Shown here piece after piece: positions 1-52,611 of a DNA stretch of 52,611 nt. The notes under the pieces are model-generated. The model searched no databases and was not told the origin of the DNA. It was given only the letters and a program-made list of their open reading frames with translations. The translations under genes were made by a program, and so were the position numbers. The stretch comes from an uncultured Bacillota bacterium (GTDB taxonomy: Bacteria > Bacillota_I > Bacilli_A > Erysipelotrichales > Erysipelotrichaceae): positions 1 through 52,611 of the forward strand of contig CASFYR010000024.1 of assembly GCA_949298975.1 (NCBI GenBank), read 5' to 3'. Numbering within the stretch: the stretch's first letter is position 1; the number at the start of each line of letters is the position of its first letter.

Positions 1-1
1 C

Positions 2-1114
2 CTAATTATAGGTTCTTACCGGGGAGATATATTCAATGATATCAGGATCTTCCGGGGAAAGAATGATGATCGGTTTTGATTCGCCTTTGAACGACATGGT
101 CATCACATCAGAACGCAATGCTTTAATGGCGTCAGATAAATATTTGCCACTGCAGGAAATAACCAGTGGCTCACCGGAATAAGAAGCGATCGACAATACC
201 TCGTGAGATGATCCTATTTCCTGAGATGAAGAAGATACTTCAAGGGAATCGGTGTTGATTTTTAACTTAACGACGCTCTTGCCGTCTGATTTAATAAATG
301 ACGCCCGATCGACAGCATCCTGCAGACTCCTGGCATCAATCTGTAAAACCTGAGTTGAAGCAATATTCAAAAGATGGCTGGTATTAGGGAAAGCATCCTC
401 GATAAGTCTTGTTAAGACTGTAGTTTCATCACTGTTGAAGAAAGCTTTGTTCTTGTCGATATATACTCTGATTTTCTTTTCATCAGCCATGATATTGCAG
501 GTTTCGGAAATGATTTTAGACGGGATGGTAATATTAAAGTCACCGTTTTTAACAAAATCTATTTTCATTGATGATAAGCGATATGAGTCGGTTGCGCTGG
601 CTACCAGTTTATCTCCTTCGGTCTTCAAATTAAGACCGGTGAGCGCCTGACGGATCTGCTGATCGCTGCAGGCAAATACCGTCCGATGTACCAGATCAGA
701 GAATTTTTTGACGTCCAACTCAAAAAAGTCGGAAGAATGATCGAAGTTGATATTTGGATAATCAGACGGACGCATGCCATTGATCTTGAATTCCGATTTA
801 TTGCCGCTTATCTTGCACAGAGTGCCATCAATAATTTCGACATTAACCATATCGCTGTCGATCTTACGGACTATTTCTGAAATATAGCGGATATCAATTA
901 CCGCTTCCCCTTCTTCGACAATTACCAGTTCATCAGAAGGCAGTTTCACTGTTTTGATGGAAATATTGGAATCAGAACCGATAAAAGTTACGTTTTCTTC
1001 GCTGACAGTTATTTTCACTCCGCTTAGTGATGGAATCGGGGCACTATTGGAAATAGCTTTAGCCACAACGGCTAGAACATTATTGAACATTCTTTTTTGG
1101 ATTTTAAAATTCAT
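2..1114 (-). CDS. dnaN: DNA polymerase III sliding clamp, beta subunit
   Basis: This is the ring-shaped processivity clamp that tethers the replicative polymerase to DNA. The 370-residue length is usual for bacterial beta clamps, and the three-lobed pattern with typical segments such as ALTGLNLK and ATDSYRLS is visible. The start at 1114 is preceded by AGGAGC read on the minus strand, and the stop lies at the first bases of the window, so the gene is complete. It follows dnaA on the same strand, the classical order, with a 141-base spacer holding further DnaA boxes. Identification is firm. Confidence 0.97.
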   Translation of the reverse strand: MNFKIQKRMFNNVLAVVAKAISNSAPIPSLSGVKITVSEENVTFIGSDSNISIKTVKLPSDELVIVEEGEAVIDIRYISEIVRKIDSDMVNVEIIDGTLCKISGNKSEFKINGMRPSDYPNINFDHSSDFFELDVKKFSDLVHRTVFACSDQQIRQALTGLNLKTEGDKLVASATDSYRLSSMKIDFVKNGDFNITIPSKIISETCNIMADEKKIRVYIDKNKAFFNSDETTVLTRLIEDAFPNTSHLLNIASTQVLQIDARSLQDAVDRASFIKSDGKSVVKLKINTDSLEVSSSSQEIGSSHEVLSIASYSGEPLVISCSGKYLSDAIKALRSDVMTMSFKGESKPIIILSPEDPDIIEYISPVRTYN

Positions 1115-1163
1115 GAACCTGCTCCTTTTTATTTTTATTTATTCTATTTATTATTATTAAGGC

Positions 1164-1255
1164 TGTGGATATGTGGATAACAATCAAATAACCCTAATAA
1201 CAACCATATTTTACCATTTTTTAAGTGTTGATAAAATGATGATAACGGTGGATAA
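1164..1255. other. DnaA-box group in the dnaA-dnaN spacer
   Basis: The spacer holds one perfect box (TGTGGATAA, 1172-1180, the reverse of TTATCCACA), an overlapping near-match TGTGGATAT (1164-1172), the TTATCAACA-type box TGTTGATAA (1226-1234), and GGTGGATAA (1247-1255) touching the dnaA stop codon. In Bacillus-type bipartite origins the dnaA-dnaN spacer carries a second box cluster that loops to the one upstream of dnaA. I infer that arrangement here. The cluster may also serve DnaA-dependent control of dnaN. Confidence 0.7.
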
Positions 1256-2602
1256 CTACTGTTTGATTAAGGTTTCGATATCTTCGACCGCTTTTTTGTA
1301 AAAGTCATCTTTCCTGATGTTCTTTTCTACCCTTTCGCAAGCGTTGATAACGGTTGAGTGATCGCGTTTGCCGAATTTTTCGCCGATTTCTTTATAAGGC
1401 AGATCCAAGTGCTTTCGTACCAAGTACATTGCCACCTGCCTTGGAATGGCAATTTTTTTGGTTCTGATTTTGGAATCGAGCTGTTGTTTTGTAATATTAT
1501 AATAATCACAGACGGCTTTTTTGATTACCGTGACATTTAATTCACTGGAGGCTTCCGGTATCTGGTCTTTAAATGCTTCCAAAGCGACATTCATATTAAT
1601 GTGATCGACCGGCGCAAAAGTTATGGCAAAAAATAAGAGTCTGTTCAAGGCTCCTTCCAGTTGTCGTACATCTTGGGAAAAGTTGGTAGCAATATAGGAG
1701 AGCACCTCGTCATCAATATTCTGCCGGCCGTTTAAGGTCAGTTTCTTTTTAAGGATGTTGATACTAGTTTCATATTCCGGAGCTTCGATATTGACGTTTA
1801 ACCCCTGATTGAAGCGTGATATGATCCGGTCTTCCAAACCTTTGATGTCTTTTGGCATCCGGTCGCTGGTTAAGCAGATCTGTTTGCGGTTATTGACCAG
1901 TTCATTAAAGATACTGAAAAAAACTTCGTGAGTCTTTTCTTTGCCTGCAATAAACTGGATATCATCAACCAACAAGACGTCAAGATCGTAGAATTCTTTT
2001 TTAAACTGATCGATAACATGTTCCCTGATCGATTCAGAAACCCCTTCTACAAAATCAAGTCCCGAAATAAAACCGATTTTATAATCCGGAAAATTCTCAC
2101 CGATCTTATTGCCGATCGCGTTAAGCAAATGGGTTTTACCCAGACCAGAATTGCCGTAGATAAATAAAGGATTATAGGAATAACCCGGATTATTGGCAAC
2201 GGTCAGCGCCGATACCTGCGATTGGATATTAGAGCGGCCGACGACGAAATTTTCAAAAGTAAAGGCCGGGTCAAGATAAGTCCTGAAAAAGTGAAATTCA
2301 AAATCACTTTTCTTAACCTTTTTTTCAAAAACCGGCGAATCTTGCTGGAGCTCGGCATTTACCGTAACATACCGTCCGATAACCGTTTCCAAAGCCTGTT
2401 CGATCGCCTCATGGATCTGATTGATGATGACAGTGTTGATAAACATCGAACACAGGATAAGAGCCTTGTTTTCGGTTATAGAGATCAATCGCGAATCAGA
2501 TGATATCGAATTATACATATCATAACCAATAACTTGTTTTTCATCTAAATATTCCAGGGTTCTCTCCCAAACATTTGATAAATAAAATTCGTTAGCGATC
2601 AT
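1256..2602 (-). CDS. dnaA: Chromosomal replication initiator DnaA
   Basis: DnaA binds the 9-mer boxes flanking this gene, melts the origin and recruits helicase. The 448 residues show the N-terminal interaction domain, a variable linker, the AAA+ domain with Walker A GNSGLGKTH and Walker B LLVDDIQF, and the C-terminal helix-turn-helix box-binding domain with KRDHSTVINACERV. The start at 2602 is supported by GAAGGAGAG read on the minus strand just upstream. The gene points away from the main DnaA-box cluster, so DnaA probably regulates its own transcription. Identification is certain. Confidence 0.98.
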   Translation of the reverse strand: MIANEFYLSNVWERTLEYLDEKQVIGYDMYNSISSDSRLISITENKALILCSMFINTVIINQIHEAIEQALETVIGRYVTVNAELQQDSPVFEKKVKKSDFEFHFFRTYLDPAFTFENFVVGRSNIQSQVSALTVANNPGYSYNPLFIYGNSGLGKTHLLNAIGNKIGENFPDYKIGFISGLDFVEGVSESIREHVIDQFKKEFYDLDVLLVDDIQFIAGKEKTHEVFFSIFNELVNNRKQICLTSDRMPKDIKGLEDRIISRFNQGLNVNIEAPEYETSINILKKKLTLNGRQNIDDEVLSYIATNFSQDVRQLEGALNRLLFFAITFAPVDHINMNVALEAFKDQIPEASSELNVTVIKKAVCDYYNITKQQLDSKIRTKKIAIPRQVAMYLVRKHLDLPYKEIGEKFGKRDHSTVINACERVEKNIRKDDFYKKAVEDIETLIKQ

Positions 2603-3060
2603 ATTCTCTCCTTCAGGTAAGTATTATTATAGACCATATTTTCGGCAATTAAGCACTATATTTATATTCAAAACCCGCAATCAACATTGGTCGATCAAAT
2701 AAAAAACCTTTGTTTAAAGTAGTAATGATAGTTATCCACATTAATCCACAAAATCGAATTGTTGATAAGTTAAAAATAATTATCCACCTACTTATCAACT
2801 GTTGATAATGGGGATTGTCTAAAACTATCCACAGTATTTATCAACATAAACTACTGCTAAAATAACCGTTAATATAAGGCTATTTTTCACTTATCAACAT
2901 AATTTTACCGATGTTGATAAACAACTTTTGTGAATGTTGATAAATGTGTTTGGCGAAAGCGGAAGATTGACCGAAAATGATCTGAATAATATTGATATTG
3001 TGGATAATTTTAGGTGTTGTTTGAAAAATGTGGACAGATTTTACTGAAAATATGAAAAGA
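2603..3060. other. oriC: Chromosomal replication origin (oriC), main DnaA-box cluster
   Basis: This gene-free AT-rich stretch upstream of dnaA is packed with DnaA boxes. Perfect TTATCCACA-type boxes lie at 2732-2740 and 2999-3007 (reverse). TTATCAACA-type boxes lie at 2760-2768 (reverse), 2838-2846, 2891-2899, 2912-2920 (reverse) and 2935-2943 (reverse). Near-matches lie at 2742-2750, 2780-2788 and 2825-2833. A palindromic back-to-back pair spans 2792-2808. Together with the flanking dnaA-dnaN and divergent gene orientation this marks the origin. No ribosomal protein L34 gene (rpmH), the usual Firmicutes neighbour on this side, is present. Confidence 0.9.
2717..2731 (+). other. Candidate DnaA-trio element next to two DnaA boxes
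   Basis: Read in triplets back from the perfect DnaA box at 2732, the sequence is AAG TAG TAA TGA TAG. Three of five match the TA(G/A) trio pattern known to guide DnaA onto single-stranded DNA in Bacillus subtilis, and the other two are one base off. Two direct DnaA boxes follow immediately (2732-2740, 2742-2750), and the sequence on the other side is AT-rich. The unwinding role is inferred from this layout. Confidence 0.45.
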
Positions 3061-3075
3061 AAATAAAAATTCTTA

Positions 3076-3104
3076 TTGACTTTAAGTCTTGATTGCAATA
3101 ATAT
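3076..3104 (+). promoter_or_regulatory. Promoter of the metNIQ leader
   Basis: A -35 TTGACT (3076-3081) and a -10 TAATAT (3099-3104) are separated by 17 bp, a strong housekeeping-type promoter. Transcription should begin near 3111, just before the T-box leader. It lies at the right edge of the origin and fires away from it. Confidence 0.75.
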
Positions 3105-3110
3105 CAAATC

Positions 3111-3350
3111 ATAAATACAGTGAACAGAAGAGTAGTTCGGAGGAATTTTAAAGAGAGTCCTTGGCTGGTGGAAAAGGATAAAGGAAACCGGATGAACATG
3201 GTCTGGGAGTTGCTGTTTCGATATTAGAGGCAGCCGGTAGCGACCGTTAAAACGCTAGGATATGATAGTATCTGAAAAGAGGCATCAGCAATGATGTGAA
3301 TTAAGGTGGTAACACGGTTTGATAAGTCGTCCTTAGCGGACGGCTTTTTT
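3111..3350 (+). ncRNA. T-box leader, methionine-tRNA responsive, with terminator
   Basis: The leader senses uncharged tRNA and controls metNIQ by antitermination. Visible parts are the GAGAGTCC and GGCTGGTGGAAAA stem I elements (about 3153-3175), a specifier ATG (3198-3200) in GAACATGG context, the T-box AGGTGGTAACACGG (3304-3317), and a terminator with arms 3326-3332 and 3338-3344 followed by six T (3345-3350). The bulge TGGT (3307-3310) can pair with an ACCA tRNA end, as expected for tRNA-Met with discriminator A. The Met specifier agrees with the methionine transporter downstream. Confidence 0.92.
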
Positions 3351-3370
3351 GTTTATAAAGGGGTGATTGA

Positions 3371-4381
3371 ATGATCAGGTTTGAAAAGGTAAACAAAACA
3401 TATTTGGGCAAAAAGAATGTTGAGGCGGTCAGAGATGTTAGCTTAACGATCAATGACGGCGAGATATTCGGGATCGTTGGTTACAGCGGAGCAGGTAAAT
3501 CAACCCTGATTCGTCTTGTCAATCAGCTGGAAAAAGTGACTTCCGGTCATATCTATATCAATGATGTCGATATTACAGCTCTGAAAGGTAAAGAATTGCG
3601 TCAAGAACGCCAAAAGATCGGGATGATTTTTCAACACTTCAATCTTCTGTGGTCAAAAACGGTTTTAGAAAACATCGCCTTTCCTTTAGAAATATCTCAT
3701 ATAAGTAAAAAAGAAAGATTAGCTAAAGCTAAAGCGATGGCGGAAGAGGTTGGATTAGCGGATAAAATTAATGTTTATCCCAGCAATTTATCCGGTGGAC
3801 AGAAACAGCGGGTCGCGATCGCCAGAGCCCTGATCCTTAATCCTGATATCTTATTATGTGATGAAGCCACCAGCGCTCTTGATCCAAAAACAACCGAAGA
3901 TATCCTGGATCTGCTCAAAAGGATCAATCAGAAGTATCACATTACAATTCTGATGATCACTCATCAAATGGAGACGGTGCAGAAAATATGTCATCGGTTA
4001 GCAGTAATGGCGGATGGGGCAGTAATTGAAAGCGATACGGTGGAAAATATCTTTGCCGATCCTAAAAAAGAATTGACAAAACAATTGATCCAGACAGTCG
4101 ATACCGGGGTAGATGTAAAAAAGATGGCATTAAGTTTAAAACAAAAATATCCTGACGGTCATCTTCTGCGAGTTACTTTTGAAAAGGATAATTCAGAAAA
4201 ACCGGTGTTCTATGAAGTTATTACCAAGCTGAATATCCCGATTAATATCGTAAGTGCCAATATTAAAAATACTCAGGCCGGTGCTTTGGGAGTTATGTAT
4301 ATCCATATAGAAATGCGTCAGGAAATAGCGCCGTTAATTGAAGAATTGCAGCGCCGGGAAGTAAAAGTGGAGGTGATATAG
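3371..4381 (+). CDS. metN: Methionine ABC transporter ATP-binding protein
   Basis: This ATPase drives the MetNIQ importer for methionine. The 336 residues contain Walker A GYSGAGKST (37-45), the signature LSGGQKQRVAIARA, Walker B ILLCDEATSALDP, and a C-terminal regulatory NIL-type domain (about 260-336), which in this family binds methionine and inhibits transport. AAGGGGTGA precedes the start. The stop is immediately followed by the metI start, so the two are translationally coupled. Expression should rise when charged tRNA-Met falls, through the T-box upstream. Confidence 0.95.
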   Translation: MIRFEKVNKTYLGKKNVEAVRDVSLTINDGEIFGIVGYSGAGKSTLIRLVNQLEKVTSGHIYINDVDITALKGKELRQERQKIGMIFQHFNLLWSKTVLENIAFPLEISHISKKERLAKAKAMAEEVGLADKINVYPSNLSGGQKQRVAIARALILNPDILLCDEATSALDPKTTEDILDLLKRINQKYHITILMITHQMETVQKICHRLAVMADGAVIESDTVENIFADPKKELTKQLIQTVDTGVDVKKMALSLKQKYPDGHLLRVTFEKDNSEKPVFYEVITKLNIPINIVSANIKNTQAGALGVMYIHIEMRQEIAPLIEELQRREVKVEVI

Positions 4382-5053
4382 ATGGCAGAGATGCTTGAAA
4401 GTTTGAAAGAGCCGATATTTGAAACGCTGTATCTGACCTTTGTCCCGCTGTTTTTCGCAGTAATCTTTGGGTTTATTATCGGAGTTGCTATCTTTATTAC
4501 CAGCAGCGAGTCAATGATTATTGATACCAGAGGTCATATTGGGTTAAGGATAATCAACCGCCTTGCTGACGGACTGGTCAATATTTTCCGGTCGATCCCG
4601 TATCTGATCCTTCTGATCTGGGTGAATCCGTTAGCCAATCTTCTGACCGGGTCAATGATCGGGGCCACCGCCGCAATCCCATCACTGGTAATTTCAGCGA
4701 CACCGTTTTATGCCCGTATGGTGACGATCGCTTTTACCGAAATCAATAAAGGAACGATCGAAGCCTCTAAAGCCTTAGGAGCTAACACTTTCCAGATTAT
4801 CTTTAAGGTATTGATCAGTGAAAGCAAACCGGCACTAATATCCGGCATCGCCATGACAGCAATCAGTTTGGTTTCCTACAGCGCTATGGCTGGTGCGATT
4901 GGTGCTGGTGGATTAGGCTTTGAAGCCTTTACTTATGGTATTGCTCGCCGTAATACTGAAAGGATGCTGATTACAACTTTCATCATTGTGATCATCGTCT
5001 TTATAATTCAGTTTATCGGTGATTATTTTGCAAAAAAAGTAGATAAGAGATAA
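4382..5053 (+). CDS. metI: Methionine ABC transporter permease
   Basis: This is the membrane channel of the MetNIQ methionine importer. At 223 residues with about five hydrophobic segments it has the family's normal size. The cytoplasmic coupling loop is visible around EASKALGANTFQII, where it docks on MetN. Its ribosome site GGAGGTGAT lies inside the end of metN and its ATG directly follows the metN stop. No unusual feature is seen. Confidence 0.94.
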   Translation: MAEMLESLKEPIFETLYLTFVPLFFAVIFGFIIGVAIFITSSESMIIDTRGHIGLRIINRLADGLVNIFRSIPYLILLIWVNPLANLLTGSMIGATAAIPSLVISATPFYARMVTIAFTEINKGTIEASKALGANTFQIIFKVLISESKPALISGIAMTAISLVSYSAMAGAIGAGGLGFEAFTYGIARRNTERMLITTFIIVIIVFIIQFIGDYFAKKVDKR

Positions 5054-5061
5054 AGGGGGAT

Positions 5062-5877
5062 ATGAAAATGAAAAAATTATTAGTTATCTTATTTAGTTTG
5101 CTGTTGCTTAGTGCTTGTTCCGGTGGAACTGATACCGAAAAACAAAACGAGGTCATCAAGGTTTCCGCAACTGCCGAACCTCACGCTACGATCCTGGAGG
5201 CAGCCAAACCGCTGTTAGCGGAAAAGGGTTATGATTTGGAGATTGAAATTCTTGACAATTATTACATTTTCAATAAATCACTTAATAACGGCGATGTTGA
5301 TGCTAATTATTTCCAGCATATCGTTTTCTTTGACGGTGAAGTGGAAGAATATGGTTATGATATCGCTAATGCCGGAAATATCCATATCGAACCGTTTGGA
5401 TTCTATTCCAAAAAGTATTCCAGTATCGATGAATTGCCGGATGGCGCCAAGGTCGTTATTTCTAATTCAGTAGCCGATCATGGCCGTTTATTGTCGGTAT
5501 TGGAAAACGCCGGTCTTATCACACTTGATCCGAGTGTTAATAAAAATGATGCTGTGGTTGCCGATATCGTTGATAATCCTAAAAATTTGGTGTTTGAAGA
5601 AGTAAATCCGGAAATGCTGACAATGACTTTGGATTCCAATGATGTTGATTTAGTGGCGATCAACGGCAATTATGCGCTATCGGCCGGTTTAAATCCACTG
5701 GAAGATGCTTTGCTTCTTGAAAGCGGCGAGGACAATCCTTATGTTAATATTATTGCCTGCCGTAGCGAAGACAAAGACTCCGATAAGATCAAAGCACTGG
5801 TTGAGGTACTGCAATCAGATGAAATCAAAGATTTTATCAATGAAAAATATCAGGGATCGGTTATCCCGGTTGAATAA
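5062..5877 (+). CDS. metQ: Methionine-binding lipoprotein (NLPA/MetQ family)
   Basis: This surface lipoprotein captures methionine for MetNI. A short signal peptide ends in the lipobox LLSAC with Cys19 as the lipidated residue, followed by a NLPA-type binding domain (SATAEPHATILEAAK, YFQHIVFFDGEVEEYGYD). The 271 residues are typical. AAGGGGGAT precedes the start; a second ATG two codons later is possible. A short inverted repeat after the gene (arms 5885-5890 and 5895-5900) lacks a T run, so termination there is uncertain. Confidence 0.94.
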   Translation: MKMKKLLVILFSLLLLSACSGGTDTEKQNEVIKVSATAEPHATILEAAKPLLAEKGYDLEIEILDNYYIFNKSLNNGDVDANYFQHIVFFDGEVEEYGYDIANAGNIHIEPFGFYSKKYSSIDELPDGAKVVISNSVADHGRLLSVLENAGLITLDPSVNKNDAVVADIVDNPKNLVFEEVNPEMLTMTLDSNDVDLVAINGNYALSAGLNPLEDALLLESGEDNPYVNIIACRSEDKDSDKIKALVEVLQSDEIKDFINEKYQGSVIPVE

Positions 5878-5982
5878 TCGATAAAGGAGCGAAGGCTCCT
5901 CTTGATATCGGTAAAATCCAGCAGATCAAAGATGAAAAAAAGATCCAATGATCAAAAATATAATCATCAGTATCTAAAATTA

Positions 5983-5991
5983 TGATATTAT
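5983..5991 (+). promoter_or_regulatory. Extended -10 promoter of the HAD phosphatase gene
   Basis: TGATATTAT is an extended -10 element (TG-N-TATTAT). It predicts a start near 5998, thirteen bases before the ATG at 6011, leaving room for the GAGGGAACAGG ribosome site. No good -35 is visible. Confidence 0.45.
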
Positions 5992-6010
5992 TTGAAACGA
6001 GGGAACAGGA

Positions 6011-6817
6011 ATGAAATACATATTTTTGGATGTTGACGGAACGATCATCGATCATGCCCGGCATGAAATACCAGCCAATACGATCAAAGCAATCAACGAG
6101 ATGAAAAAAGACAATCAGATCTTTATCTGCTCCGGCCGGCCAATGGCTACCGCCGGTTTTGGGGCTGATATCAAGTTCGATGGTTTTATCGCTTCGCTTG
6201 GAACTAATATATATTATAAAGGTAAGGAATTGATCGACCGTCCTTTCAGTTTTGAAGAACAGAAGTATATTGAGGAGATGGCTGAACAATACCAGATCGA
6301 ATTATCATACGAGTGTAAAATGAAGGGTTATGGCGGTAAAATTCTCTACAAGCGCGCTTATCCGCACGGGGAAGACGCCGGAACATCCTATAAAGGCGAT
6401 CCGAAATATTGGTATCCGATCAAGGACTACCAGGGTGAAAAAGTTTATAAGATGATGGCTGAATGTCTGATGGATAACCGGGATAATTACCTCATTTTCG
6501 CCGAAAAGATCAGAGCGATCAGCGAGATGGCTATATACACAAACATTAAGGATCGGATGGTGGCGGAAGTATCGCCGCTGGGTTTTTCCAAAGGTTATGG
6601 AATTCAAGAACTGGCCGATCTGGGGATCATAGATATGAAAGAAACGATCGGCATTGGTGACAGTGTCAATGATATCACTATGTTAGAGATCTGTGATATC
6701 GGAATTGCGATGGGCAATGCTCCTGACATTGTTAAACATTATGCTGATATGACGACCGAACCAATTAATGAAGATGGATTTTATAAAGCCTTCCAGCGGT
6801 TAGGTCTGGTTAAATAG
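6011..6817 (+). CDS. Cof-type HAD-IIB sugar/nucleotide phosphatase
   Basis: A cytosolic haloacid-dehalogenase-superfamily phosphatase of the Cof/YkrA type. Motif I FLDVDGT near the N-terminus supplies the nucleophilic and acid-base aspartates, motif II SGRP is present, and motif IV IGDSVNDITML near the C-terminus binds magnesium. A cap domain lies between, and 268 residues is the usual size. The substrate cannot be read from the sequence; relatives dephosphorylate sugar phosphates, FMN or pyridoxal phosphate. It has its own promoter and a strong terminator, so it is probably a single-gene unit. Confidence 0.88.
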   Translation: MKYIFLDVDGTIIDHARHEIPANTIKAINEMKKDNQIFICSGRPMATAGFGADIKFDGFIASLGTNIYYKGKELIDRPFSFEEQKYIEEMAEQYQIELSYECKMKGYGGKILYKRAYPHGEDAGTSYKGDPKYWYPIKDYQGEKVYKMMAECLMDNRDNYLIFAEKIRAISEMAIYTNIKDRMVAEVSPLGFSKGYGIQELADLGIIDMKETIGIGDSVNDITMLEICDIGIAMGNAPDIVKHYADMTTEPINEDGFYKAFQRLGLVK

Positions 6818-6838
6818 CACTCTTTAAAGAGTGTTTTT
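6818..6838 (+). terminator. Intrinsic terminator after the HAD phosphatase
   Basis: The arms CACTCT and AGAGTG sit within a 16-base perfect palindrome followed by five T. It starts directly after the stop codon. Confidence 0.85.
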
Positions 6839-6870
6839 AATTTGATGATGTTAATGATTGATTTATCCTG

Positions 6871-6876
6871 TATAAT
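6871..6876 (+). promoter_or_regulatory. Promoter -10 of lysS
   Basis: A consensus TATAAT predicts transcription starting near 6883. This helps decide the lysS start: the ATG at 6888 would lie only about five bases into the mRNA, whereas the ATG at 6906 follows a GGAAAG ribosome site. No good -35 is seen at the usual distance. Confidence 0.55.
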
Positions 6877-6905
6877 ATAGACGTTATATGGAAAGGAAAG
6901 TATTA

Positions 6906-8801
6906 ATGGAACAAAAATTAAACGATCAGGAACTGGTTAGAAGACAGAAGATGCAGGACCTGAGAGATAAAGGCATCGATCCGTTCGGACATGCCTATAA
7001 GCGTGACTCCCGCTCGCTGGAACTCAACGAAAAATATGGTGATCGCACAAACGAAGAATTGGAAGCAGCTGATATTGAAGTCAGTGTTGCCGGCAGGATC
7101 ATGTCTAAAAGGCGAATGGGCAAACTGGGTTTCATGCATCTTTTTGATCGCGCTGGTCAGATTCAGGTCGTGGTAAATAAAGGAATAGTCGGAGAAGAGG
7201 TCTATGAATTATTTAAAGCCGCCGATCTTGGTGATATTGTCGGCATCAAAGGTCAGATCGTCAGAACCGACGCCGGTGAGCTATCGATCAGGGCTAAGGA
7301 ATATACTCATTTATGCAAAGCCTTAAAACCGTTGCCGGAAAAGTATCACGGTTTGCAGGATGTAGAAGAGCGCTATCGCCGCCGTTATGTCGATTTGATT
7401 ATGAATGAGAGCTCAAGAAGGATTGCTTTCTTAAGACCGAGGATCATCCGGCTTATTCAGAGCTATTTAGATGGTCAGGGTCTGGTGGAAGTGGAAACCC
7501 CGGTTTTACAGCCGATTTTAGGCGGGGCAGCAGCCAGACCGTTTATTACCCATCACAATACATTGGATCGCGATTTCTATCTGCGGATAGCTACTGAATT
7601 GCCGCTGAAGCGTTTGATTGTCGGCGGCATGGAAGGGGTATATGAAATCGGCCGTCTTTTCCGCAATGAAGGGATGGATACCAGACATAATCCGGAATTT
7701 ACTACGGTTGAAGCGTATGTTGCCTACTCGGATATGTATGGGATGATGGATCTTTGTGAAGGTTTATTCAAACACATAGCAAAAGAACTCGGCAAAGAAG
7801 AAGTAATGGTCGGTGGTGTTAAGATTGATCTTAGTCAGGATTTCAGACGCTTAAATATGACCGATGCGGTCAATGAGAAAACCGGCTGCGATTTAAGACG
7901 GATAAGCCTTGCGGAAGCGGAGGAGCTGGCTAAGAAATACGGGGTTGAATTAGAAAACCACGAACACACGGTAGGACATATTATCAATAAATTGTTTGAG
8001 GAACTTTGTGAAAGCGATCTGGTTCAGCCGACTTTCGTTTACGGTCATCCGATCGAAATTTCCCCGCTTGCTAAAAAGAATACGGAAGATCCTAGATTTA
8101 CCGATCGTTTCGAGATGTATATCTGCGGCACAGAATATGCCAACGCCTTTACTGAGCTCAATGATCCGATCGATCAAAGAGAAAGGTTTGAAAATCAGTT
8201 AAAATTAAAAGAACTTGGTGATGATGAAGCGAGCGAAATGGATGTTGATTATGTTGAGGCGTTAGAATACGGGCTACCGCCAACCGGCGGCATCGGCATC
8301 GGTATTGACCGTACGATAATGCTGTTTGCTGAGGTCGATTCAATCCGTGAGGTATTATTGTTCCCCACAATGAAACCTATCGGCAGCACCGCTTCAAGCA
8401 AGAAACTCTCAAAATCGGCAAAGATCGATTTCAGTAAGGTGGTGATCGAACCGCTGTTTGAAGAAGAAGTTGATTTTGATACATTCAGCCGTTCAGACTT
8501 CCGGGCAGTAAAAGTCAAATACTGCACAGCAGTGCCTAAGAGCAAGAAACTGCTGAAATTTACTCTTGATGACGGCACTGGCAAAGATCGGATTATTTTA
8601 AGCGGTATTCATGATACCTATGAACCGGAAGAGTTGATCGGCAAGACCTTGATCGCCATTGTCAATTTACCGCCGCGGAAAATGATGGGAATTGATTCCT
8701 GCGGCATGATCATTTCAGCCGTTCACAGTGAAGAGGGCGAAGAAAAGCTGCATTGCTTAATGGTTGATGACCATATCCCAGCAGGAGCCAAATTATATTA
8801 G
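6906..8801 (+). CDS. lysS: Lysyl-tRNA synthetase (class II) with C-terminal tRNA-binding domain
   Basis: Charges tRNA-Lys. An N-terminal OB-fold anticodon-binding domain is followed by the class II core: motif 1 ending VEVETPVL, motif 2 YEIGRLFRNEGMDTRHNPEF, motif 3 GIGIGIDRTIML. The last 100 or so residues form an EMAPII/MetG-type tRNA-binding OB domain (SRSDFRAVKVKYC, LPPRKMMGIDSCGM). Ordinary bacterial LysRS stops near 500 residues, so this domain is an addition, presumably raising tRNA affinity or aiding dimerisation. I chose the start at 6906, giving 631 residues, because of its ribosome site; an in-frame ATG at 6888 lies too close to the predicted transcription start. Confidence 0.95.
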   Translation: MEQKLNDQELVRRQKMQDLRDKGIDPFGHAYKRDSRSLELNEKYGDRTNEELEAADIEVSVAGRIMSKRRMGKLGFMHLFDRAGQIQVVVNKGIVGEEVYELFKAADLGDIVGIKGQIVRTDAGELSIRAKEYTHLCKALKPLPEKYHGLQDVEERYRRRYVDLIMNESSRRIAFLRPRIIRLIQSYLDGQGLVEVETPVLQPILGGAAARPFITHHNTLDRDFYLRIATELPLKRLIVGGMEGVYEIGRLFRNEGMDTRHNPEFTTVEAYVAYSDMYGMMDLCEGLFKHIAKELGKEEVMVGGVKIDLSQDFRRLNMTDAVNEKTGCDLRRISLAEAEELAKKYGVELENHEHTVGHIINKLFEELCESDLVQPTFVYGHPIEISPLAKKNTEDPRFTDRFEMYICGTEYANAFTELNDPIDQRERFENQLKLKELGDDEASEMDVDYVEALEYGLPPTGGIGIGIDRTIMLFAEVDSIREVLLFPTMKPIGSTASSKKLSKSAKIDFSKVVIEPLFEEEVDFDTFSRSDFRAVKVKYCTAVPKSKKLLKFTLDDGTGKDRIILSGIHDTYEPEELIGKTLIAIVNLPPRKMMGIDSCGMIISAVHSEEGEEKLHCLMVDDHIPAGAKLY

Positions 8802-8802
8802 A

Positions 8803-8836
8803 AAATAGATCGGCATTATTAATTGCCGGTCTATTT
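8803..8836. terminator. Hairpin terminator after lysS
   Basis: Thirteen paired bases (8803-8815 with 8824-8836, one G-T pair) enclose an eight-base loop. The tail is AT-rich but not a pure T run, so efficiency is uncertain. Confidence 0.65.
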
Positions 8837-8927
8837 AATTATTGGTGCAGGTAAAAAAAGAAGATAACGTATTATGATTGATTGTAGTAAAATCAAATAG
8901 TGGAAACAATGATCGTGGGGATGAAGG

Positions 8928-10292
8928 ATGGAAAACGCAAAAAGAGATAAAATGATGAATCAGCCCGTTCCAAAACTGATTAATGGCTTGGCAGTCCCGA
9001 CCATTATCAGCATGCTGATCACTTCCTTATATAATATGGCCGATACTTATTGGGTAGCTCAATTGAATAATGATTCAGCGACTGCAGCGGTGGGAATTGT
9101 TTTTGCGATCATGGCCTTAATCCAGGCGTTAGGATTCTTTTGCGGCCATGGATCGGGTAATTATATCTCCCGGATGCTGGGAGCCAATCAGATCGCTGCG
9201 GCAAAATCAATGGCGACCAGCGGGCTGGTGTTATCGATGTTATTGGGATTAATCTTATTGATCTTCGGAATGATCTTTCTTGAACCATTAGCTTATGCTT
9301 TAGGATCAACGACTACCATGATGCCTTACAGCAAGGCCTATATGTCATGGATCCTGATCGGATCTCCGATTATGATGGGATCACTGGTTATGAATAATCA
9401 GCTGCGCTTTCAAGGCAATGCTTTTTATTCGATGATCGGAATTACTGCCGGCGGAGTGTTGAACATTATGCTCGATCCTTTGTTTATTTTTGGCTTGAAT
9501 TTCGGGATTGCCGGCGCTGCCATGGCTACGATCTTTAGTCAGACGGTGTCGTTTGCATTACTGATGTGGGGAATATTTAAAAGCGATTCACTGTCATATT
9601 CAATTAAATTGATCAACCTGGATAAAGAGCATCTGATCAATATTTTTAAAGGTGGGTTTCCTTCGCTTTGCCGTCAGGGCATATCTTCAATATCCACAGC
9701 AGCCCTTAATTTGTGTGCCGGACCGTTTGGCGATGCGGCGATAGCGGCAGTATCGGTAGTTAATCGGATCATGCAGTTTTGTTTTTCGGTCGTTATCGGT
9801 TTTGCTCAAGGCTTTCAGCCGGTTTGCGGCTATAATTACGGAGCTAAAAGATATGATCGGGTTAAAGAGGCATTCTTTTATACAAATAGGATTGGGTTGC
9901 TGTTTACTCTGGTTGCTTCGGTTTTGGTATTTATTTATGCTGAACCAATCATGTCGATGTTTCAAAGCGATGCTTCAAGCACGGTATTAACGATCGGATC
10001 AATAACTTTGCGGTTTCAAAGCCTGACTTTATTTTTGACGGTATTTATCACGGTGGCTAACATGATGCTGCAGGTAGTGGGCAAAACCAAAGCCGCTTCA
10101 CTGCTGGCGTCGATGCGTCAGGGGATTGCTTTGATTCCGGTGGTCGTAATTTTAAGTATGAAATTTGGTTTGTTTGGCTTAGAGATAGCGCAAAGTGTGG
10201 CGGATGTGATATCGTTTGCCGTTGCCGTCCCGTTAGTGATCGGATTCTTTAAAGAAATGAATCGTGAAACGCAACCAAAGAATAATGAGTGA
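8928..10292 (+). CDS. MATE family multidrug/Na+ antiporter
   Basis: An inner-membrane efflux pump of the multidrug and toxin extrusion family, coupling export to sodium or proton entry. The 454 residues give about twelve hydrophobic segments in two related halves. Family features include the N-terminal PKLINGLAVPTIISML, NMADTYWV, and in the second half FSVVIGFAQGFQPVCGYNYGA, a typical MATE stretch. GGGGATGAAGG lies directly upstream of the ATG. It stands alone between two terminators. The exported compound cannot be inferred. Confidence 0.92.
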   Translation: MENAKRDKMMNQPVPKLINGLAVPTIISMLITSLYNMADTYWVAQLNNDSATAAVGIVFAIMALIQALGFFCGHGSGNYISRMLGANQIAAAKSMATSGLVLSMLLGLILLIFGMIFLEPLAYALGSTTTMMPYSKAYMSWILIGSPIMMGSLVMNNQLRFQGNAFYSMIGITAGGVLNIMLDPLFIFGLNFGIAGAAMATIFSQTVSFALLMWGIFKSDSLSYSIKLINLDKEHLINIFKGGFPSLCRQGISSISTAALNLCAGPFGDAAIAAVSVVNRIMQFCFSVVIGFAQGFQPVCGYNYGAKRYDRVKEAFFYTNRIGLLFTLVASVLVFIYAEPIMSMFQSDASSTVLTIGSITLRFQSLTLFLTVFITVANMMLQVVGKTKAASLLASMRQGIALIPVVVILSMKFGLFGLEIAQSVADVISFAVAVPLVIGFFKEMNRETQPKNNE

Positions 10293-10345
10293 TTTTCATA
10301 GATAAGTAAATCATTCAAATAATTTAAAGTTATTGCAAGAAAATT

Positions 10346-10380
10346 AAGGCTGACAAAATGAATAAAGTCAGCCTTTTCTT
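10346..10380 (+). terminator. Intrinsic terminator after the MATE gene
   Basis: Nine-base arms AAGGCTGAC and GTCAGCCTT (10346-10354, 10367-10375) are followed by TTCTT. It insulates the amino-sugar operon promoter just downstream. Confidence 0.85.
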
Positions 10381-10418
10381 ATGCTTATTAATGCCGTATA
10401 AAAATCTAAAATTAATTA

Positions 10419-10450
10419 TTGACAAGGTAATACGGGGGGGGGGGTATGCT
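10419..10450 (+). promoter_or_regulatory. Promoter with an 11-G tract in its spacer (candidate phase-variable switch)
   Basis: A perfect -35 TTGACA (10419-10424) and a -10 TATGCT (10445-10450) are separated by 20 bases: nine mixed bases and then eleven consecutive G (10434-10444). Optimal spacing is 17, so loss of three G would give an ideal promoter, while the present state should be weak. Homopolymer G tracts slip readily during replication and are used in several bacteria for promoter phase variation. It is the only visible promoter for the ten-gene locus downstream. Confidence 0.7.
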
Positions 10451-10470
10451 AGTTGTAACAGGAGGTAGTT

Positions 10471-11196
10471 ATGGGGAGAATAGAAGAGATCAGTGATACT
10501 TTTATTAGTAGCATTGAAAGCGCTTACTCAAAACAGGCAGATAATTTACATCGCATATCCAAATTAATTTTCGATGTAATTGCTGACGGAGGAGTTATTC
10601 AGCTTTTTGGGATCGGTCATGGTGAAGAATTTGTCAATGAGCTTAATTTCAGAGCTGGTGGCCTAGCACCGTTTCATGGGATGCGGTTGAGTGATCTGGT
10701 AACCAGAGGTTTGATCGATCAAAACGAGATCGATAACGGCCGAATCAATGAGAGAACTGATATTCTGGATCTTTTTACCAAAATCTATAAGCTGGATGAA
10801 CGCGACGCTTATTTTCTGATCAGTTTCAAAGGCAATGAGCCTTTGATAATTCACTTGGCGAAACAATTAAAAAACCGCGGACATTTGGTTATCGGGGTTG
10901 TAAACCGGAAAACTTATGACCGTTATGCCAATAATGAAGGATTACTGCAGTATTGCGATCAGTACATCGACCTTTCTCTTGATGAACCGGATATAGTGAC
11001 GCAAGTTAACGGCTATCAGATAACCGGGATCACCAGCACGGTTGCGGATATCTTTGCTCAGGACATCAATGCTAATTTATATAATTTATATCTTGAAAAT
11101 CATATTGATCCGCCGATCCTGCTGTCGGCTAACCTCAAAGATGCCGATAAGCACAATAATGCCTTGACTGATGTATATAACGGGAGGGTCAGATAA
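10471..11196 (+). CDS. SIS-domain protein with degenerate phosphosugar motifs
   Basis: A 241-residue cytosolic protein of the sugar-isomerase-domain family often found beside PTS genes. It aligns along its whole length with its neighbour. The two usual phosphosugar-binding motifs are altered: the neighbour's GTGHS reads GIGHG here, and its SNSG reads SFKG (118-121), so both binding serines are gone. It may be a regulatory or structural partner rather than an isomerase. A strong AGGAGGT site precedes the ATG. It is the first gene after the G-tract promoter and its stop overlaps the next start by one base. Confidence 0.75.
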   Translation: MGRIEEISDTFISSIESAYSKQADNLHRISKLIFDVIADGGVIQLFGIGHGEEFVNELNFRAGGLAPFHGMRLSDLVTRGLIDQNEIDNGRINERTDILDLFTKIYKLDERDAYFLISFKGNEPLIIHLAKQLKNRGHLVIGVVNRKTYDRYANNEGLLQYCDQYIDLSLDEPDIVTQVNGYQITGITSTVADIFAQDINANLYNLYLENHIDPPILLSANLKDADKHNNALTDVYNGRVR

Positions 11197-11927
11197 TGGT
11201 CAGCGCCGAGTTATTTAATAAATCCGTCAGCGATCTGATCATTCAGATCGGAAAGAAAGAAGATGACAACTTAACCAAAGCTGCTGAAGTTATGGCAAAA
11301 ACCATTGCAAACGGTGGGGTGGTCCATGTTTTTGGGACCGGCCATTCCGTTGGATTGGGTATTGATATGAAAAACAAGATCGGTTCCCTGATCCCGATCC
11401 ATATCATGCGAATGAATGATTTTGTCTTAAAAGGGGTAGTCAGTTTGGCAGAATACACTGACAAGGACAATGAATTCGAGCGCCGCAGCGGCCTGGCAAA
11501 AGATTTTATCGATCTTTATACAATCAATCCGAACGACAGTTTTATTATCATCTCTAATTCCGGAATCAACGGCATCGTCATTGATTTAGCACTGGAGGCG
11601 AGAAAACGCGGTCATAAAGTTATCGTCGTGACCAGCATGGCACATACTGCTGCTGAGGATTCCCGTCATCCTAGCGGCAAGAAGTTATATCAGTGTGCTG
11701 ATATTGTAATCGATAACTGCGGTCCGCACGGTGACGCGCTGCTGCCGACTGATACAGTTGCCAAAATCTGTTCGGTATCATCGATCTGCAACAATTTCAT
11801 CGCCCAATGCTTAAGTGTATTGACCATCGATTTGCTGATCGAGAAATATCATCTTGATCCACCGGTCATTACCGGAGAAATAGCACATGATGAACAAATA
11901 AAGAATAAATACAGCGAATGCTTGTAA
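11196..11927 (+). CDS. SIS-domain phosphosugar-binding protein
   Basis: The intact paralogue of the preceding gene, 243 residues. GTGHS (48-52) and SNSG (120-123) form the usual SIS phosphosugar-binding site. Family members are isomerases, etherases or sensors of sugar phosphates; the exact reaction here is unknown. The start uses TAATG, overlapping the previous stop. Its place in front of NanE and a mannose-family PTS suggests an amino-sugar phosphate as ligand. It carries no helix-turn-helix, so it is not an RpiR-type regulator. Confidence 0.82.
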   Translation: MVSAELFNKSVSDLIIQIGKKEDDNLTKAAEVMAKTIANGGVVHVFGTGHSVGLGIDMKNKIGSLIPIHIMRMNDFVLKGVVSLAEYTDKDNEFERRSGLAKDFIDLYTINPNDSFIIISNSGINGIVIDLALEARKRGHKVIVVTSMAHTAAEDSRHPSGKKLYQCADIVIDNCGPHGDALLPTDTVAKICSVSSICNNFIAQCLSVLTIDLLIEKYHLDPPVITGEIAHDEQIKNKYSECL

Positions 11928-11937
11928 AGGAGAGGTT

Positions 11938-12639
11938 ATGAAAGAAGTATTAGCTAAAATCAAAGACAAACTAATCGTTTCCTGCCAGGGAAATGCCAGC
12001 GACAACAACCCGTTCCATCGCCCGGAAGATATGCTGATGATGGCCAGAGCAGCCAAGATCGGCGGATGTGCCGGTTTTAGAGCTAATACCCCGCCAAATA
12101 TTGAGGCGATTAAAGGCGAATTCCCGGATGTACCGATGGTCGGAATCTGGAAAGTAGTCACTGAAGGCTGTGATGTCTATATCACTCCGACGATGAAGGA
12201 AGTTGATAAATTGGTTGAGTTAGGCTGTGAAATCATTGCGGTTGATGGAACTAATCGTAAAAACTGCGAAGGAAACTATGCTTATGAATTAATCGGCAAG
12301 ATAAAAGCGAAATATCCAAATCAGGTCGTTATGGCAGACCTGGCAACGCTTTATGAAGCGGAAAAATGTCTTGAACAGGGCGCTGATATCATTTCAACCA
12401 CCCTGTCGGGATACACACAGGAAACTTTGGATAAATATGAAAGGGGGGTTGATCTGGATCTGATCAAAGAGATCAGAACGAAGTTTCCGAATGCCTTCAT
12501 CAATGCTGAAGGCAGAATCTGGACCCTTGATGATGCCCGGAATGCATTTGACTATGGTGCTGATGTCGTAACGATCGGTACTGCAATCACCAGCCCGATG
12601 GCTATCACCAAACGGTTCAATACCATTATCAAAAAGTAA
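11938..12639 (+). CDS. nanE: N-acetylmannosamine-6-phosphate 2-epimerase
   Basis: Converts ManNAc-6-phosphate to GlcNAc-6-phosphate in a TIM barrel. The family's N-terminal SCQ motif (15-17), IWK with candidate catalytic Lys72, AVDGT (101-105) and NAEGR with candidate catalytic Glu191 are all visible; 233 residues is normal. AAGGAGAGG precedes the start. With NagA at the end of the locus it makes a route to glucosamine-6-phosphate. No sialate lyase or ManNAc kinase is seen, so the phosphorylated sugar presumably comes directly from the PTS. Confidence 0.93.
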   Translation: MKEVLAKIKDKLIVSCQGNASDNNPFHRPEDMLMMARAAKIGGCAGFRANTPPNIEAIKGEFPDVPMVGIWKVVTEGCDVYITPTMKEVDKLVELGCEIIAVDGTNRKNCEGNYAYELIGKIKAKYPNQVVMADLATLYEAEKCLEQGADIISTTLSGYTQETLDKYERGVDLDLIKEIRTKFPNAFINAEGRIWTLDDARNAFDYGADVVTIGTAITSPMAITKRFNTIIKK

Positions 12640-12661
12640 TTTAAATTAAAGGAGGAAGAAT

Positions 12662-13417
12662 ATGGGATTCGATCTAGGTTACGTTATTTATGTAACTTTG
12701 GTATGTACGATAATCGGCTGGTTCGGTTATGGTATGTACAATATGTTCTTGAATCAGCCGGTAGTTGCCGGAGCTTTGGTCGGCGGCTTATTAGGCGATC
12801 TTGAGACAGGAGTAATAATTGGTGGAACTCTGCAACTTGTTTATATGGGGGTTGTCGGGGTCGGTGCTGCTATTCCGGTAAATAAAACTACCGCTACTAC
12901 AGTAACGACGGCTCTTTGTATCATGACCGGTATATCAATGGATAACGCTATCGCTTTAGCGGTTCCGGTTGCGGTATTGGGTCAGTTAGCCCAGATGCTG
13001 GCATGGACCTTGAACTCCAGCTTGATGCATGCGGCGGATAATTATGCGGAAAAGGGCGAACTTGATAAAATGGCTCATTTGACCTTTGTTGGTTCAGCTA
13101 TCTTCTTTGTCACCCAGTTAGTACCGATTTTCTTATGCATCTATTTTGGTTCTTCGTTCGTTTCGGCAATCAACGACAATATGCCGGCATTGGTACAAAA
13201 CTGGCTATCTATTTCAACCGGCATGTTACCGGCGCTTGGATTTGGTATGCTGTTTGCAATGATGTACAAGGTAAAATATATTCCTTTCTTCATCATCGGC
13301 TTCGTTTTAACGGCAGTATTTGGCGGTTCACTGTTAGCAGTAGCAGCTCTTGGTTTTGCTTTCGCTATGATCGTCTATTTCTATGTGAACCAAGGTAAGA
13401 AAAAGAAAGGAGCTTAA
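12662..13417 (+). CDS. PTS mannose/sorbose-family transporter subunit IIC
   Basis: One of two membrane subunits that carry the sugar through the membrane. The 251 residues are almost wholly hydrophobic, with the family pattern QPVVAGALVGGLLGDLETG and GAAIPVNKTTATTV. AAAGGAGGAAG precedes the start. The next gene, IID, begins two bases after the stop. Family membership is clear; the sugar is inferred to be an amino sugar from the neighbouring nanE and nagA. Confidence 0.93.
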   Translation: MGFDLGYVIYVTLVCTIIGWFGYGMYNMFLNQPVVAGALVGGLLGDLETGVIIGGTLQLVYMGVVGVGAAIPVNKTTATTVTTALCIMTGISMDNAIALAVPVAVLGQLAQMLAWTLNSSLMHAADNYAEKGELDKMAHLTFVGSAIFFVTQLVPIFLCIYFGSSFVSAINDNMPALVQNWLSISTGMLPALGFGMLFAMMYKVKYIPFFIIGFVLTAVFGGSLLAVAALGFAFAMIVYFYVNQGKKKKGA

Positions 13418-13419
13418 TC

Positions 13420-14283
13420 ATGGCAGAAAACAATGTTGTTGAAAATGTTGAAACTAATGTTCCTCAGCATAAACTTACTAATAAGGAACTAAACAGCTGC
13501 TTCTGGCGTTTTGTATTCTTCCCGATGTGTACCATCAACTACGAGCGTTTCCAGACCCTGCAGTATTTCCAGGCGATGAAAAAGGTCATTCAGAAACTAT
13601 ATCCAAGCAAAGAGGATCAGATCGACGCCGCTAAACGTCACATGGCTTTCTTCAATACTACCCCGCAATGGATGGGCATTCCATTAGGTATCTCTTGTGC
13701 GACCGAAGAAACGATTGCCAATCTGCCTAAAGGAGAAGAAAGAACGGAATTAGAAAATTCAGTTAACGTAGTAAAAGCGTCGCTGATGGGTCCGCTGGCT
13801 GGTATCGGTGATTCCCTTGACGCTACGATCGTCGCCATCATCGGGGCTCTTTCTGCCGGCTTTGCCATTAACGGTTCGATTCTTGGAGCAGTATTGATGC
13901 TTGTTCTGGGCAACGCTTATTATTTATCTATTTGCTATTTTGGTTATTTCTATTCATACCGCAACGGTATTAAAGTTATCCGTGATATGAATAAGTCCAA
14001 TATTTTGGATAAAGTCATGGAAGCAGCTTCGATATTGGGTATGACCGCCCTTGGTGCTTTGGTGCCTTCATGGGTTGGATTTAACTTAACTACCAACATC
14101 CAGATCGGTGACTATGTCCTAAATATCCAGCAGGAATTAAATAATATTATTCCGGGATTAGCACCTCTGGTATTGACATTGATCTTGGCGTCACTTTATA
14201 AGAAGAACATTTCTTCCATTAAATTGGTCGTCTTGATCTTTATCATTGCGTTCGTTATGGCCCTTATCGGTTTAACCGCATAG
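13420..14283 (+). CDS. PTS mannose/sorbose-family transporter subunit IID
   Basis: Partner membrane subunit, unique to this PTS family. The 287 residues begin with a soluble arm (about 1-120) containing the family's FNTTP and MGPLAGIGDSLDATI segments, followed by several membrane helices. AAGGAGCTTA lies just before the start and overlaps the end of IIC. Length and motif order are normal, nearest to the N-acetylgalactosamine/mannose branches; the sequence alone does not fix the substrate. Confidence 0.93.
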   Translation: MAENNVVENVETNVPQHKLTNKELNSCFWRFVFFPMCTINYERFQTLQYFQAMKKVIQKLYPSKEDQIDAAKRHMAFFNTTPQWMGIPLGISCATEETIANLPKGEERTELENSVNVVKASLMGPLAGIGDSLDATIVAIIGALSAGFAINGSILGAVLMLVLGNAYYLSICYFGYFYSYRNGIKVIRDMNKSNILDKVMEAASILGMTALGALVPSWVGFNLTTNIQIGDYVLNIQQELNNIIPGLAPLVLTLILASLYKKNISSIKLVVLIFIIAFVMALIGLTA

Positions 14284-14297
14284 AAAGGAAATTAATT

Positions 14298-14768
14298 ATG
14301 GCAGTTGTACAATATCGATTAGATGGCAGAATGCTGCATGGGCAGGTCAGCACCTTTGCCAAACAGGTTGGTGCCGATCATTTTATCGTTGTTAATGCGG
14401 CAGTAGCACAAGATGATACTCAGATAATGCTCCTGGAACTGGCTGCAATTAATGCAACGGTTGATGTTTGTGCCCCGGATGAATTGGTTGATCTGATCGA
14501 AGAAGACGATGACAGCGATCGTACGATGGTCGTCTTTAAAGAACTTACCGATGTAGTAGAATCGCTGGATGCCGGACTGGAATGCAAAGAGATTTTCATC
14601 AGCGGCATTTATGCTGCAAATGATCGGGAGAAAGTAGCAGCATGTTTGTTCCTCAATGCCAAAGACAAGGCTGATTTGAAATATATCCTGGATAAAGGAG
14701 TCAGCTTAAGTCATCAGATTCAGCCGGATTATCCGAAAAAGGCTATTCAGGATATCGTTAAGTTATAA
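14298..14768 (+). CDS. PTS mannose/sorbose-family enzyme IIB
   Basis: Cytosolic phosphocarrier that passes phosphate from IIA to the sugar. The active-site motif RLDGRMLHGQV carries His14, the phosphorylated residue. The length of 156 residues is usual for this family. It ends two bases before IIA. Having IIB and IIA as separate proteins, rather than the IIAB fusion of E. coli ManX, fits the Gram-positive amino-sugar and sorbose branches. Confidence 0.93.
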   Translation: MAVVQYRLDGRMLHGQVSTFAKQVGADHFIVVNAAVAQDDTQIMLLELAAINATVDVCAPDELVDLIEEDDDSDRTMVVFKELTDVVESLDAGLECKEIFISGIYAANDREKVAACLFLNAKDKADLKYILDKGVSLSHQIQPDYPKKAIQDIVKL

Positions 14769-14770
14769 TT

Positions 14771-15181
14771 ATGAAATCAGTATTAATAATCAGTCACGGT
14801 ACCCTGGCCGAAGGAATGTTCAATACTTTAAAGATATTCTTTGGCAGCGACATTCCTCAATGCGATTATCTGGTATTATCGCCGGATGAAACTGCGGAAG
14901 ATTTTCGCAGTAAATTAGCTGATAAAATCGATGAGCTGGATCAGGGTGACGGAGTCGTTATTTTTGCCGATCTTTTAGGAGGAACACCTTGCAATCAAAC
15001 CGTTTTGCTCAAGGATAAGAATATCCATGTCTTTGCTGGAATGAATCTGGCGGTAATAATGGAATGCTTGTCGGCGCGAATGAGCGGCGATCTTGATTAT
15101 CAAGGATTGGAAGATATTGGAAAACAAGCCGTGATCGATTTTACAAATTTTATCAATAATCGCAGTAAAAAAACTAAATAA
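14771..15181 (+). CDS. PTS mannose-family enzyme IIA
   Basis: Takes phosphate from HPr and hands it to IIB. ISHGTLAEGM near the N-terminus holds the phosphorylated His9, and FADLLGGTPCN is the family's second conserved stretch. At 136 residues it is a normal free-standing IIA. No ribosome site is seen before its ATG, which lies two bases after the IIB stop, so translation is probably coupled. A strong hairpin follows the gene. Confidence 0.92.
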   Translation: MKSVLIISHGTLAEGMFNTLKIFFGSDIPQCDYLVLSPDETAEDFRSKLADKIDELDQGDGVVIFADLLGGTPCNQTVLLKDKNIHVFAGMNLAVIMECLSARMSGDLDYQGLEDIGKQAVIDFTNFINNRSKKTK

Positions 15182-15199
15182 GCATTAATTTTAAAACAG

Positions 15200-15234
15200 A
15201 TCGGGTTTAATATAGTATTAAGCCCGATTTTATT
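15200..15234 (+). terminator. Hairpin between the PTS genes and the ceramidase-like gene
   Basis: Thirteen-base arms (15200-15212, 15216-15228, one G-T pair) with a three-base loop are followed by TTTATTT. It looks like an intrinsic terminator, yet the next gene starts fifteen bases later with no visible promoter, so partial read-through is likely. Confidence 0.75.
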
Positions 15235-15249
15235 TAAGAAGGAGAGAAA

Positions 15250-16443
15250 ATGAAATTAGCACTAAAAAAATTTAAGATCAATGCCCCTTTTCCTACTACC
15301 CAATGCGGTCATATGACCCAGACTTTCTTGGTTAATGAATTTAAAGATGATCTTTATGGCCGGATGGTAAGCATTATTGATAATGGTCAAGTTTACTACC
15401 ATATTGTATATGATCTTTTAGGTTTAAAAGAATCTTATCAAAACCGAGTCAAAGACTATCTCAAAACTAAAGTAAACGATCCTTTTACTCTGGTAGTTTC
15501 ATCGACCCATACTCATTATGCCCACGACAATCAAAACGAGGCGTTCCTGGACTATTTGTACGATCTGACAGTAAAAGAGATCGACAGTTTAGAATATCAC
15601 GAATATGATAAATTGTATGTGCGTTTTTATCAGGAACACTTTAATAAAGTCGGCAGATCAAGAATTTCCGGCTATGAAAGTAATTTAGAATATCTGGGCG
15701 TAACCGAGATTGCTGCTGATGAGGCAGGAGAAGAAGTGTTGTTGAATCTTATCATCCATAATGTTCATCCAACAATTCTAAGCGCCGATGTAAAGTTCTT
15801 TTCTTCTGAATTTCCCGGCTGTGCTTTAAGAGAGCTTGAAAAGAAATATCCAAAACAATTCTTTATGTATTGTACCGGGGCGGCAGGTGATATCTCGACC
15901 CGTTTCAGCCGCAAGGATCAAACTTATGATTCCGTAATCGAGCTTGGCGGTGTGCTGGCTGATGAAATTGAACGCATTAAACAAAGAAGCGATACCTATA
16001 AACCGTTAAACTTTGCAATCAGGAATACTGAAGTTCCATACGAGCATGAGATAAAAGATATTGATATTTCAAAATTACGGGACGGACTCAGTGAAAGAGA
16101 ACTGATAACCGTTAATTACGGCAAGATCATCCGGGATAAGATGAAAGGCAAAGAAGATACTTTGGAAAAGCACGCCTTGATTACAGCGGTTAAATTAAGC
16201 GACCTGACAATCATCTATTTTCCTAATGAATTATTCTCAGACTACTTGAATAATATCGATCCTGAACGGACAATGGTAGCCACCTATTCTAATGGATATG
16301 CCCCATATATTTTACCGATCGGCTTTAAATATATCACTTACGAAATGTTTTTGGATACGCTCAGTGACAAGACCAAAAAAGATATCGCCAATACTTTGCA
16401 AACGATTGATAAAGGAGAAATATGGAAAACCGAAAAACAATAG
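15250..16443 (+). CDS. Neutral/alkaline ceramidase-like hydrolase
   Basis: A 397-residue protein resembling the catalytic N-terminal domain of neutral, non-lysosomal ceramidases, zinc amidases that cleave N-acyl bonds. Matching landmarks are STHTHYAHD (85-93), NVHPT (171-175), SSEFPG (185-190) and TGAAGDIST (209-217). No signal peptide is seen, so it should be cytosolic, unlike secreted ceramidases. The C-terminal Ig-like domain of true ceramidases is absent. In an amino-sugar operon it may remove an acyl group from an imported sugar, but that is inference. AAGGAGAG precedes the start; the end overlaps the next gene by 22 bases. Confidence 0.68.
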
Positions 16444-17099
16444 CCAACCGGATCGATCATACCTTTCTAAAGGCTTATGCCAGCCGGGAAGATATGATTA
16501 AACTATGTAACGAAGCTAAAGAATATCATACTGCTATGGTAGCGATTAACTCGGCACAAGTTAAACTGTGTAAAGAACTGCTGAAGGGTACGGATATCCA
16601 TGTCGGAGCCGCTATTTCTTTTCCGTTAGGGCAAACGACGATTGCCGCCAAAGTCTTTGAGACGGAAGGTGCGATCAAAAACGGGGCGGACGAAATTGAC
16701 TATGTCATCAATATCACAGCTTTGAAAAACAAGGATTACGATTATCTGGAAGAAGAAATGCGGGCGATTGTTGATATCTGCCGTGCCCATAATGTCATCA
16801 GTAAGGTAATTTTTGAGAACTGTTACCTGACTGAAGAAGAGATAAAAAAGATGTGTGAGATTGCTTTAAAGTGCCTGCCGGATTATATCAAGACCTCGAC
16901 CGGTTTTGGGACATCAGGAGCTACGCTTAAAGACATCAAATTGATGAAAGAGATGGTAGGCGATAAAATCAAAGTCAAAGCAGCCGGTGGGATCAGATCT
17001 TATGCTGATTACAAGAAGTATGTTGAAGCCGGAGCTGAAAGGATCGGCACCAGCAGTACGCTCAAGATCATCAAGGAGTTTGAAGAAGGTAAGTTATGA
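16422..17099 (+). CDS. deoC: Deoxyribose-phosphate aldolase family protein
   Basis: A Schiff-base aldolase with a TIM barrel, 225 residues. YIKTSTGF holds the candidate Schiff-base Lys157, VKAAGG the second lysine (Lys186), and EIDYVIN the usual acidic residue. True DeoC splits 2-deoxyribose-5-phosphate into glyceraldehyde-3-phosphate and acetaldehyde. Departures from usual DeoC (AINSAQV where VCVNP is typical, AISFPLG where VIGFPLG is typical) and the lack of nucleoside genes nearby suggest another aldol substrate is possible. AAAGGAG lies inside the previous gene; the end overlaps nagA by ATGA. Confidence 0.85.
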
Positions 17100-18259
17100 G
17101 TTTAGTTTTGATTAATGGCCGGATTGTCGATGGAATAAATGAGCCGTATATCGGCTATGTTGAGATGACAGGGGATACGATCACTAATGTCGCCAAAGGC
17201 GAATATCACGGGCATAAACAAACTTTTGACCTTGGCGGCTGTTATCTGATGCCGGGAATGATCGATGTCCATATTCATGGCAGCTATGGCTATGATTTTA
17301 TCAAGGATCCGCAAACTTCGGTTGATGAGGTAGCCAAAGGATTATACAAAGAAGGAACGACGGCCTTTTTAGCCAGCCTGACCGTTATCAGCCATAAGGA
17401 ATTGTGTTCCTTGCTCGAAGAGTATGCCGATGTCATTTCAAAACCGGGACAGTCGCGTTTTTTAGGCGTTCACAGCGAAGGGCCTTTTTTGGCAAAGGAA
17501 TATAAAGCCCTGATGGATGACCATTATTTAAGACCTTTTAAAAGAAGTGAATTTGCCGAAATGATAAGCAAAGCCAAAGGAAAACTTAAAACGATGACGA
17601 TCGCTCCGGAATTGCCTAATTTTGATGACATTCTGGATCTGGCAAATGAGAATCAGGTAAAACTTATGATCGGTCATTCAGCCGCTACCTGTGACGAAGC
17701 TATTTCGGCTATCGAAAAAGGATGTTCCGGCTATACTCATCTTTACAATGCCATGAGTCAGCACACCCATCGGGACCCCGGCATTGTTACAGCGGCTCTT
17801 TTGACCGGTGACGGATATGCAGAGCTGATCTGCGACGGCTTTCATATCGATAGAAAAGTTATCAAAGTAACTTATGATAAACTGGGATCAGACAAGATCG
17901 TTTTGATCACTGATGCTATGCCGGGCAAAGGTATGGGTGATGGTGAATATGTCTTTTCAAAACTTAACTGCCGCAAAGTCGGCAATACGGTAAGGGTCAT
18001 TGATACCGGACGGATCGCCGGCAGTGCTATCACTCAGCTTGACGCCATTAAAAACATGCGGGAATTTACCGGATGTTCAATAATCGATCTGGCAAAAATG
18101 TCATCATTAAATCCGGCCCGGCTTTTAGGAATTGATCACCGATATGGTTCGATCGGAGTGCATAAAGCGGCGGATTTGATTGTTTTAGATGAAGATCTAT
18201 CTTTGAAATATACTTTTATTGATGGAGAGTGTGTTTATTCTTCGATAAAGAATATTTAA
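17096..18259 (+). CDS. nagA: N-acetylglucosamine-6-phosphate deacetylase
   Basis: Hydrolyses GlcNAc-6-phosphate to glucosamine-6-phosphate and acetate. The amidohydrolase barrel shows the HIH motif (59-61), metal-binding Glu128 in GVHSEGP, His194 in GHSAAT, His215 in THLYNAM, and catalytic Asp273 in ITDAMPG. The 387 residues are standard. It starts within the deoC stop (ATGA), so the two are coupled. It completes the NanE-NagA route. No glucosamine-6-phosphate deaminase (nagB) lies in this window. Confidence 0.94.
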
Positions 18260-18354
18260 TTAGCAATATAAATTTCTTAATGTTTTGATGGTTTGTGGTG
18301 TTGCTAATCAGATTGAATTATGGTAACTTAATAAATATAGAGGACCAAATAATA

Positions 18355-18462
18355 ATGATAGTTACTGGCAAAAGTTTACAAACCTATATCATGGATGACA
18401 GTGAATCATACACATTTTTGTCAGTGAAAATGTCAAATAAAGACCTTTTGTTGTGTTTATAA
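18355..18462 (+). CDS. Possible 35-residue small ORF
   Basis: A short reading frame opens at 18355, twelve bases after AGAGGA, and runs to a stop inside the terminator loop. It encodes 35 residues ending in a leucine-rich tail (DLLLCL). No family is recognised. Chance is a real possibility because the frame is short and overlaps a hairpin. Confidence 0.2.
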   Translation: MIVTGKSLQTYIMDDSESYTFLSVKMSNKDLLLCL

Positions 18463-18478
18463 ACAGTAAGGTCTTTTT
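18440..18478 (+). terminator. Intrinsic terminator after the amino-sugar locus
   Basis: Arms AAGACCTT (18440-18447) and AAGGTCTT (18468-18475) with a 20-base loop, followed by a short T run. It closes either the amino-sugar operon or the small transcript before it. The rest of the 274-base spacer holds only the possible small ORF. Confidence 0.7.
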
Positions 18479-18533
18479 ATTTTCTTGATCATTTCATTGT
18501 TTGGTCAATTAAAAAGGAGGATAAGGAAACAGC

Positions 18534-19946
18534 ATGAAAAGAAAATTTATAACGATAATATTGAGCATGTTGATGCTGGCGGTATTGCTGCCGACGGCGA
18601 TAGTGGCGGACGAAAAATTAACAATCACTTCAAATGTTGAGTATTATAACAAGAATTCTGATGAAAGTATAAATACGGTTGATTTTACTTTTGTTGGATC
18701 CGATTATAGTTTTGCCGGAGTAGTTGATGTTTACGTTAATAACGAACAAGTTAATGAAGCAGTGGATTATGTTACATTCGGATATTCCGGTGGTTACAAT
18801 TATGTCTACTTTTATTCCGATTTTATTAAGAGTTTTTCTGGTGATATTAATGCTGAAATCCGAATCGGCGGCGGTTATAATCAGACATTTAATGTCACCA
18901 TTAAAAACGAATTCTATGAACTGGCTGTTGATGTAGAAGCACCGGAAGGCGTTGACACAGAAGATGTATGGTCAGCCTTTGTTGATGAGTTAGGTTACAT
19001 AGATGGAAATCGAGATTTGATTTATGTGCCAAAAGGACAGTCGATCTCACTTTACGAATATAATTATTTGAAAGATAATATCATTTCCGAAGGCTGGTAT
19101 CTTGACGGTCAAAAAATCGAAGACGAAATAATCCCGACCCAAGACGGTGTGCTGACACTTAAATATGATTATCTTTCTTATGAATTGGACACAAATACTA
19201 ATGATATTGATTTTGGCAGTCTCAACCCGGGGTATGAAGTACCACCGGCAAAAGAGCTGACGATCACAAACGAAGGTAATGAGGCAGTAATATTGTACGA
19301 TTTCAGCAACGAGGAATGGGCCGAGTATAATCCAAAATATTATAATATTGAAGGATTTGACAAAATGGAAACTCCATACTTATTCCCAGGAGAGAGCGTA
19401 ACATTATCAATTACCCCATTGCCGGACTTGCCTTTGGGAAACTATGATGAGACAATTACTTTCTATGGCATAGAGAACATGGAAATTATGCCGATGGCGA
19501 GATCCACTAACGGCACAAGATTGTCTACATCACTAGCAGATGTAACCCTTAGTGAGCTTGATGTAGATATTCACTTCTCGGTGGTTGAGAAAAAGGCGGA
19601 GTACACATTAACTTTTGAAACAAATGGTGGGGAAACGATCCAAAAAGTGACACAGGAAGAAGGAACCAGCGTTGATCTGAGCAAATATGTACCAAGTCGA
19701 AACGGCTATGAATTCGGGGGCTGGTATCTTGATAAAGAATTAAGCACTAAAGCAAACAGCGTTGTATTAGACAGCAACAAAGTTGTTTATGCTGCGTGGG
19801 AAAAAATTAAAGATCCGGCAACAGGAGTTACAATACCGGATACCGGTGATGGTCAGATCGGTTATAATCTGCTGCTGCCGTCAGCTATAACCGTTATGGC
19901 AATATTAGTAATGATCAAGCAATATAAACAAAAAGACAACCGCTAA
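18534..19946 (+). CDS. Sortase-anchored surface protein with InlB B-like repeat
   Basis: A secreted 470-residue protein. It has a signal peptide (basic MKRK, hydrophobic core, likely cut after Ala25) and acidic beta-rich segments. An Ig-like segment around 220-320 (ELTITNEGNEAVILYD) is followed by one InlB B-type/Listeria-Bacteroides repeat (about 358-425, FETNGG and YEFGGWYLD). The end is a wall-sorting signal: IPDTG (434-438), a hydrophobic helix and the basic tail KQYKQKDNR. The motif is an LPXTG variant with Ile first, so a sortase should anchor it to peptidoglycan. Function is unknown; adhesion is plausible. AAGGAGG lies about 14 bases upstream. Confidence 0.75.
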   Translation: MKRKFITIILSMLMLAVLLPTAIVADEKLTITSNVEYYNKNSDESINTVDFTFVGSDYSFAGVVDVYVNNEQVNEAVDYVTFGYSGGYNYVYFYSDFIKSFSGDINAEIRIGGGYNQTFNVTIKNEFYELAVDVEAPEGVDTEDVWSAFVDELGYIDGNRDLIYVPKGQSISLYEYNYLKDNIISEGWYLDGQKIEDEIIPTQDGVLTLKYDYLSYELDTNTNDIDFGSLNPGYEVPPAKELTITNEGNEAVILYDFSNEEWAEYNPKYYNIEGFDKMETPYLFPGESVTLSITPLPDLPLGNYDETITFYGIENMEIMPMARSTNGTRLSTSLADVTLSELDVDIHFSVVEKKAEYTLTFETNGGETIQKVTQEEGTSVDLSKYVPSRNGYEFGGWYLDKELSTKANSVVLDSNKVVYAAWEKIKDPATGVTIPDTGDGQIGYNLLLPSAITVMAILVMIKQYKQKDNR

Positions 19947-19953
19947 CAAGCAT

Positions 19954-19985
19954 TAAGCAGCGAAATATTCGCTGCTTATTTTTTA
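19954..19985 (+). terminator. Intrinsic terminator after the surface protein
   Basis: Eleven-base perfect arms (19954-19964, 19968-19978), a three-base loop and a long T run make a strong terminator. Confidence 0.9.
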
Positions 19986-20026
19986 TAAAATAAGTTAAAA
20001 TATAGAAAACAGCAGGAGAAACAGCG

Positions 20027-20602
20027 ATGATAGAAAAGATACTAGTAGTAGACATGATCAACGGTTTTGTCAAAAGCGGAGCCTTGCATGACGAAAGAAT
20101 ATTGGATATCGTTCCTAAGATAAAACATATCATAGAGCGAAAAAACCAAAGTGAAATAATTGTCGTTGAAGATCGCCACACCATGCAAAGCACCGAGTTT
20201 GATGTTTTTCCGGTCCATTGTCTAAAAGGCGATAAAGAAAGCGAGACGATCGAAGAACTTCAGTATTTGTTTAACTTACCCAATTTTAGGGCCCGGATCG
20301 CCAAAAATTCAACCAATGCGTTTTTTGCGCTCGATGAGGCCGGAGAATCTGACGGCGATGTTTACTATATCGTCGGCTGCTGCAGTGATATTTGTATCCT
20401 GCATCTGGCTTTGACCCTCAAAACTTACAGCAATGAAATAAACCGTCCGATAAGAGTCGTTGTGATCAAGGATGCAATCGAAACCTATGATTCACCCGAT
20501 CATAATGCCGCTAAAGCCAACGAAGCAGCTGTTACTATATTAATGACGGCCGGAGTTGAAGTAATGACGCTGAAAGAACTACTGAAAGAGGAAAGCAAAT
20601 GA
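20027..20602 (+). CDS. pncA: Nicotinamidase / isochorismatase family hydrolase
   Basis: Hydrolyses nicotinamide to nicotinate, the first step of niacin salvage. The cysteine-hydrolase triad fits Asp9 (VVDMINGF), Lys93 (RIAKNST) and Cys123 (SDIC). The 191 residues and the next gene, nicotinate phosphoribosyltransferase, make nicotinamidase much likelier than isochorismatase. AGGAGAAACAG precedes the start. The stop overlaps the pncB start. It heads a four-gene NAD operon. Confidence 0.87.
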   Translation: MIEKILVVDMINGFVKSGALHDERILDIVPKIKHIIERKNQSEIIVVEDRHTMQSTEFDVFPVHCLKGDKESETIEELQYLFNLPNFRARIAKNSTNAFFALDEAGESDGDVYYIVGCCSDICILHLALTLKTYSNEINRPIRVVVIKDAIETYDSPDHNAAKANEAAVTILMTAGVEVMTLKELLKEESK

Positions 20603-22038
20603 CAAGAAAACGCAATTTATCGATGCTGGCCGATTATTATGAGTTTACAATGGCCAACGGTTATTATCAATTAGGACTTAAAGATGAATGGGTCGTGTTT
20701 GATATGTTTTACCGCCGCAACCCTGATGGCGGTGGGTTTGTCATTGCTGCCGGTTTAGAGCAGTTTATTGACTATCTTTTAAATCTGCATTTTGATGAAG
20801 AAGATATTGCATATTTCCAATCTAAAAAGATCTATGACGAAGGATTCCTTGACTATCTGCGCCATTTCCGCTTCAGTGGCAATGTCTATGCAGTTAAAGA
20901 AGGATCGATCGTTTACCCCAACACACCTTTGATAACGATCGAAGCCCCGCTTTGTGAAGCACAGATTGTGGAAACGATGCTTTTGCTGACAGTCAATCAT
21001 CAAAGTTTGATCGCGACAAAAGCCAATCGCATGGTCAAAGCTGCTAAAGGCAGGATAATTATGGAATTTGGCGCCAGAAGAGCACATGGCTATGATGCGG
21101 CAGTCTTTGGTGCACGGGCAGCTTATATCGGCGGCATCGGCTCAACTGCAACGATTGCGGCTGATAAAGCGTTTGGCATCCCGGCAGTCGGTACGATGGC
21201 TCATTCCTGGGTTCAGTTTTTTGACAATGAATATGAGGCTTTTAAGGCTTATGCAACCCTTTATCCAGATAACTGCACCCTGCTTATCGATACTTATGAC
21301 GTCTTGGACAGCGGTCTTGTCAATGCGATCAAGGTCGCCAAAGAAGTCTTGATGCCTCGGGGCCACCGTTTGGCCGGGGTCAGGATCGACAGCGGCGACC
21401 TGGCTTATCTTTCCAAAAAAGTTAGAAAAAAACTTGACGAAGAAGGCTTGCATGACACCAAGATCGTAGCTTCCAACAGTATCGATGAATATCTGCTGGA
21501 ATCGCTGTTTGACCAGGGAGCTAAGATCGATAGTTTTGGTATTGGGGAAAGGCTGATAACCGCCCGTTCGGAACCGGTGTTTGGCGGAGTATATAAACTG
21601 GCCGCGATTAAAAGAGATGATAAATACCAGCCGAAGATCAAAATTTCCGAAAACATTGAAAAGATTACCGTTCCGGGTTTTAAAAATCTGTATCGGATCT
21701 ATGATGAAGAGGATATGGGAATGATTGATGTCTTGGCGCTGTATGATGAAACCATTGATCATAACACCCCGCTGGTAGATCCGAATAAACCATATAAACG
21801 CTATTATATCGATCCTAAAGCTAAGATTGAAAAATTGAATATTCCGATCATTGAGCAGGGGCGGCTGATTTATGACTTGCCGTCATTAAAGGCGATCCAA
21901 AACAACACCAAAGCTAACCTGAAACGGGTCTGGGATGAGGAAAAACGATTCCACCATCCGCATCGTCACTATGTCGATCTGAGCGAAAAGTTATATCAGA
22001 TAAGAGAAGAACTGCTGAAAGCGGGGGAAATAACATGA
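20599..22038 (+). CDS. pncB: Nicotinate phosphoribosyltransferase
   Basis: Joins nicotinate and PRPP to make nicotinate mononucleotide. The 479 residues include DYYEFTMANGY at the start, FGARRAHG, the GTMAHSWVQ stretch with the expected active-site histidine, and RIDSGDLAYLS in the PRPP-binding half. AGAGGAAAGC lies inside the end of pncA, and both ends overlap neighbours by four bases, indicating tight coupling. Confidence 0.95.
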   Translation: MTRKRNLSMLADYYEFTMANGYYQLGLKDEWVVFDMFYRRNPDGGGFVIAAGLEQFIDYLLNLHFDEEDIAYFQSKKIYDEGFLDYLRHFRFSGNVYAVKEGSIVYPNTPLITIEAPLCEAQIVETMLLLTVNHQSLIATKANRMVKAAKGRIIMEFGARRAHGYDAAVFGARAAYIGGIGSTATIAADKAFGIPAVGTMAHSWVQFFDNEYEAFKAYATLYPDNCTLLIDTYDVLDSGLVNAIKVAKEVLMPRGHRLAGVRIDSGDLAYLSKKVRKKLDEEGLHDTKIVASNSIDEYLLESLFDQGAKIDSFGIGERLITARSEPVFGGVYKLAAIKRDDKYQPKIKISENIEKITVPGFKNLYRIYDEEDMGMIDVLALYDETIDHNTPLVDPNKPYKRYYIDPKAKIEKLNIPIIEQGRLIYDLPSLKAIQNNTKANLKRVWDEEKRFHHPHRHYVDLSEKLYQIREELLKAGEIT

Positions 22039-22643
22039 AGATCGTTTATATCGGAACATTTAATCCCCTGACGGTCGGCCATCTTTTGATAGCAGAAAAA
22101 GTTTATAATATGACAAAAGCTGAAATTGTTTTTGTTCCGGTTTCTGACGGCTATCAAAAAGAAGAACTGCTGACCCCTTTTAGACTGAGACAAGAAATGA
22201 TCGAAGCGGCAATCAATGATAACGATCATTTCATGACAAGCGATATTGAGGATCTTTTTTATCAGAAAAAAGGTCGGCAGCCTTATACTGTCGAAACGCT
22301 CGAACAATTGACAAACAAATATCAAGATGAGATCGGTCTTCTGATCGGCAGTGATAACTTCAGCGATCTTGATGGCTGGTATCAACCAGAAGAGATAATA
22401 GAAAAGTATGTGGTTTATGTGTTTCCCCGCTATAATCAGTCTCAAAGGTATCCGCAGTTATATGAGCGATATCGCAATCGTTTTATAATATTGGATCAGG
22501 AGCTGGTCACTTCGATCAGCGCCAGTATGGTTCGCCGCAATTTCAGAGAAGGTTTGAGCAATAAATACCTCCTGTCAAAAGAGGTAATAGATTATATTAA
22601 TGATAGAAAGGAATTGTTTAATACATATTTTAAGGAGCGATAA
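22035..22643 (+). CDS. nadD: Nicotinate-nucleotide adenylyltransferase
   Basis: Adenylates nicotinate mononucleotide to deamido-NAD. The nucleotidyltransferase motif near the N-terminus reads GTFNPLTVGH; the usual first histidine of HxGH is replaced by threonine, as in CoaD-like enzymes. The SISASMVRR stretch near the C-terminus supplies the second nucleotide-binding motif. The 202 residues are typical. The operon position between pncB and nadE supports NadD strongly. GGGGGAAA precedes the start. Confidence 0.9.
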   Translation: MKIVYIGTFNPLTVGHLLIAEKVYNMTKAEIVFVPVSDGYQKEELLTPFRLRQEMIEAAINDNDHFMTSDIEDLFYQKKGRQPYTVETLEQLTNKYQDEIGLLIGSDNFSDLDGWYQPEEIIEKYVVYVFPRYNQSQRYPQLYERYRNRFIILDQELVTSISASMVRRNFREGLSNKYLLSKEVIDYINDRKELFNTYFKER

Positions 22644-22644
22644 A

Positions 22645-23454
22645 ATGGAAGAAATATGGAAAAAGCTGGAAGACAGGGCGGAAGAGCGGATCGCTAAATT
22701 GTGCGGTGAGATAAAGGATTTTGCTGAAAGGAATCAGGTAAAACGCTTCTATATCGGGATGAGCGGTGGCATTGACTGCGCCGTAACCGCGGCTTTGACA
22801 AAAAGAGCGGGTATAGAGGTTGTGGCGATCACGATGCCGTTTGAAGCGGATAAAGTCAGTACCCGCAAACAGGGAGTGGATCATGCCCAAAAACAGTGTG
22901 ATGTACTGAATATCCCGCTTTATAAGGTGGATATCAGTCAAATTGAACCTTTGATCACAAACGGCTGTGCTGAAGCTGAATATGGCAGCAACCCGCTGAT
23001 TTCAGCCGAGTCAAGACTGGCTAGGGCAAATATATTGCCGCGTGTCAGGATGACCGTTTTATATTATGCTGCCCAGTGCGGCGGCGGGATGGTGCTTGGA
23101 ACCGGCAATCTTTCGGAAATGACGATGGGTTATTTTACCAAATGGGGAGATGGTGCCTATGATTTTGATCCGTTGGAAACAGTCACGAAAACCGAGGTAT
23201 TTATTCTGGCCAAACATTTGAATATTATACCGGAAATTATCAATAAACAGCCGTCAGCCGATCTTTGGGAAGGTCAGACCGATGAAAAAGAGATGGGTCT
23301 GGGATACCGGGATATCGATGAATTTATTCTGACCGGCAGGCATCCGGATGCCGCAGTGGCCGCAAAGATCAAAGCGGTGATCCGGCGCAACCGGCATAAA
23401 TTTACCGGCAAAGAAAAGGCAAATACAATTCTTGAACAATTGATCTCATCATGA
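22645..23454 (+). CDS. nadE: NH3-dependent NAD+ synthetase
   Basis: Amidates deamido-NAD to NAD. The ATP-pyrophosphatase loop is SGGIDC, with Cys in place of the usual Ser, followed by ATP-binding and TGNLSE segments. AAGGAG (22632-22637) points to the ATG at 22645, one base after nadD, giving 269 residues; an upstream in-frame ATG at 22600 would add a non-homologous tail inside nadD. No glutaminase domain is present, so ammonia is the expected donor. The stop codon lies inside the terminator. Confidence 0.93.
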   Translation: MEEIWKKLEDRAEERIAKLCGEIKDFAERNQVKRFYIGMSGGIDCAVTAALTKRAGIEVVAITMPFEADKVSTRKQGVDHAQKQCDVLNIPLYKVDISQIEPLITNGCAEAEYGSNPLISAESRLARANILPRVRMTVLYYAAQCGGGMVLGTGNLSEMTMGYFTKWGDGAYDFDPLETVTKTEVFILAKHLNIIPEIINKQPSADLWEGQTDEKEMGLGYRDIDEFILTGRHPDAAVAAKIKAVIRRNRHKFTGKEKANTILEQLISS

Positions 23455-23470
23455 ATGATGAGATTTTTTA
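23443..23470 (+). terminator. Intrinsic terminator overlapping the nadE stop
   Basis: Ten-base arms ATCTCATCAT and ATGATGAGAT (23443-23452, 23455-23464) nearly touch and are followed by seven T. The nadE TGA lies within the hairpin. Confidence 0.85.
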
Positions 23471-23516
23471 TTAGATGACATCTGAAAAAAACTAAAAAAG
23501 ACAAATAATAACTATA

Positions 23517-23578
23517 TGAAAATATTTTCAATAAAAAATGTGCATTATTTTCATTAAATGTGAAAATATAGTGAAAAT
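23517..23578. promoter_or_regulatory. Cluster of TGAAAAT half-sites upstream of the peptide operon
   Basis: A perfect 14-base palindrome of TGAAAAT with its complement spans 23517-23530. Further half-sites lie at 23546-23552 (reverse), 23561-23567 and 23572-23578, just before the -35. The half-site recalls the CodY box, but orientation and spacing differ from AATTTTCWGAAAATT. A repressor or activator site for the peptide operon is inferred. Confidence 0.4.
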
Positions 23579-23582
23579 TAGG

Positions 23583-23611
23583 TTGAAACATTTTTAAAAA
23601 ATAATTATAAT
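23583..23611 (+). promoter_or_regulatory. Promoter of the peptide-utilisation operon
   Basis: TTGAAA (23583-23588) and TATAAT (23606-23611) with 17-bp spacing, a near-consensus vegetative promoter. The start should fall near 23618, 25 bases before the first ATG, which has a GGAGGGG site. Confidence 0.85.
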
Positions 23612-23642
23612 CTACTCATATTTAAGTTTTGGAGGGGCGGGA

Positions 23643-24824
23643 ATGTTTTCAAAAGAGAAGATTAAGATCGCGATCGAAGCGATGAAAGAGAACAATATAG
23701 ATATGTGGATCGTTGCAGGACAAGAGTCAGCGACCAATACTGAACCGATATTATCAATTCTGAGTGATGCCGAGTTCATTGGTCTGACCGCCTGTATTTT
23801 TAATTCTGACGGAACCAGCGCAGCTGTCTGCACGCCGATCGATGCCAACGGTTATGTTCATCATGGCGTATTTGACGAAGTGCTGCCTTTCCCGGTTTCA
23901 TTTACCGATACTTTGGGCGAATACATTAAAAAGAAAGCGCCGAAGCGGATCGGCTTAGACTATTCATTGGAAAATCCCAGTGCTGACGGCTTGTCACTGG
24001 GGATGTATCAGACCTTAGAAGAAGCTTTTAAGAAAGCCGATTATCAAGGTGAAGTAGTATCGGCGGAAAGAGTGGTCGTCAAGGTCAGAGGGATAAAAAC
24101 CGAAGAAGAATTAGCCAAGATCAAAAAGGCCTGTGAGGCAGCTGAAGAGATCTTTAATGATGCCAAATCATTTATCAAAGCCGGAATGAATTGCAAAGAT
24201 GTGTACGCTTTCTTCCAAAGCGAAGTCGAACGCAAAGGCTATGGTTATTCCTGGCCGAAATCGTGTAATCCGGGCGTTTTCTCCGGTGATGGCTGTCCGG
24301 GCGGACACATGGGAGCCCCTGACTATCCAATCTCTTATGGCGATGTCGTCAATATCGATTTTGGCATTGTGGTTGATGGTTATGGCTGCGATTTACAGCG
24401 AATGTATTATGTTTTAAAAGAAGGCGAAACCGAAGCTCCGCAGGATATCGTCGATGCTTTCAACGCAGTAAGAGATGGTATCCAGTTAGCTGCCAAAGCA
24501 TTAAAACCGGGAGTTACCGGACTTGAAGTTGATACGGTAGCCCGTGAATATATCATGTCCAAAGGTTTTCCATCATGGAATGCCGCACTGGGTCATCAAA
24601 TGGGTCAGGTAGCTCATGACGGCGGACCGCTTCTGGGACCGGAAAGACCGCGTTATAACCGTGATGAGCTGATCAGATCACCGCTTTGCAAGAACATGGT
24701 CTTTACTCTGGAGCCAGGCGTTCCGACCAGGGCCGGAAGGATCGGTCTTGAAGAAGACGTGGTAGTGAAAGACGACGGAGCAGAATTTATCGTTCCGCCG
24801 CAAACGGAGCTTTACTTAATCTAA
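23643..24824 (+). CDS. M24 family Xaa-Pro aminopeptidase-like protein (first of three)
   Basis: A cytosolic metallopeptidase of the aminopeptidase P group, expected to release N-terminal residues next to proline. The 393 residues hold an N-terminal creatinase-like domain and a pita-bread catalytic domain. Metal ligands are visible: two Asp in NIDFGIVVDGYGCDLQRMYY, His in the VAHDGG region, Glu in TLEPGV and Glu in GLEEDVVV. It lies ten bases before the dpp permease gene, so uptake and hydrolysis of peptides are co-expressed. It is closely related to the gene at 30400. Confidence 0.88.
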   Translation: MFSKEKIKIAIEAMKENNIDMWIVAGQESATNTEPILSILSDAEFIGLTACIFNSDGTSAAVCTPIDANGYVHHGVFDEVLPFPVSFTDTLGEYIKKKAPKRIGLDYSLENPSADGLSLGMYQTLEEAFKKADYQGEVVSAERVVVKVRGIKTEEELAKIKKACEAAEEIFNDAKSFIKAGMNCKDVYAFFQSEVERKGYGYSWPKSCNPGVFSGDGCPGGHMGAPDYPISYGDVVNIDFGIVVDGYGCDLQRMYYVLKEGETEAPQDIVDAFNAVRDGIQLAAKALKPGVTGLEVDTVAREYIMSKGFPSWNAALGHQMGQVAHDGGPLLGPERPRYNRDELIRSPLCKNMVFTLEPGVPTRAGRIGLEEDVVVKDDGAEFIVPPQTELYLI

Positions 24825-24834
24825 GGAGGTCAAC

Positions 24835-25758
24835 ATGTTTAAATATGTAGTTAACAGATTACTGATCGGCTGTTTGACCCTGTTTGTCTTGGCGACCATC
24901 ACTTTCTTTGGCGTCAAGGCTATTCCGGGCAATCCTTTTGCTCAGGATAATAAAGGTCTATCACCGGAAGCCTATGCCGCTTTGGAAAAGAAGTATGGTC
25001 TGGATAAACCGGTAACCGAACAGTATGTCATTTATCTGAATAATGCACTGCATATGGACTTTGGTGAATCGATCGCCAAAAAAGGGGTAGAGGTCATTGA
25101 TATCATTGTCGACCGGGCACCGGTAACGGCAAAACTCGGTATCGTCGCCTTTGTCATATCGATCGTTGTCGGTATTACTTTAGGTATTATATCTGCCCTT
25201 ACCAAACGAAGGTGGGTCAATAATATCATTACCACTTTCGCTACTCTTGGCGTTTCGATACCGGGGTTCTTGTTTGCGATTATCGCAATGTACTTTTTGG
25301 GCGTTAAACTTAAACTGCTGCCGGTCATGGAACTTACCAGCTGGCGTCATTATATTCTTCCGGCTTTAGCGCTGTCATTGAGTCCGATTTCAATGATAAC
25401 CCGTTTGACCAGAAGCTCGCTGAAAGATGTCATGAACAAAGACTATATTACTTTGGCCCGAAGCAAAGGAACCAAAGAATTAAAAGTAATTGTTAAGCAC
25501 GGTCTTAAAAACGCCATGCTTCCAATCGTAACATATTGCGGACCGATGTTTGCCGGATTGGTTACCGGATCGGTCGTAATTGAAAAGCTGTTCACGATTC
25601 CGGGCATCGGCGCTGAATTTACCAACAGCATTACCAACCGTGATTACACTTTGGTCATGGGACTTACCATCTTCTTTGGTGCAATCGTCATTGTGATGAA
25701 TTTGATATCTGATATCGTGGCGGCAATAATCGATCCGCGGATCAAACTTGGAAAGTAG
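24835..25758 (+). CDS. dppB: Oligo/dipeptide ABC transporter permease (DppB/OppB type)
   Basis: First membrane subunit of a peptide importer. It opens with the typical YVVNRLLIGCLTLFVLATITFF membrane anchor region and has about six membrane segments. The cytoplasmic loop around YITLARSKGTKELKVIVKH docks on the ATPases. The 307 residues are standard. AAGGAGG precedes the start. The choice between di- and oligopeptides, or nickel in some relatives, cannot be made from sequence; peptidase neighbours favour peptides. Confidence 0.92.
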   Translation: MFKYVVNRLLIGCLTLFVLATITFFGVKAIPGNPFAQDNKGLSPEAYAALEKKYGLDKPVTEQYVIYLNNALHMDFGESIAKKGVEVIDIIVDRAPVTAKLGIVAFVISIVVGITLGIISALTKRRWVNNIITTFATLGVSIPGFLFAIIAMYFLGVKLKLLPVMELTSWRHYILPALALSLSPISMITRLTRSSLKDVMNKDYITLARSKGTKELKVIVKHGLKNAMLPIVTYCGPMFAGLVTGSVVIEKLFTIPGIGAEFTNSITNRDYTLVMGLTIFFGAIVIVMNLISDIVAAIIDPRIKLGK

Positions 25759-25768
25759 GTGAATTCAA

Positions 25769-26692
25769 ATGAGCGAAAAACAAATAGTATTAACAGATGA
25801 TATGTTCGAGCTTTTGGATGAAAGTGAAAAAAATTCCGAGTTTATTGCCATTCAAAGCAAGACATTCGTCAAAGATTCATGGGATCGCTTCCGCAAAAAT
25901 AAATTAGCTATGGCCGGACTTGTCTTTTTGACTTTGATGGTCTTGGGAGCGATCGTTGTGCCGATGGTTTCACCATATGGTTACAGTGAACAAAACATGG
26001 CGCTGCGTAATGCTTTGCCAAGCCTCGAGCATCCTTTCGGTACTGATAAACTGGGACAGGATATTTTGGTCAGAGTAATGTATGGCGCCCGGATCTCGCT
26101 GGCGATCGGTTTTGCGACCGCCGGTATCAACTTGTTTATCGGAATCATCTATGGCGGCATTTCCGGCTATGTTGGTGGGAAGGTCGATATGGTGATGATG
26201 CGGATCATCGATATCATCTATGCTGTTCCAAGTTTGTTATATGTTATTTTGATCCTGATGGTTTTCGGCAATACTATTCAGAGTATGATCATCGCTATCT
26301 GCGTTACCTCCTGGATCCAGATGGCACGTCAGGTCAGAACTCAGGTCATGTCCTTAAAGGAAATGGAGTTTGCTCTGGCGGCGAAAGTACTGGGTGCCGG
26401 TCATATGCGGATCTTGCTTAAACATTTAGTTGTTAACGCTCTTGGTCCAATCATCGTTTGCTTGACCATGATGGTACCAAACGCCATATTTACTGAATCA
26501 TTCCTGTCGTTTGTCGGTATCGGCCTGGAAATGACGATTCCAAGCTGGGGCCGTTTAGCCAACGAATGCCGACAGCTGATCTTTACTTATCCGATTCAGA
26601 TCATATGGCCGGTAGCTGCCATCTGCTTGACCATCCTGTCGCTGAACTTTGTCGGTGACGGTCTTGGGGAAGCATTGGAAGCAAAAAGGTAG
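25769..26692 (+). CDS. dppC: Oligo/dipeptide ABC transporter permease (DppC/OppC type)
   Basis: Second permease subunit, 307 residues. It has a soluble N-terminal arm of about 45 residues, then six membrane segments. HPFGTDKLGQDILVRVMYGAR is the family's periplasmic signature, and the coupling loop lies around LAAKVLGAGHMRIL. TAGGTGAATTC precedes the start. It lies between dppB and the two ATPase genes in standard order. Confidence 0.93.
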   Translation: MSEKQIVLTDDMFELLDESEKNSEFIAIQSKTFVKDSWDRFRKNKLAMAGLVFLTLMVLGAIVVPMVSPYGYSEQNMALRNALPSLEHPFGTDKLGQDILVRVMYGARISLAIGFATAGINLFIGIIYGGISGYVGGKVDMVMMRIIDIIYAVPSLLYVILILMVFGNTIQSMIIAICVTSWIQMARQVRTQVMSLKEMEFALAAKVLGAGHMRILLKHLVVNALGPIIVCLTMMVPNAIFTESFLSFVGIGLEMTIPSWGRLANECRQLIFTYPIQIIWPVAAICLTILSLNFVGDGLGEALEAKR

Positions 26693-26701
26693 GTGAAAGA
26701 T

Positions 26702-27703
26702 ATGTCATTGTTAGAAGTAAAGAATTTACGAACCAATTTCAGAACCGAGCAGGGCAAGGTCCAGGCCGTTCGTGATATATCTTTTACCTTGGAACAAGGT
26801 GAAGTGCTAGGGATTGTTGGTGAATCGGGATCGGGCAAAAGCCAGTCCATGTATTCAATTATCGGTTTGTTGGCAGACAACGGTGAGGTTGAAAGTGGTG
26901 ATGTGATCTTTGACGGAAAAGATATTTCCCGCAAAAACTTTAAAAACAAAAAAGAATATGAATCGTTTATGGCGGAGATCCGCGGCAATACAATGGCCAT
27001 GATCTTCCAGGATCCGATGACATTCTTGAATCCGGTATTAAAGATCGAAACCCAACTTGTTGAACCGCTGCTCAATCACACGAAGATGACGAAGGCTGAG
27101 GCAAGGAATAGAGCATTGGAACTTATGCGGCTAGTAGGAATTCCTTCTCCTGAAAAAAGAATTACGCAGTATCCGTTTGAATTTTCCGGCGGTATGCGTC
27201 AGCGAATTGTTATTGCGATCGCCTTAGCCTGTAGTCCCAAGTTGATCATTGCCGACGAACCGACCACAGCCCTGGATGTTACGATTCAAGCTCAGGTTTT
27301 GGAGCTGATCGAAGAACTTAAAAACGAAAGTGATTCGGCAATTATTATGATCACGCACGATTTAGGCGTTGTTGCCAAACTTTGCGACCGCATCGCTATT
27401 ATGTATGGCGGCAAGATCGTCGAGATCGGCACGGACCGCGAGATCTTCTATGAACCGAAGCATCCGTATACGCTCGGACTTCTGAGTTGTGTTGCCAACC
27501 CGGAAGACTACGATGAGAAAGAGTTGACCCCGATTCCCGGATCGCCGCCGGATCTGTTGAATCCGCCGAAAGGCTGTCCGTTTGTGGATCGTTGTGCAAA
27601 AGCGATGAAAGTGTGCAAAGTGATGGAACCATCTGTCAAAACCTTCAGCAAGACCCATCAGTGTGCATGCTGGTTAAATGACAGTAAGGCGGTGAGAAAA
27701 TGA
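26702..27703 (+). CDS. dppD: Peptide ABC transporter ATPase (DppD/OppD type)
   Basis: First of two ATPases powering the importer. Walker A is GESGSGKSQ, the signature is FSGGMRQRIVIAIAL, and Walker B is LIIADEPTTALD. A cysteine-bearing oligopeptide-transporter C-terminal tail (NPPKGCPFVDRC) resembles the iron-sulphur motif of relatives. I start it at ATG 26702 because AGGTGA (26691-26696) sits the right distance upstream; a GTG at 26693 would overlap that site. The stop overlaps the dppF start by four bases. Confidence 0.93.
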   Translation: MSLLEVKNLRTNFRTEQGKVQAVRDISFTLEQGEVLGIVGESGSGKSQSMYSIIGLLADNGEVESGDVIFDGKDISRKNFKNKKEYESFMAEIRGNTMAMIFQDPMTFLNPVLKIETQLVEPLLNHTKMTKAEARNRALELMRLVGIPSPEKRITQYPFEFSGGMRQRIVIAIALACSPKLIIADEPTTALDVTIQAQVLELIEELKNESDSAIIMITHDLGVVAKLCDRIAIMYGGKIVEIGTDREIFYEPKHPYTLGLLSCVANPEDYDEKELTPIPGSPPDLLNPPKGCPFVDRCAKAMKVCKVMEPSVKTFSKTHQCACWLNDSKAVRK

Positions 27704-28677
27704 GTGAAAAACCAATTTTAAGCGTAAAAAACTTAAAGACCTATTTCGATGTTACCAAAGGGCTCTTCTCACCCAAGCAGATCGTTAAAGCGGTCGATGA
27801 TGTCAGTTTTGATGTCTATCCCAATGAGACTTTCGGTTTAGTTGGCGAATCGGGTTGTGGTAAATCAACTTTGGGCCGGACGATCGTTAAATTGTATGAT
27901 CCGGTCGAGGGTTCGATCGAATTCAAAGGTCAGGATATCGCTAAACTGAAAGGAAAAGAATTGAAAGATTTCCGCAAAAGCATGCAGATGATCTTCCAGG
28001 ATCCTTATGCATCGCTCAATCCACGGATGACGGTCGGTGAAATCATCAAAGAGCCGATGATCATTCACAATATTTATGACAACGACGAACAAAGAGAAGC
28101 CCGAGTCGTTGAATTGCTTAAGATCGTTGGTTTGAAACCGGACCATATTCGCCGTTACCCGGCAGAATTCTCCGGCGGTCAAAGACAAAGAATCGGCATT
28201 GCCAGAGCGCTGGCGGTAAATCCGGAGTTTATTGTCTGTGATGAACCGATCTCAGCTTTGGATGTATCGATCCAGGCACAGGTCATTAATCTTTTAAAAA
28301 ACATTCAAAAAGAGATGGGGCTATCTTATCTCTTCATCGCTCATGATCTTAGTATGGTTAAACACATTTCCGATAAGATCGGAGTCATGTATTTAGGTCA
28401 CATGATGGAATGCGGCCCAAGCAACGATGTCTATCATCGCCCGCTGCATCCATACACAACGGCATTATTATCAGCAATCTCGATTCCGGACCCGGACGTT
28501 GCTAAGGCAAAGAGTCGGATCGTTTTGGAAGGTGAAATACCTTCGCCGATCAATTCGCCGCAAGGCTGTGCTTTCTGCACCAGATGTTCCAAAGCCACAG
28601 AACGCTGTCATAAGGAAAAACCGCAGCCGATCAAGGTAGGGAATCGTTTAGTCTCGTGTTTCTTGTATGAAAGATAG
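27700..28677 (+). CDS. dppF: Peptide ABC transporter ATPase (DppF/OppF type)
   Basis: Second ATPase of the importer, 325 residues, pairing with DppD. Walker [10 protein letters not shown], signature [15 protein letters not shown] and Walker [13 protein letters not shown] are intact, with the same cysteine-containing C-terminal segment ([11 protein letters not shown]). AAGGCGGTGAG lies inside the end of dppD, and the start overlaps its stop (ATGA), so translation is coupled. Confidence 0.93.
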
Positions 28678-28687
28678 GAGGAGAAGT

Positions 28688-30337
28688 ATGAAAAACACAT
28701 TGAAGAAATTATCTTTGATCCTAATTGCGTTATTCATGGCTATCTCATTGACTGCTTGTGGCGGCGGCGATGAAGGGACGGGGGAGGTTACTTATAAGGA
28801 TACCTTCACTTACGCAATCGGTGGTGAACCGCAGTATCTTGATCCGGCGGTAGCTTCCGACTCAGTGGCTTCTTACATTTTGAATCAGACTTATTATCCG
28901 ATGTTCGCAATCGGTGAGGACGGCAGTCTGGTCAAGGAGGCCTGTACATCTTATGAAGAAGATGATAGCGGAACGGTTTATACTTTCCATCTGACAGAAG
29001 AAAACTATTGGTCTGATGGTGAAAAAGTAACTGCTCATCACTATGTATACGGTATGATGAGAGCTCTGGGACTTGGTTCAGCTGATTCTTACTATTCTTA
29101 TTTCATTCGTAACTATGTAAAGAATGCATCTAAGTACGGAGCTGACGGCTCAACAGCTAAGATCGCCGATATGTCAGATGTCGGAATCAAGGCAGTGGAT
29201 GATTATACGATCGAAATCACTTTGGAAAAACCTTGCGATTACTTCGTTAACTTAATGACCGCCGGCGTCTTCTATCCATTAAGAGAAGATGTAGCTCCAG
29301 AGCTTGATTATACCTGGGCTGGTGAAGCTCATGTAACCAATGGGCCTTACACTTATGAATCAATCGATAAAGCTACCGAGATCGTTATGGTCAAGAACGA
29401 ATACTTCTTTGACGCTGATAATATAACTACATCTAAACTGGTTGCTAAAGTCATGCCGGATGCCGATGCTCAGCTTATTGCTTTCGAAGCAGGTGAGATC
29501 GACTTTGCCACCAATGTTGAACCATCAACAGCATATGCCCGTTATGAAGGTCAGCCGGAACTGTTCGTTTCTGATGCTGTTATCAATTACTACATGATGA
29601 TGAACGCTTATAAAGCATCAGATGCTCTTAAGGATGTCAGAGTACGTCGTGCTATTCAGCTTGGCATTGACCGCTCCAACATTATCACAGCGCTTGATTC
29701 CGGTGATATCTACTATGAATTATACGGTTATGTGCCAATGGGCTTTGCCGGTGTTGACGGTGATTTCCGCAGCGAACAGGATGAAACCGAACAGCTGGTA
29801 TATACCGATAAAGAAGAAGCTAAGGCTTTGATGGAAGCAGCTGGTTATAATGAAAATAACCGTTTGACTCTGACCTACAGCACTAACCAGGCTGCAATGC
29901 ATGATACTGTCGCTGCAGTAATCAAGGAAGAATTATCCGACATCTATATCGATGTCGTCATCGATCAGAAAGAACTCAGAATCTTCTTTGACGAAAGAGA
30001 TAACCAGGGTGTAACTGAATTGGCCCGTGGCGCTATGTCTGCTGACTATATGGACCCAACTACATTCCTTGAAATGGCTAATTCCAAAAACCAGTATGGT
30101 AATGTTACCTGGGGTGACGAAAAATTTGATGCTTTATTAGCAGAATCTGATTTATTAACCGGTGATGAAAGAATGGAAAAACTCCATGAAGCAGAAAATT
30201 ACCTAGTAGGCGAAATGGCTTATACTTGCCCATTATTTGGCTATAAGACCCTATGCTTAGGTGTTGCCGGCCTTGAAGGAGCGGTATCTTCGCCGCAAGG
30301 CAATCATACTTTCTGGTATGTAAAGGTTCCTGCTTAA
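28688..30337 (+). CDS. Peptide-binding lipoprotein (SBP family 5)
   Basis: Extracellular receptor of the peptide transporter. A lipoprotein signal ends LTAC with Cys24, followed by a family-5 solute-binding domain (FTYAIGGEPQYLDPA, VRRAIQLGIDRSNI). TAGGAGGAG fixes the start at 28688, giving 549 residues; an in-frame upstream ATG at 28667 lies inside dppF and would spoil the signal peptide. It comes last among the dpp genes and ends before a strong hairpin, which may raise its mRNA relative to the permeases or downstream genes. Confidence 0.92.
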   Translation: MKNTLKKLSLILIALFMAISLTACGGGDEGTGEVTYKDTFTYAIGGEPQYLDPAVASDSVASYILNQTYYPMFAIGEDGSLVKEACTSYEEDDSGTVYTFHLTEENYWSDGEKVTAHHYVYGMMRALGLGSADSYYSYFIRNYVKNASKYGADGSTAKIADMSDVGIKAVDDYTIEITLEKPCDYFVNLMTAGVFYPLREDVAPELDYTWAGEAHVTNGPYTYESIDKATEIVMVKNEYFFDADNITTSKLVAKVMPDADAQLIAFEAGEIDFATNVEPSTAYARYEGQPELFVSDAVINYYMMMNAYKASDALKDVRVRRAIQLGIDRSNIITALDSGDIYYELYGYVPMGFAGVDGDFRSEQDETEQLVYTDKEEAKALMEAAGYNENNRLTLTYSTNQAAMHDTVAAVIKEELSDIYIDVVIDQKELRIFFDERDNQGVTELARGAMSADYMDPTTFLEMANSKNQYGNVTWGDEKFDALLAESDLLTGDERMEKLHEAENYLVGEMAYTCPLFGYKTLCLGVAGLEGAVSSPQGNHTFWYVKVPA

Positions 30338-30348
30338 AAAACTAATTT

Positions 30349-30380
30349 AATAGGGAGTTCACTTCCGAACTCCCTATTTT
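30349..30380 (+). terminator. Hairpin between the transporter genes and the peptidase genes
   Basis: Twelve-base perfect arms (30349-30360, 30367-30378) with a six-base loop, then TTTT. It looks like a terminator, but the next ATG lies only about 20 bases on and no promoter fits in between, so read-through or processing is implied. Confidence 0.8.
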
Positions 30381-30399
30381 GCAAGATGAGGTGAAAACG

Positions 30400-31590
30400 A
30401 TGAAATTAGATCAAGAAAAATTACCAATCATATATGAAGCAATGAAAAAGAATAATGTTGATGCCTGGCTGATAACCGGCCGCGAGAGCATTATGAAGAG
30501 CGAACCGGTCTTGCCGGTATTAGGCGATATGGACTTCATAATCGCTACCACGCTGATCTTTACGGCTGATGGCAGATGCATAGCAATTGTGTCCCCTTTA
30601 GATATCGAAGGCTATAAACTGATCGAAGGAATCGATGAAGTATATGAATATCCGGGAACGATGGAAGAAACAATCTTTGAGGTATTGTCTAAACTTGATT
30701 TTTCGACCCTGGCGCTGGATTATTGCCCGACCGACGCCGCGGCAGACGGTTTGACTTACGGCATGTATCTCAAATTGAAGGATATTCTGGATAAGCTGGA
30801 TAAACCAGTCAAGACAGTCAGTGCTTTTCCGATCATAGCGGAGGTGCGCGGCCGCAAAACTTCCAGTCAGATTGCCAAGATCAAACATTGCGCCATTAAG
30901 GCGGATGAATATTTAAGAAGGGTGCCTGAAATATGTAAAGAGGGTACAACATCGCTTGATATCTTTAATTTCCTGCATGAAGTAGCCTACAGCGAAGGGT
31001 ATGGCATGTCGTGGTCTGATTCGCAATGTCCGGGTGTCAATGTCGATCCGGACGTACCTTCAGGACACATGGGAATTATTGAAACCCCGATCAAAAAAGG
31101 ATACCTCATCAATATCGATTACGGCGTAAGCAAAGACGGCTACTGTTCTGATTTGCAGCGGATGTACTATGTCTTAAAAGACGATGAAGAAGATGCGCCT
31201 GAGCATATCAAACATGCGTTTAATGTGGTAAGGGAAGCCACCTGGAAAGCCAAAGAATTTATGCGGGCCGGAGTTACCGGCTTTGAAGTCGATCAGATCG
31301 CCCGGCATCATGTCGTTGACTGGGGTTTTGATTCCTGGAATGCCGCTTTAGGTCATCAGGTTGGTCATGTCACTCATGACGGCGGGACGATTCTAGCTAA
31401 CCGTCGGCCGCGATATAACACACCGGATCTTATCGATACCCCGTTGCAGGTAGGCAATGTCTTCACGATCGAGCCGGGAATTGAAATTGCCGAGGGGCGT
31501 ATCGGGCTGGAAGAAGATGTCGTTATTACCGAAAACGGGACAGAGTGGCTGGTTGAGCCGCAAAAAGAGTTGATTCTGATCAGGATCTAG
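30400..31590 (+). CDS. M24 family Xaa-Pro aminopeptidase-like protein (second of three)
   Basis: A paralogue of the gene at 23643. The five metal ligands are in NIDYGVSKDGYCSDLQ, GHVTHDGG, TIEPGIEI and GLEEDVVI. GAGGTGA (30388-30394) selects the ATG at 30400, giving 396 residues, rather than an upstream ATG overlapping the hairpin. It opens the second half of the peptide locus, which carries intracellular peptidases. Two similar enzymes in one locus suggest different preferences in the second or third peptide position. Confidence 0.88.
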   Translation: MKLDQEKLPIIYEAMKKNNVDAWLITGRESIMKSEPVLPVLGDMDFIIATTLIFTADGRCIAIVSPLDIEGYKLIEGIDEVYEYPGTMEETIFEVLSKLDFSTLALDYCPTDAAADGLTYGMYLKLKDILDKLDKPVKTVSAFPIIAEVRGRKTSSQIAKIKHCAIKADEYLRRVPEICKEGTTSLDIFNFLHEVAYSEGYGMSWSDSQCPGVNVDPDVPSGHMGIIETPIKKGYLINIDYGVSKDGYCSDLQRMYYVLKDDEEDAPEHIKHAFNVVREATWKAKEFMRAGVTGFEVDQIARHHVVDWGFDSWNAALGHQVGHVTHDGGTILANRRPRYNTPDLIDTPLQVGNVFTIEPGIEIAEGRIGLEEDVVITENGTEWLVEPQKELILIRI

Positions 31591-31599
31591 GAGATATTT

Positions 31600-33525
31600 A
31601 TGGAAAAGATTGCTTTGGATTTATTTACAAAATATGCTTTTTTGGCAAACCTGACGGCTTATCGTTCTAAATTGCTGTTTAACGAATATAAATGTGATCT
31701 GAAAAATAATGATTATCTGGTGCGCCTGCACGAGTTAGATCCCAATTCAAAAGAAGATGTAATTTTGGCTGACTGGCAAAAAAATATCAAAACGGCAGTT
31801 TTAGCTGACGAGTTATTCCTTTTAAGAAAAGACGAAGACTATCATTATCCGCATACCAAGTTTTATCGCTTAATTGACGGAAAAGAAGAACTGGCTTTTG
31901 AATTGCCGCTGGCGGTTGGCAAGATCGATATTTTGAGCGAAGAATATTATCTTGTATCGTCAACAATCAAAACCGACGAAGCCGATCTTTATCTGGCTGA
32001 TGAAGCCACTAAAGAAAAAGTTTGGCAGAAAAAGGAAGCTAATAAAGATTATGTTGTCTTTGACGAATACCCTTTCTTCTTTAATGGCGAGGGGATCATC
32101 AACGGCAATCGTAACACTCTATTCTTGGTTGATCGCAAGACCCTGGCAGTAAAGCGGATCACTTTGGCGACAATGGATGTCGAAAGCTATGACTTTAAAG
32201 ACGGCAAGATCCTTTATACCGGTATTGACTTTGAAAGTTTTAAAGGCAAGTGGTCAAAAGTTTATGAATATGATCTGAACACCGGCGAAACAGCGACTTT
32301 GTTTGACGGGGTGATGCAGATTACCCGTTCGTTCTATGACGGGGATGATGTCGTTGTGGCCGGGACTTTCGCCAAAGAGTACGGTGCGATGGAGTCAAGC
32401 AAATTCTATATCTTAAAAGACGGAACGATGACCCTGGCAGTCGACGTAGAATACTCGCTTTATAACAGTGTTGGGTCTGACTGCCGTTACGGTTCACTGA
32501 AAAACTATCTGAAACATGACGGCGTTTCTTATTTTATAACTTCGTATGAATCACGCAGCATCGTTTTAAAATATCATGACCGCCGGCTGACCACTTTCGT
32601 TTCATTTGAAGGTTCGGTTGACGATATGTGTTTCCTTGATCATATCTATATCATCAGTCTCAAAGATCAGAAATTGCAGGAAGTTTACGACGGCGAGAGC
32701 CTTGAAGCTCTGACCGATCTTAATGAAGCGGTACTGTTTGGCAAATATGTTGGCAAACCGCATAAAGTAACGGTCGATAAGCCGATGAAAGTTGACGGCT
32801 GGGTCATTGAGCCGATTGATTATGATCCAAATAAGAAATATCCGGCTATATTAGATATCCATGGCGGACCTAAGTGTTCTTATGGCGAAGTGTTCTACCA
32901 CGAAATGCAGCACTGGGCCTCGCTGGGTTATTTCGTCATGTATTGCAACCCTAGAGGATCAGACGGCAAAGGCAACGCTTATGCTGATCTGCGCCATAAT
33001 TACGGCAAGATTGATTATGAAGATATCATGGACTTTGTCGATAAGGTCTTGGAAGTATATCCAAGTATCGATCCTGACCATCTGGGCGTTACCGGCGGCA
33101 GTTACGGCGGTTATATGACTAACTGGATCATCGGCCATACCGATCGCTTTAAAGGTGCGGCCACCCAAAGATCGATCTCCAACTGGATCTCGATGGTTTG
33201 TGCCAGTGATTACGGTATTGATTTTCCGATCGAGCAGGAATTTGATGATCTTTACAACTGCCAGGAAGAGTTATGGGATATGTCGCCGCTCAAATATGCC
33301 AATAATGTCAAGACGCCGACTTTATTTATCCATTCGACCGAAGATTACCGCTGTCCGATCCCAGAAGGCATCCAGCTTTATACCGTGCTCAAATGCCGGC
33401 AGGTTGATGCCAAGCTGGTAGCGTTCATCGGCGAAAACCATGAGCTATCAAGAAGCGGGAAACCGCTCCATCGGATCAAACGACTGGAAGAAATTACTAA
33501 TTGGCTCAATAAATATGTGAGGTAG
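31600..33525 (+). CDS. S9 prolyl-oligopeptidase family serine peptidase
   Basis: A cytosolic alpha/beta-hydrolase peptidase of the prolyl oligopeptidase/acylaminoacyl peptidase group. The N-terminal 400 residues are beta-rich and probably form the propeller that gates access. The catalytic domain has GGSYGGYMT with nucleophile Ser501, Asp582 in STEDYRCP and His614 in GENHELS. The 641 residues are typical and no signal peptide is seen. GGAGATATTT precedes the start, nine bases after the M24 gene. It fits digestion of proline-containing oligopeptides brought in by Dpp. Confidence 0.87.
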   Translation: MEKIALDLFTKYAFLANLTAYRSKLLFNEYKCDLKNNDYLVRLHELDPNSKEDVILADWQKNIKTAVLADELFLLRKDEDYHYPHTKFYRLIDGKEELAFELPLAVGKIDILSEEYYLVSSTIKTDEADLYLADEATKEKVWQKKEANKDYVVFDEYPFFFNGEGIINGNRNTLFLVDRKTLAVKRITLATMDVESYDFKDGKILYTGIDFESFKGKWSKVYEYDLNTGETATLFDGVMQITRSFYDGDDVVVAGTFAKEYGAMESSKFYILKDGTMTLAVDVEYSLYNSVGSDCRYGSLKNYLKHDGVSYFITSYESRSIVLKYHDRRLTTFVSFEGSVDDMCFLDHIYIISLKDQKLQEVYDGESLEALTDLNEAVLFGKYVGKPHKVTVDKPMKVDGWVIEPIDYDPNKKYPAILDIHGGPKCSYGEVFYHEMQHWASLGYFVMYCNPRGSDGKGNAYADLRHNYGKIDYEDIMDFVDKVLEVYPSIDPDHLGVTGGSYGGYMTNWIIGHTDRFKGAATQRSISNWISMVCASDYGIDFPIEQEFDDLYNCQEELWDMSPLKYANNVKTPTLFIHSTEDYRCPIPEGIQLYTVLKCRQVDAKLVAFIGENHELSRSGKPLHRIKRLEEITNWLNKYVR

Positions 33526-33529
33526 CAAG

Positions 33530-34963
33530 ATGGACTTTGATTTAAATAAACGTTATTGTTTTTACTTTAATGAATGCTGTAAGATCCCGCATGGTTCTAA
33601 AAATGAAAAGGCCTTAAGCGACTATATTGTGAATTTTGCCAAGGAGCATGGACTCAGCTATGTTCAGGACGAATTATATAATGTCATTGTTTATAAAAAG
33701 GCCAGCGCAGGCTATGAAGAAGCCGATCCTTTGATCTTACAGGCACACATCGATATGGTCTGTGAAAAGAATAAGGATTCTGATCACGATTTTATGTGTG
33801 ATCCGTTAGCGCTGTATGTTGAAGACGGCTTGCTGAAGGCCAAGGGAACAACTTTAGGTGCAGATGATTGTGCCGGTGCGGCTTATATGCTGGCGATCCT
33901 TGAAGACGATAATCTTGAACATCCGGCACTGGAGTGTGCATTTACCACTCAGGAAGAGATCGGGTTATACGGGGCTAAAGTCCTCAAGGGCGAATATTTC
34001 AAGGGCCATCGGATGATATCGCTGGATGGCGGCGGGGAAGTTACGACCCTGGTATCTTCTGCCGGCGGCTGTAATTTTGATATAAATAAAAAACTGACCA
34101 TGGTCGATAACGATCTTCCGGCTTATAATCTGGCAATCCGCGGTCTTTCGGGCGGCCATTCCGGCGGCGAGATCCATAAAGAAAAAGGCAACGCCAATGT
34201 TCTGGCAGTTCGTTTTCTGGTTGAGGCGCAAAACCGTGGGATCGATATTACTTTAGTTTCGATCAACGGCGGCCTTAAAGATAACGCCATTCCACGGGAA
34301 TGCGATATCGTTTTCACTTCTCAAAGTGCTGCGGCTGAAATTAAGGACAGCTTTGCGAAAACCGGCAAGGATATTGCGATCGAACTTGAACACAGTGATA
34401 AAGGTTTCCGCTACGAATTGAGCGAGGTTAAGGCGGATAAGCGAATGGAAACCAAACTCAGCGATAATATTCTTAACTTTATCTATTTGATGCCAAACGG
34501 TTTTCAGCATCGTTCGATGGCAATCGAAGGACTGACCTTGACTTCGCTTAATCTAGGGGTAATTGCGACCCTTAAGCAGCAGTTAGAGATGCATATTTCG
34601 ATCCGCAGTGCAATTGACAGTGGCATTGATCATTTAGTCGGCATTTTAAGCAAACTATGCCATTTGTTTGAACTTGATTATGATTTGTCGGCCCGTTATC
34701 CCGGCTGGAATTACAGTGAGGTTTCTCCATTGCGCGATACTTATGCCAAAGTGCTGAAAGAGCTGTTTGATATCGATCTTATCTGTCAGGCGGCTCATGG
34801 CGGCAATGAGTGCGGCATCTTCAAAGCAATGATCCCGGATATCGATATCGTTTCTTTAGGTCCGGTCGCCGCTTACATCCATACTCCGGATGAACAGCTT
34901 GATCTGGCGTCGTTTGATCGGACTTATGCGATCCTGACCGGCATTGTAAGCAATTGTCATTAG
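33530..34963 (+). CDS. pepD: Aminoacyl-histidine dipeptidase (PepD, M20 family)
   Basis: A dizinc dipeptidase that cleaves Xaa-His and other dipeptides. Landmarks are HIDMV (His73, Asp75), LGADDCAGA (bridging Asp in 112-113) and TTQEEIGLYGA with the general-base Glu at 142-143. HGGNECG near the C-terminus provides a further ligand. The 477 residues match PepD rather than shorter PepV. It starts four bases after the S9 gene with GAGGTAGC upstream. Cytosolic. Confidence 0.9.
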   Translation: MDFDLNKRYCFYFNECCKIPHGSKNEKALSDYIVNFAKEHGLSYVQDELYNVIVYKKASAGYEEADPLILQAHIDMVCEKNKDSDHDFMCDPLALYVEDGLLKAKGTTLGADDCAGAAYMLAILEDDNLEHPALECAFTTQEEIGLYGAKVLKGEYFKGHRMISLDGGGEVTTLVSSAGGCNFDINKKLTMVDNDLPAYNLAIRGLSGGHSGGEIHKEKGNANVLAVRFLVEAQNRGIDITLVSINGGLKDNAIPRECDIVFTSQSAAAEIKDSFAKTGKDIAIELEHSDKGFRYELSEVKADKRMETKLSDNILNFIYLMPNGFQHRSMAIEGLTLTSLNLGVIATLKQQLEMHISIRSAIDSGIDHLVGILSKLCHLFELDYDLSARYPGWNYSEVSPLRDTYAKVLKELFDIDLICQAAHGGNECGIFKAMIPDIDIVSLGPVAAYIHTPDEQLDLASFDRTYAILTGIVSNCH

Positions 34964-34973
34964 GAGGTAATTT

Positions 34974-35549
34974 ATGGCAAAAGGTTTAGTTATCATATTA
35001 AGCGGAGCCAGCTCGGTCGGCAAAGGAACGATTCGTAAGGCTTTGCTGGAAGATCCGGATCTTAAATTATTCTATTCGATTTCCATGACCACAAGACCAA
35101 AACGGGAAGAAGAGGTCGACGGCAAGGATTATTATTTTGTAACTCATAAAGAATTTGCCGAAGCGGTGAAAAAGAAAGAATTGCTGGAATATACTGAATT
35201 TAACGGTTATTATTACGGTACGCCGAAAAATCAGGTCGAATTTCTTTGCGAAATGGGCAAGAATGTTTTGATCGAGGTCGAAGCACAAGGTGTAGGACCG
35301 ATCAAACTGAATATGCCGGAAGCAATCGCTTTCTTTATAATGCCGTCATCTTTGGAAGAGCTTGAAAAACAGATCAGTGAACTTTATAAGGACGATGACG
35401 CTACGATCAGCCGTCGAATTTCCAAAGCGAAGATGGATATGGAATTAGCGCCGTTATTTAAGAATACGGTGGTCAATAATGACATTGAGAAAGCGCATCA
35501 GCAAATAAAGGAAGTAATCCTGGCCGAAATGAAAAAGCAGGAAGACTAA
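34974..35549 (+). CDS. gmk: Guanylate kinase, divergent
   Basis: Phosphorylates GMP to GDP. The 191 residues show a P-loop GASSVGKGT (11-19, usually GPSGVGKGT), the GMP-binding SISMTTRPKR and YYGTP segments, and a lid region with ISRR. One departure is IEVEAQG (100-106), where most guanylate kinases have LEIDVQG, so a conserved Asp becomes Glu103. Its place among peptidase genes is unusual. It could be the cell's only guanylate kinase or a second copy; the window cannot tell. AGGAGGTAA precedes the start. Confidence 0.85.
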   Translation: MAKGLVIILSGASSVGKGTIRKALLEDPDLKLFYSISMTTRPKREEEVDGKDYYFVTHKEFAEAVKKKELLEYTEFNGYYYGTPKNQVEFLCEMGKNVLIEVEAQGVGPIKLNMPEAIAFFIMPSSLEELEKQISELYKDDDATISRRISKAKMDMELAPLFKNTVVNNDIEKAHQQIKEVILAEMKKQED

Positions 35550-35568
35550 AGATCAAGGAGGGATAGAG

Positions 35569-36933
35569 ATGGAATTATCTAAGGAAAGTTTTATTGTAAA
35601 AGTACCAAGCGTTGATCTTTTACGCGACAAAATATTGTCTTACCGTCAGCAGGAAAAGATCCTTGACAGCTGGCTTGTTGAAAGGCTTGATACTATTTTA
35701 CCTAAGGTTATGCAACGCTCAGACATCGATACCTGGGTCGTAGCCTGTAAAGAATATAACGAAGATCCGGTCTTAAAGACTCTGGTGCCCTGCGCCATGA
35801 TGACGGCTCGCCGTTTGACGATTTTAGTATTCCACCTAAACGATGATGGGACGGTATCGCGTAAAGCTCTGACCAGACCAGGCGTTGGACTAGACGGCTT
35901 CTATGAAGCGGTATGGACCAATCCTAAAGGATCTGACTGGCAGGATAAAGATAAGCTGATGCCGTTTGACGAGAACGAATACAGCCAAAAAAATCCGCCG
36001 GAAACACAGCTGGAATGCTTGAACCGGGTGCTCGCTTCTTTAAAACCGCAAAAGATCGGACTGAATTTTTCCGATACCTTCGCTTTTGCTGATGGATTGA
36101 GTCATTCCTTATATGAAATGATCATGGCGGCATTGAGCGATGAACTCAAAGCTAAAGTCGTTTCTGCGGAGAAGGTCTGTATCGGCTGGCTAGAAACGCG
36201 CAGCGAGAAGGAAATGGCCGCTTATACCGGTATCATGCAGATTGCTCATACGATGATCGCTGAAGCTTTTTCCAGTAAGGTGATCATTCCGGGAGTTACG
36301 ACCAATGATGATGTAAAATACTGGATGCTGCAAAAAACGATCGATCTTGGACTGGTACCGTGGTTTGATTACGAAGTATCGATCCGCCGGGCCAAAGTTG
36401 GTGAACTTAGCGGTGAACATACGATAATGCCGGGAGACATTCTACACTGTGACGTTGGGATCCGTTACCTTAATCTTTGTACCGATACCCAGGAAAATGC
36501 TTATATCTTAAAAGAAGAAGAAACTGAAGTTCCGGAAGAATTAAAGAAAGTTATGGCAACGGTCAACCGTTTGCAGGATATTACTATTTCATTTTTCAAA
36601 GAAGGTCGCAGCGGTAACGAGATTCTAGCTCTGGCCCGGGAAAAAGCGATCAGCGAAGGCATCAAGCCTTGTATTTATACCCATCCGATCGGCTTCCATG
36701 GCCATGCTGCCGGACCGACGATCGGTCTTTGGGATATGCAAGGCGGCGTTCCGAAACAAGGCGATTATCCAATGTATAATGATACTGCCTATTCTTTGGA
36801 ACTTAACTGTAAATGCGATGTGCCAAGCTGGGGGATCGAGCTTACTTTCGGGGCAGAAACAGACGTATTGTTCAGCAATGACAAAGTTCATTATCTGGCC
36901 GGACGGCAGGCAAACTTTCATCTGGTAAAATAA
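35569..36933 (+). CDS. M24 family metallopeptidase (third of three, divergent)
   Basis: A more distant M24 member of 454 residues. It has an extended N-terminal domain (about 1-215) and a C-terminal pita-bread domain. Candidate ligands are two Asp in CDVGIRYLNLCTDTQ, His in FHGHAAGP, Glu in YSLELNC and Glu in FGAETDVLF. The flanks differ strongly from the two paralogues in this locus, so its substrate probably differs too. AAGGAGGGAT precedes the start. The next gene begins one base after its stop. Confidence 0.82.
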   Translation: MELSKESFIVKVPSVDLLRDKILSYRQQEKILDSWLVERLDTILPKVMQRSDIDTWVVACKEYNEDPVLKTLVPCAMMTARRLTILVFHLNDDGTVSRKALTRPGVGLDGFYEAVWTNPKGSDWQDKDKLMPFDENEYSQKNPPETQLECLNRVLASLKPQKIGLNFSDTFAFADGLSHSLYEMIMAALSDELKAKVVSAEKVCIGWLETRSEKEMAAYTGIMQIAHTMIAEAFSSKVIIPGVTTNDDVKYWMLQKTIDLGLVPWFDYEVSIRRAKVGELSGEHTIMPGDILHCDVGIRYLNLCTDTQENAYILKEEETEVPEELKKVMATVNRLQDITISFFKEGRSGNEILALAREKAISEGIKPCIYTHPIGFHGHAAGPTIGLWDMQGGVPKQGDYPMYNDTAYSLELNCKCDVPSWGIELTFGAETDVLFSNDKVHYLAGRQANFHLVK

Positions 36934-36934
36934 T

Positions 36935-38137
36935 ATGCTTAAAAAAGTATCGGTGTTCCGATTGTTCATAATTGTCGGTTTGTATTGTCTGGTGGCCAAT
37001 TTTGCCCATCCGATAACCCCGACCTTTATTCAAAATCTGCATCTGTCTGATTATATGTTTGGCGTAGCTTTCGCCTGTATGTCTTTGACTAATTTCCTCT
37101 TTTCACCATTTTGGGGCAAGATATCCCGCAACTTCGGCGCCATTCGCAGTATGGGCTTCTGCTTTTTTGGCTACTCGGTCGCTCAGATGATGTTTGGGTT
37201 GTCGACAACCGAAGGCGGGATCATCACTGCCCGGCTGATCGGCGGTTTCTTTATCAGCGGAATCTCGGTAACTCAGATTCTTTATGTCATGGATAATTCA
37301 GCACCCGAGGCAAGAGGGCAGGATCTGGCTACCTGTGTAACGATTACCGCTGTCGTTTCAGCTTTTGGCTACATGGTCGGCGGTCTTTTAGGAGATATTT
37401 CGATCTTTGGCACTTTTGTGGCCCAGTCGGTCGGCTTATTTGTGATCGGAGTCTTGTGCTGGACGATCATTGATGATAATAAGGACGCAATGACCTCGCT
37501 GTCAATTAAAGAAGTGGCAAAAAGTTCCAACCCCTTTCAAGCCTTTATTGATTCAAAGAAGATCATGACTTTTGTCATTATCTTGTATTTAGGTGTTTGT
37601 GCCGCTACTTCCTTTGCCAGTACCTGCTATGAGCAGTGTTTTAACTACTTTATTAAAGATCAATACGGTTTCCCACCATCCTACAACGGCCTTCTTAAAG
37701 CGCTGGTCGGCATCATTTCTTTGGTCGCCAATACGACTATCTGCCGCTATCTTTTAAAGAAAACCAATATTAATAAGACCGTCATTCCGGTTTTGTCAAT
37801 CTGCTTTGCCATGATGGTCAGTATCGTTATGATCGATAATGTAGTGCCGTTCATCATTATGAATGTCATCTTTTTTGGATTTAACGCCGTATATCAACCG
37901 CTGCTTCAGGCAATGATCAGTTCACTTAGCAAAGGTGAAGACGGAATATTGGTCGGTTTATATAATTCGATGAAATCTTTGGGAATGGTCGGCGGTTCGC
38001 TTTTGGCCGGGTTTGTCTATGCGGCCGGACCAAAGATGTCTTTTGTCGTCAGTGCAGTCGCTTTCCTGATCGCCATCGTTCTGGCGCTGGGTTATTATCT
38101 GCAGCTTAGTCAAAAAACAACTGATAACGAAAGTTAA
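36935..38137 (+). CDS. Major facilitator superfamily transporter
   Basis: A 400-residue membrane transporter with about twelve hydrophobic segments. The loop between helices 2 and 3 is FSPFWGKISRNFGAIRS, an MFS signature. It starts one base after the M24 gene with no evident ribosome site, so translation depends on coupling. As last gene of the peptidase unit it may export excess amino acids or take up a related nutrient; neither can be shown from sequence. Confidence 0.85.
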   Translation: MLKKVSVFRLFIIVGLYCLVANFAHPITPTFIQNLHLSDYMFGVAFACMSLTNFLFSPFWGKISRNFGAIRSMGFCFFGYSVAQMMFGLSTTEGGIITARLIGGFFISGISVTQILYVMDNSAPEARGQDLATCVTITAVVSAFGYMVGGLLGDISIFGTFVAQSVGLFVIGVLCWTIIDDNKDAMTSLSIKEVAKSSNPFQAFIDSKKIMTFVIILYLGVCAATSFASTCYEQCFNYFIKDQYGFPPSYNGLLKALVGIISLVANTTICRYLLKKTNINKTVIPVLSICFAMMVSIVMIDNVVPFIIMNVIFFGFNAVYQPLLQAMISSLSKGEDGILVGLYNSMKSLGMVGGSLLAGFVYAAGPKMSFVVSAVAFLIAIVLALGYYLQLSQKTTDNES

Positions 38138-38149
38138 TGGTGGTATGAT
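38121..38149 (+). promoter_or_regulatory. Promoter of the flavin reductase gene
   Basis: An extended -10 TGGTATGAT (38141-38149) lies 17 bp after a CTGATA -35-like element (38121-38126). The promoter overlaps the stop of the MFS gene, and GAGGAGGC follows before the ATG. Confidence 0.55.
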
Positions 38150-38173
38150 TGACTTATAGCGAGGAGGCAATAC

Positions 38174-38641
38174 ATGTTAGTTGATCCGTTTAAAAAATTC
38201 TATAAGGAATGGGCGTTGGTAACGGCCGGGGATAAAGAAGACTTTAATACAATGACGGTAGCGTGGGGTGCAATGGGCACGCTTTGGAGCCGGGATTGCG
38301 TTACGGTTTATGTTAAACCATGCCGCTATACCTATAAATATCTCAATGCCCAGGATTATTTTACTGTCAGTTTTTTCGATGAAAAATATCGCAAGGATCT
38401 CTCGATCCTCGGGACAAAATCTAAAAGGGACGTAGACAAACTGGCTTTAGTTGAACTGCATCCCGAATTTTTAGAACATGGTATAACCTTCAAGGAAGCC
38501 AAATGCACCATCGTTTTGAAAAAGATCTATTATCAGGATCTTGATTTGAAGATGATGCCGCAGGAGGTAATAGATCACTACTATGAAGTTGAAGCGCCAC
38601 ATCGGATGTATATCGGACAGGTAGTTGATATAATTGAATAG
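38174..38641 (+). CDS. Flavin reductase-like FMN-binding protein
   Basis: A 155-residue cytosolic split-barrel flavin-binding protein. The N-terminal AGDKEDFNTMTVAWGAMGTLW and the DYFTVSFFDEKYRKDLSILG stretch are typical of the small flavin reductase-like group found in anaerobes. The redox partner is unknown. GAGGAGGC sits upstream of the ATG. It has its own promoter and terminator and so seems separate from the peptidase genes before it. Confidence 0.82.
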   Translation: MLVDPFKKFYKEWALVTAGDKEDFNTMTVAWGAMGTLWSRDCVTVYVKPCRYTYKYLNAQDYFTVSFFDEKYRKDLSILGTKSKRDVDKLALVELHPEFLEHGITFKEAKCTIVLKKIYYQDLDLKMMPQEVIDHYYEVEAPHRMYIGQVVDIIE

Positions 38642-38649
38642 TTAAATGG

Positions 38650-38682
38650 CCGCAAGGATAAAACAATCATCTTTGCGGTTTT
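38650..38682 (+). terminator. Intrinsic terminator after the flavin reductase
   Basis: Ten-base arms (38650-38659, 38669-38678, one wobble pair) and a TTTT tail. Confidence 0.75.
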
Positions 38683-38715
38683 AATTTGTCTTGTCTTTTA
38701 TGCAGACCGTTTATC

Positions 38716-38724
38716 TGATAAAAT
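38716..38724 (+). promoter_or_regulatory. Extended -10 promoter, probably giving a leaderless mRNA
   Basis: TGATAAAAT is an extended -10 (TG-N-TAAAAT). The ATG at 38732 lies seven bases after it, about where transcription should begin, and no ribosome site is visible. An earlier ATG at 38723 overlaps the -10 and cannot be in such an mRNA. Confidence 0.5.
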
Positions 38725-38731
38725 GATCTTG

Positions 38732-39391
38732 ATGGACTTTGCAGCGATCCTTTTGACCATAACTTATATATTATTTTTGTGTTTGTTACTAAAAAGCATT
38801 GGCGATAAAACTAAAAATACTCATTATATTATCTATAAGACGATCACCAGCATCAACTTTTGCCTGCTCGGTTTTTATAATATCGTCAGCGTTCATGGCG
38901 ACCATCTTTTGCTGATGCCGCTGCTTTTTTGTCTGGCGGGCGATATATTACTGGCTTATTATAACCGGCACAAATATAAGAGATGTTTTATCTGGGGTCT
39001 TTTCGCTTTTTTGGGCGCTCATATCGGTTTTGTCGGTCACATGTATTTAATTTCGTCGTTTAATTTTATTGATCTGATGATCCCGTTTTTAAGTGCGGCT
39101 GCTGTATATTGGCTTGATAGAAAAAAAGTGATCGATTTAAAAGGGATGCGCCGTTACTGCTTGGTATATTCGCTGTTTGTGTCCTTGCTGATGGCTAAAG
39201 GAATTGATCTTTATATAACATTCATTAACGCGAAGACTATGGTTTTGATGAGCGGCGGTATTTCCTTTTTCCTATCTGATCTTTTGATATTGTTCTTATA
39301 TTTTAAAAAGAGCACCAAAACGCTCCATGTTTTAAATCTGATAACTTATTATTTGGCAATGTATCTTTTCAGCATATCGATCATCGTCTGA
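38732..39391 (+). CDS. YhhN/TMEM86 family membrane protein
   Basis: A polytopic protein with about seven to eight membrane helices, resembling the YhhN/TMEM86 family, whose animal member TMEM86B is a lysoplasmalogenase. Family landmarks are FCLAGDILLAY, GLFAFLGAHIGFVGHMY and GGISFFLSDLLILF, with the acidic residues in the membrane kept. I start it at 38732 from the promoter geometry, giving 219 residues. The bacterial role is unclear; plasmalogens do occur in many anaerobes, which makes vinyl-ether lipid turnover possible. Confidence 0.75.
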   Translation: MDFAAILLTITYILFLCLLLKSIGDKTKNTHYIIYKTITSINFCLLGFYNIVSVHGDHLLLMPLLFCLAGDILLAYYNRHKYKRCFIWGLFAFLGAHIGFVGHMYLISSFNFIDLMIPFLSAAAVYWLDRKKVIDLKGMRRYCLVYSLFVSLLMAKGIDLYITFINAKTMVLMSGGISFFLSDLLILFLYFKKSTKTLHVLNLITYYLAMYLFSISIIV

Positions 39392-39505
39392 TGGATGATA
39401 ACAATTCTTCTTGAATATTTTTAGCAGGATATGAATTTGAAATCCCTTTTGTCACTTACCTGTCATCTTTGCTCTAATAAAATATATTTAAAAAGGAGAA
39501 GATCC

Positions 39506-40177
39506 ATGAACATTCTAACAGTTGATAATTTGAGTAAGATTTACGGTAAAGATGATAATGAAGTAAAGGCCCTTGATCATGTTTCCTTTACAATTGCCCG
39601 CGGAGAATTTGTGGCAATCATCGGGCCTTCCGGGTGCGGAAAATCGACCTTGCTGCACCTTATCGGCGGCGTTGACCGGCCAAATGGCGGATCGATCAGA
39701 GTTGACGGCAAAGATATTTGCATGCTGTCTGATGACGAACTGGCAGTCTTCCGGCGAAGACAAGTTGGTTTGATCTATCAGTTTTATAATCTAATTCCGA
39801 TTTTAAATGTCGAGGAAAACATTACCTTACCTGTTAAATTAGATAATCGTCAGGTCAATAAAGATCTGCTTGATAAGCTGATCAGATATCTTAAACTGGA
39901 TAATCGGCGTCACCATCTGCCAAACGAATTATCCGGCGGACAACAGCAGCGGGTTTCGATCGCCCGGGCCTTAATGACCCGTCCGGCAATAATCTTAGCC
40001 GACGAGCCGACCGGCAACCTTGACTCTAAAGCCAGCGAAGAGATCGTTACGCTGCTAAAGAATACCAATCGGCTTTTAAAACAGACGATCATCATGGTAA
40101 CTCATGATTTTGAAGTAGCAAAATATGCCGACCGCTTAATTAAGATGAATGACGGCAAGATCTTTGAGGCAAGCTGA
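39506..40177 (+). CDS. ABC transporter ATPase (MacB/LolD type)
   Basis: The 223-residue ATPase partner of the FtsX-type permease downstream. Walker A GPSGCGKST, signature LSGGQQQRVSIARAL and Walker B IILADEPTGNLDS (typical of the LolD/MacB/FtsE group) are intact. AAAAGGAGAAG fixes the start at 39506; a longer frame from 39431 lacks a ribosome site and conserved sequence. Two bases separate it from the permease. A two-component system follows, an arrangement common in antimicrobial-peptide or envelope-stress modules. Confidence 0.92.
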   Translation: MNILTVDNLSKIYGKDDNEVKALDHVSFTIARGEFVAIIGPSGCGKSTLLHLIGGVDRPNGGSIRVDGKDICMLSDDELAVFRRRQVGLIYQFYNLIPILNVEENITLPVKLDNRQVNKDLLDKLIRYLKLDNRRHHLPNELSGGQQQRVSIARALMTRPAIILADEPTGNLDSKASEEIVTLLKNTNRLLKQTIIMVTHDFEVAKYADRLIKMNDGKIFEAS

Positions 40178-40179
40178 TC

Positions 40180-42573
40180 ATGAAGATACTGCATGAGTTG
40201 GTCATTAAGGACCTTAAATTGAACCGCAAGCGGACGCTGGGAACCGTCGTTGCCATCATCTTGGCTTCGGCGCTGCTTTGCGGGGTGATAACCGTCGCTG
40301 TCTCAGCTCGGGAATCGCTGATTTCTAATAATATTCAATATGGCGGCAATTATCATCTGTCTTTGGCAATTGATGAGGGAGATATTGAAACAATTGAGGC
40401 CAATCGGGATGTAAAAGCGGTCTTCTATCGTTATAAACTGGGCATGGCCCCTTATATCAATTCCCGCGGCGAAGAAGAGACGATCATATTGCTTTCTTAT
40501 GAGGCTGAAGATCCGGCAGTTATCGGCTATAAGATCATTGACGGACGCTGGGCAAAAAACGATAACGAGATCGTTATCAGCGAGAATCTGACCAAAGTCT
40601 ATGAATTGGGACAGAAAATTACTCTAAATTACGGTGATTATGGTTCTTTGGACGATGCGAATGAAGAGCGTTATCTAAAAGCGGAGACTTTTGAGATCGT
40701 CGGGGTAATGGATAACTCGATGCACAATATAGTAATCACGACCGGACATATAAACGACAACATCGAAGTATTCCTTCGTTTTAATGATCCTTGGCATTAC
40801 CGTGAAAGCCTTAATGAACTGCTGGGCATGGAATTTGATCCGGATAATTATTATCTAAATGAGGATGAAGGCCGCTATACGGTTGAAATGCTCAATAAAG
40901 ATCTTTTAAGACTGGAAGTTTTTGATTTTTCCTACGTTTATCTGCAATTGATCATTTCATCAGCGCTGGCCGTTTCGGCGATCATTGTTCTGGCCGGGGT
41001 CATCTGTATCCGCAATTCTTTTATGATATCTTTAAGCGATAAGATCAAAACTTACGGTATTTTAAAAAGCGTTGGTGCTACCAATAAACAGATCGGTCAG
41101 ATGGTTAAATATGAGGGATTGATCCTGGGTGTCTTTGGTATCCCTTTAGGGCTCATTCTTGGTAATCTTGGAGCTTTGGTCATATTGCTGATTACCAGAG
41201 AATTGCTTAAAGGTCGGTTTGATATTGTTTTTCAAGTATCGGTCAGCGGATTGATCGTTGCGGCTGTTTTAGCGGCCTTGACGATCGCGTTGTCACTTCG
41301 TAAGGCGGCCAAGGTTGCTGCCAAGACCAGCCCGATCGCCAACATTCTACAAAACGGCGAGGAATTAAGCGCCCGCACTTTAAAGATTCCGCGTTTCATT
41401 GAGCCGATCTTTAAGACCGGCGGAGTTATCGCTTATAAAAATCTGAAGCGCAATCGTCGCCGCTATCGGTCGACCGTTATTTCCATTACCATCAGTGTCC
41501 TGTTATTTTTGGGCATGTCGTCATTTGTCTATGAAGTAACCCGGGATGTTAAATCGAACATGGGGACAGACCGTTATAATGTGTCGTTGTACGATATTCC
41601 CGATGAAGAAACATTGACTGAAATCAAAAAACTGGATGGAATCGAAGAAATATATGTTGGGCGTGAGCTTTCAGGCAGAAGGATCGTGGTTGAAGCTGAA
41701 CGGATGACGGCTGGTTATCTTGAGGACATGGACAATTATGTGCGTACTGATTATTCGATCGATTTGCTCGCCGATGACGAGTATGACGCATACTGCAAAG
41801 AACTGAACATTGACCCTGATACAGTGAAAGACGGGGTGATATTGTTTGACAAAAATGCCGGAGCAAAACGCAACACCGATTTAAAGATCGGGGATAAACT
41901 GAATGTGATCGATGGGGATGCGAATATCGTCGACAGTTATGAGATAACTTATATTGCCGATATTGGCTGCGGTGATAAAGTTGGTCTTCATTACAATATC
42001 GCTTTTTATCTGCCAAGCGATAAATATAACAGTGACGATTATTATACGAGCGTCTTTATTAAGGCTGAAGATCCCGATGCTTTTATAGGGGAAGTGGAAA
42101 AGATAGACGATATGATCAGGTATTATAATGACGCTGAATATAATCGCCAGCAGATGGCAATGGTTTACGCCGTAGATCTGTTCATGTACAGCTTTTTGAC
42201 CGTTATTACCCTGATCGCCGTTACTAATCTGTTTAATACCATTACCAACAACGTCAATAATCAGCAAAGAGAATATGCCGTTTTAAAGAGTGTTGGAATG
42301 ACCAGAAGGGAATTTGGACGAATGATCAATCTGGAAGTGCTGTTTTACGGGGTTAAGTCTTTGTTTATCGGAATTGTTTTAGGAATTGCTGCTTCTGTTT
42401 GTTTCTGGCAGATATTCAATTACAGCGGCACCCACGCCTATGTTTTGCCGATCGGCAATATCGTCTTGGTGGTTATCTTTGTCTTTTTGATCCTCTTTAT
42501 AATCATGCGCTACAGCATCAGCCGGATCGAACGGCAAAATATAATCGAGACGATCCGCAACGATAGCGTTTGA
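40180..42573 (+). CDS. FtsX-domain ABC transporter permease
   Basis: A 797-residue permease with two FtsX-type halves. Each has one N-terminal membrane helix (about 17-37 and 425-445), a large extracellular domain, and three further helices (about 255-390 and 680-790). Family stretches appear twice, KTYGILKSVGATNKQIGQM and EYAVLKSVGMTRREFGRM. Such mechanotransmission ABC systems export or dislodge antimicrobial peptides or move lipoproteins rather than import. The substrate is unknown. Confidence 0.9.
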   Translation: MKILHELVIKDLKLNRKRTLGTVVAIILASALLCGVITVAVSARESLISNNIQYGGNYHLSLAIDEGDIETIEANRDVKAVFYRYKLGMAPYINSRGEEETIILLSYEAEDPAVIGYKIIDGRWAKNDNEIVISENLTKVYELGQKITLNYGDYGSLDDANEERYLKAETFEIVGVMDNSMHNIVITTGHINDNIEVFLRFNDPWHYRESLNELLGMEFDPDNYYLNEDEGRYTVEMLNKDLLRLEVFDFSYVYLQLIISSALAVSAIIVLAGVICIRNSFMISLSDKIKTYGILKSVGATNKQIGQMVKYEGLILGVFGIPLGLILGNLGALVILLITRELLKGRFDIVFQVSVSGLIVAAVLAALTIALSLRKAAKVAAKTSPIANILQNGEELSARTLKIPRFIEPIFKTGGVIAYKNLKRNRRRYRSTVISITISVLLFLGMSSFVYEVTRDVKSNMGTDRYNVSLYDIPDEETLTEIKKLDGIEEIYVGRELSGRRIVVEAERMTAGYLEDMDNYVRTDYSIDLLADDEYDAYCKELNIDPDTVKDGVILFDKNAGAKRNTDLKIGDKLNVIDGDANIVDSYEITYIADIGCGDKVGLHYNIAFYLPSDKYNSDDYYTSVFIKAEDPDAFIGEVEKIDDMIRYYNDAEYNRQQMAMVYAVDLFMYSFLTVITLIAVTNLFNTITNNVNNQQREYAVLKSVGMTRREFGRMINLEVLFYGVKSLFIGIVLGIAASVCFWQIFNYSGTHAYVLPIGNIVLVVIFVFLILFIIMRYSISRIERQNIIETIRNDSV

Positions 42574-42597
42574 TATTGACATAAGATAATATATAGT
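42570..42597 (+). promoter_or_regulatory. Promoter of the two-component genes, probably leaderless
   Basis: TTGATA (42570-42575) and TATAGT (42592-42597) with 16-bp spacing, overlapping the 3' end of the permease gene. The response-regulator ATG (42604) lies six bases after the -10, so transcription would start on or next to it. No ribosome site is present. Confidence 0.5.
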
Positions 42598-42603
42598 TTA
42601 GAT

Positions 42604-43260
42604 ATGGATATACTGTTAGTAGAAGATGATGAAGTGATCGCGCAATCTTTGCTGTATTGCTTCATCACCAACGGACATCATGCCTTAAGAGCCAAGGGCA
42701 TTAAAGAAGCCAGGACCATCTTAGAAAAGATGGTCTTTGACGTTGCGGTACTCGATATCGGTCTAAATGATGGCAATGGGATCGATCTATATCTAAAGGC
42801 CGTTAAACCCAAAGGGATTGCGACGGTCTTTTTGACGGCCCGCGACGATGAGGCGACGATCGTCGAATGTCTTAAAAGCGGAGCAGAAGAATATATCGTC
42901 AAACCGTTTAAGACCGGCGAGCTGCTGATCAGATTGGAAAGAGCGGCCAGCCGTAGCGATAAGCATCGTTTGCTAAAGATCAAGGATATAACTTACGATA
43001 AAGATGAAATGCAGTTTTATAAAGACGGAGAACTAATCGGTCTGACCGCATTGGAAAAAAAGATTTTAGATGTATTATTCAATAATAAAAACAAGGTGGT
43101 ATATCGTTCCTGTCTGATCGAAAAAATATTTGAATGGACGGGCAACGACGTATATGACAATACGGTTACTGTCTATTTGAAACGCATCAGAGCAAAGATC
43201 GGACAGGATACAATTAAAACGATCAAAGGGATCGGTTATATGGTGAGCGATGATGAATAA
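42604..43260 (+). CDS. OmpR-family response regulator
   Basis: A 218-residue two-domain transcription factor. The receiver domain carries the acidic pair in VEDDE, the phosphorylated Asp51 in VAVLDIG, Thr78 and Lys100 in YIVKPF. The C-terminal winged-helix domain ends TIKTIKGIGYMVSDD. Its start coincides with the beginning of the receiver fold, so it is not misplaced despite the lack of a ribosome site. It overlaps the kinase gene by 11 bases and probably controls the ABC genes just upstream. Confidence 0.93.
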   Translation: MDILLVEDDEVIAQSLLYCFITNGHHALRAKGIKEARTILEKMVFDVAVLDIGLNDGNGIDLYLKAVKPKGIATVFLTARDDEATIVECLKSGAEEYIVKPFKTGELLIRLERAASRSDKHRLLKIKDITYDKDEMQFYKDGELIGLTALEKKILDVLFNNKNKVVYRSCLIEKIFEWTGNDVYDNTVTVYLKRIRAKIGQDTIKTIKGIGYMVSDDE

Positions 43261-44464
43261 AAATTATAAAAAGACAATCATAGCGATGCTCGTCTTAGTG
43301 TTTGCCATCGGAGCGGCGGCGGTCTTTGGTAATTATCTGGCTTATCGCAGTTATATCAGCGAACAAAACCGGATAATCGAAAATATGGCCGCACTGATGG
43401 CGGACGAGGGGATCGGCGAAAAAGATATCATGGCGATCCTTAATAGTAAAGATCTTGAGGATAGTGATTTCTTGGATAAATACGGGATCGACCTAAATAA
43501 AGAGGCGGTCAACCTGAATGCACCAAAAATCATTCAAAATCAGACCATAATGACGATTTTATTGTTTGGCGGTTTGGCGCTTGGCGTCGCCTATGTGTTT
43601 TACCGCCATGAAAAAAATCAAAACAAAATGATCCGGCAGGTTATCGGTGAACTGGAACGGATCAATCAAAAAACCTACGATCTGCCCTGGGCAATTGATG
43701 ATAACAGTGAAATCGCGATATTGCATAACGAATTACACAAAACAGCGATTATCTTAAAGGAAGCGGCCGATAATTCTTTAAAAGATAAACTTCGGCTGAA
43801 AGACGCTCTTTTAGATATTTCTCATCAGTTAAAAACGCCTTTAACCGGGATTGCGATCGCAATCGACAACATATTGGATGACAAGGAAATGGACGGGCAG
43901 ACACGCCGCCGCTTTCTGTTGCACATCCGTCATCAGATCGATCATATTAATTATCTGGTCATTTCGTTATTGAAATTATCGCGCTTTGATACGAATACGA
44001 TTGATTTTACCAGAAAGGCAGTCGCTGTCAGCGAACTTATCAATGATGCGGTTTATGACATCGCTTTACTGGCTGATTTAAAAGGAATCACAATCAGCAA
44101 ACCTCAAAATGACGCCGTCATTGAATGTGATCCAAAATGGCAAAAAGAGGCTTTGAGCAACATTCTCAAAAACGCGGTCGAACACTCTGACAAACAAGGT
44201 AAGATTACCGTTTCAATCGATACCAACCGGATTTATACCGCAATCAGTATTGAGGATGAGGGCGAAGGAATGAGCAAGGAAGATCAAAAAAGAATCTTTG
44301 AACGATTTTTTAAGGCTAAAAACAGTCATTTTGACAGTGTGGGCATCGGTCTGGCATTATCTAAAGCCATCATTGAAAAAGACGGCGGCCGGATCGACGT
44401 CAGCTCAAAATCGGGCCAAGGTACAATTTTTCAGATCAAATACTATCATCAGGATTATTGCTGA
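43250..44464 (+). CDS. Sensor histidine kinase
   Basis: A 404-residue membrane kinase. Two membrane helices (about 10-30 and 100-120) frame an extracellular loop of about 70 residues, larger than in BceS-type intramembrane sensors. The HisKA box is DISHQLKTPL, the ATP-binding N box NILKNAVEHS, the G1 box EDEGEGMS and the G2 box GIGLALS. The start may be 43250 or the next codon. The last ten bases overlap the convergent pfkB gene. It pairs with the preceding regulator and probably senses the ABC system's substrate. Confidence 0.92.
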   Translation: MMNKNYKKTIIAMLVLVFAIGAAAVFGNYLAYRSYISEQNRIIENMAALMADEGIGEKDIMAILNSKDLEDSDFLDKYGIDLNKEAVNLNAPKIIQNQTIMTILLFGGLALGVAYVFYRHEKNQNKMIRQVIGELERINQKTYDLPWAIDDNSEIAILHNELHKTAIILKEAADNSLKDKLRLKDALLDISHQLKTPLTGIAIAIDNILDDKEMDGQTRRRFLLHIRHQIDHINYLVISLLKLSRFDTNTIDFTRKAVAVSELINDAVYDIALLADLKGITISKPQNDAVIECDPKWQKEALSNILKNAVEHSDKQGKITVSIDTNRIYTAISIEDEGEGMSKEDQKRIFERFFKAKNSHFDSVGIGLALSKAIIEKDGGRIDVSSKSGQGTIFQIKYYHQDYC

Positions 44465-45372
44465 TCGATCCTGACCTGATGATAACATGCTTTGATTGCC
44501 TTAAAATCCGGTAATCCTTCATTCATCACACAGGCATTGGCACAAGCGATTGCCAGTCGATAGGCCTTTTGATAGTCGGCAGAAGCAAGATATCCGGCAG
44601 TAAATCCGGCAACCATGCTGTCGCCGGCCCCGATCGGATTGACGCACGTTTCGGCGATGGTGCAAGAGCGATACAACCGATCGTCAAAAACAGCGAGCGA
44701 TCCTTTTGAACCCAGTGAGACAATAATGTTCTGAGCCCCTTTTTCGCTCAGCTTTTGCGCAAGCGCCGTCAGTTCCTCGATGCTGTTTATGCTGCGTTTA
44801 AAGATGTGCTCCATTTCTTCGGTATTTGGTTTGATCAAAAACGGATGATAATCTAAAAGATCTAAAAGATCCTCAGGATAAGTGTCAAGGATAAAACGGA
44901 CGTTTTTGTTTTTAAGAAAGGCGAGAAGCGATTTAAGCAGTCCTGTCTTTTTCGTTTGGATATTACCGGAAATGATAACGATATCATCAGGAGTGATACT
45001 ATCAAAGAAGGTCAGCAATCGAATAAAATCGTTATCATCGATCGATAAACCCGTTAGATTGATCTCGGTATCACTGAATTTGATATTGATCCGGGAGATA
45101 CCCTCTCTTTTATGAAATAAATGATGCTTAAACGGCAGTTTCGCAACCTGTTTAGCGATTTCTTCACCGATAAAACCCCCAACAAAACCAACGGCGCAGG
45201 AAACAAAGCCCAAATTATACAGGACTCGGGAAACATTGAAACCTTTGCCGCCCAATCGATAACATTCAGCGAAGGTCCGGTTGGTAATCCCAAAGCGCAG
45301 ATCTTTGATTTTCAGATAAAGATCCAGCGAAGGATTGAAGGTCAGGGTATAGATCTTTTTATGGTGGTTCAT
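44455..45372 (-). CDS. PfkB-family hexose kinase (1-phosphofructokinase/tagatose-6-phosphate kinase type)
   Basis: A ribokinase-family kinase of 305 residues acting on a sugar phosphate. The N-terminal LGGKGFNVSRVLYNLG and the C-terminal NPIGAGDSMVAGF, with the catalytic Asp, are the two PfkB signatures. The TFNPSLD opening resembles FruK and LacC. No fructose PTS or tagatose gene adjoins, so the substrate is open. It reads against the general gene direction. Its stop overlaps the kinase gene end by ten bases, and its ATG lies six bases after an extended -10. Confidence 0.87.
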   Translation of the reverse strand: MNHHKKIYTLTFNPSLDLYLKIKDLRFGITNRTFAECYRLGGKGFNVSRVLYNLGFVSCAVGFVGGFIGEEIAKQVAKLPFKHHLFHKREGISRINIKFSDTEINLTGLSIDDNDFIRLLTFFDSITPDDIVIISGNIQTKKTGLLKSLLAFLKNKNVRFILDTYPEDLLDLLDYHPFLIKPNTEEMEHIFKRSINSIEELTALAQKLSEKGAQNIIVSLGSKGSLAVFDDRLYRSCTIAETCVNPIGAGDSMVAGFTAGYLASADYQKAYRLAIACANACVMNEGLPDFKAIKACYHQVRIDQQ

Positions 45373-45378
45373 ACTATA

Positions 45379-45387
45379 ATTTTAACA
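45379..45387 (-). promoter_or_regulatory. Extended -10 promoter of the PfkB gene, probably leaderless
   Basis: Read on the minus strand, TGTTAAAAT is an extended -10. Six bases separate it from the ATG at 45372, so transcription should begin at the A of the start codon. No ribosome site fits. Confidence 0.55.
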
Positions 45388-45420
45388 GAAAATCATATTT
45401 TATTACCTATCTAAAATACC

Positions 45421-45429
45421 TGTTATAAT
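45421..45429 (+). promoter_or_regulatory. Extended -10 promoter of the CmpB-type gene, probably leaderless
   Basis: TGTTATAAT is a perfect extended -10. The ATG at 45436 lies six bases later, the expected transcription start. The AAGG just before the ATG is too close to act as a ribosome site. Confidence 0.6.
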
Positions 45430-45435
45430 CAAGGC

Positions 45436-46095
45436 ATGGAAGAGAAAAAAATATTTGCCAAAGGGTATAGTTTCTATAAGATATTCATGATCTTTCTGAT
45501 CGGATGTGTGATCGGAACCTATTATGAGGAGGTCCTGAATTTTGTTCGCAGCGGTATCTGGGAGACCAGAGCCGGAGTTATCTATGGACCATTTAATCCG
45601 GTATATGGTTTTGGTTTTGCCGCTTTTGTCCTTGTGCTGGGCAAAGGCAACGAATACCGCTCTTTTTTGAAAACTTTTATTTATGCCGCTTTGCTGGGTG
45701 GGGCGATGGAATATCTGGTAAGTTATCTGGCAGATGTCGTTTTTAATGCCAGTTCTTGGAATTATAACAGTGAACTTTTGAATATCGGCGGCCGGACCAC
45801 GATTCCGTTTATGATCTTTTGGGGTTTGGGCGGAATGCTGTTTATGAAGGTGGTCTATCCTTTTTTATCCAATCTGATCGAGAAGATCCCTTATCGTTTC
45901 GGTAATATTTTGGTGATCGTTTTGATCGTTTTGATGGTTGTCGATATGTCGGTTTCCTTTTTTGCCGTTTACCGTCAATCAGAACGGCGGCAAGGGATGA
46001 AACCCAGCAATGTTTTTGAAAAAGTCTGTGACACCGTCTATCCCGATGAATTCTTAAAGCGGGCCTTCCCGAATATGAATCTTGAAGAGTATTAA
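45436..46095 (+). CDS. CmpB-type putative ABC permease / DUF1113-like membrane protein
   Basis: A 219-residue protein with about five membrane helices, resembling the poorly understood family named putative ABC transporter permease CmpB. Family marks are IYGPFNPVYGFG (about 50-62), SWNYNSELLNIGGRT and PFMIFWGLGG. No ATPase gene is adjacent, and the family's transport role is not proven. It is divergent from the PfkB gene across a 63-base spacer holding both promoters. Confidence 0.8.
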   Translation: MEEKKIFAKGYSFYKIFMIFLIGCVIGTYYEEVLNFVRSGIWETRAGVIYGPFNPVYGFGFAAFVLVLGKGNEYRSFLKTFIYAALLGGAMEYLVSYLADVVFNASSWNYNSELLNIGGRTTIPFMIFWGLGGMLFMKVVYPFLSNLIEKIPYRFGNILVIVLIVLMVVDMSVSFFAVYRQSERRQGMKPSNVFEKVCDTVYPDEFLKRAFPNMNLEEY

Positions 46096-46103
46096 GATTA
46101 TGG

Positions 46104-46131
46104 TTGACAGATAATTAATTCTAAATATAAT
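46104..46131 (+). promoter_or_regulatory. Promoter of the marR-degV operon
   Basis: Consensus TTGACA (46104-46109) and TATAAT (46126-46131) with 16-bp spacing. The start should fall near 46138, inside the palindrome that follows. Confidence 0.85.
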
Positions 46132-46134
46132 AGG

Positions 46135-46157
46135 AATAGTTCATAATATGAACTATT
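46135..46157. promoter_or_regulatory. Palindromic operator at the marR transcription start
   Basis: Perfect ten-base arms AATAGTTCAT and ATGAACTATT flank three central bases. It covers the predicted transcription start and ends six bases before the marR ATG, an ideal site for repression by the dimeric regulator encoded next. A T run follows (46156-46160), so the same sequence could also act as a small terminator in RNA. Confidence 0.65.
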
Positions 46158-46163
46158 TTTAAT

Positions 46164-46583
46164 ATGAGAGATCTAAACGAAAGAGTATTAGCATCATGGA
46201 TCAGACTGAGCCTGGCGATCAATAACGGCCGGCTGGTATCTGATTTGACTTTCAATGAATCGGTAATATTGCGCTTGATTAAGTTTAACGAGCAGGCCAC
46301 GGCCAGCTGGCTGTGCGAAAAGACCGGTATCTTAAAGTCACAGATGAACCTGCTGTTGAACAGGATGGCTGACAAGAAACTGATTATCAAGGAAAGGTCG
46401 GTTAATGACAAGCGTAAGGTATATATCAAAGCTGATCCAAACTGTGATGTTTTTGAGAAGCAGCACGAAAAAATCATTGCCATTACCGATCAGATCACGG
46501 CAAAATTGGGCAATGAAAAATGTGAAGAGGTAATTAAGCTTTTTGATCTGATAGCAAATGCAGCAAAAGAGGAGAGAATATGA
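46164..46583 (+). CDS. MarR-family transcriptional regulator
   Basis: A 139-residue winged-helix regulator. A helical dimer region flanks the DNA-binding core (TASWLCEKTGILKSQMNLLLNR) and the wing RSVNDKRKVYIKA with its Asp-Lys-Arg turn. The palindrome just upstream suggests autoregulation. No ribosome site is seen before the ATG. It is joined to degV by a four-base overlap, so it may respond to a fatty acid or phenolic ligand, though the ligand is not evident. Confidence 0.88.
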   Translation: MRDLNERVLASWIRLSLAINNGRLVSDLTFNESVILRLIKFNEQATASWLCEKTGILKSQMNLLLNRMADKKLIIKERSVNDKRKVYIKADPNCDVFEKQHEKIIAITDQITAKLGNEKCEEVIKLFDLIANAAKEERI

Positions 46584-47422
46584 TACGGTTAGTAGTTGAT
46601 TCATCAAGTGATTTTTCTAAAGAAGAGATTGAGCAGCTAAATATCAGCTGTGTCCCGATCCAGGTCAGTTTTAATGGTCATCATTATTATGATGGTGTCG
46701 ATCTTGATAAAAATACCTTTTATGATCTATTAAGCAGTACGGAGGAATTTCCCAAGACGTCCCAGCCGTCGCCCAATGAATTTCTGGAGATTTTTGAAGC
46801 AGCCAAACGCAATCATGGCGAAGTGGTCTGCATCCTGTTGTCATCGGCATTAAGCGGAACTTATCAGAGCGCGCTGTTAGCTAAACAGATGTGTGAATAC
46901 GATAAGATCTATCTGATCGACAGTTTGAGCGCTACTTGCGGGATCCGGTTGTTAGTCAATTGTGCGATGGAACTCATTGACAAAGGGTTATCGGCTAAGG
47001 AGATATTTGATCATCTTGAAAAGATCAAGCATCAGATCCGGATCGTAGCCGGGGTCGATACGCTTGAATATTTGTGCAAAGGCGGCCGGGTATCAAGAAC
47101 GGCCGCAACGATCGGCGGTCTGGCTAATATTAAACCGATCATTTGTGTAAACAGCGAAGGCAAAGTTGATGTACTGGGCAAAAAGATCGGACTGATCAAG
47201 GCGATCAAATATATTGAAGAACAGATCAAAAGTGAAGATATCGATCACGATTATCCGGTATATACCGTTTATACTTACGGGGAAGATAACCTTAATAAAC
47301 TGGAAGATAAATTAAACTGCAAAGGCATCAAAAGCGATAAACGGGTTCAGATCGGCGCTACGATCGGAGCGCATGTCGGCCCGGGCGCTTTCGGTATCTG
47401 TTATATTGAAAAGATCCGCTGA
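46580..47422 (+). CDS. DegV family fatty-acid-binding protein
   Basis: A 280-residue DegV protein. In this family (FakB) it binds a fatty acid and presents it to the kinase FakA for phosphorylation before use in phospholipids. The N-terminal VDSSSDF, the TSQPSPNEF stretch, LSSALSGTYQSA and the C-terminal GAHVGPGAFGI are the usual fatty-acid and head-group binding segments. AAGAGGAGAG precedes the start. Control by a MarR regulator in the same operon suggests lipid-responsive expression. FakA is not in this window. Confidence 0.92.
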   Translation: MIRLVVDSSSDFSKEEIEQLNISCVPIQVSFNGHHYYDGVDLDKNTFYDLLSSTEEFPKTSQPSPNEFLEIFEAAKRNHGEVVCILLSSALSGTYQSALLAKQMCEYDKIYLIDSLSATCGIRLLVNCAMELIDKGLSAKEIFDHLEKIKHQIRIVAGVDTLEYLCKGGRVSRTAATIGGLANIKPIICVNSEGKVDVLGKKIGLIKAIKYIEEQIKSEDIDHDYPVYTVYTYGEDNLNKLEDKLNCKGIKSDKRVQIGATIGAHVGPGAFGICYIEKIR

Positions 47423-47440
47423 TCAGCGGATCTTTGTTTT
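47410..47440 (+). terminator. Intrinsic terminator overlapping the degV stop
   Basis: A 26-base perfect palindrome (arms 47410-47419 and 47426-47435) followed by GTTTT. The degV stop lies in its centre. Confidence 0.85.
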
Positions 47441-47460
47441 GGGTCAGACTGTCTACTCTG

Positions 47461-47469
47461 TGCTATAAT
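47461..47469 (+). promoter_or_regulatory. Extended -10 promoter of the NMT1-type ABC operon
   Basis: TGCTATAAT is a perfect extended -10, predicting a start near 47476. The 20-base leader holds only the AAAGAGGGA ribosome site, too short for a thiamine riboswitch. Confidence 0.65.
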
Positions 47470-47495
47470 CTAGATATCAGAAAAGAGGGATAGTT

Positions 47496-48434
47496 ATGAA
47501 AAAATTATGGGGATCGATCTTGATTGGTCTTTTGATATTAAGCGGATGCAGCCCTAAAGAACCGGTCGCCATCCATATCAGCGCCCTAAAAGGACCGACC
47601 GCCATGGGCATGGTACAAATGATGGCGGAAAACTATGAGGGATATGAATTTGAAATAGTTGCCAACGTTGACGAAGTGGTGGCCAAGATCGGCAAAGGCG
47701 AAGTTGATATGGCGGCGCTTCCGGCCAATATGGCTGCGGTCTTATACAATAATACGGACGGCGGGATTAAGGTACTGGCTGTTAATACTTTAGGAGTTTT
47801 ATATATTTGTGAAAACGGCAATGATATTCAGTCGCTGGACGATCTCAAGGGCAAAACGATCTATGCCAGCGGCAAAGGAGCTACTCCGGAATACGGCTTG
47901 AATTATATATTGACAAAAGCCGGGATTGAAGATGAGGTCAGGATCGAGTGGAAATCTGAGCATACCGAATGCGTCAGTGCAATGCTCAGTGATCCAAACG
48001 CTATCGCTATGCTGCCGGAACCGTTTGTCAGCTCGGCTCAGGTACAAAACGAAAATATCCGCGTTGCCTTGGATCTGACTGCGGAATGGGAAAAGCTGAC
48101 CAGCGAAAGCACGATGATAACCGGGGTTATCATCGCCCGCAAAGAGTTTGTTGAAGACAATAAAGCGGCCGTTGACGAATTTTTAGACCGCTACAAAACC
48201 TCGGTAGATTGTGCCAATAACAAGGTAGAAGAAACGGCGAGATTAATAGGCGAGTATGATATTGTTGCTGAAGCGGTAGCGCTTAAGGCTTTGCCGCAAT
48301 GTAATATCACCCTGATAACCGGCGACGAGCTTAAAGATAAGCTGAGCGGTTATCTCACGGTGTTGTTTGATCAGAATCCAAAAGCCGTCGGCGGCAGTTT
48401 GCCGGACGATGATTTCTATTATGAAGGAAAGTAG
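47496..48434 (+). CDS. NMT1/THI5-like ABC substrate-binding lipoprotein
   Basis: A 312-residue extracellular receptor. The lipobox LILSGC gives lipidated Cys18. The binding domain includes ALKGPTAMGMV, VDMAALPANMAAVLYN and GKTIYASGKGATPEYGLN, a pattern common in gut Firmicutes with unassigned ligand. Wider family members bind thiamine precursors, sulphonates or aromatic compounds, so the solute is not predictable. The permease gene starts inside the last 14 bases. Confidence 0.87.
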   Translation: MKKLWGSILIGLLILSGCSPKEPVAIHISALKGPTAMGMVQMMAENYEGYEFEIVANVDEVVAKIGKGEVDMAALPANMAAVLYNNTDGGIKVLAVNTLGVLYICENGNDIQSLDDLKGKTIYASGKGATPEYGLNYILTKAGIEDEVRIEWKSEHTECVSAMLSDPNAIAMLPEPFVSSAQVQNENIRVALDLTAEWEKLTSESTMITGVIIARKEFVEDNKAAVDEFLDRYKTSVDCANNKVEETARLIGEYDIVAEAVALKALPQCNITLITGDELKDKLSGYLTVLFDQNPKAVGGSLPDDDFYYEGK

Positions 48435-49170
48435 ACATAAATACTGGCCGATTATATTCTGGGTATTGATTTGGCAGATATCAGCGATGATCATCAATCA
48501 GAAAATTCTGATCGCCTCGCCTTATGATACTTTGGCGGCACTGATAGCGATGGCTGGCAATGCTTCATTTTATCTGAGCATTCTTGCTTCGCTTTTCCGG
48601 ATTTTGATCGGTCTGCTGTTAGGTATGGCGGCAGCTTCGATCAGCTCCTGGCTGGCCTTTCGCTATGACTGGTTCCGGCAATTGATCGCACCGTTTGTTT
48701 TGATAATCAAGACCATACCAGTAGCTTCATTTATCATTCTGATCCTGATCTGGGTCGATATCGATCATTTACCGGTGCTTATTGCCTGGCTGATGACTTT
48801 TCCGATCATGTATGAAAATATCTATGCCGGCATTGTCAATACCGATCAAAAATTAGTAAACATGGCTCATGTATTCGCCTTAGAAGAAAAAAAGATCTGG
48901 CGTTATATTTATATGAACGCAGTCTATCCTTATTTCCGAAGCGGTTTTAAGATAGCGATCGGACTTAGCTTTAAGGCCGGTATTGCAGCCGAAATAATCG
49001 GGCTGGTACCATATTCGATCGGGGATAATCTTTATGATGCCAAGATCTATCTGGCAACTGCTGATCTCTTTGCCTGGACGATCGTTATCGTTGTTTTGAG
49101 TTTAGCTTTAAACAAACTGGCGGATAGGATTTTATTTCTGTGGCTTAAAAGGAGAGAAAGCGAACTATGA
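48421..49170 (+). CDS. ABC transporter permease (SsuC/TauC/ThiX type)
   Basis: The membrane subunit, 249 residues, with six membrane segments and the coupling loop around NMAHVFALEEKKIWRYI. I start it at 48421 because this ATG lies just inside the end of the receptor gene and the protein then opens with a short basic arm (MKESRHKYWP); ATGs further up at 48367 and 48409 would add sequence overlapping the receptor in another frame. No strong ribosome site is seen, so coupling is likely. It overlaps the ATPase gene by four bases. Confidence 0.87.
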   Translation: MKESRHKYWPIIFWVLIWQISAMIINQKILIASPYDTLAALIAMAGNASFYLSILASLFRILIGLLLGMAAASISSWLAFRYDWFRQLIAPFVLIIKTIPVASFIILILIWVDIDHLPVLIAWLMTFPIMYENIYAGIVNTDQKLVNMAHVFALEEKKIWRYIYMNAVYPYFRSGFKIAIGLSFKAGIAAEIIGLVPYSIGDNLYDAKIYLATADLFAWTIVIVVLSLALNKLADRILFLWLKRRESEL

Positions 49171-49772
49171 TCAAGATCAGAGGAATAAATAAAAGATACG
49201 GCGAATCGATCGTTTTTAACGGTTTAAATATCGACTTTATCGAAAAAGGGGTTAATTTTATAAAAGGACCATCAGGTTCAGGCAAGACGACCCTGGTCAA
49301 TATTATTGCCGGGATCGATCTGGATTATAGCGGCAGTATTGATAGCCGGCTTACTCAAAGCAAGGCGATGGTCTTTCAGGAAGACCGGCTGATCGAAAAT
49401 CTTACGGTTAGTTTTAATATTCGTCTTATGATGAAGGAAGACAAGAAGACGGCTCTGCCCAAGATCTGCGAAGCATTGACAAAGATCGGAATGGCAAAGA
49501 GCGAAACCAAAAAGGTCAGCGAATTGTCCGGCGGGCAGAAACGCCGAGTGGCGATTTTGCGGGCGGTACTGGCTGATCGGCGGCTTTTGATCTTTGATGA
49601 GGCACTGCAGGGAATCGACGATGAAAACAAAGACCGGCTGATGAATTATCTTTTACCGCTGATGGAAGATAAAACGGTTGTCTGGATCAGTCACGATCAA
49701 AGAGAAAGCAAATATTTTAATAAGATCAATATGATCGATATGGAGAAAACAGATGGAGTATGCTGCGGTTGA
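49167..49772 (+). CDS. ABC transporter ATPase (SsuB/TauB type), short
   Basis: A compact ATPase of 201 residues, shorter than the usual 240-260. Walker A GPSGSGKTT, Q-loop MVFQEDRL, signature LSGGQKRRVAILRAV and Walker B LLIFDEALQGID are complete, so the loss is at the C-terminus. The last 20 bases overlap the GNAT gene. AAAGGAGAGAAAGC precedes the start. Confidence 0.88.
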   Translation: MIKIRGINKRYGESIVFNGLNIDFIEKGVNFIKGPSGSGKTTLVNIIAGIDLDYSGSIDSRLTQSKAMVFQEDRLIENLTVSFNIRLMMKEDKKTALPKICEALTKIGMAKSETKKVSELSGGQKRRVAILRAVLADRRLLIFDEALQGIDDENKDRLMNYLLPLMEDKTVVWISHDQRESKYFNKINMIDMEKTDGVCCG

Positions 49773-50298
49773 AATAGTTCTAAATAATGGTTATCCGGCG
49801 ATCCTAAAGAGTCCGGCAGCAGATGAAGCTAAAGAAGTTGTGGAACTGTTGCAGACAACTTCTTATGAAAGCGATTATCTGTTATGTTACGGTGAAGAGC
49901 GGAACATGACCGTTAAGGAAGAGATGGATTATTTAAAAGCGGTCAACGCATCGCCGTTTGATCTTTTGGTTTGCTGCTACGCAGAGAATGCAATGGTCGG
50001 TTTTGCTTCGCTTGGCATCAGAAAACAGCTCAAAGTCAGACACCGCGGCGAAGTTGGAATTGCGGTTTTGAGGACGTATCAGCATCTGGGCATTGGCCAA
50101 AAACTGATGACTGTAATTGAAAATACAGCTCGTTCGTGCGGTGTTTGTCAGCTTGAACTGAGTTGTTTTGCCGATAATGCTCTGGCTTTAAAGATGTATG
50201 CTAAACTCGGTTATAAAGAAGTCGGCCGTATTCCTGATGCCTTCCATTTAAAAGACGGCGGGAGCGGCGCAGAAGTTATAATGGTCAAGACATTATAA
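49753..50298 (+). CDS. GNAT family N-acetyltransferase
   Basis: A 181-residue acyltransferase. The acetyl-CoA pyrophosphate loop reads VLRTYQHLGIGQKLM and the C-terminal part NALALKMYAKLGYKEVGR, both GNAT features; the pattern is nearest to RimI/RimL-like small-molecule or protein acetylases. GGAGAAAACAG precedes the start within the ATPase gene. Overlap with the ABC operon implies co-expression and perhaps modification of the imported compound, but the substrate is unknown. Confidence 0.85.
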   Translation: MEYAAVEIVLNNGYPAILKSPAADEAKEVVELLQTTSYESDYLLCYGEERNMTVKEEMDYLKAVNASPFDLLVCCYAENAMVGFASLGIRKQLKVRHRGEVGIAVLRTYQHLGIGQKLMTVIENTARSCGVCQLELSCFADNALALKMYAKLGYKEVGRIPDAFHLKDGGSGAEVIMVKTL

Positions 50299-50321
50299 AA
50301 GAACACGTTAAGTGTTCTTTT
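50297..50321. terminator. Bidirectional terminator between the GNAT and choloylglycine hydrolase genes
   Basis: Ten-base arms AAAAGAACAC and GTGTTCTTTT (50297-50306, 50312-50321) with a five-base loop. Both strands end in a T run, and the hairpin touches the stop codons of the two convergent genes. Confidence 0.85.
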
Positions 50322-51295
50322 TAATTGTGATAATATACTTTTAATTCTTTATTCAACTGATAACTGACCAGTTTATCGCCGTCAAGATCTTCTTTATGCA
50401 TATCAACGGCACTAAGAGAAATATTATTATAAGTTTTATAATAGTAGATACCTTTGGTGGCGTTGGCGCAGCAGGTATAGGTCGTGACGTCCAAATGGTC
50501 ATTTTCGGTTATAACTGACCCTTTAACCATGGCGACACTGTCTAAGATACGGAAGAATTCGGTGACATTACCTTCTTCGCTGCCGTCACTGACAGCATTC
50601 AGCTTACCGAAAGCTGCTTTGACAAATCTTGAAGCGGAGGAATAATCGCCCGGCAGACCGATCGCTCCCATGCCTTCAGCATAAGATGGCAGTTCGATCT
50701 TGCTGCTGAATCGGTTGTCGGTATTCTTGGGACTTAAATGCCGATAATTGCGCAAATTAGTAAGATGATAAGGGAAACGCGGGTTATTGGTCATGACCCC
50801 GACCGGGTTATCATAGATCAAAAGCCCATTGTCGCTATGTTCGATCACGATCGCTTCATCTTTATCAGCGATCATAAAATGCAAAACGGTGATCGGAAGC
50901 TGAGGTGAGAAAGGAATGTTGTCTAACCAAATATCTTTCAATAGTTCCCTGGCTTCTTTAACACTGGCTGCCTGACCTAATACATACGGAATAAATTCAA
51001 ACGGAGTGATATTGATCTTGTCTTTGACGGGATCAGGATACATCGAGTGATGCGGAAAATTCAATCCGGCCATGCCAAGTCCGGCTTCGTTGACCGCCTC
51101 GGCATATAAAGGATATTCATCGACTACCGTCGCCATACCGATCATAGCATAACGGTTTTTAAATAAAGTGCCGTTCTTTAACTTAAAAGAATAGCTGCGC
51201 GGGGTAACTGTTACGCTTTCGCCAAAAGAATAATCAAGATCTAGATTACGACCGAAATAAAAGTCGTTGTTTTTGAGAGTAATGCATGTGCACAT
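50321..51295 (-). CDS. bsh: Choloylglycine hydrolase family protein, probable bile salt hydrolase
   Basis: An N-terminal-nucleophile hydrolase, 324 residues. Cys2 becomes the nucleophile after removal of Met1. The set Cys2, Arg16, Asp19, Asn79, Asn171 and Arg223 matches the active site of known Lactobacillus bile salt hydrolases, and GLPGDYSSASRF and NPVGVMTNNP are the family's hallmark segments. It would release glycine or taurine from conjugated bile acids in the cytosol. Penicillin V acylases share the fold, so the substrate is probable rather than proven. AGCAGGAAT lies upstream on the minus strand. Confidence 0.88.
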   Translation of the reverse strand: MCTCITLKNNDFYFGRNLDLDYSFGESVTVTPRSYSFKLKNGTLFKNRYAMIGMATVVDEYPLYAEAVNEAGLGMAGLNFPHHSMYPDPVKDKINITPFEFIPYVLGQAASVKEARELLKDIWLDNIPFSPQLPITVLHFMIADKDEAIVIEHSDNGLLIYDNPVGVMTNNPRFPYHLTNLRNYRHLSPKNTDNRFSSKIELPSYAEGMGAIGLPGDYSSASRFVKAAFGKLNAVSDGSEEGNVTEFFRILDSVAMVKGSVITENDHLDVTTYTCCANATKGIYYYKTYNNISLSAVDMHKEDLDGDKLVSYQLNKELKVYYHN

Positions 51296-51321
51296 ATAAA
51301 TTCCTGCTTTCTACATCTCTC

Positions 51322-51327
51322 ATTATA
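51322..51327 (-). promoter_or_regulatory. Promoter -10 of the choloylglycine hydrolase gene
   Basis: Read on the minus strand, GTGTATAATGAG holds a consensus TATAAT. It predicts a leader of about 20 bases containing the AGCAGGAAT ribosome site. No good -35 is seen. Confidence 0.5.
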
Positions 51328-51371
51328 CACTTTAATAACTGTCTGTCCTTGATTATGCTTTGTCTGATATT

Positions 51372-52532
51372 TTATAGTTTATCTTTGATTATTCTTAGTT
51401 TATCCATTATTTCCGGATTATCATCCAAACCTCCTTGCAGGACAAACGGATTGCCGCCGCCTTTGATATGATAGGCATGCTTGAGCTCATTAAATACAGA
51501 GGTAAGATCGCTGCGGACATCCTTGTGTTTAGCCATCAGCAGATGCATCCTTCCTTCGTTGTGGGTGACAAAAATAACGATCTTGTGATTCTCCTTTGTG
51601 ATCATTGAAGCAAGTTTGGTCAATTGTTTTGGTTTAAGATCAGCAAATTCCTTTACCAGCACGTGGTCACCGCTTTGAACTAAACTGACAGCCAGATCAC
51701 TTAAGATTTGATCTGATAATTGTTCATTACTTTTTTTAAGAGATAAATACTCACTGTTGAGATGCTCCAGGGCTTTTTCGCTCTCCCAAAACGGAGCGGC
51801 CAACTGATGGCTGATCGCTTTTAACTGTTCGTAGTATTTCTTTGCGGTATGGAGCAATTGATCGCCGCACAGGAAAAAGATCTTAAAACCGCGGGTCGTT
51901 TTTTCAAAACGAGTTATGATAAAACCTTTCAGGAATCGCAAACTTGGAATATGGATGCAAGAGCACATATTATAGTCAATATCGCCGATAACGATCGCCC
52001 TTAATTCTTCATGCTGCAGTTTTTCGTCCAAAACGAAATGAGCAGCTTCTTCTTTGGTCGGATATTTAATGATTACCGGCAGATCTTCTTCAATATAAAA
52101 GTTACAGTCATCCTGAATGGCTTTGATCGTTGCCTCGTCCAATTTATCAAAGGCCATTTCAGCCCCGGCTTCGTTGTCGTCATTAAAAAAAGCAATCGTT
52201 GCCGCGTGATATTTCTTATTGATAATACCACACATCAGATGCTGGCCGGTATGGATCATCGCTCTGATCTTGCGGTCTTTTTCATCTACCTTTAATCGGA
52301 CTGCGCCGGTTAGATTTTCTTTTATCAGATGATAAACGACCCCATTTTCTTCCTTGAGATCCATAACTTCATAGCCATTGATCCATCCTTTGTCTTTTTT
52401 CATACCGCCTTTTTCCGGATAAAAAACCGTATCGGCCAAACTTAACCAATACCCCTCTTTATCCGGAAGGGAATCTACGACCGTAGTAGCCAATTCGCAA
52501 TCCAGCCAGTTATCATAATGTTTGTTGATCAT
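51372..52532 (-). CDS. AlaX-type alanyl-tRNA editing protein with DHHA1 domain
   Basis: A free-standing editing protein related to the trans-editing half of alanyl-tRNA synthetase. It hydrolyses mischarged Ser- or Gly-tRNA-Ala. The zinc site is HTGQHLM (about 94-100) plus CSCIH near 205-212, where relatives have CGGTH. A coiled segment follows, then a C-terminal DHHA1 domain ending GGGNPFVLQGG, so this is the long AlaX form at 386 residues. AGAGGTAAAAC precedes the start on the minus strand. It is complete, not an alaS fragment. Confidence 0.88.
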   Translation of the reverse strand: MINKHYDNWLDCELATTVVDSLPDKEGYWLSLADTVFYPEKGGMKKDKGWINGYEVMDLKEENGVVYHLIKENLTGAVRLKVDEKDRKIRAMIHTGQHLMCGIINKKYHAATIAFFNDDNEAGAEMAFDKLDEATIKAIQDDCNFYIEEDLPVIIKYPTKEEAAHFVLDEKLQHEELRAIVIGDIDYNMCSCIHIPSLRFLKGFIITRFEKTTRGFKIFFLCGDQLLHTAKKYYEQLKAISHQLAAPFWESEKALEHLNSEYLSLKKSNEQLSDQILSDLAVSLVQSGDHVLVKEFADLKPKQLTKLASMITKENHKIVIFVTHNEGRMHLLMAKHKDVRSDLTSVFNELKHAYHIKGGGNPFVLQGGLDDNPEIMDKLRIIKDKL

Positions 52533-52560
52533 GTTTTACCTCTTTGATTGTGTCACATTA

Positions 52561-52566
52561 ATTATA
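52561..52566 (-). promoter_or_regulatory. Promoter -10 of the AlaX gene
   Basis: TATAAT on the minus strand, about 35 bases before the AlaX start, with an AT-rich upstream region and no clear -35. Confidence 0.45.
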
Positions 52567-52611
52567 AGACATATAAGGTAAATAATCACCCATTATTATT
52601 TGGAGAAAAAA

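Follow-up and report, generated by a model that had tools for sequence, protein, structure and literature searches.

The promoter of a ten-gene amino-sugar operon in this genome appears to be a phase-variation (contingency) switch that acts through slipped-strand changes in the promoter spacer, a reading to which we assign a probability of about 0.86. The operon lies in the window, i.e. the whole 52.6-kb stretch of DNA that was analysed (52,611 nucleotides). The sequence-only reading of the window had placed TTGACA and TATGCT 20 bp apart with 11 Gs at 10434-10444 between them, and re-reading the sequence gives exactly this arrangement, TTGACA-AGGTAATAC-GGGGGGGGGGG-TATGCT at 10419-10450 with a spacer of 20 bp. 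The window genome is a draft of 89 contigs, and the exact number of Gs may be off by one. The features of the promoter and of the operon are as follows.

10346..10375, + strand: intrinsic-terminator-like hairpin (AAGGCTGAC ... GTCAGCCTT, then TTCTT) at the end of the upstream MatE gene, found by eye
10419..10424, + strand: -35 element TTGACA, read from the sequence; the orthologous promoter and the sibling tract promoters have the identical hexamer
10425-10444: spacer of 20 bp, AGGTAATAC plus 11 G, read from the sequence
10434..10444, + strand: G11 tract, the proposed slippage site, adjoining the -10 element; the orthologous promoter has G8
10445..10450, + strand: -10 element TATGCT, TATATT in the ortholog; together with the 5' flank of the tract it reads TTGACAAGGTAATAC-Gn-TATGCT
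10460..10465, + strand: Shine-Dalgarno sequence AGGAGG, with the ATG at 10471
10471..11196, + strand: SIS-domain sugar isomerase 1
11196..11927, + strand: SIS-domain sugar isomerase 2 (PRK02947 type)
11938..12639, + strand: NanE-type N-acetylmannosamine-6-phosphate 2-epimerase
12662..13417, + strand: mannose-family PTS EIIC
13420..14283, + strand: mannose-family PTS EIID
14298..14768, + strand: mannose-family PTS EIIB
14771..15181, + strand: mannose-family PTS EIIA
15250..16443, + strand: 397-aa protein with no Pfam match and, from a structure model, a neutral-ceramidase-like fold
16422..17099, + strand: DeoC-type aldolase
17096..18259, + strand: NagA-type N-acetylglucosamine-6-phosphate deacetylase

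The tract is intergenic, as no stop-to-stop frame of more than 65 codons spans it, and its gap is flanked 5' by the terminator-like hairpin of the MatE gene and 3' by the ten tightly packed genes. The hairpin has its stem at 10346-10354/10367-10375 as read by eye, and it was missed by the terminator scan because its loop of 12 nt is too long for that scan. Transcription would start near 10457 with a predicted leader of ~14 nt, and both here and in the ortholog the promoter sits directly 5' of a translated gene with a Shine-Dalgarno sequence. The claim that this is the only visible promoter of the locus is a fair one, since promoter-like matches inside the operon are not enriched (26 versus 24.3 in shuffled sequences), yet these counts are no proof of it. 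The Gs of the tract lie on the strand with positive GC skew. The dnaA gene is found at 1256-2602 on the - strand, 8 kb from the tract, and the window therefore probably includes the replication-origin region.

The 397-aa protein is conserved in the orthologous operon, and also near a paralogous SIS/PTS cluster that this genome carries. Its predicted fold matches neutral ceramidases (Foldseek E value of 1e-10 to 4wgk and 2zws, with a model pLDDT of 58), and hence the protein may be an amide hydrolase, a candidate for acting on an N-acylated sugar. The gene after the operon (18534-19946) encodes a signal peptide, a Listeria-Bacteroides repeat and an IPDTG/hydrophobic tail, and its product is likely a cell-wall-anchored surface protein.

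The placement of the G11 tract is not due to chance. It is the sole run of G or C longer than 6 in the window, where the other runs are seven five-mers and one six-mer, and a first-order Markov estimate gives 0.007 expected runs of at least 11 per window and 0.17 per genome. We checked all 115 G-runs of at least 4 on both strands of the window for TTGACA 3-12 nt before the run and TANNNT 0-2 nt after it, and this tract was the only one with both. The locus thus has a homopolymer of at least 8 between a recognisable -35 and -10, the arrangement of the porA/TP0126 kind of loci. A G-quadruplex or a regulator-binding role of the tract was considered and set aside, as neither is needed to explain a single run that adjoins the -10 and has the spacing of a promoter.

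All long G-runs of the genus show the same architecture. All six G-runs of at least 9 in the nine genus genomes lie between TTGACA and TANNNT with the G on the sense strand, versus one of 29 tracts sampled from other members of the family (Fisher 4e-6); the chance of this arrangement is ~2e-4 per tract by a rough base-composition estimate. No poly-C counterpart of the promoter was found in the genus. We searched more widely with the pattern TTGACA-N3-12-G8+-N0-2-TANNNT, which permits spacers of 11-22 bp, and found 28 sites in 18 of 273 family genomes and 38 sites in 24 of 316 order genomes. The spacers at the matched sites span only 15-21 bp of the allowed range, as expected of real promoters.

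An artefact of assembly or sequencing, or a G-run arisen by chance, is hardly credible as the source of this pattern. Homopolymers are error-prone and the genome is a draft, and an error could shift the count by about one, but it could not create a whole class of promoters. The architecture recurs independently at the orthologous promoter of another genus member, and the 38 sites in the order compare with 0 for the backwards-pattern control. The recurrence in the ortholog and across the order therefore refutes an artefact, except for the exact G count.

Across wider bacteria, scanned for spacers of 14-20 bp with one genome per species, the spacer length peaks at 19 bp (39 of the 122 matches listed). 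This peak at 19 rather than 17 bp means either that OFF alleles are common or that the G-run shifts the best spacing. Promoters of the form TTGACA-N-G9+-TANNNT were observed in many phyla, including Treponema, other Spirochaetes, Saccharibacteria, Clostridia, Alphaproteobacteria and Lentisphaerae (L087-L203), with a spacer mode of 19 bp and two tract promoters each on some contigs. One genome (G113; C8, C10 and C18; L215, L230, L236 and L238) has four tract promoters that share the near-identical leader TTGACAAACTCTGTC-G10/11 and precede different genes, as though one promoter cassette had been copied to several places. Another site (L048 in G013:C3) reads TTGACA-AAATTATGC-G14-TAACCT with a spacer of 23 bp, and two sibling promoters in the same genome have 17 bp.

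The genus apparently lacks the mismatch repair proteins MutS and MutL, and slippage rates should therefore rise. No MutS1 profile match above the cut-off was found in the nine genus genomes, versus 242 of the 316 order genomes, and the weak MutS1 matches in the genus, in frames of ~760 codons, appear to resemble MutS2. MutL is below the cut-off or absent in all nine (0/9 above). The genera g12, g20, g45 and g46 are also apparently without MutS and MutL; g12, g20 and g46, which have tract promoters, lack both where tested, and two genomes that are 98-99% complete (G145 and G149) have zero matches to the MutS or MutL profile. Tract promoters occur in 11 of the 52 genomes of MutS-less genera versus 13 of the 264 others (Fisher 4e-4, kinship ignored), and at the genus level in 4 of 5 MutS-less genera versus 11 of 75 others (p=0.004, kinship ignored). 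We take this association as supporting evidence only. The slippage switch proposed from the sequence alone thus gains support both from the architecture shared by all long G-runs in the genus and from the missing MutS and MutL.

Tract lengths differ between related promoters. The operon of the other genus member (G006) has the order SIS1-SIS2-NanE-IIC-IID-IIB-IIA-U397, the same as the eight leading genes here, with 49-81% identity, and its promoter reads TTGACA-N9-G8-TATATT with a spacer of 17 bp. This is exactly the G8/17-bp form that the sequence-only reading had named as ideal. Both promoters have N9 before the tract, so three Gs separate the alleles of the two species. The comparison of tract lengths across related genomes, which that reading had suggested, thus gave different lengths between orthologs with the hexamers in place. 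Similar differences were observed in the pairs G113/G143 (G11 versus G10, near-identical flanks) and G202/G204 (G12 versus G10) and between paralogs in G174 (G8 versus G9), with the promoter core otherwise kept in all three cases. With one genome per species, these length differences with kept hexamers are between species or paralogs only.

Such differences could also be explained if the tract set a fixed, weak basal promoter strength through its 20-bp spacer, with no switch and with lengths drifting neutrally between species. The length variation observed between species and paralogs only agrees with this explanation, as does the equal tract length of two species, G114 and G120, which both have G9 with identical flanks. 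However, neutral drift would not account for promoter spacers holding all six of the genus's long G-runs, nor would it keep the spacers at 15-21 bp, and an 11-G run would hardly be stable in a cell without MutS and MutL. We therefore consider a fixed basal strength unlikely. The window's genome also has a paralogous SIS/PTS cluster (C7), which lacks a tract; a sugar system of this type is therefore not always switched.

The 20-bp spacer could suggest a MerR-type regulator that untwists the spacer to activate the promoter, with the G-run being incidental, as the spacer range of MerR-type activators includes 20 bp. The ten genes encode no recognisable regulator, in agreement with the sequence-only reading, and so there is no linked MerR gene; no dyad symmetry is seen by eye in AGGTAATAC-G11. 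The spacer is also not fixed at 19-20 bp: this promoter has 20 bp, its ortholog 17 bp and the siblings 15-21 bp. We rejected a MerR-type promoter on these three grounds and regard it as very improbable.

In the slippage switch that we propose, replication slippage in G11 would add or remove single Gs and thereby change the distance between TTGACA and TATGCT. The sigma-A polymerase would use the promoter well at a spacer of 17-18 bp (G8-G9), whereas a 20-bp spacer (G11) would serve it poorly; for comparison, the preferred distance in plain TTGACA-TATAAT pairs of this genome is 16-17 bp (7 of 15). Slipped Gs would stay uncorrected because of the loss of MutS and MutL. A clonal population would then be a mix of cells making or barely making the SIS/NanE/PTS/NagA proteins of amino-sugar uptake and breakdown, and sugar supply would select among the length variants. 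We infer both the slippage within populations and the dependence of transcription on tract length. The assembled G11 allele with its 20-bp spacer is probably low or OFF, and we predict G8 to be ON, G9 intermediate and G11 low, because of the precedents of porA, fetA and opc and the optimum of 17 bp at TP0126. Eight Gs is a plausible best state; in many tract promoters the spacer measures 18-20 bp.

Various genes lie behind the tract promoters. There are three tract loci in the window's genome (G000) and two in G007. One of the latter (G007:C16; G12, 20 bp) precedes an exopolysaccharide operon with Polysacc_synt_2 as its first gene, followed by a NusG-like protein, an aminotransferase, a sugar transferase and a glycosyltransferase. 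A contig-end gene resembling the first protein of that operon lies behind a tract promoter in the window's genome (G000:C28; G10, 17 bp), starting ~255 nt downstream. Of the remaining loci, G000:C20 precedes the gene of a small lipoprotein, with a TetR-like gene and an ABC transporter behind it, G005:C76 precedes that of a protein with a signal peptide and a VPDTG/membrane/KKR tail, i.e. a cell-wall surface protein, and G007:C5 precedes that of a TM2-like protein; the TetR, ABC, TM2 and sorting-tail names were read from the sequences with no profile scan. In other members of the family, tract promoters repeatedly precede genes for surface proteins, lipoproteins and ABC transporters. Contingency loci typically target surface proteins, exopolysaccharide and lipoproteins. 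Several loci per genome thus lie at surface or host-interaction genes, and the window locus itself is catabolic, which makes this PTS operon an unusual target, not being a surface antigen. Judged by its gene content (PTS, sortase-type tails), this is a low-GC, Gram-positive lineage.

Most of the known slippage promoters belong to pathogens and their antigen genes. The homopolymer of Mycobacterium tuberculosis glpK sits in coding sequence. Its phase variation affects a carbon-metabolism gene (PMC11868660), as may be the case here, but this is a kinase gene and not a promoter spacer. The statement of the sequence-only reading that slipped-strand changes switch promoters in other bacteria holds for porA, fetA and TP0126 (PMC2791445, PMC5320596, PMC7864442). 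In porA, fetA and opc of Neisseria meningitidis the homopolymer length between -35 and -10 sets transcription (PMC2791445; PMC5320596). The unstable homopolymer in the -35/-10 spacer is shared with the promoter studied here; porA and fetA encode outer-membrane antigens of a Gram-negative pathogen, with poly-C at fetA, whereas here a catabolic PTS operon of a low-GC lineage without MutS and MutL is concerned and the G is always on the sense strand. The closest structural match is TP0126 (OmpW) of Treponema pallidum, with poly-G between -35 and -10 and the best transcription at 17 bp (PMC7864442), but that is a single surface protein of a spirochaete. In Bifidobacterium breve, a Gram-positive gut commensal, G-tract slippage is an ON/OFF switch of pili (PMC9187656), although the tract is intragenic and does not act on promoter spacing. 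One-base indels in an intergenic T-tract alter the transcript level at Spy1336/R28-Spy1337 of Streptococcus pyogenes (PMC7098570), also a Gram-positive intergenic homopolymer; it differs in being poly-T, in changing repeat spacing in a regulatory region rather than the -35/-10 spacer and in its adhesin target.

The mechanism is therefore already known, and the lineage is apparently new. Our literature search, which took in few subscription papers, found no description of tract-based phase variation in Erysipelotrichia-type bacteria, nor, within the same limit, of any PTS operon controlled in this way. We lean towards the view that this low-GC group without mismatch repair has genome-wide poly-G promoter-spacer switches, by which PTS amino-sugar catabolism is switched at random, together with exopolysaccharide and surface proteins. 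The device here is a repeated class, tied to the loss of MutS and MutL, at a sugar-uptake operon. If the reading is true, nutrient use would be bet-hedged through the slippage mechanism that varies antigens elsewhere, and we would expect stochastic nutrient-use subpopulations that could be read from sequencing data by G counts.
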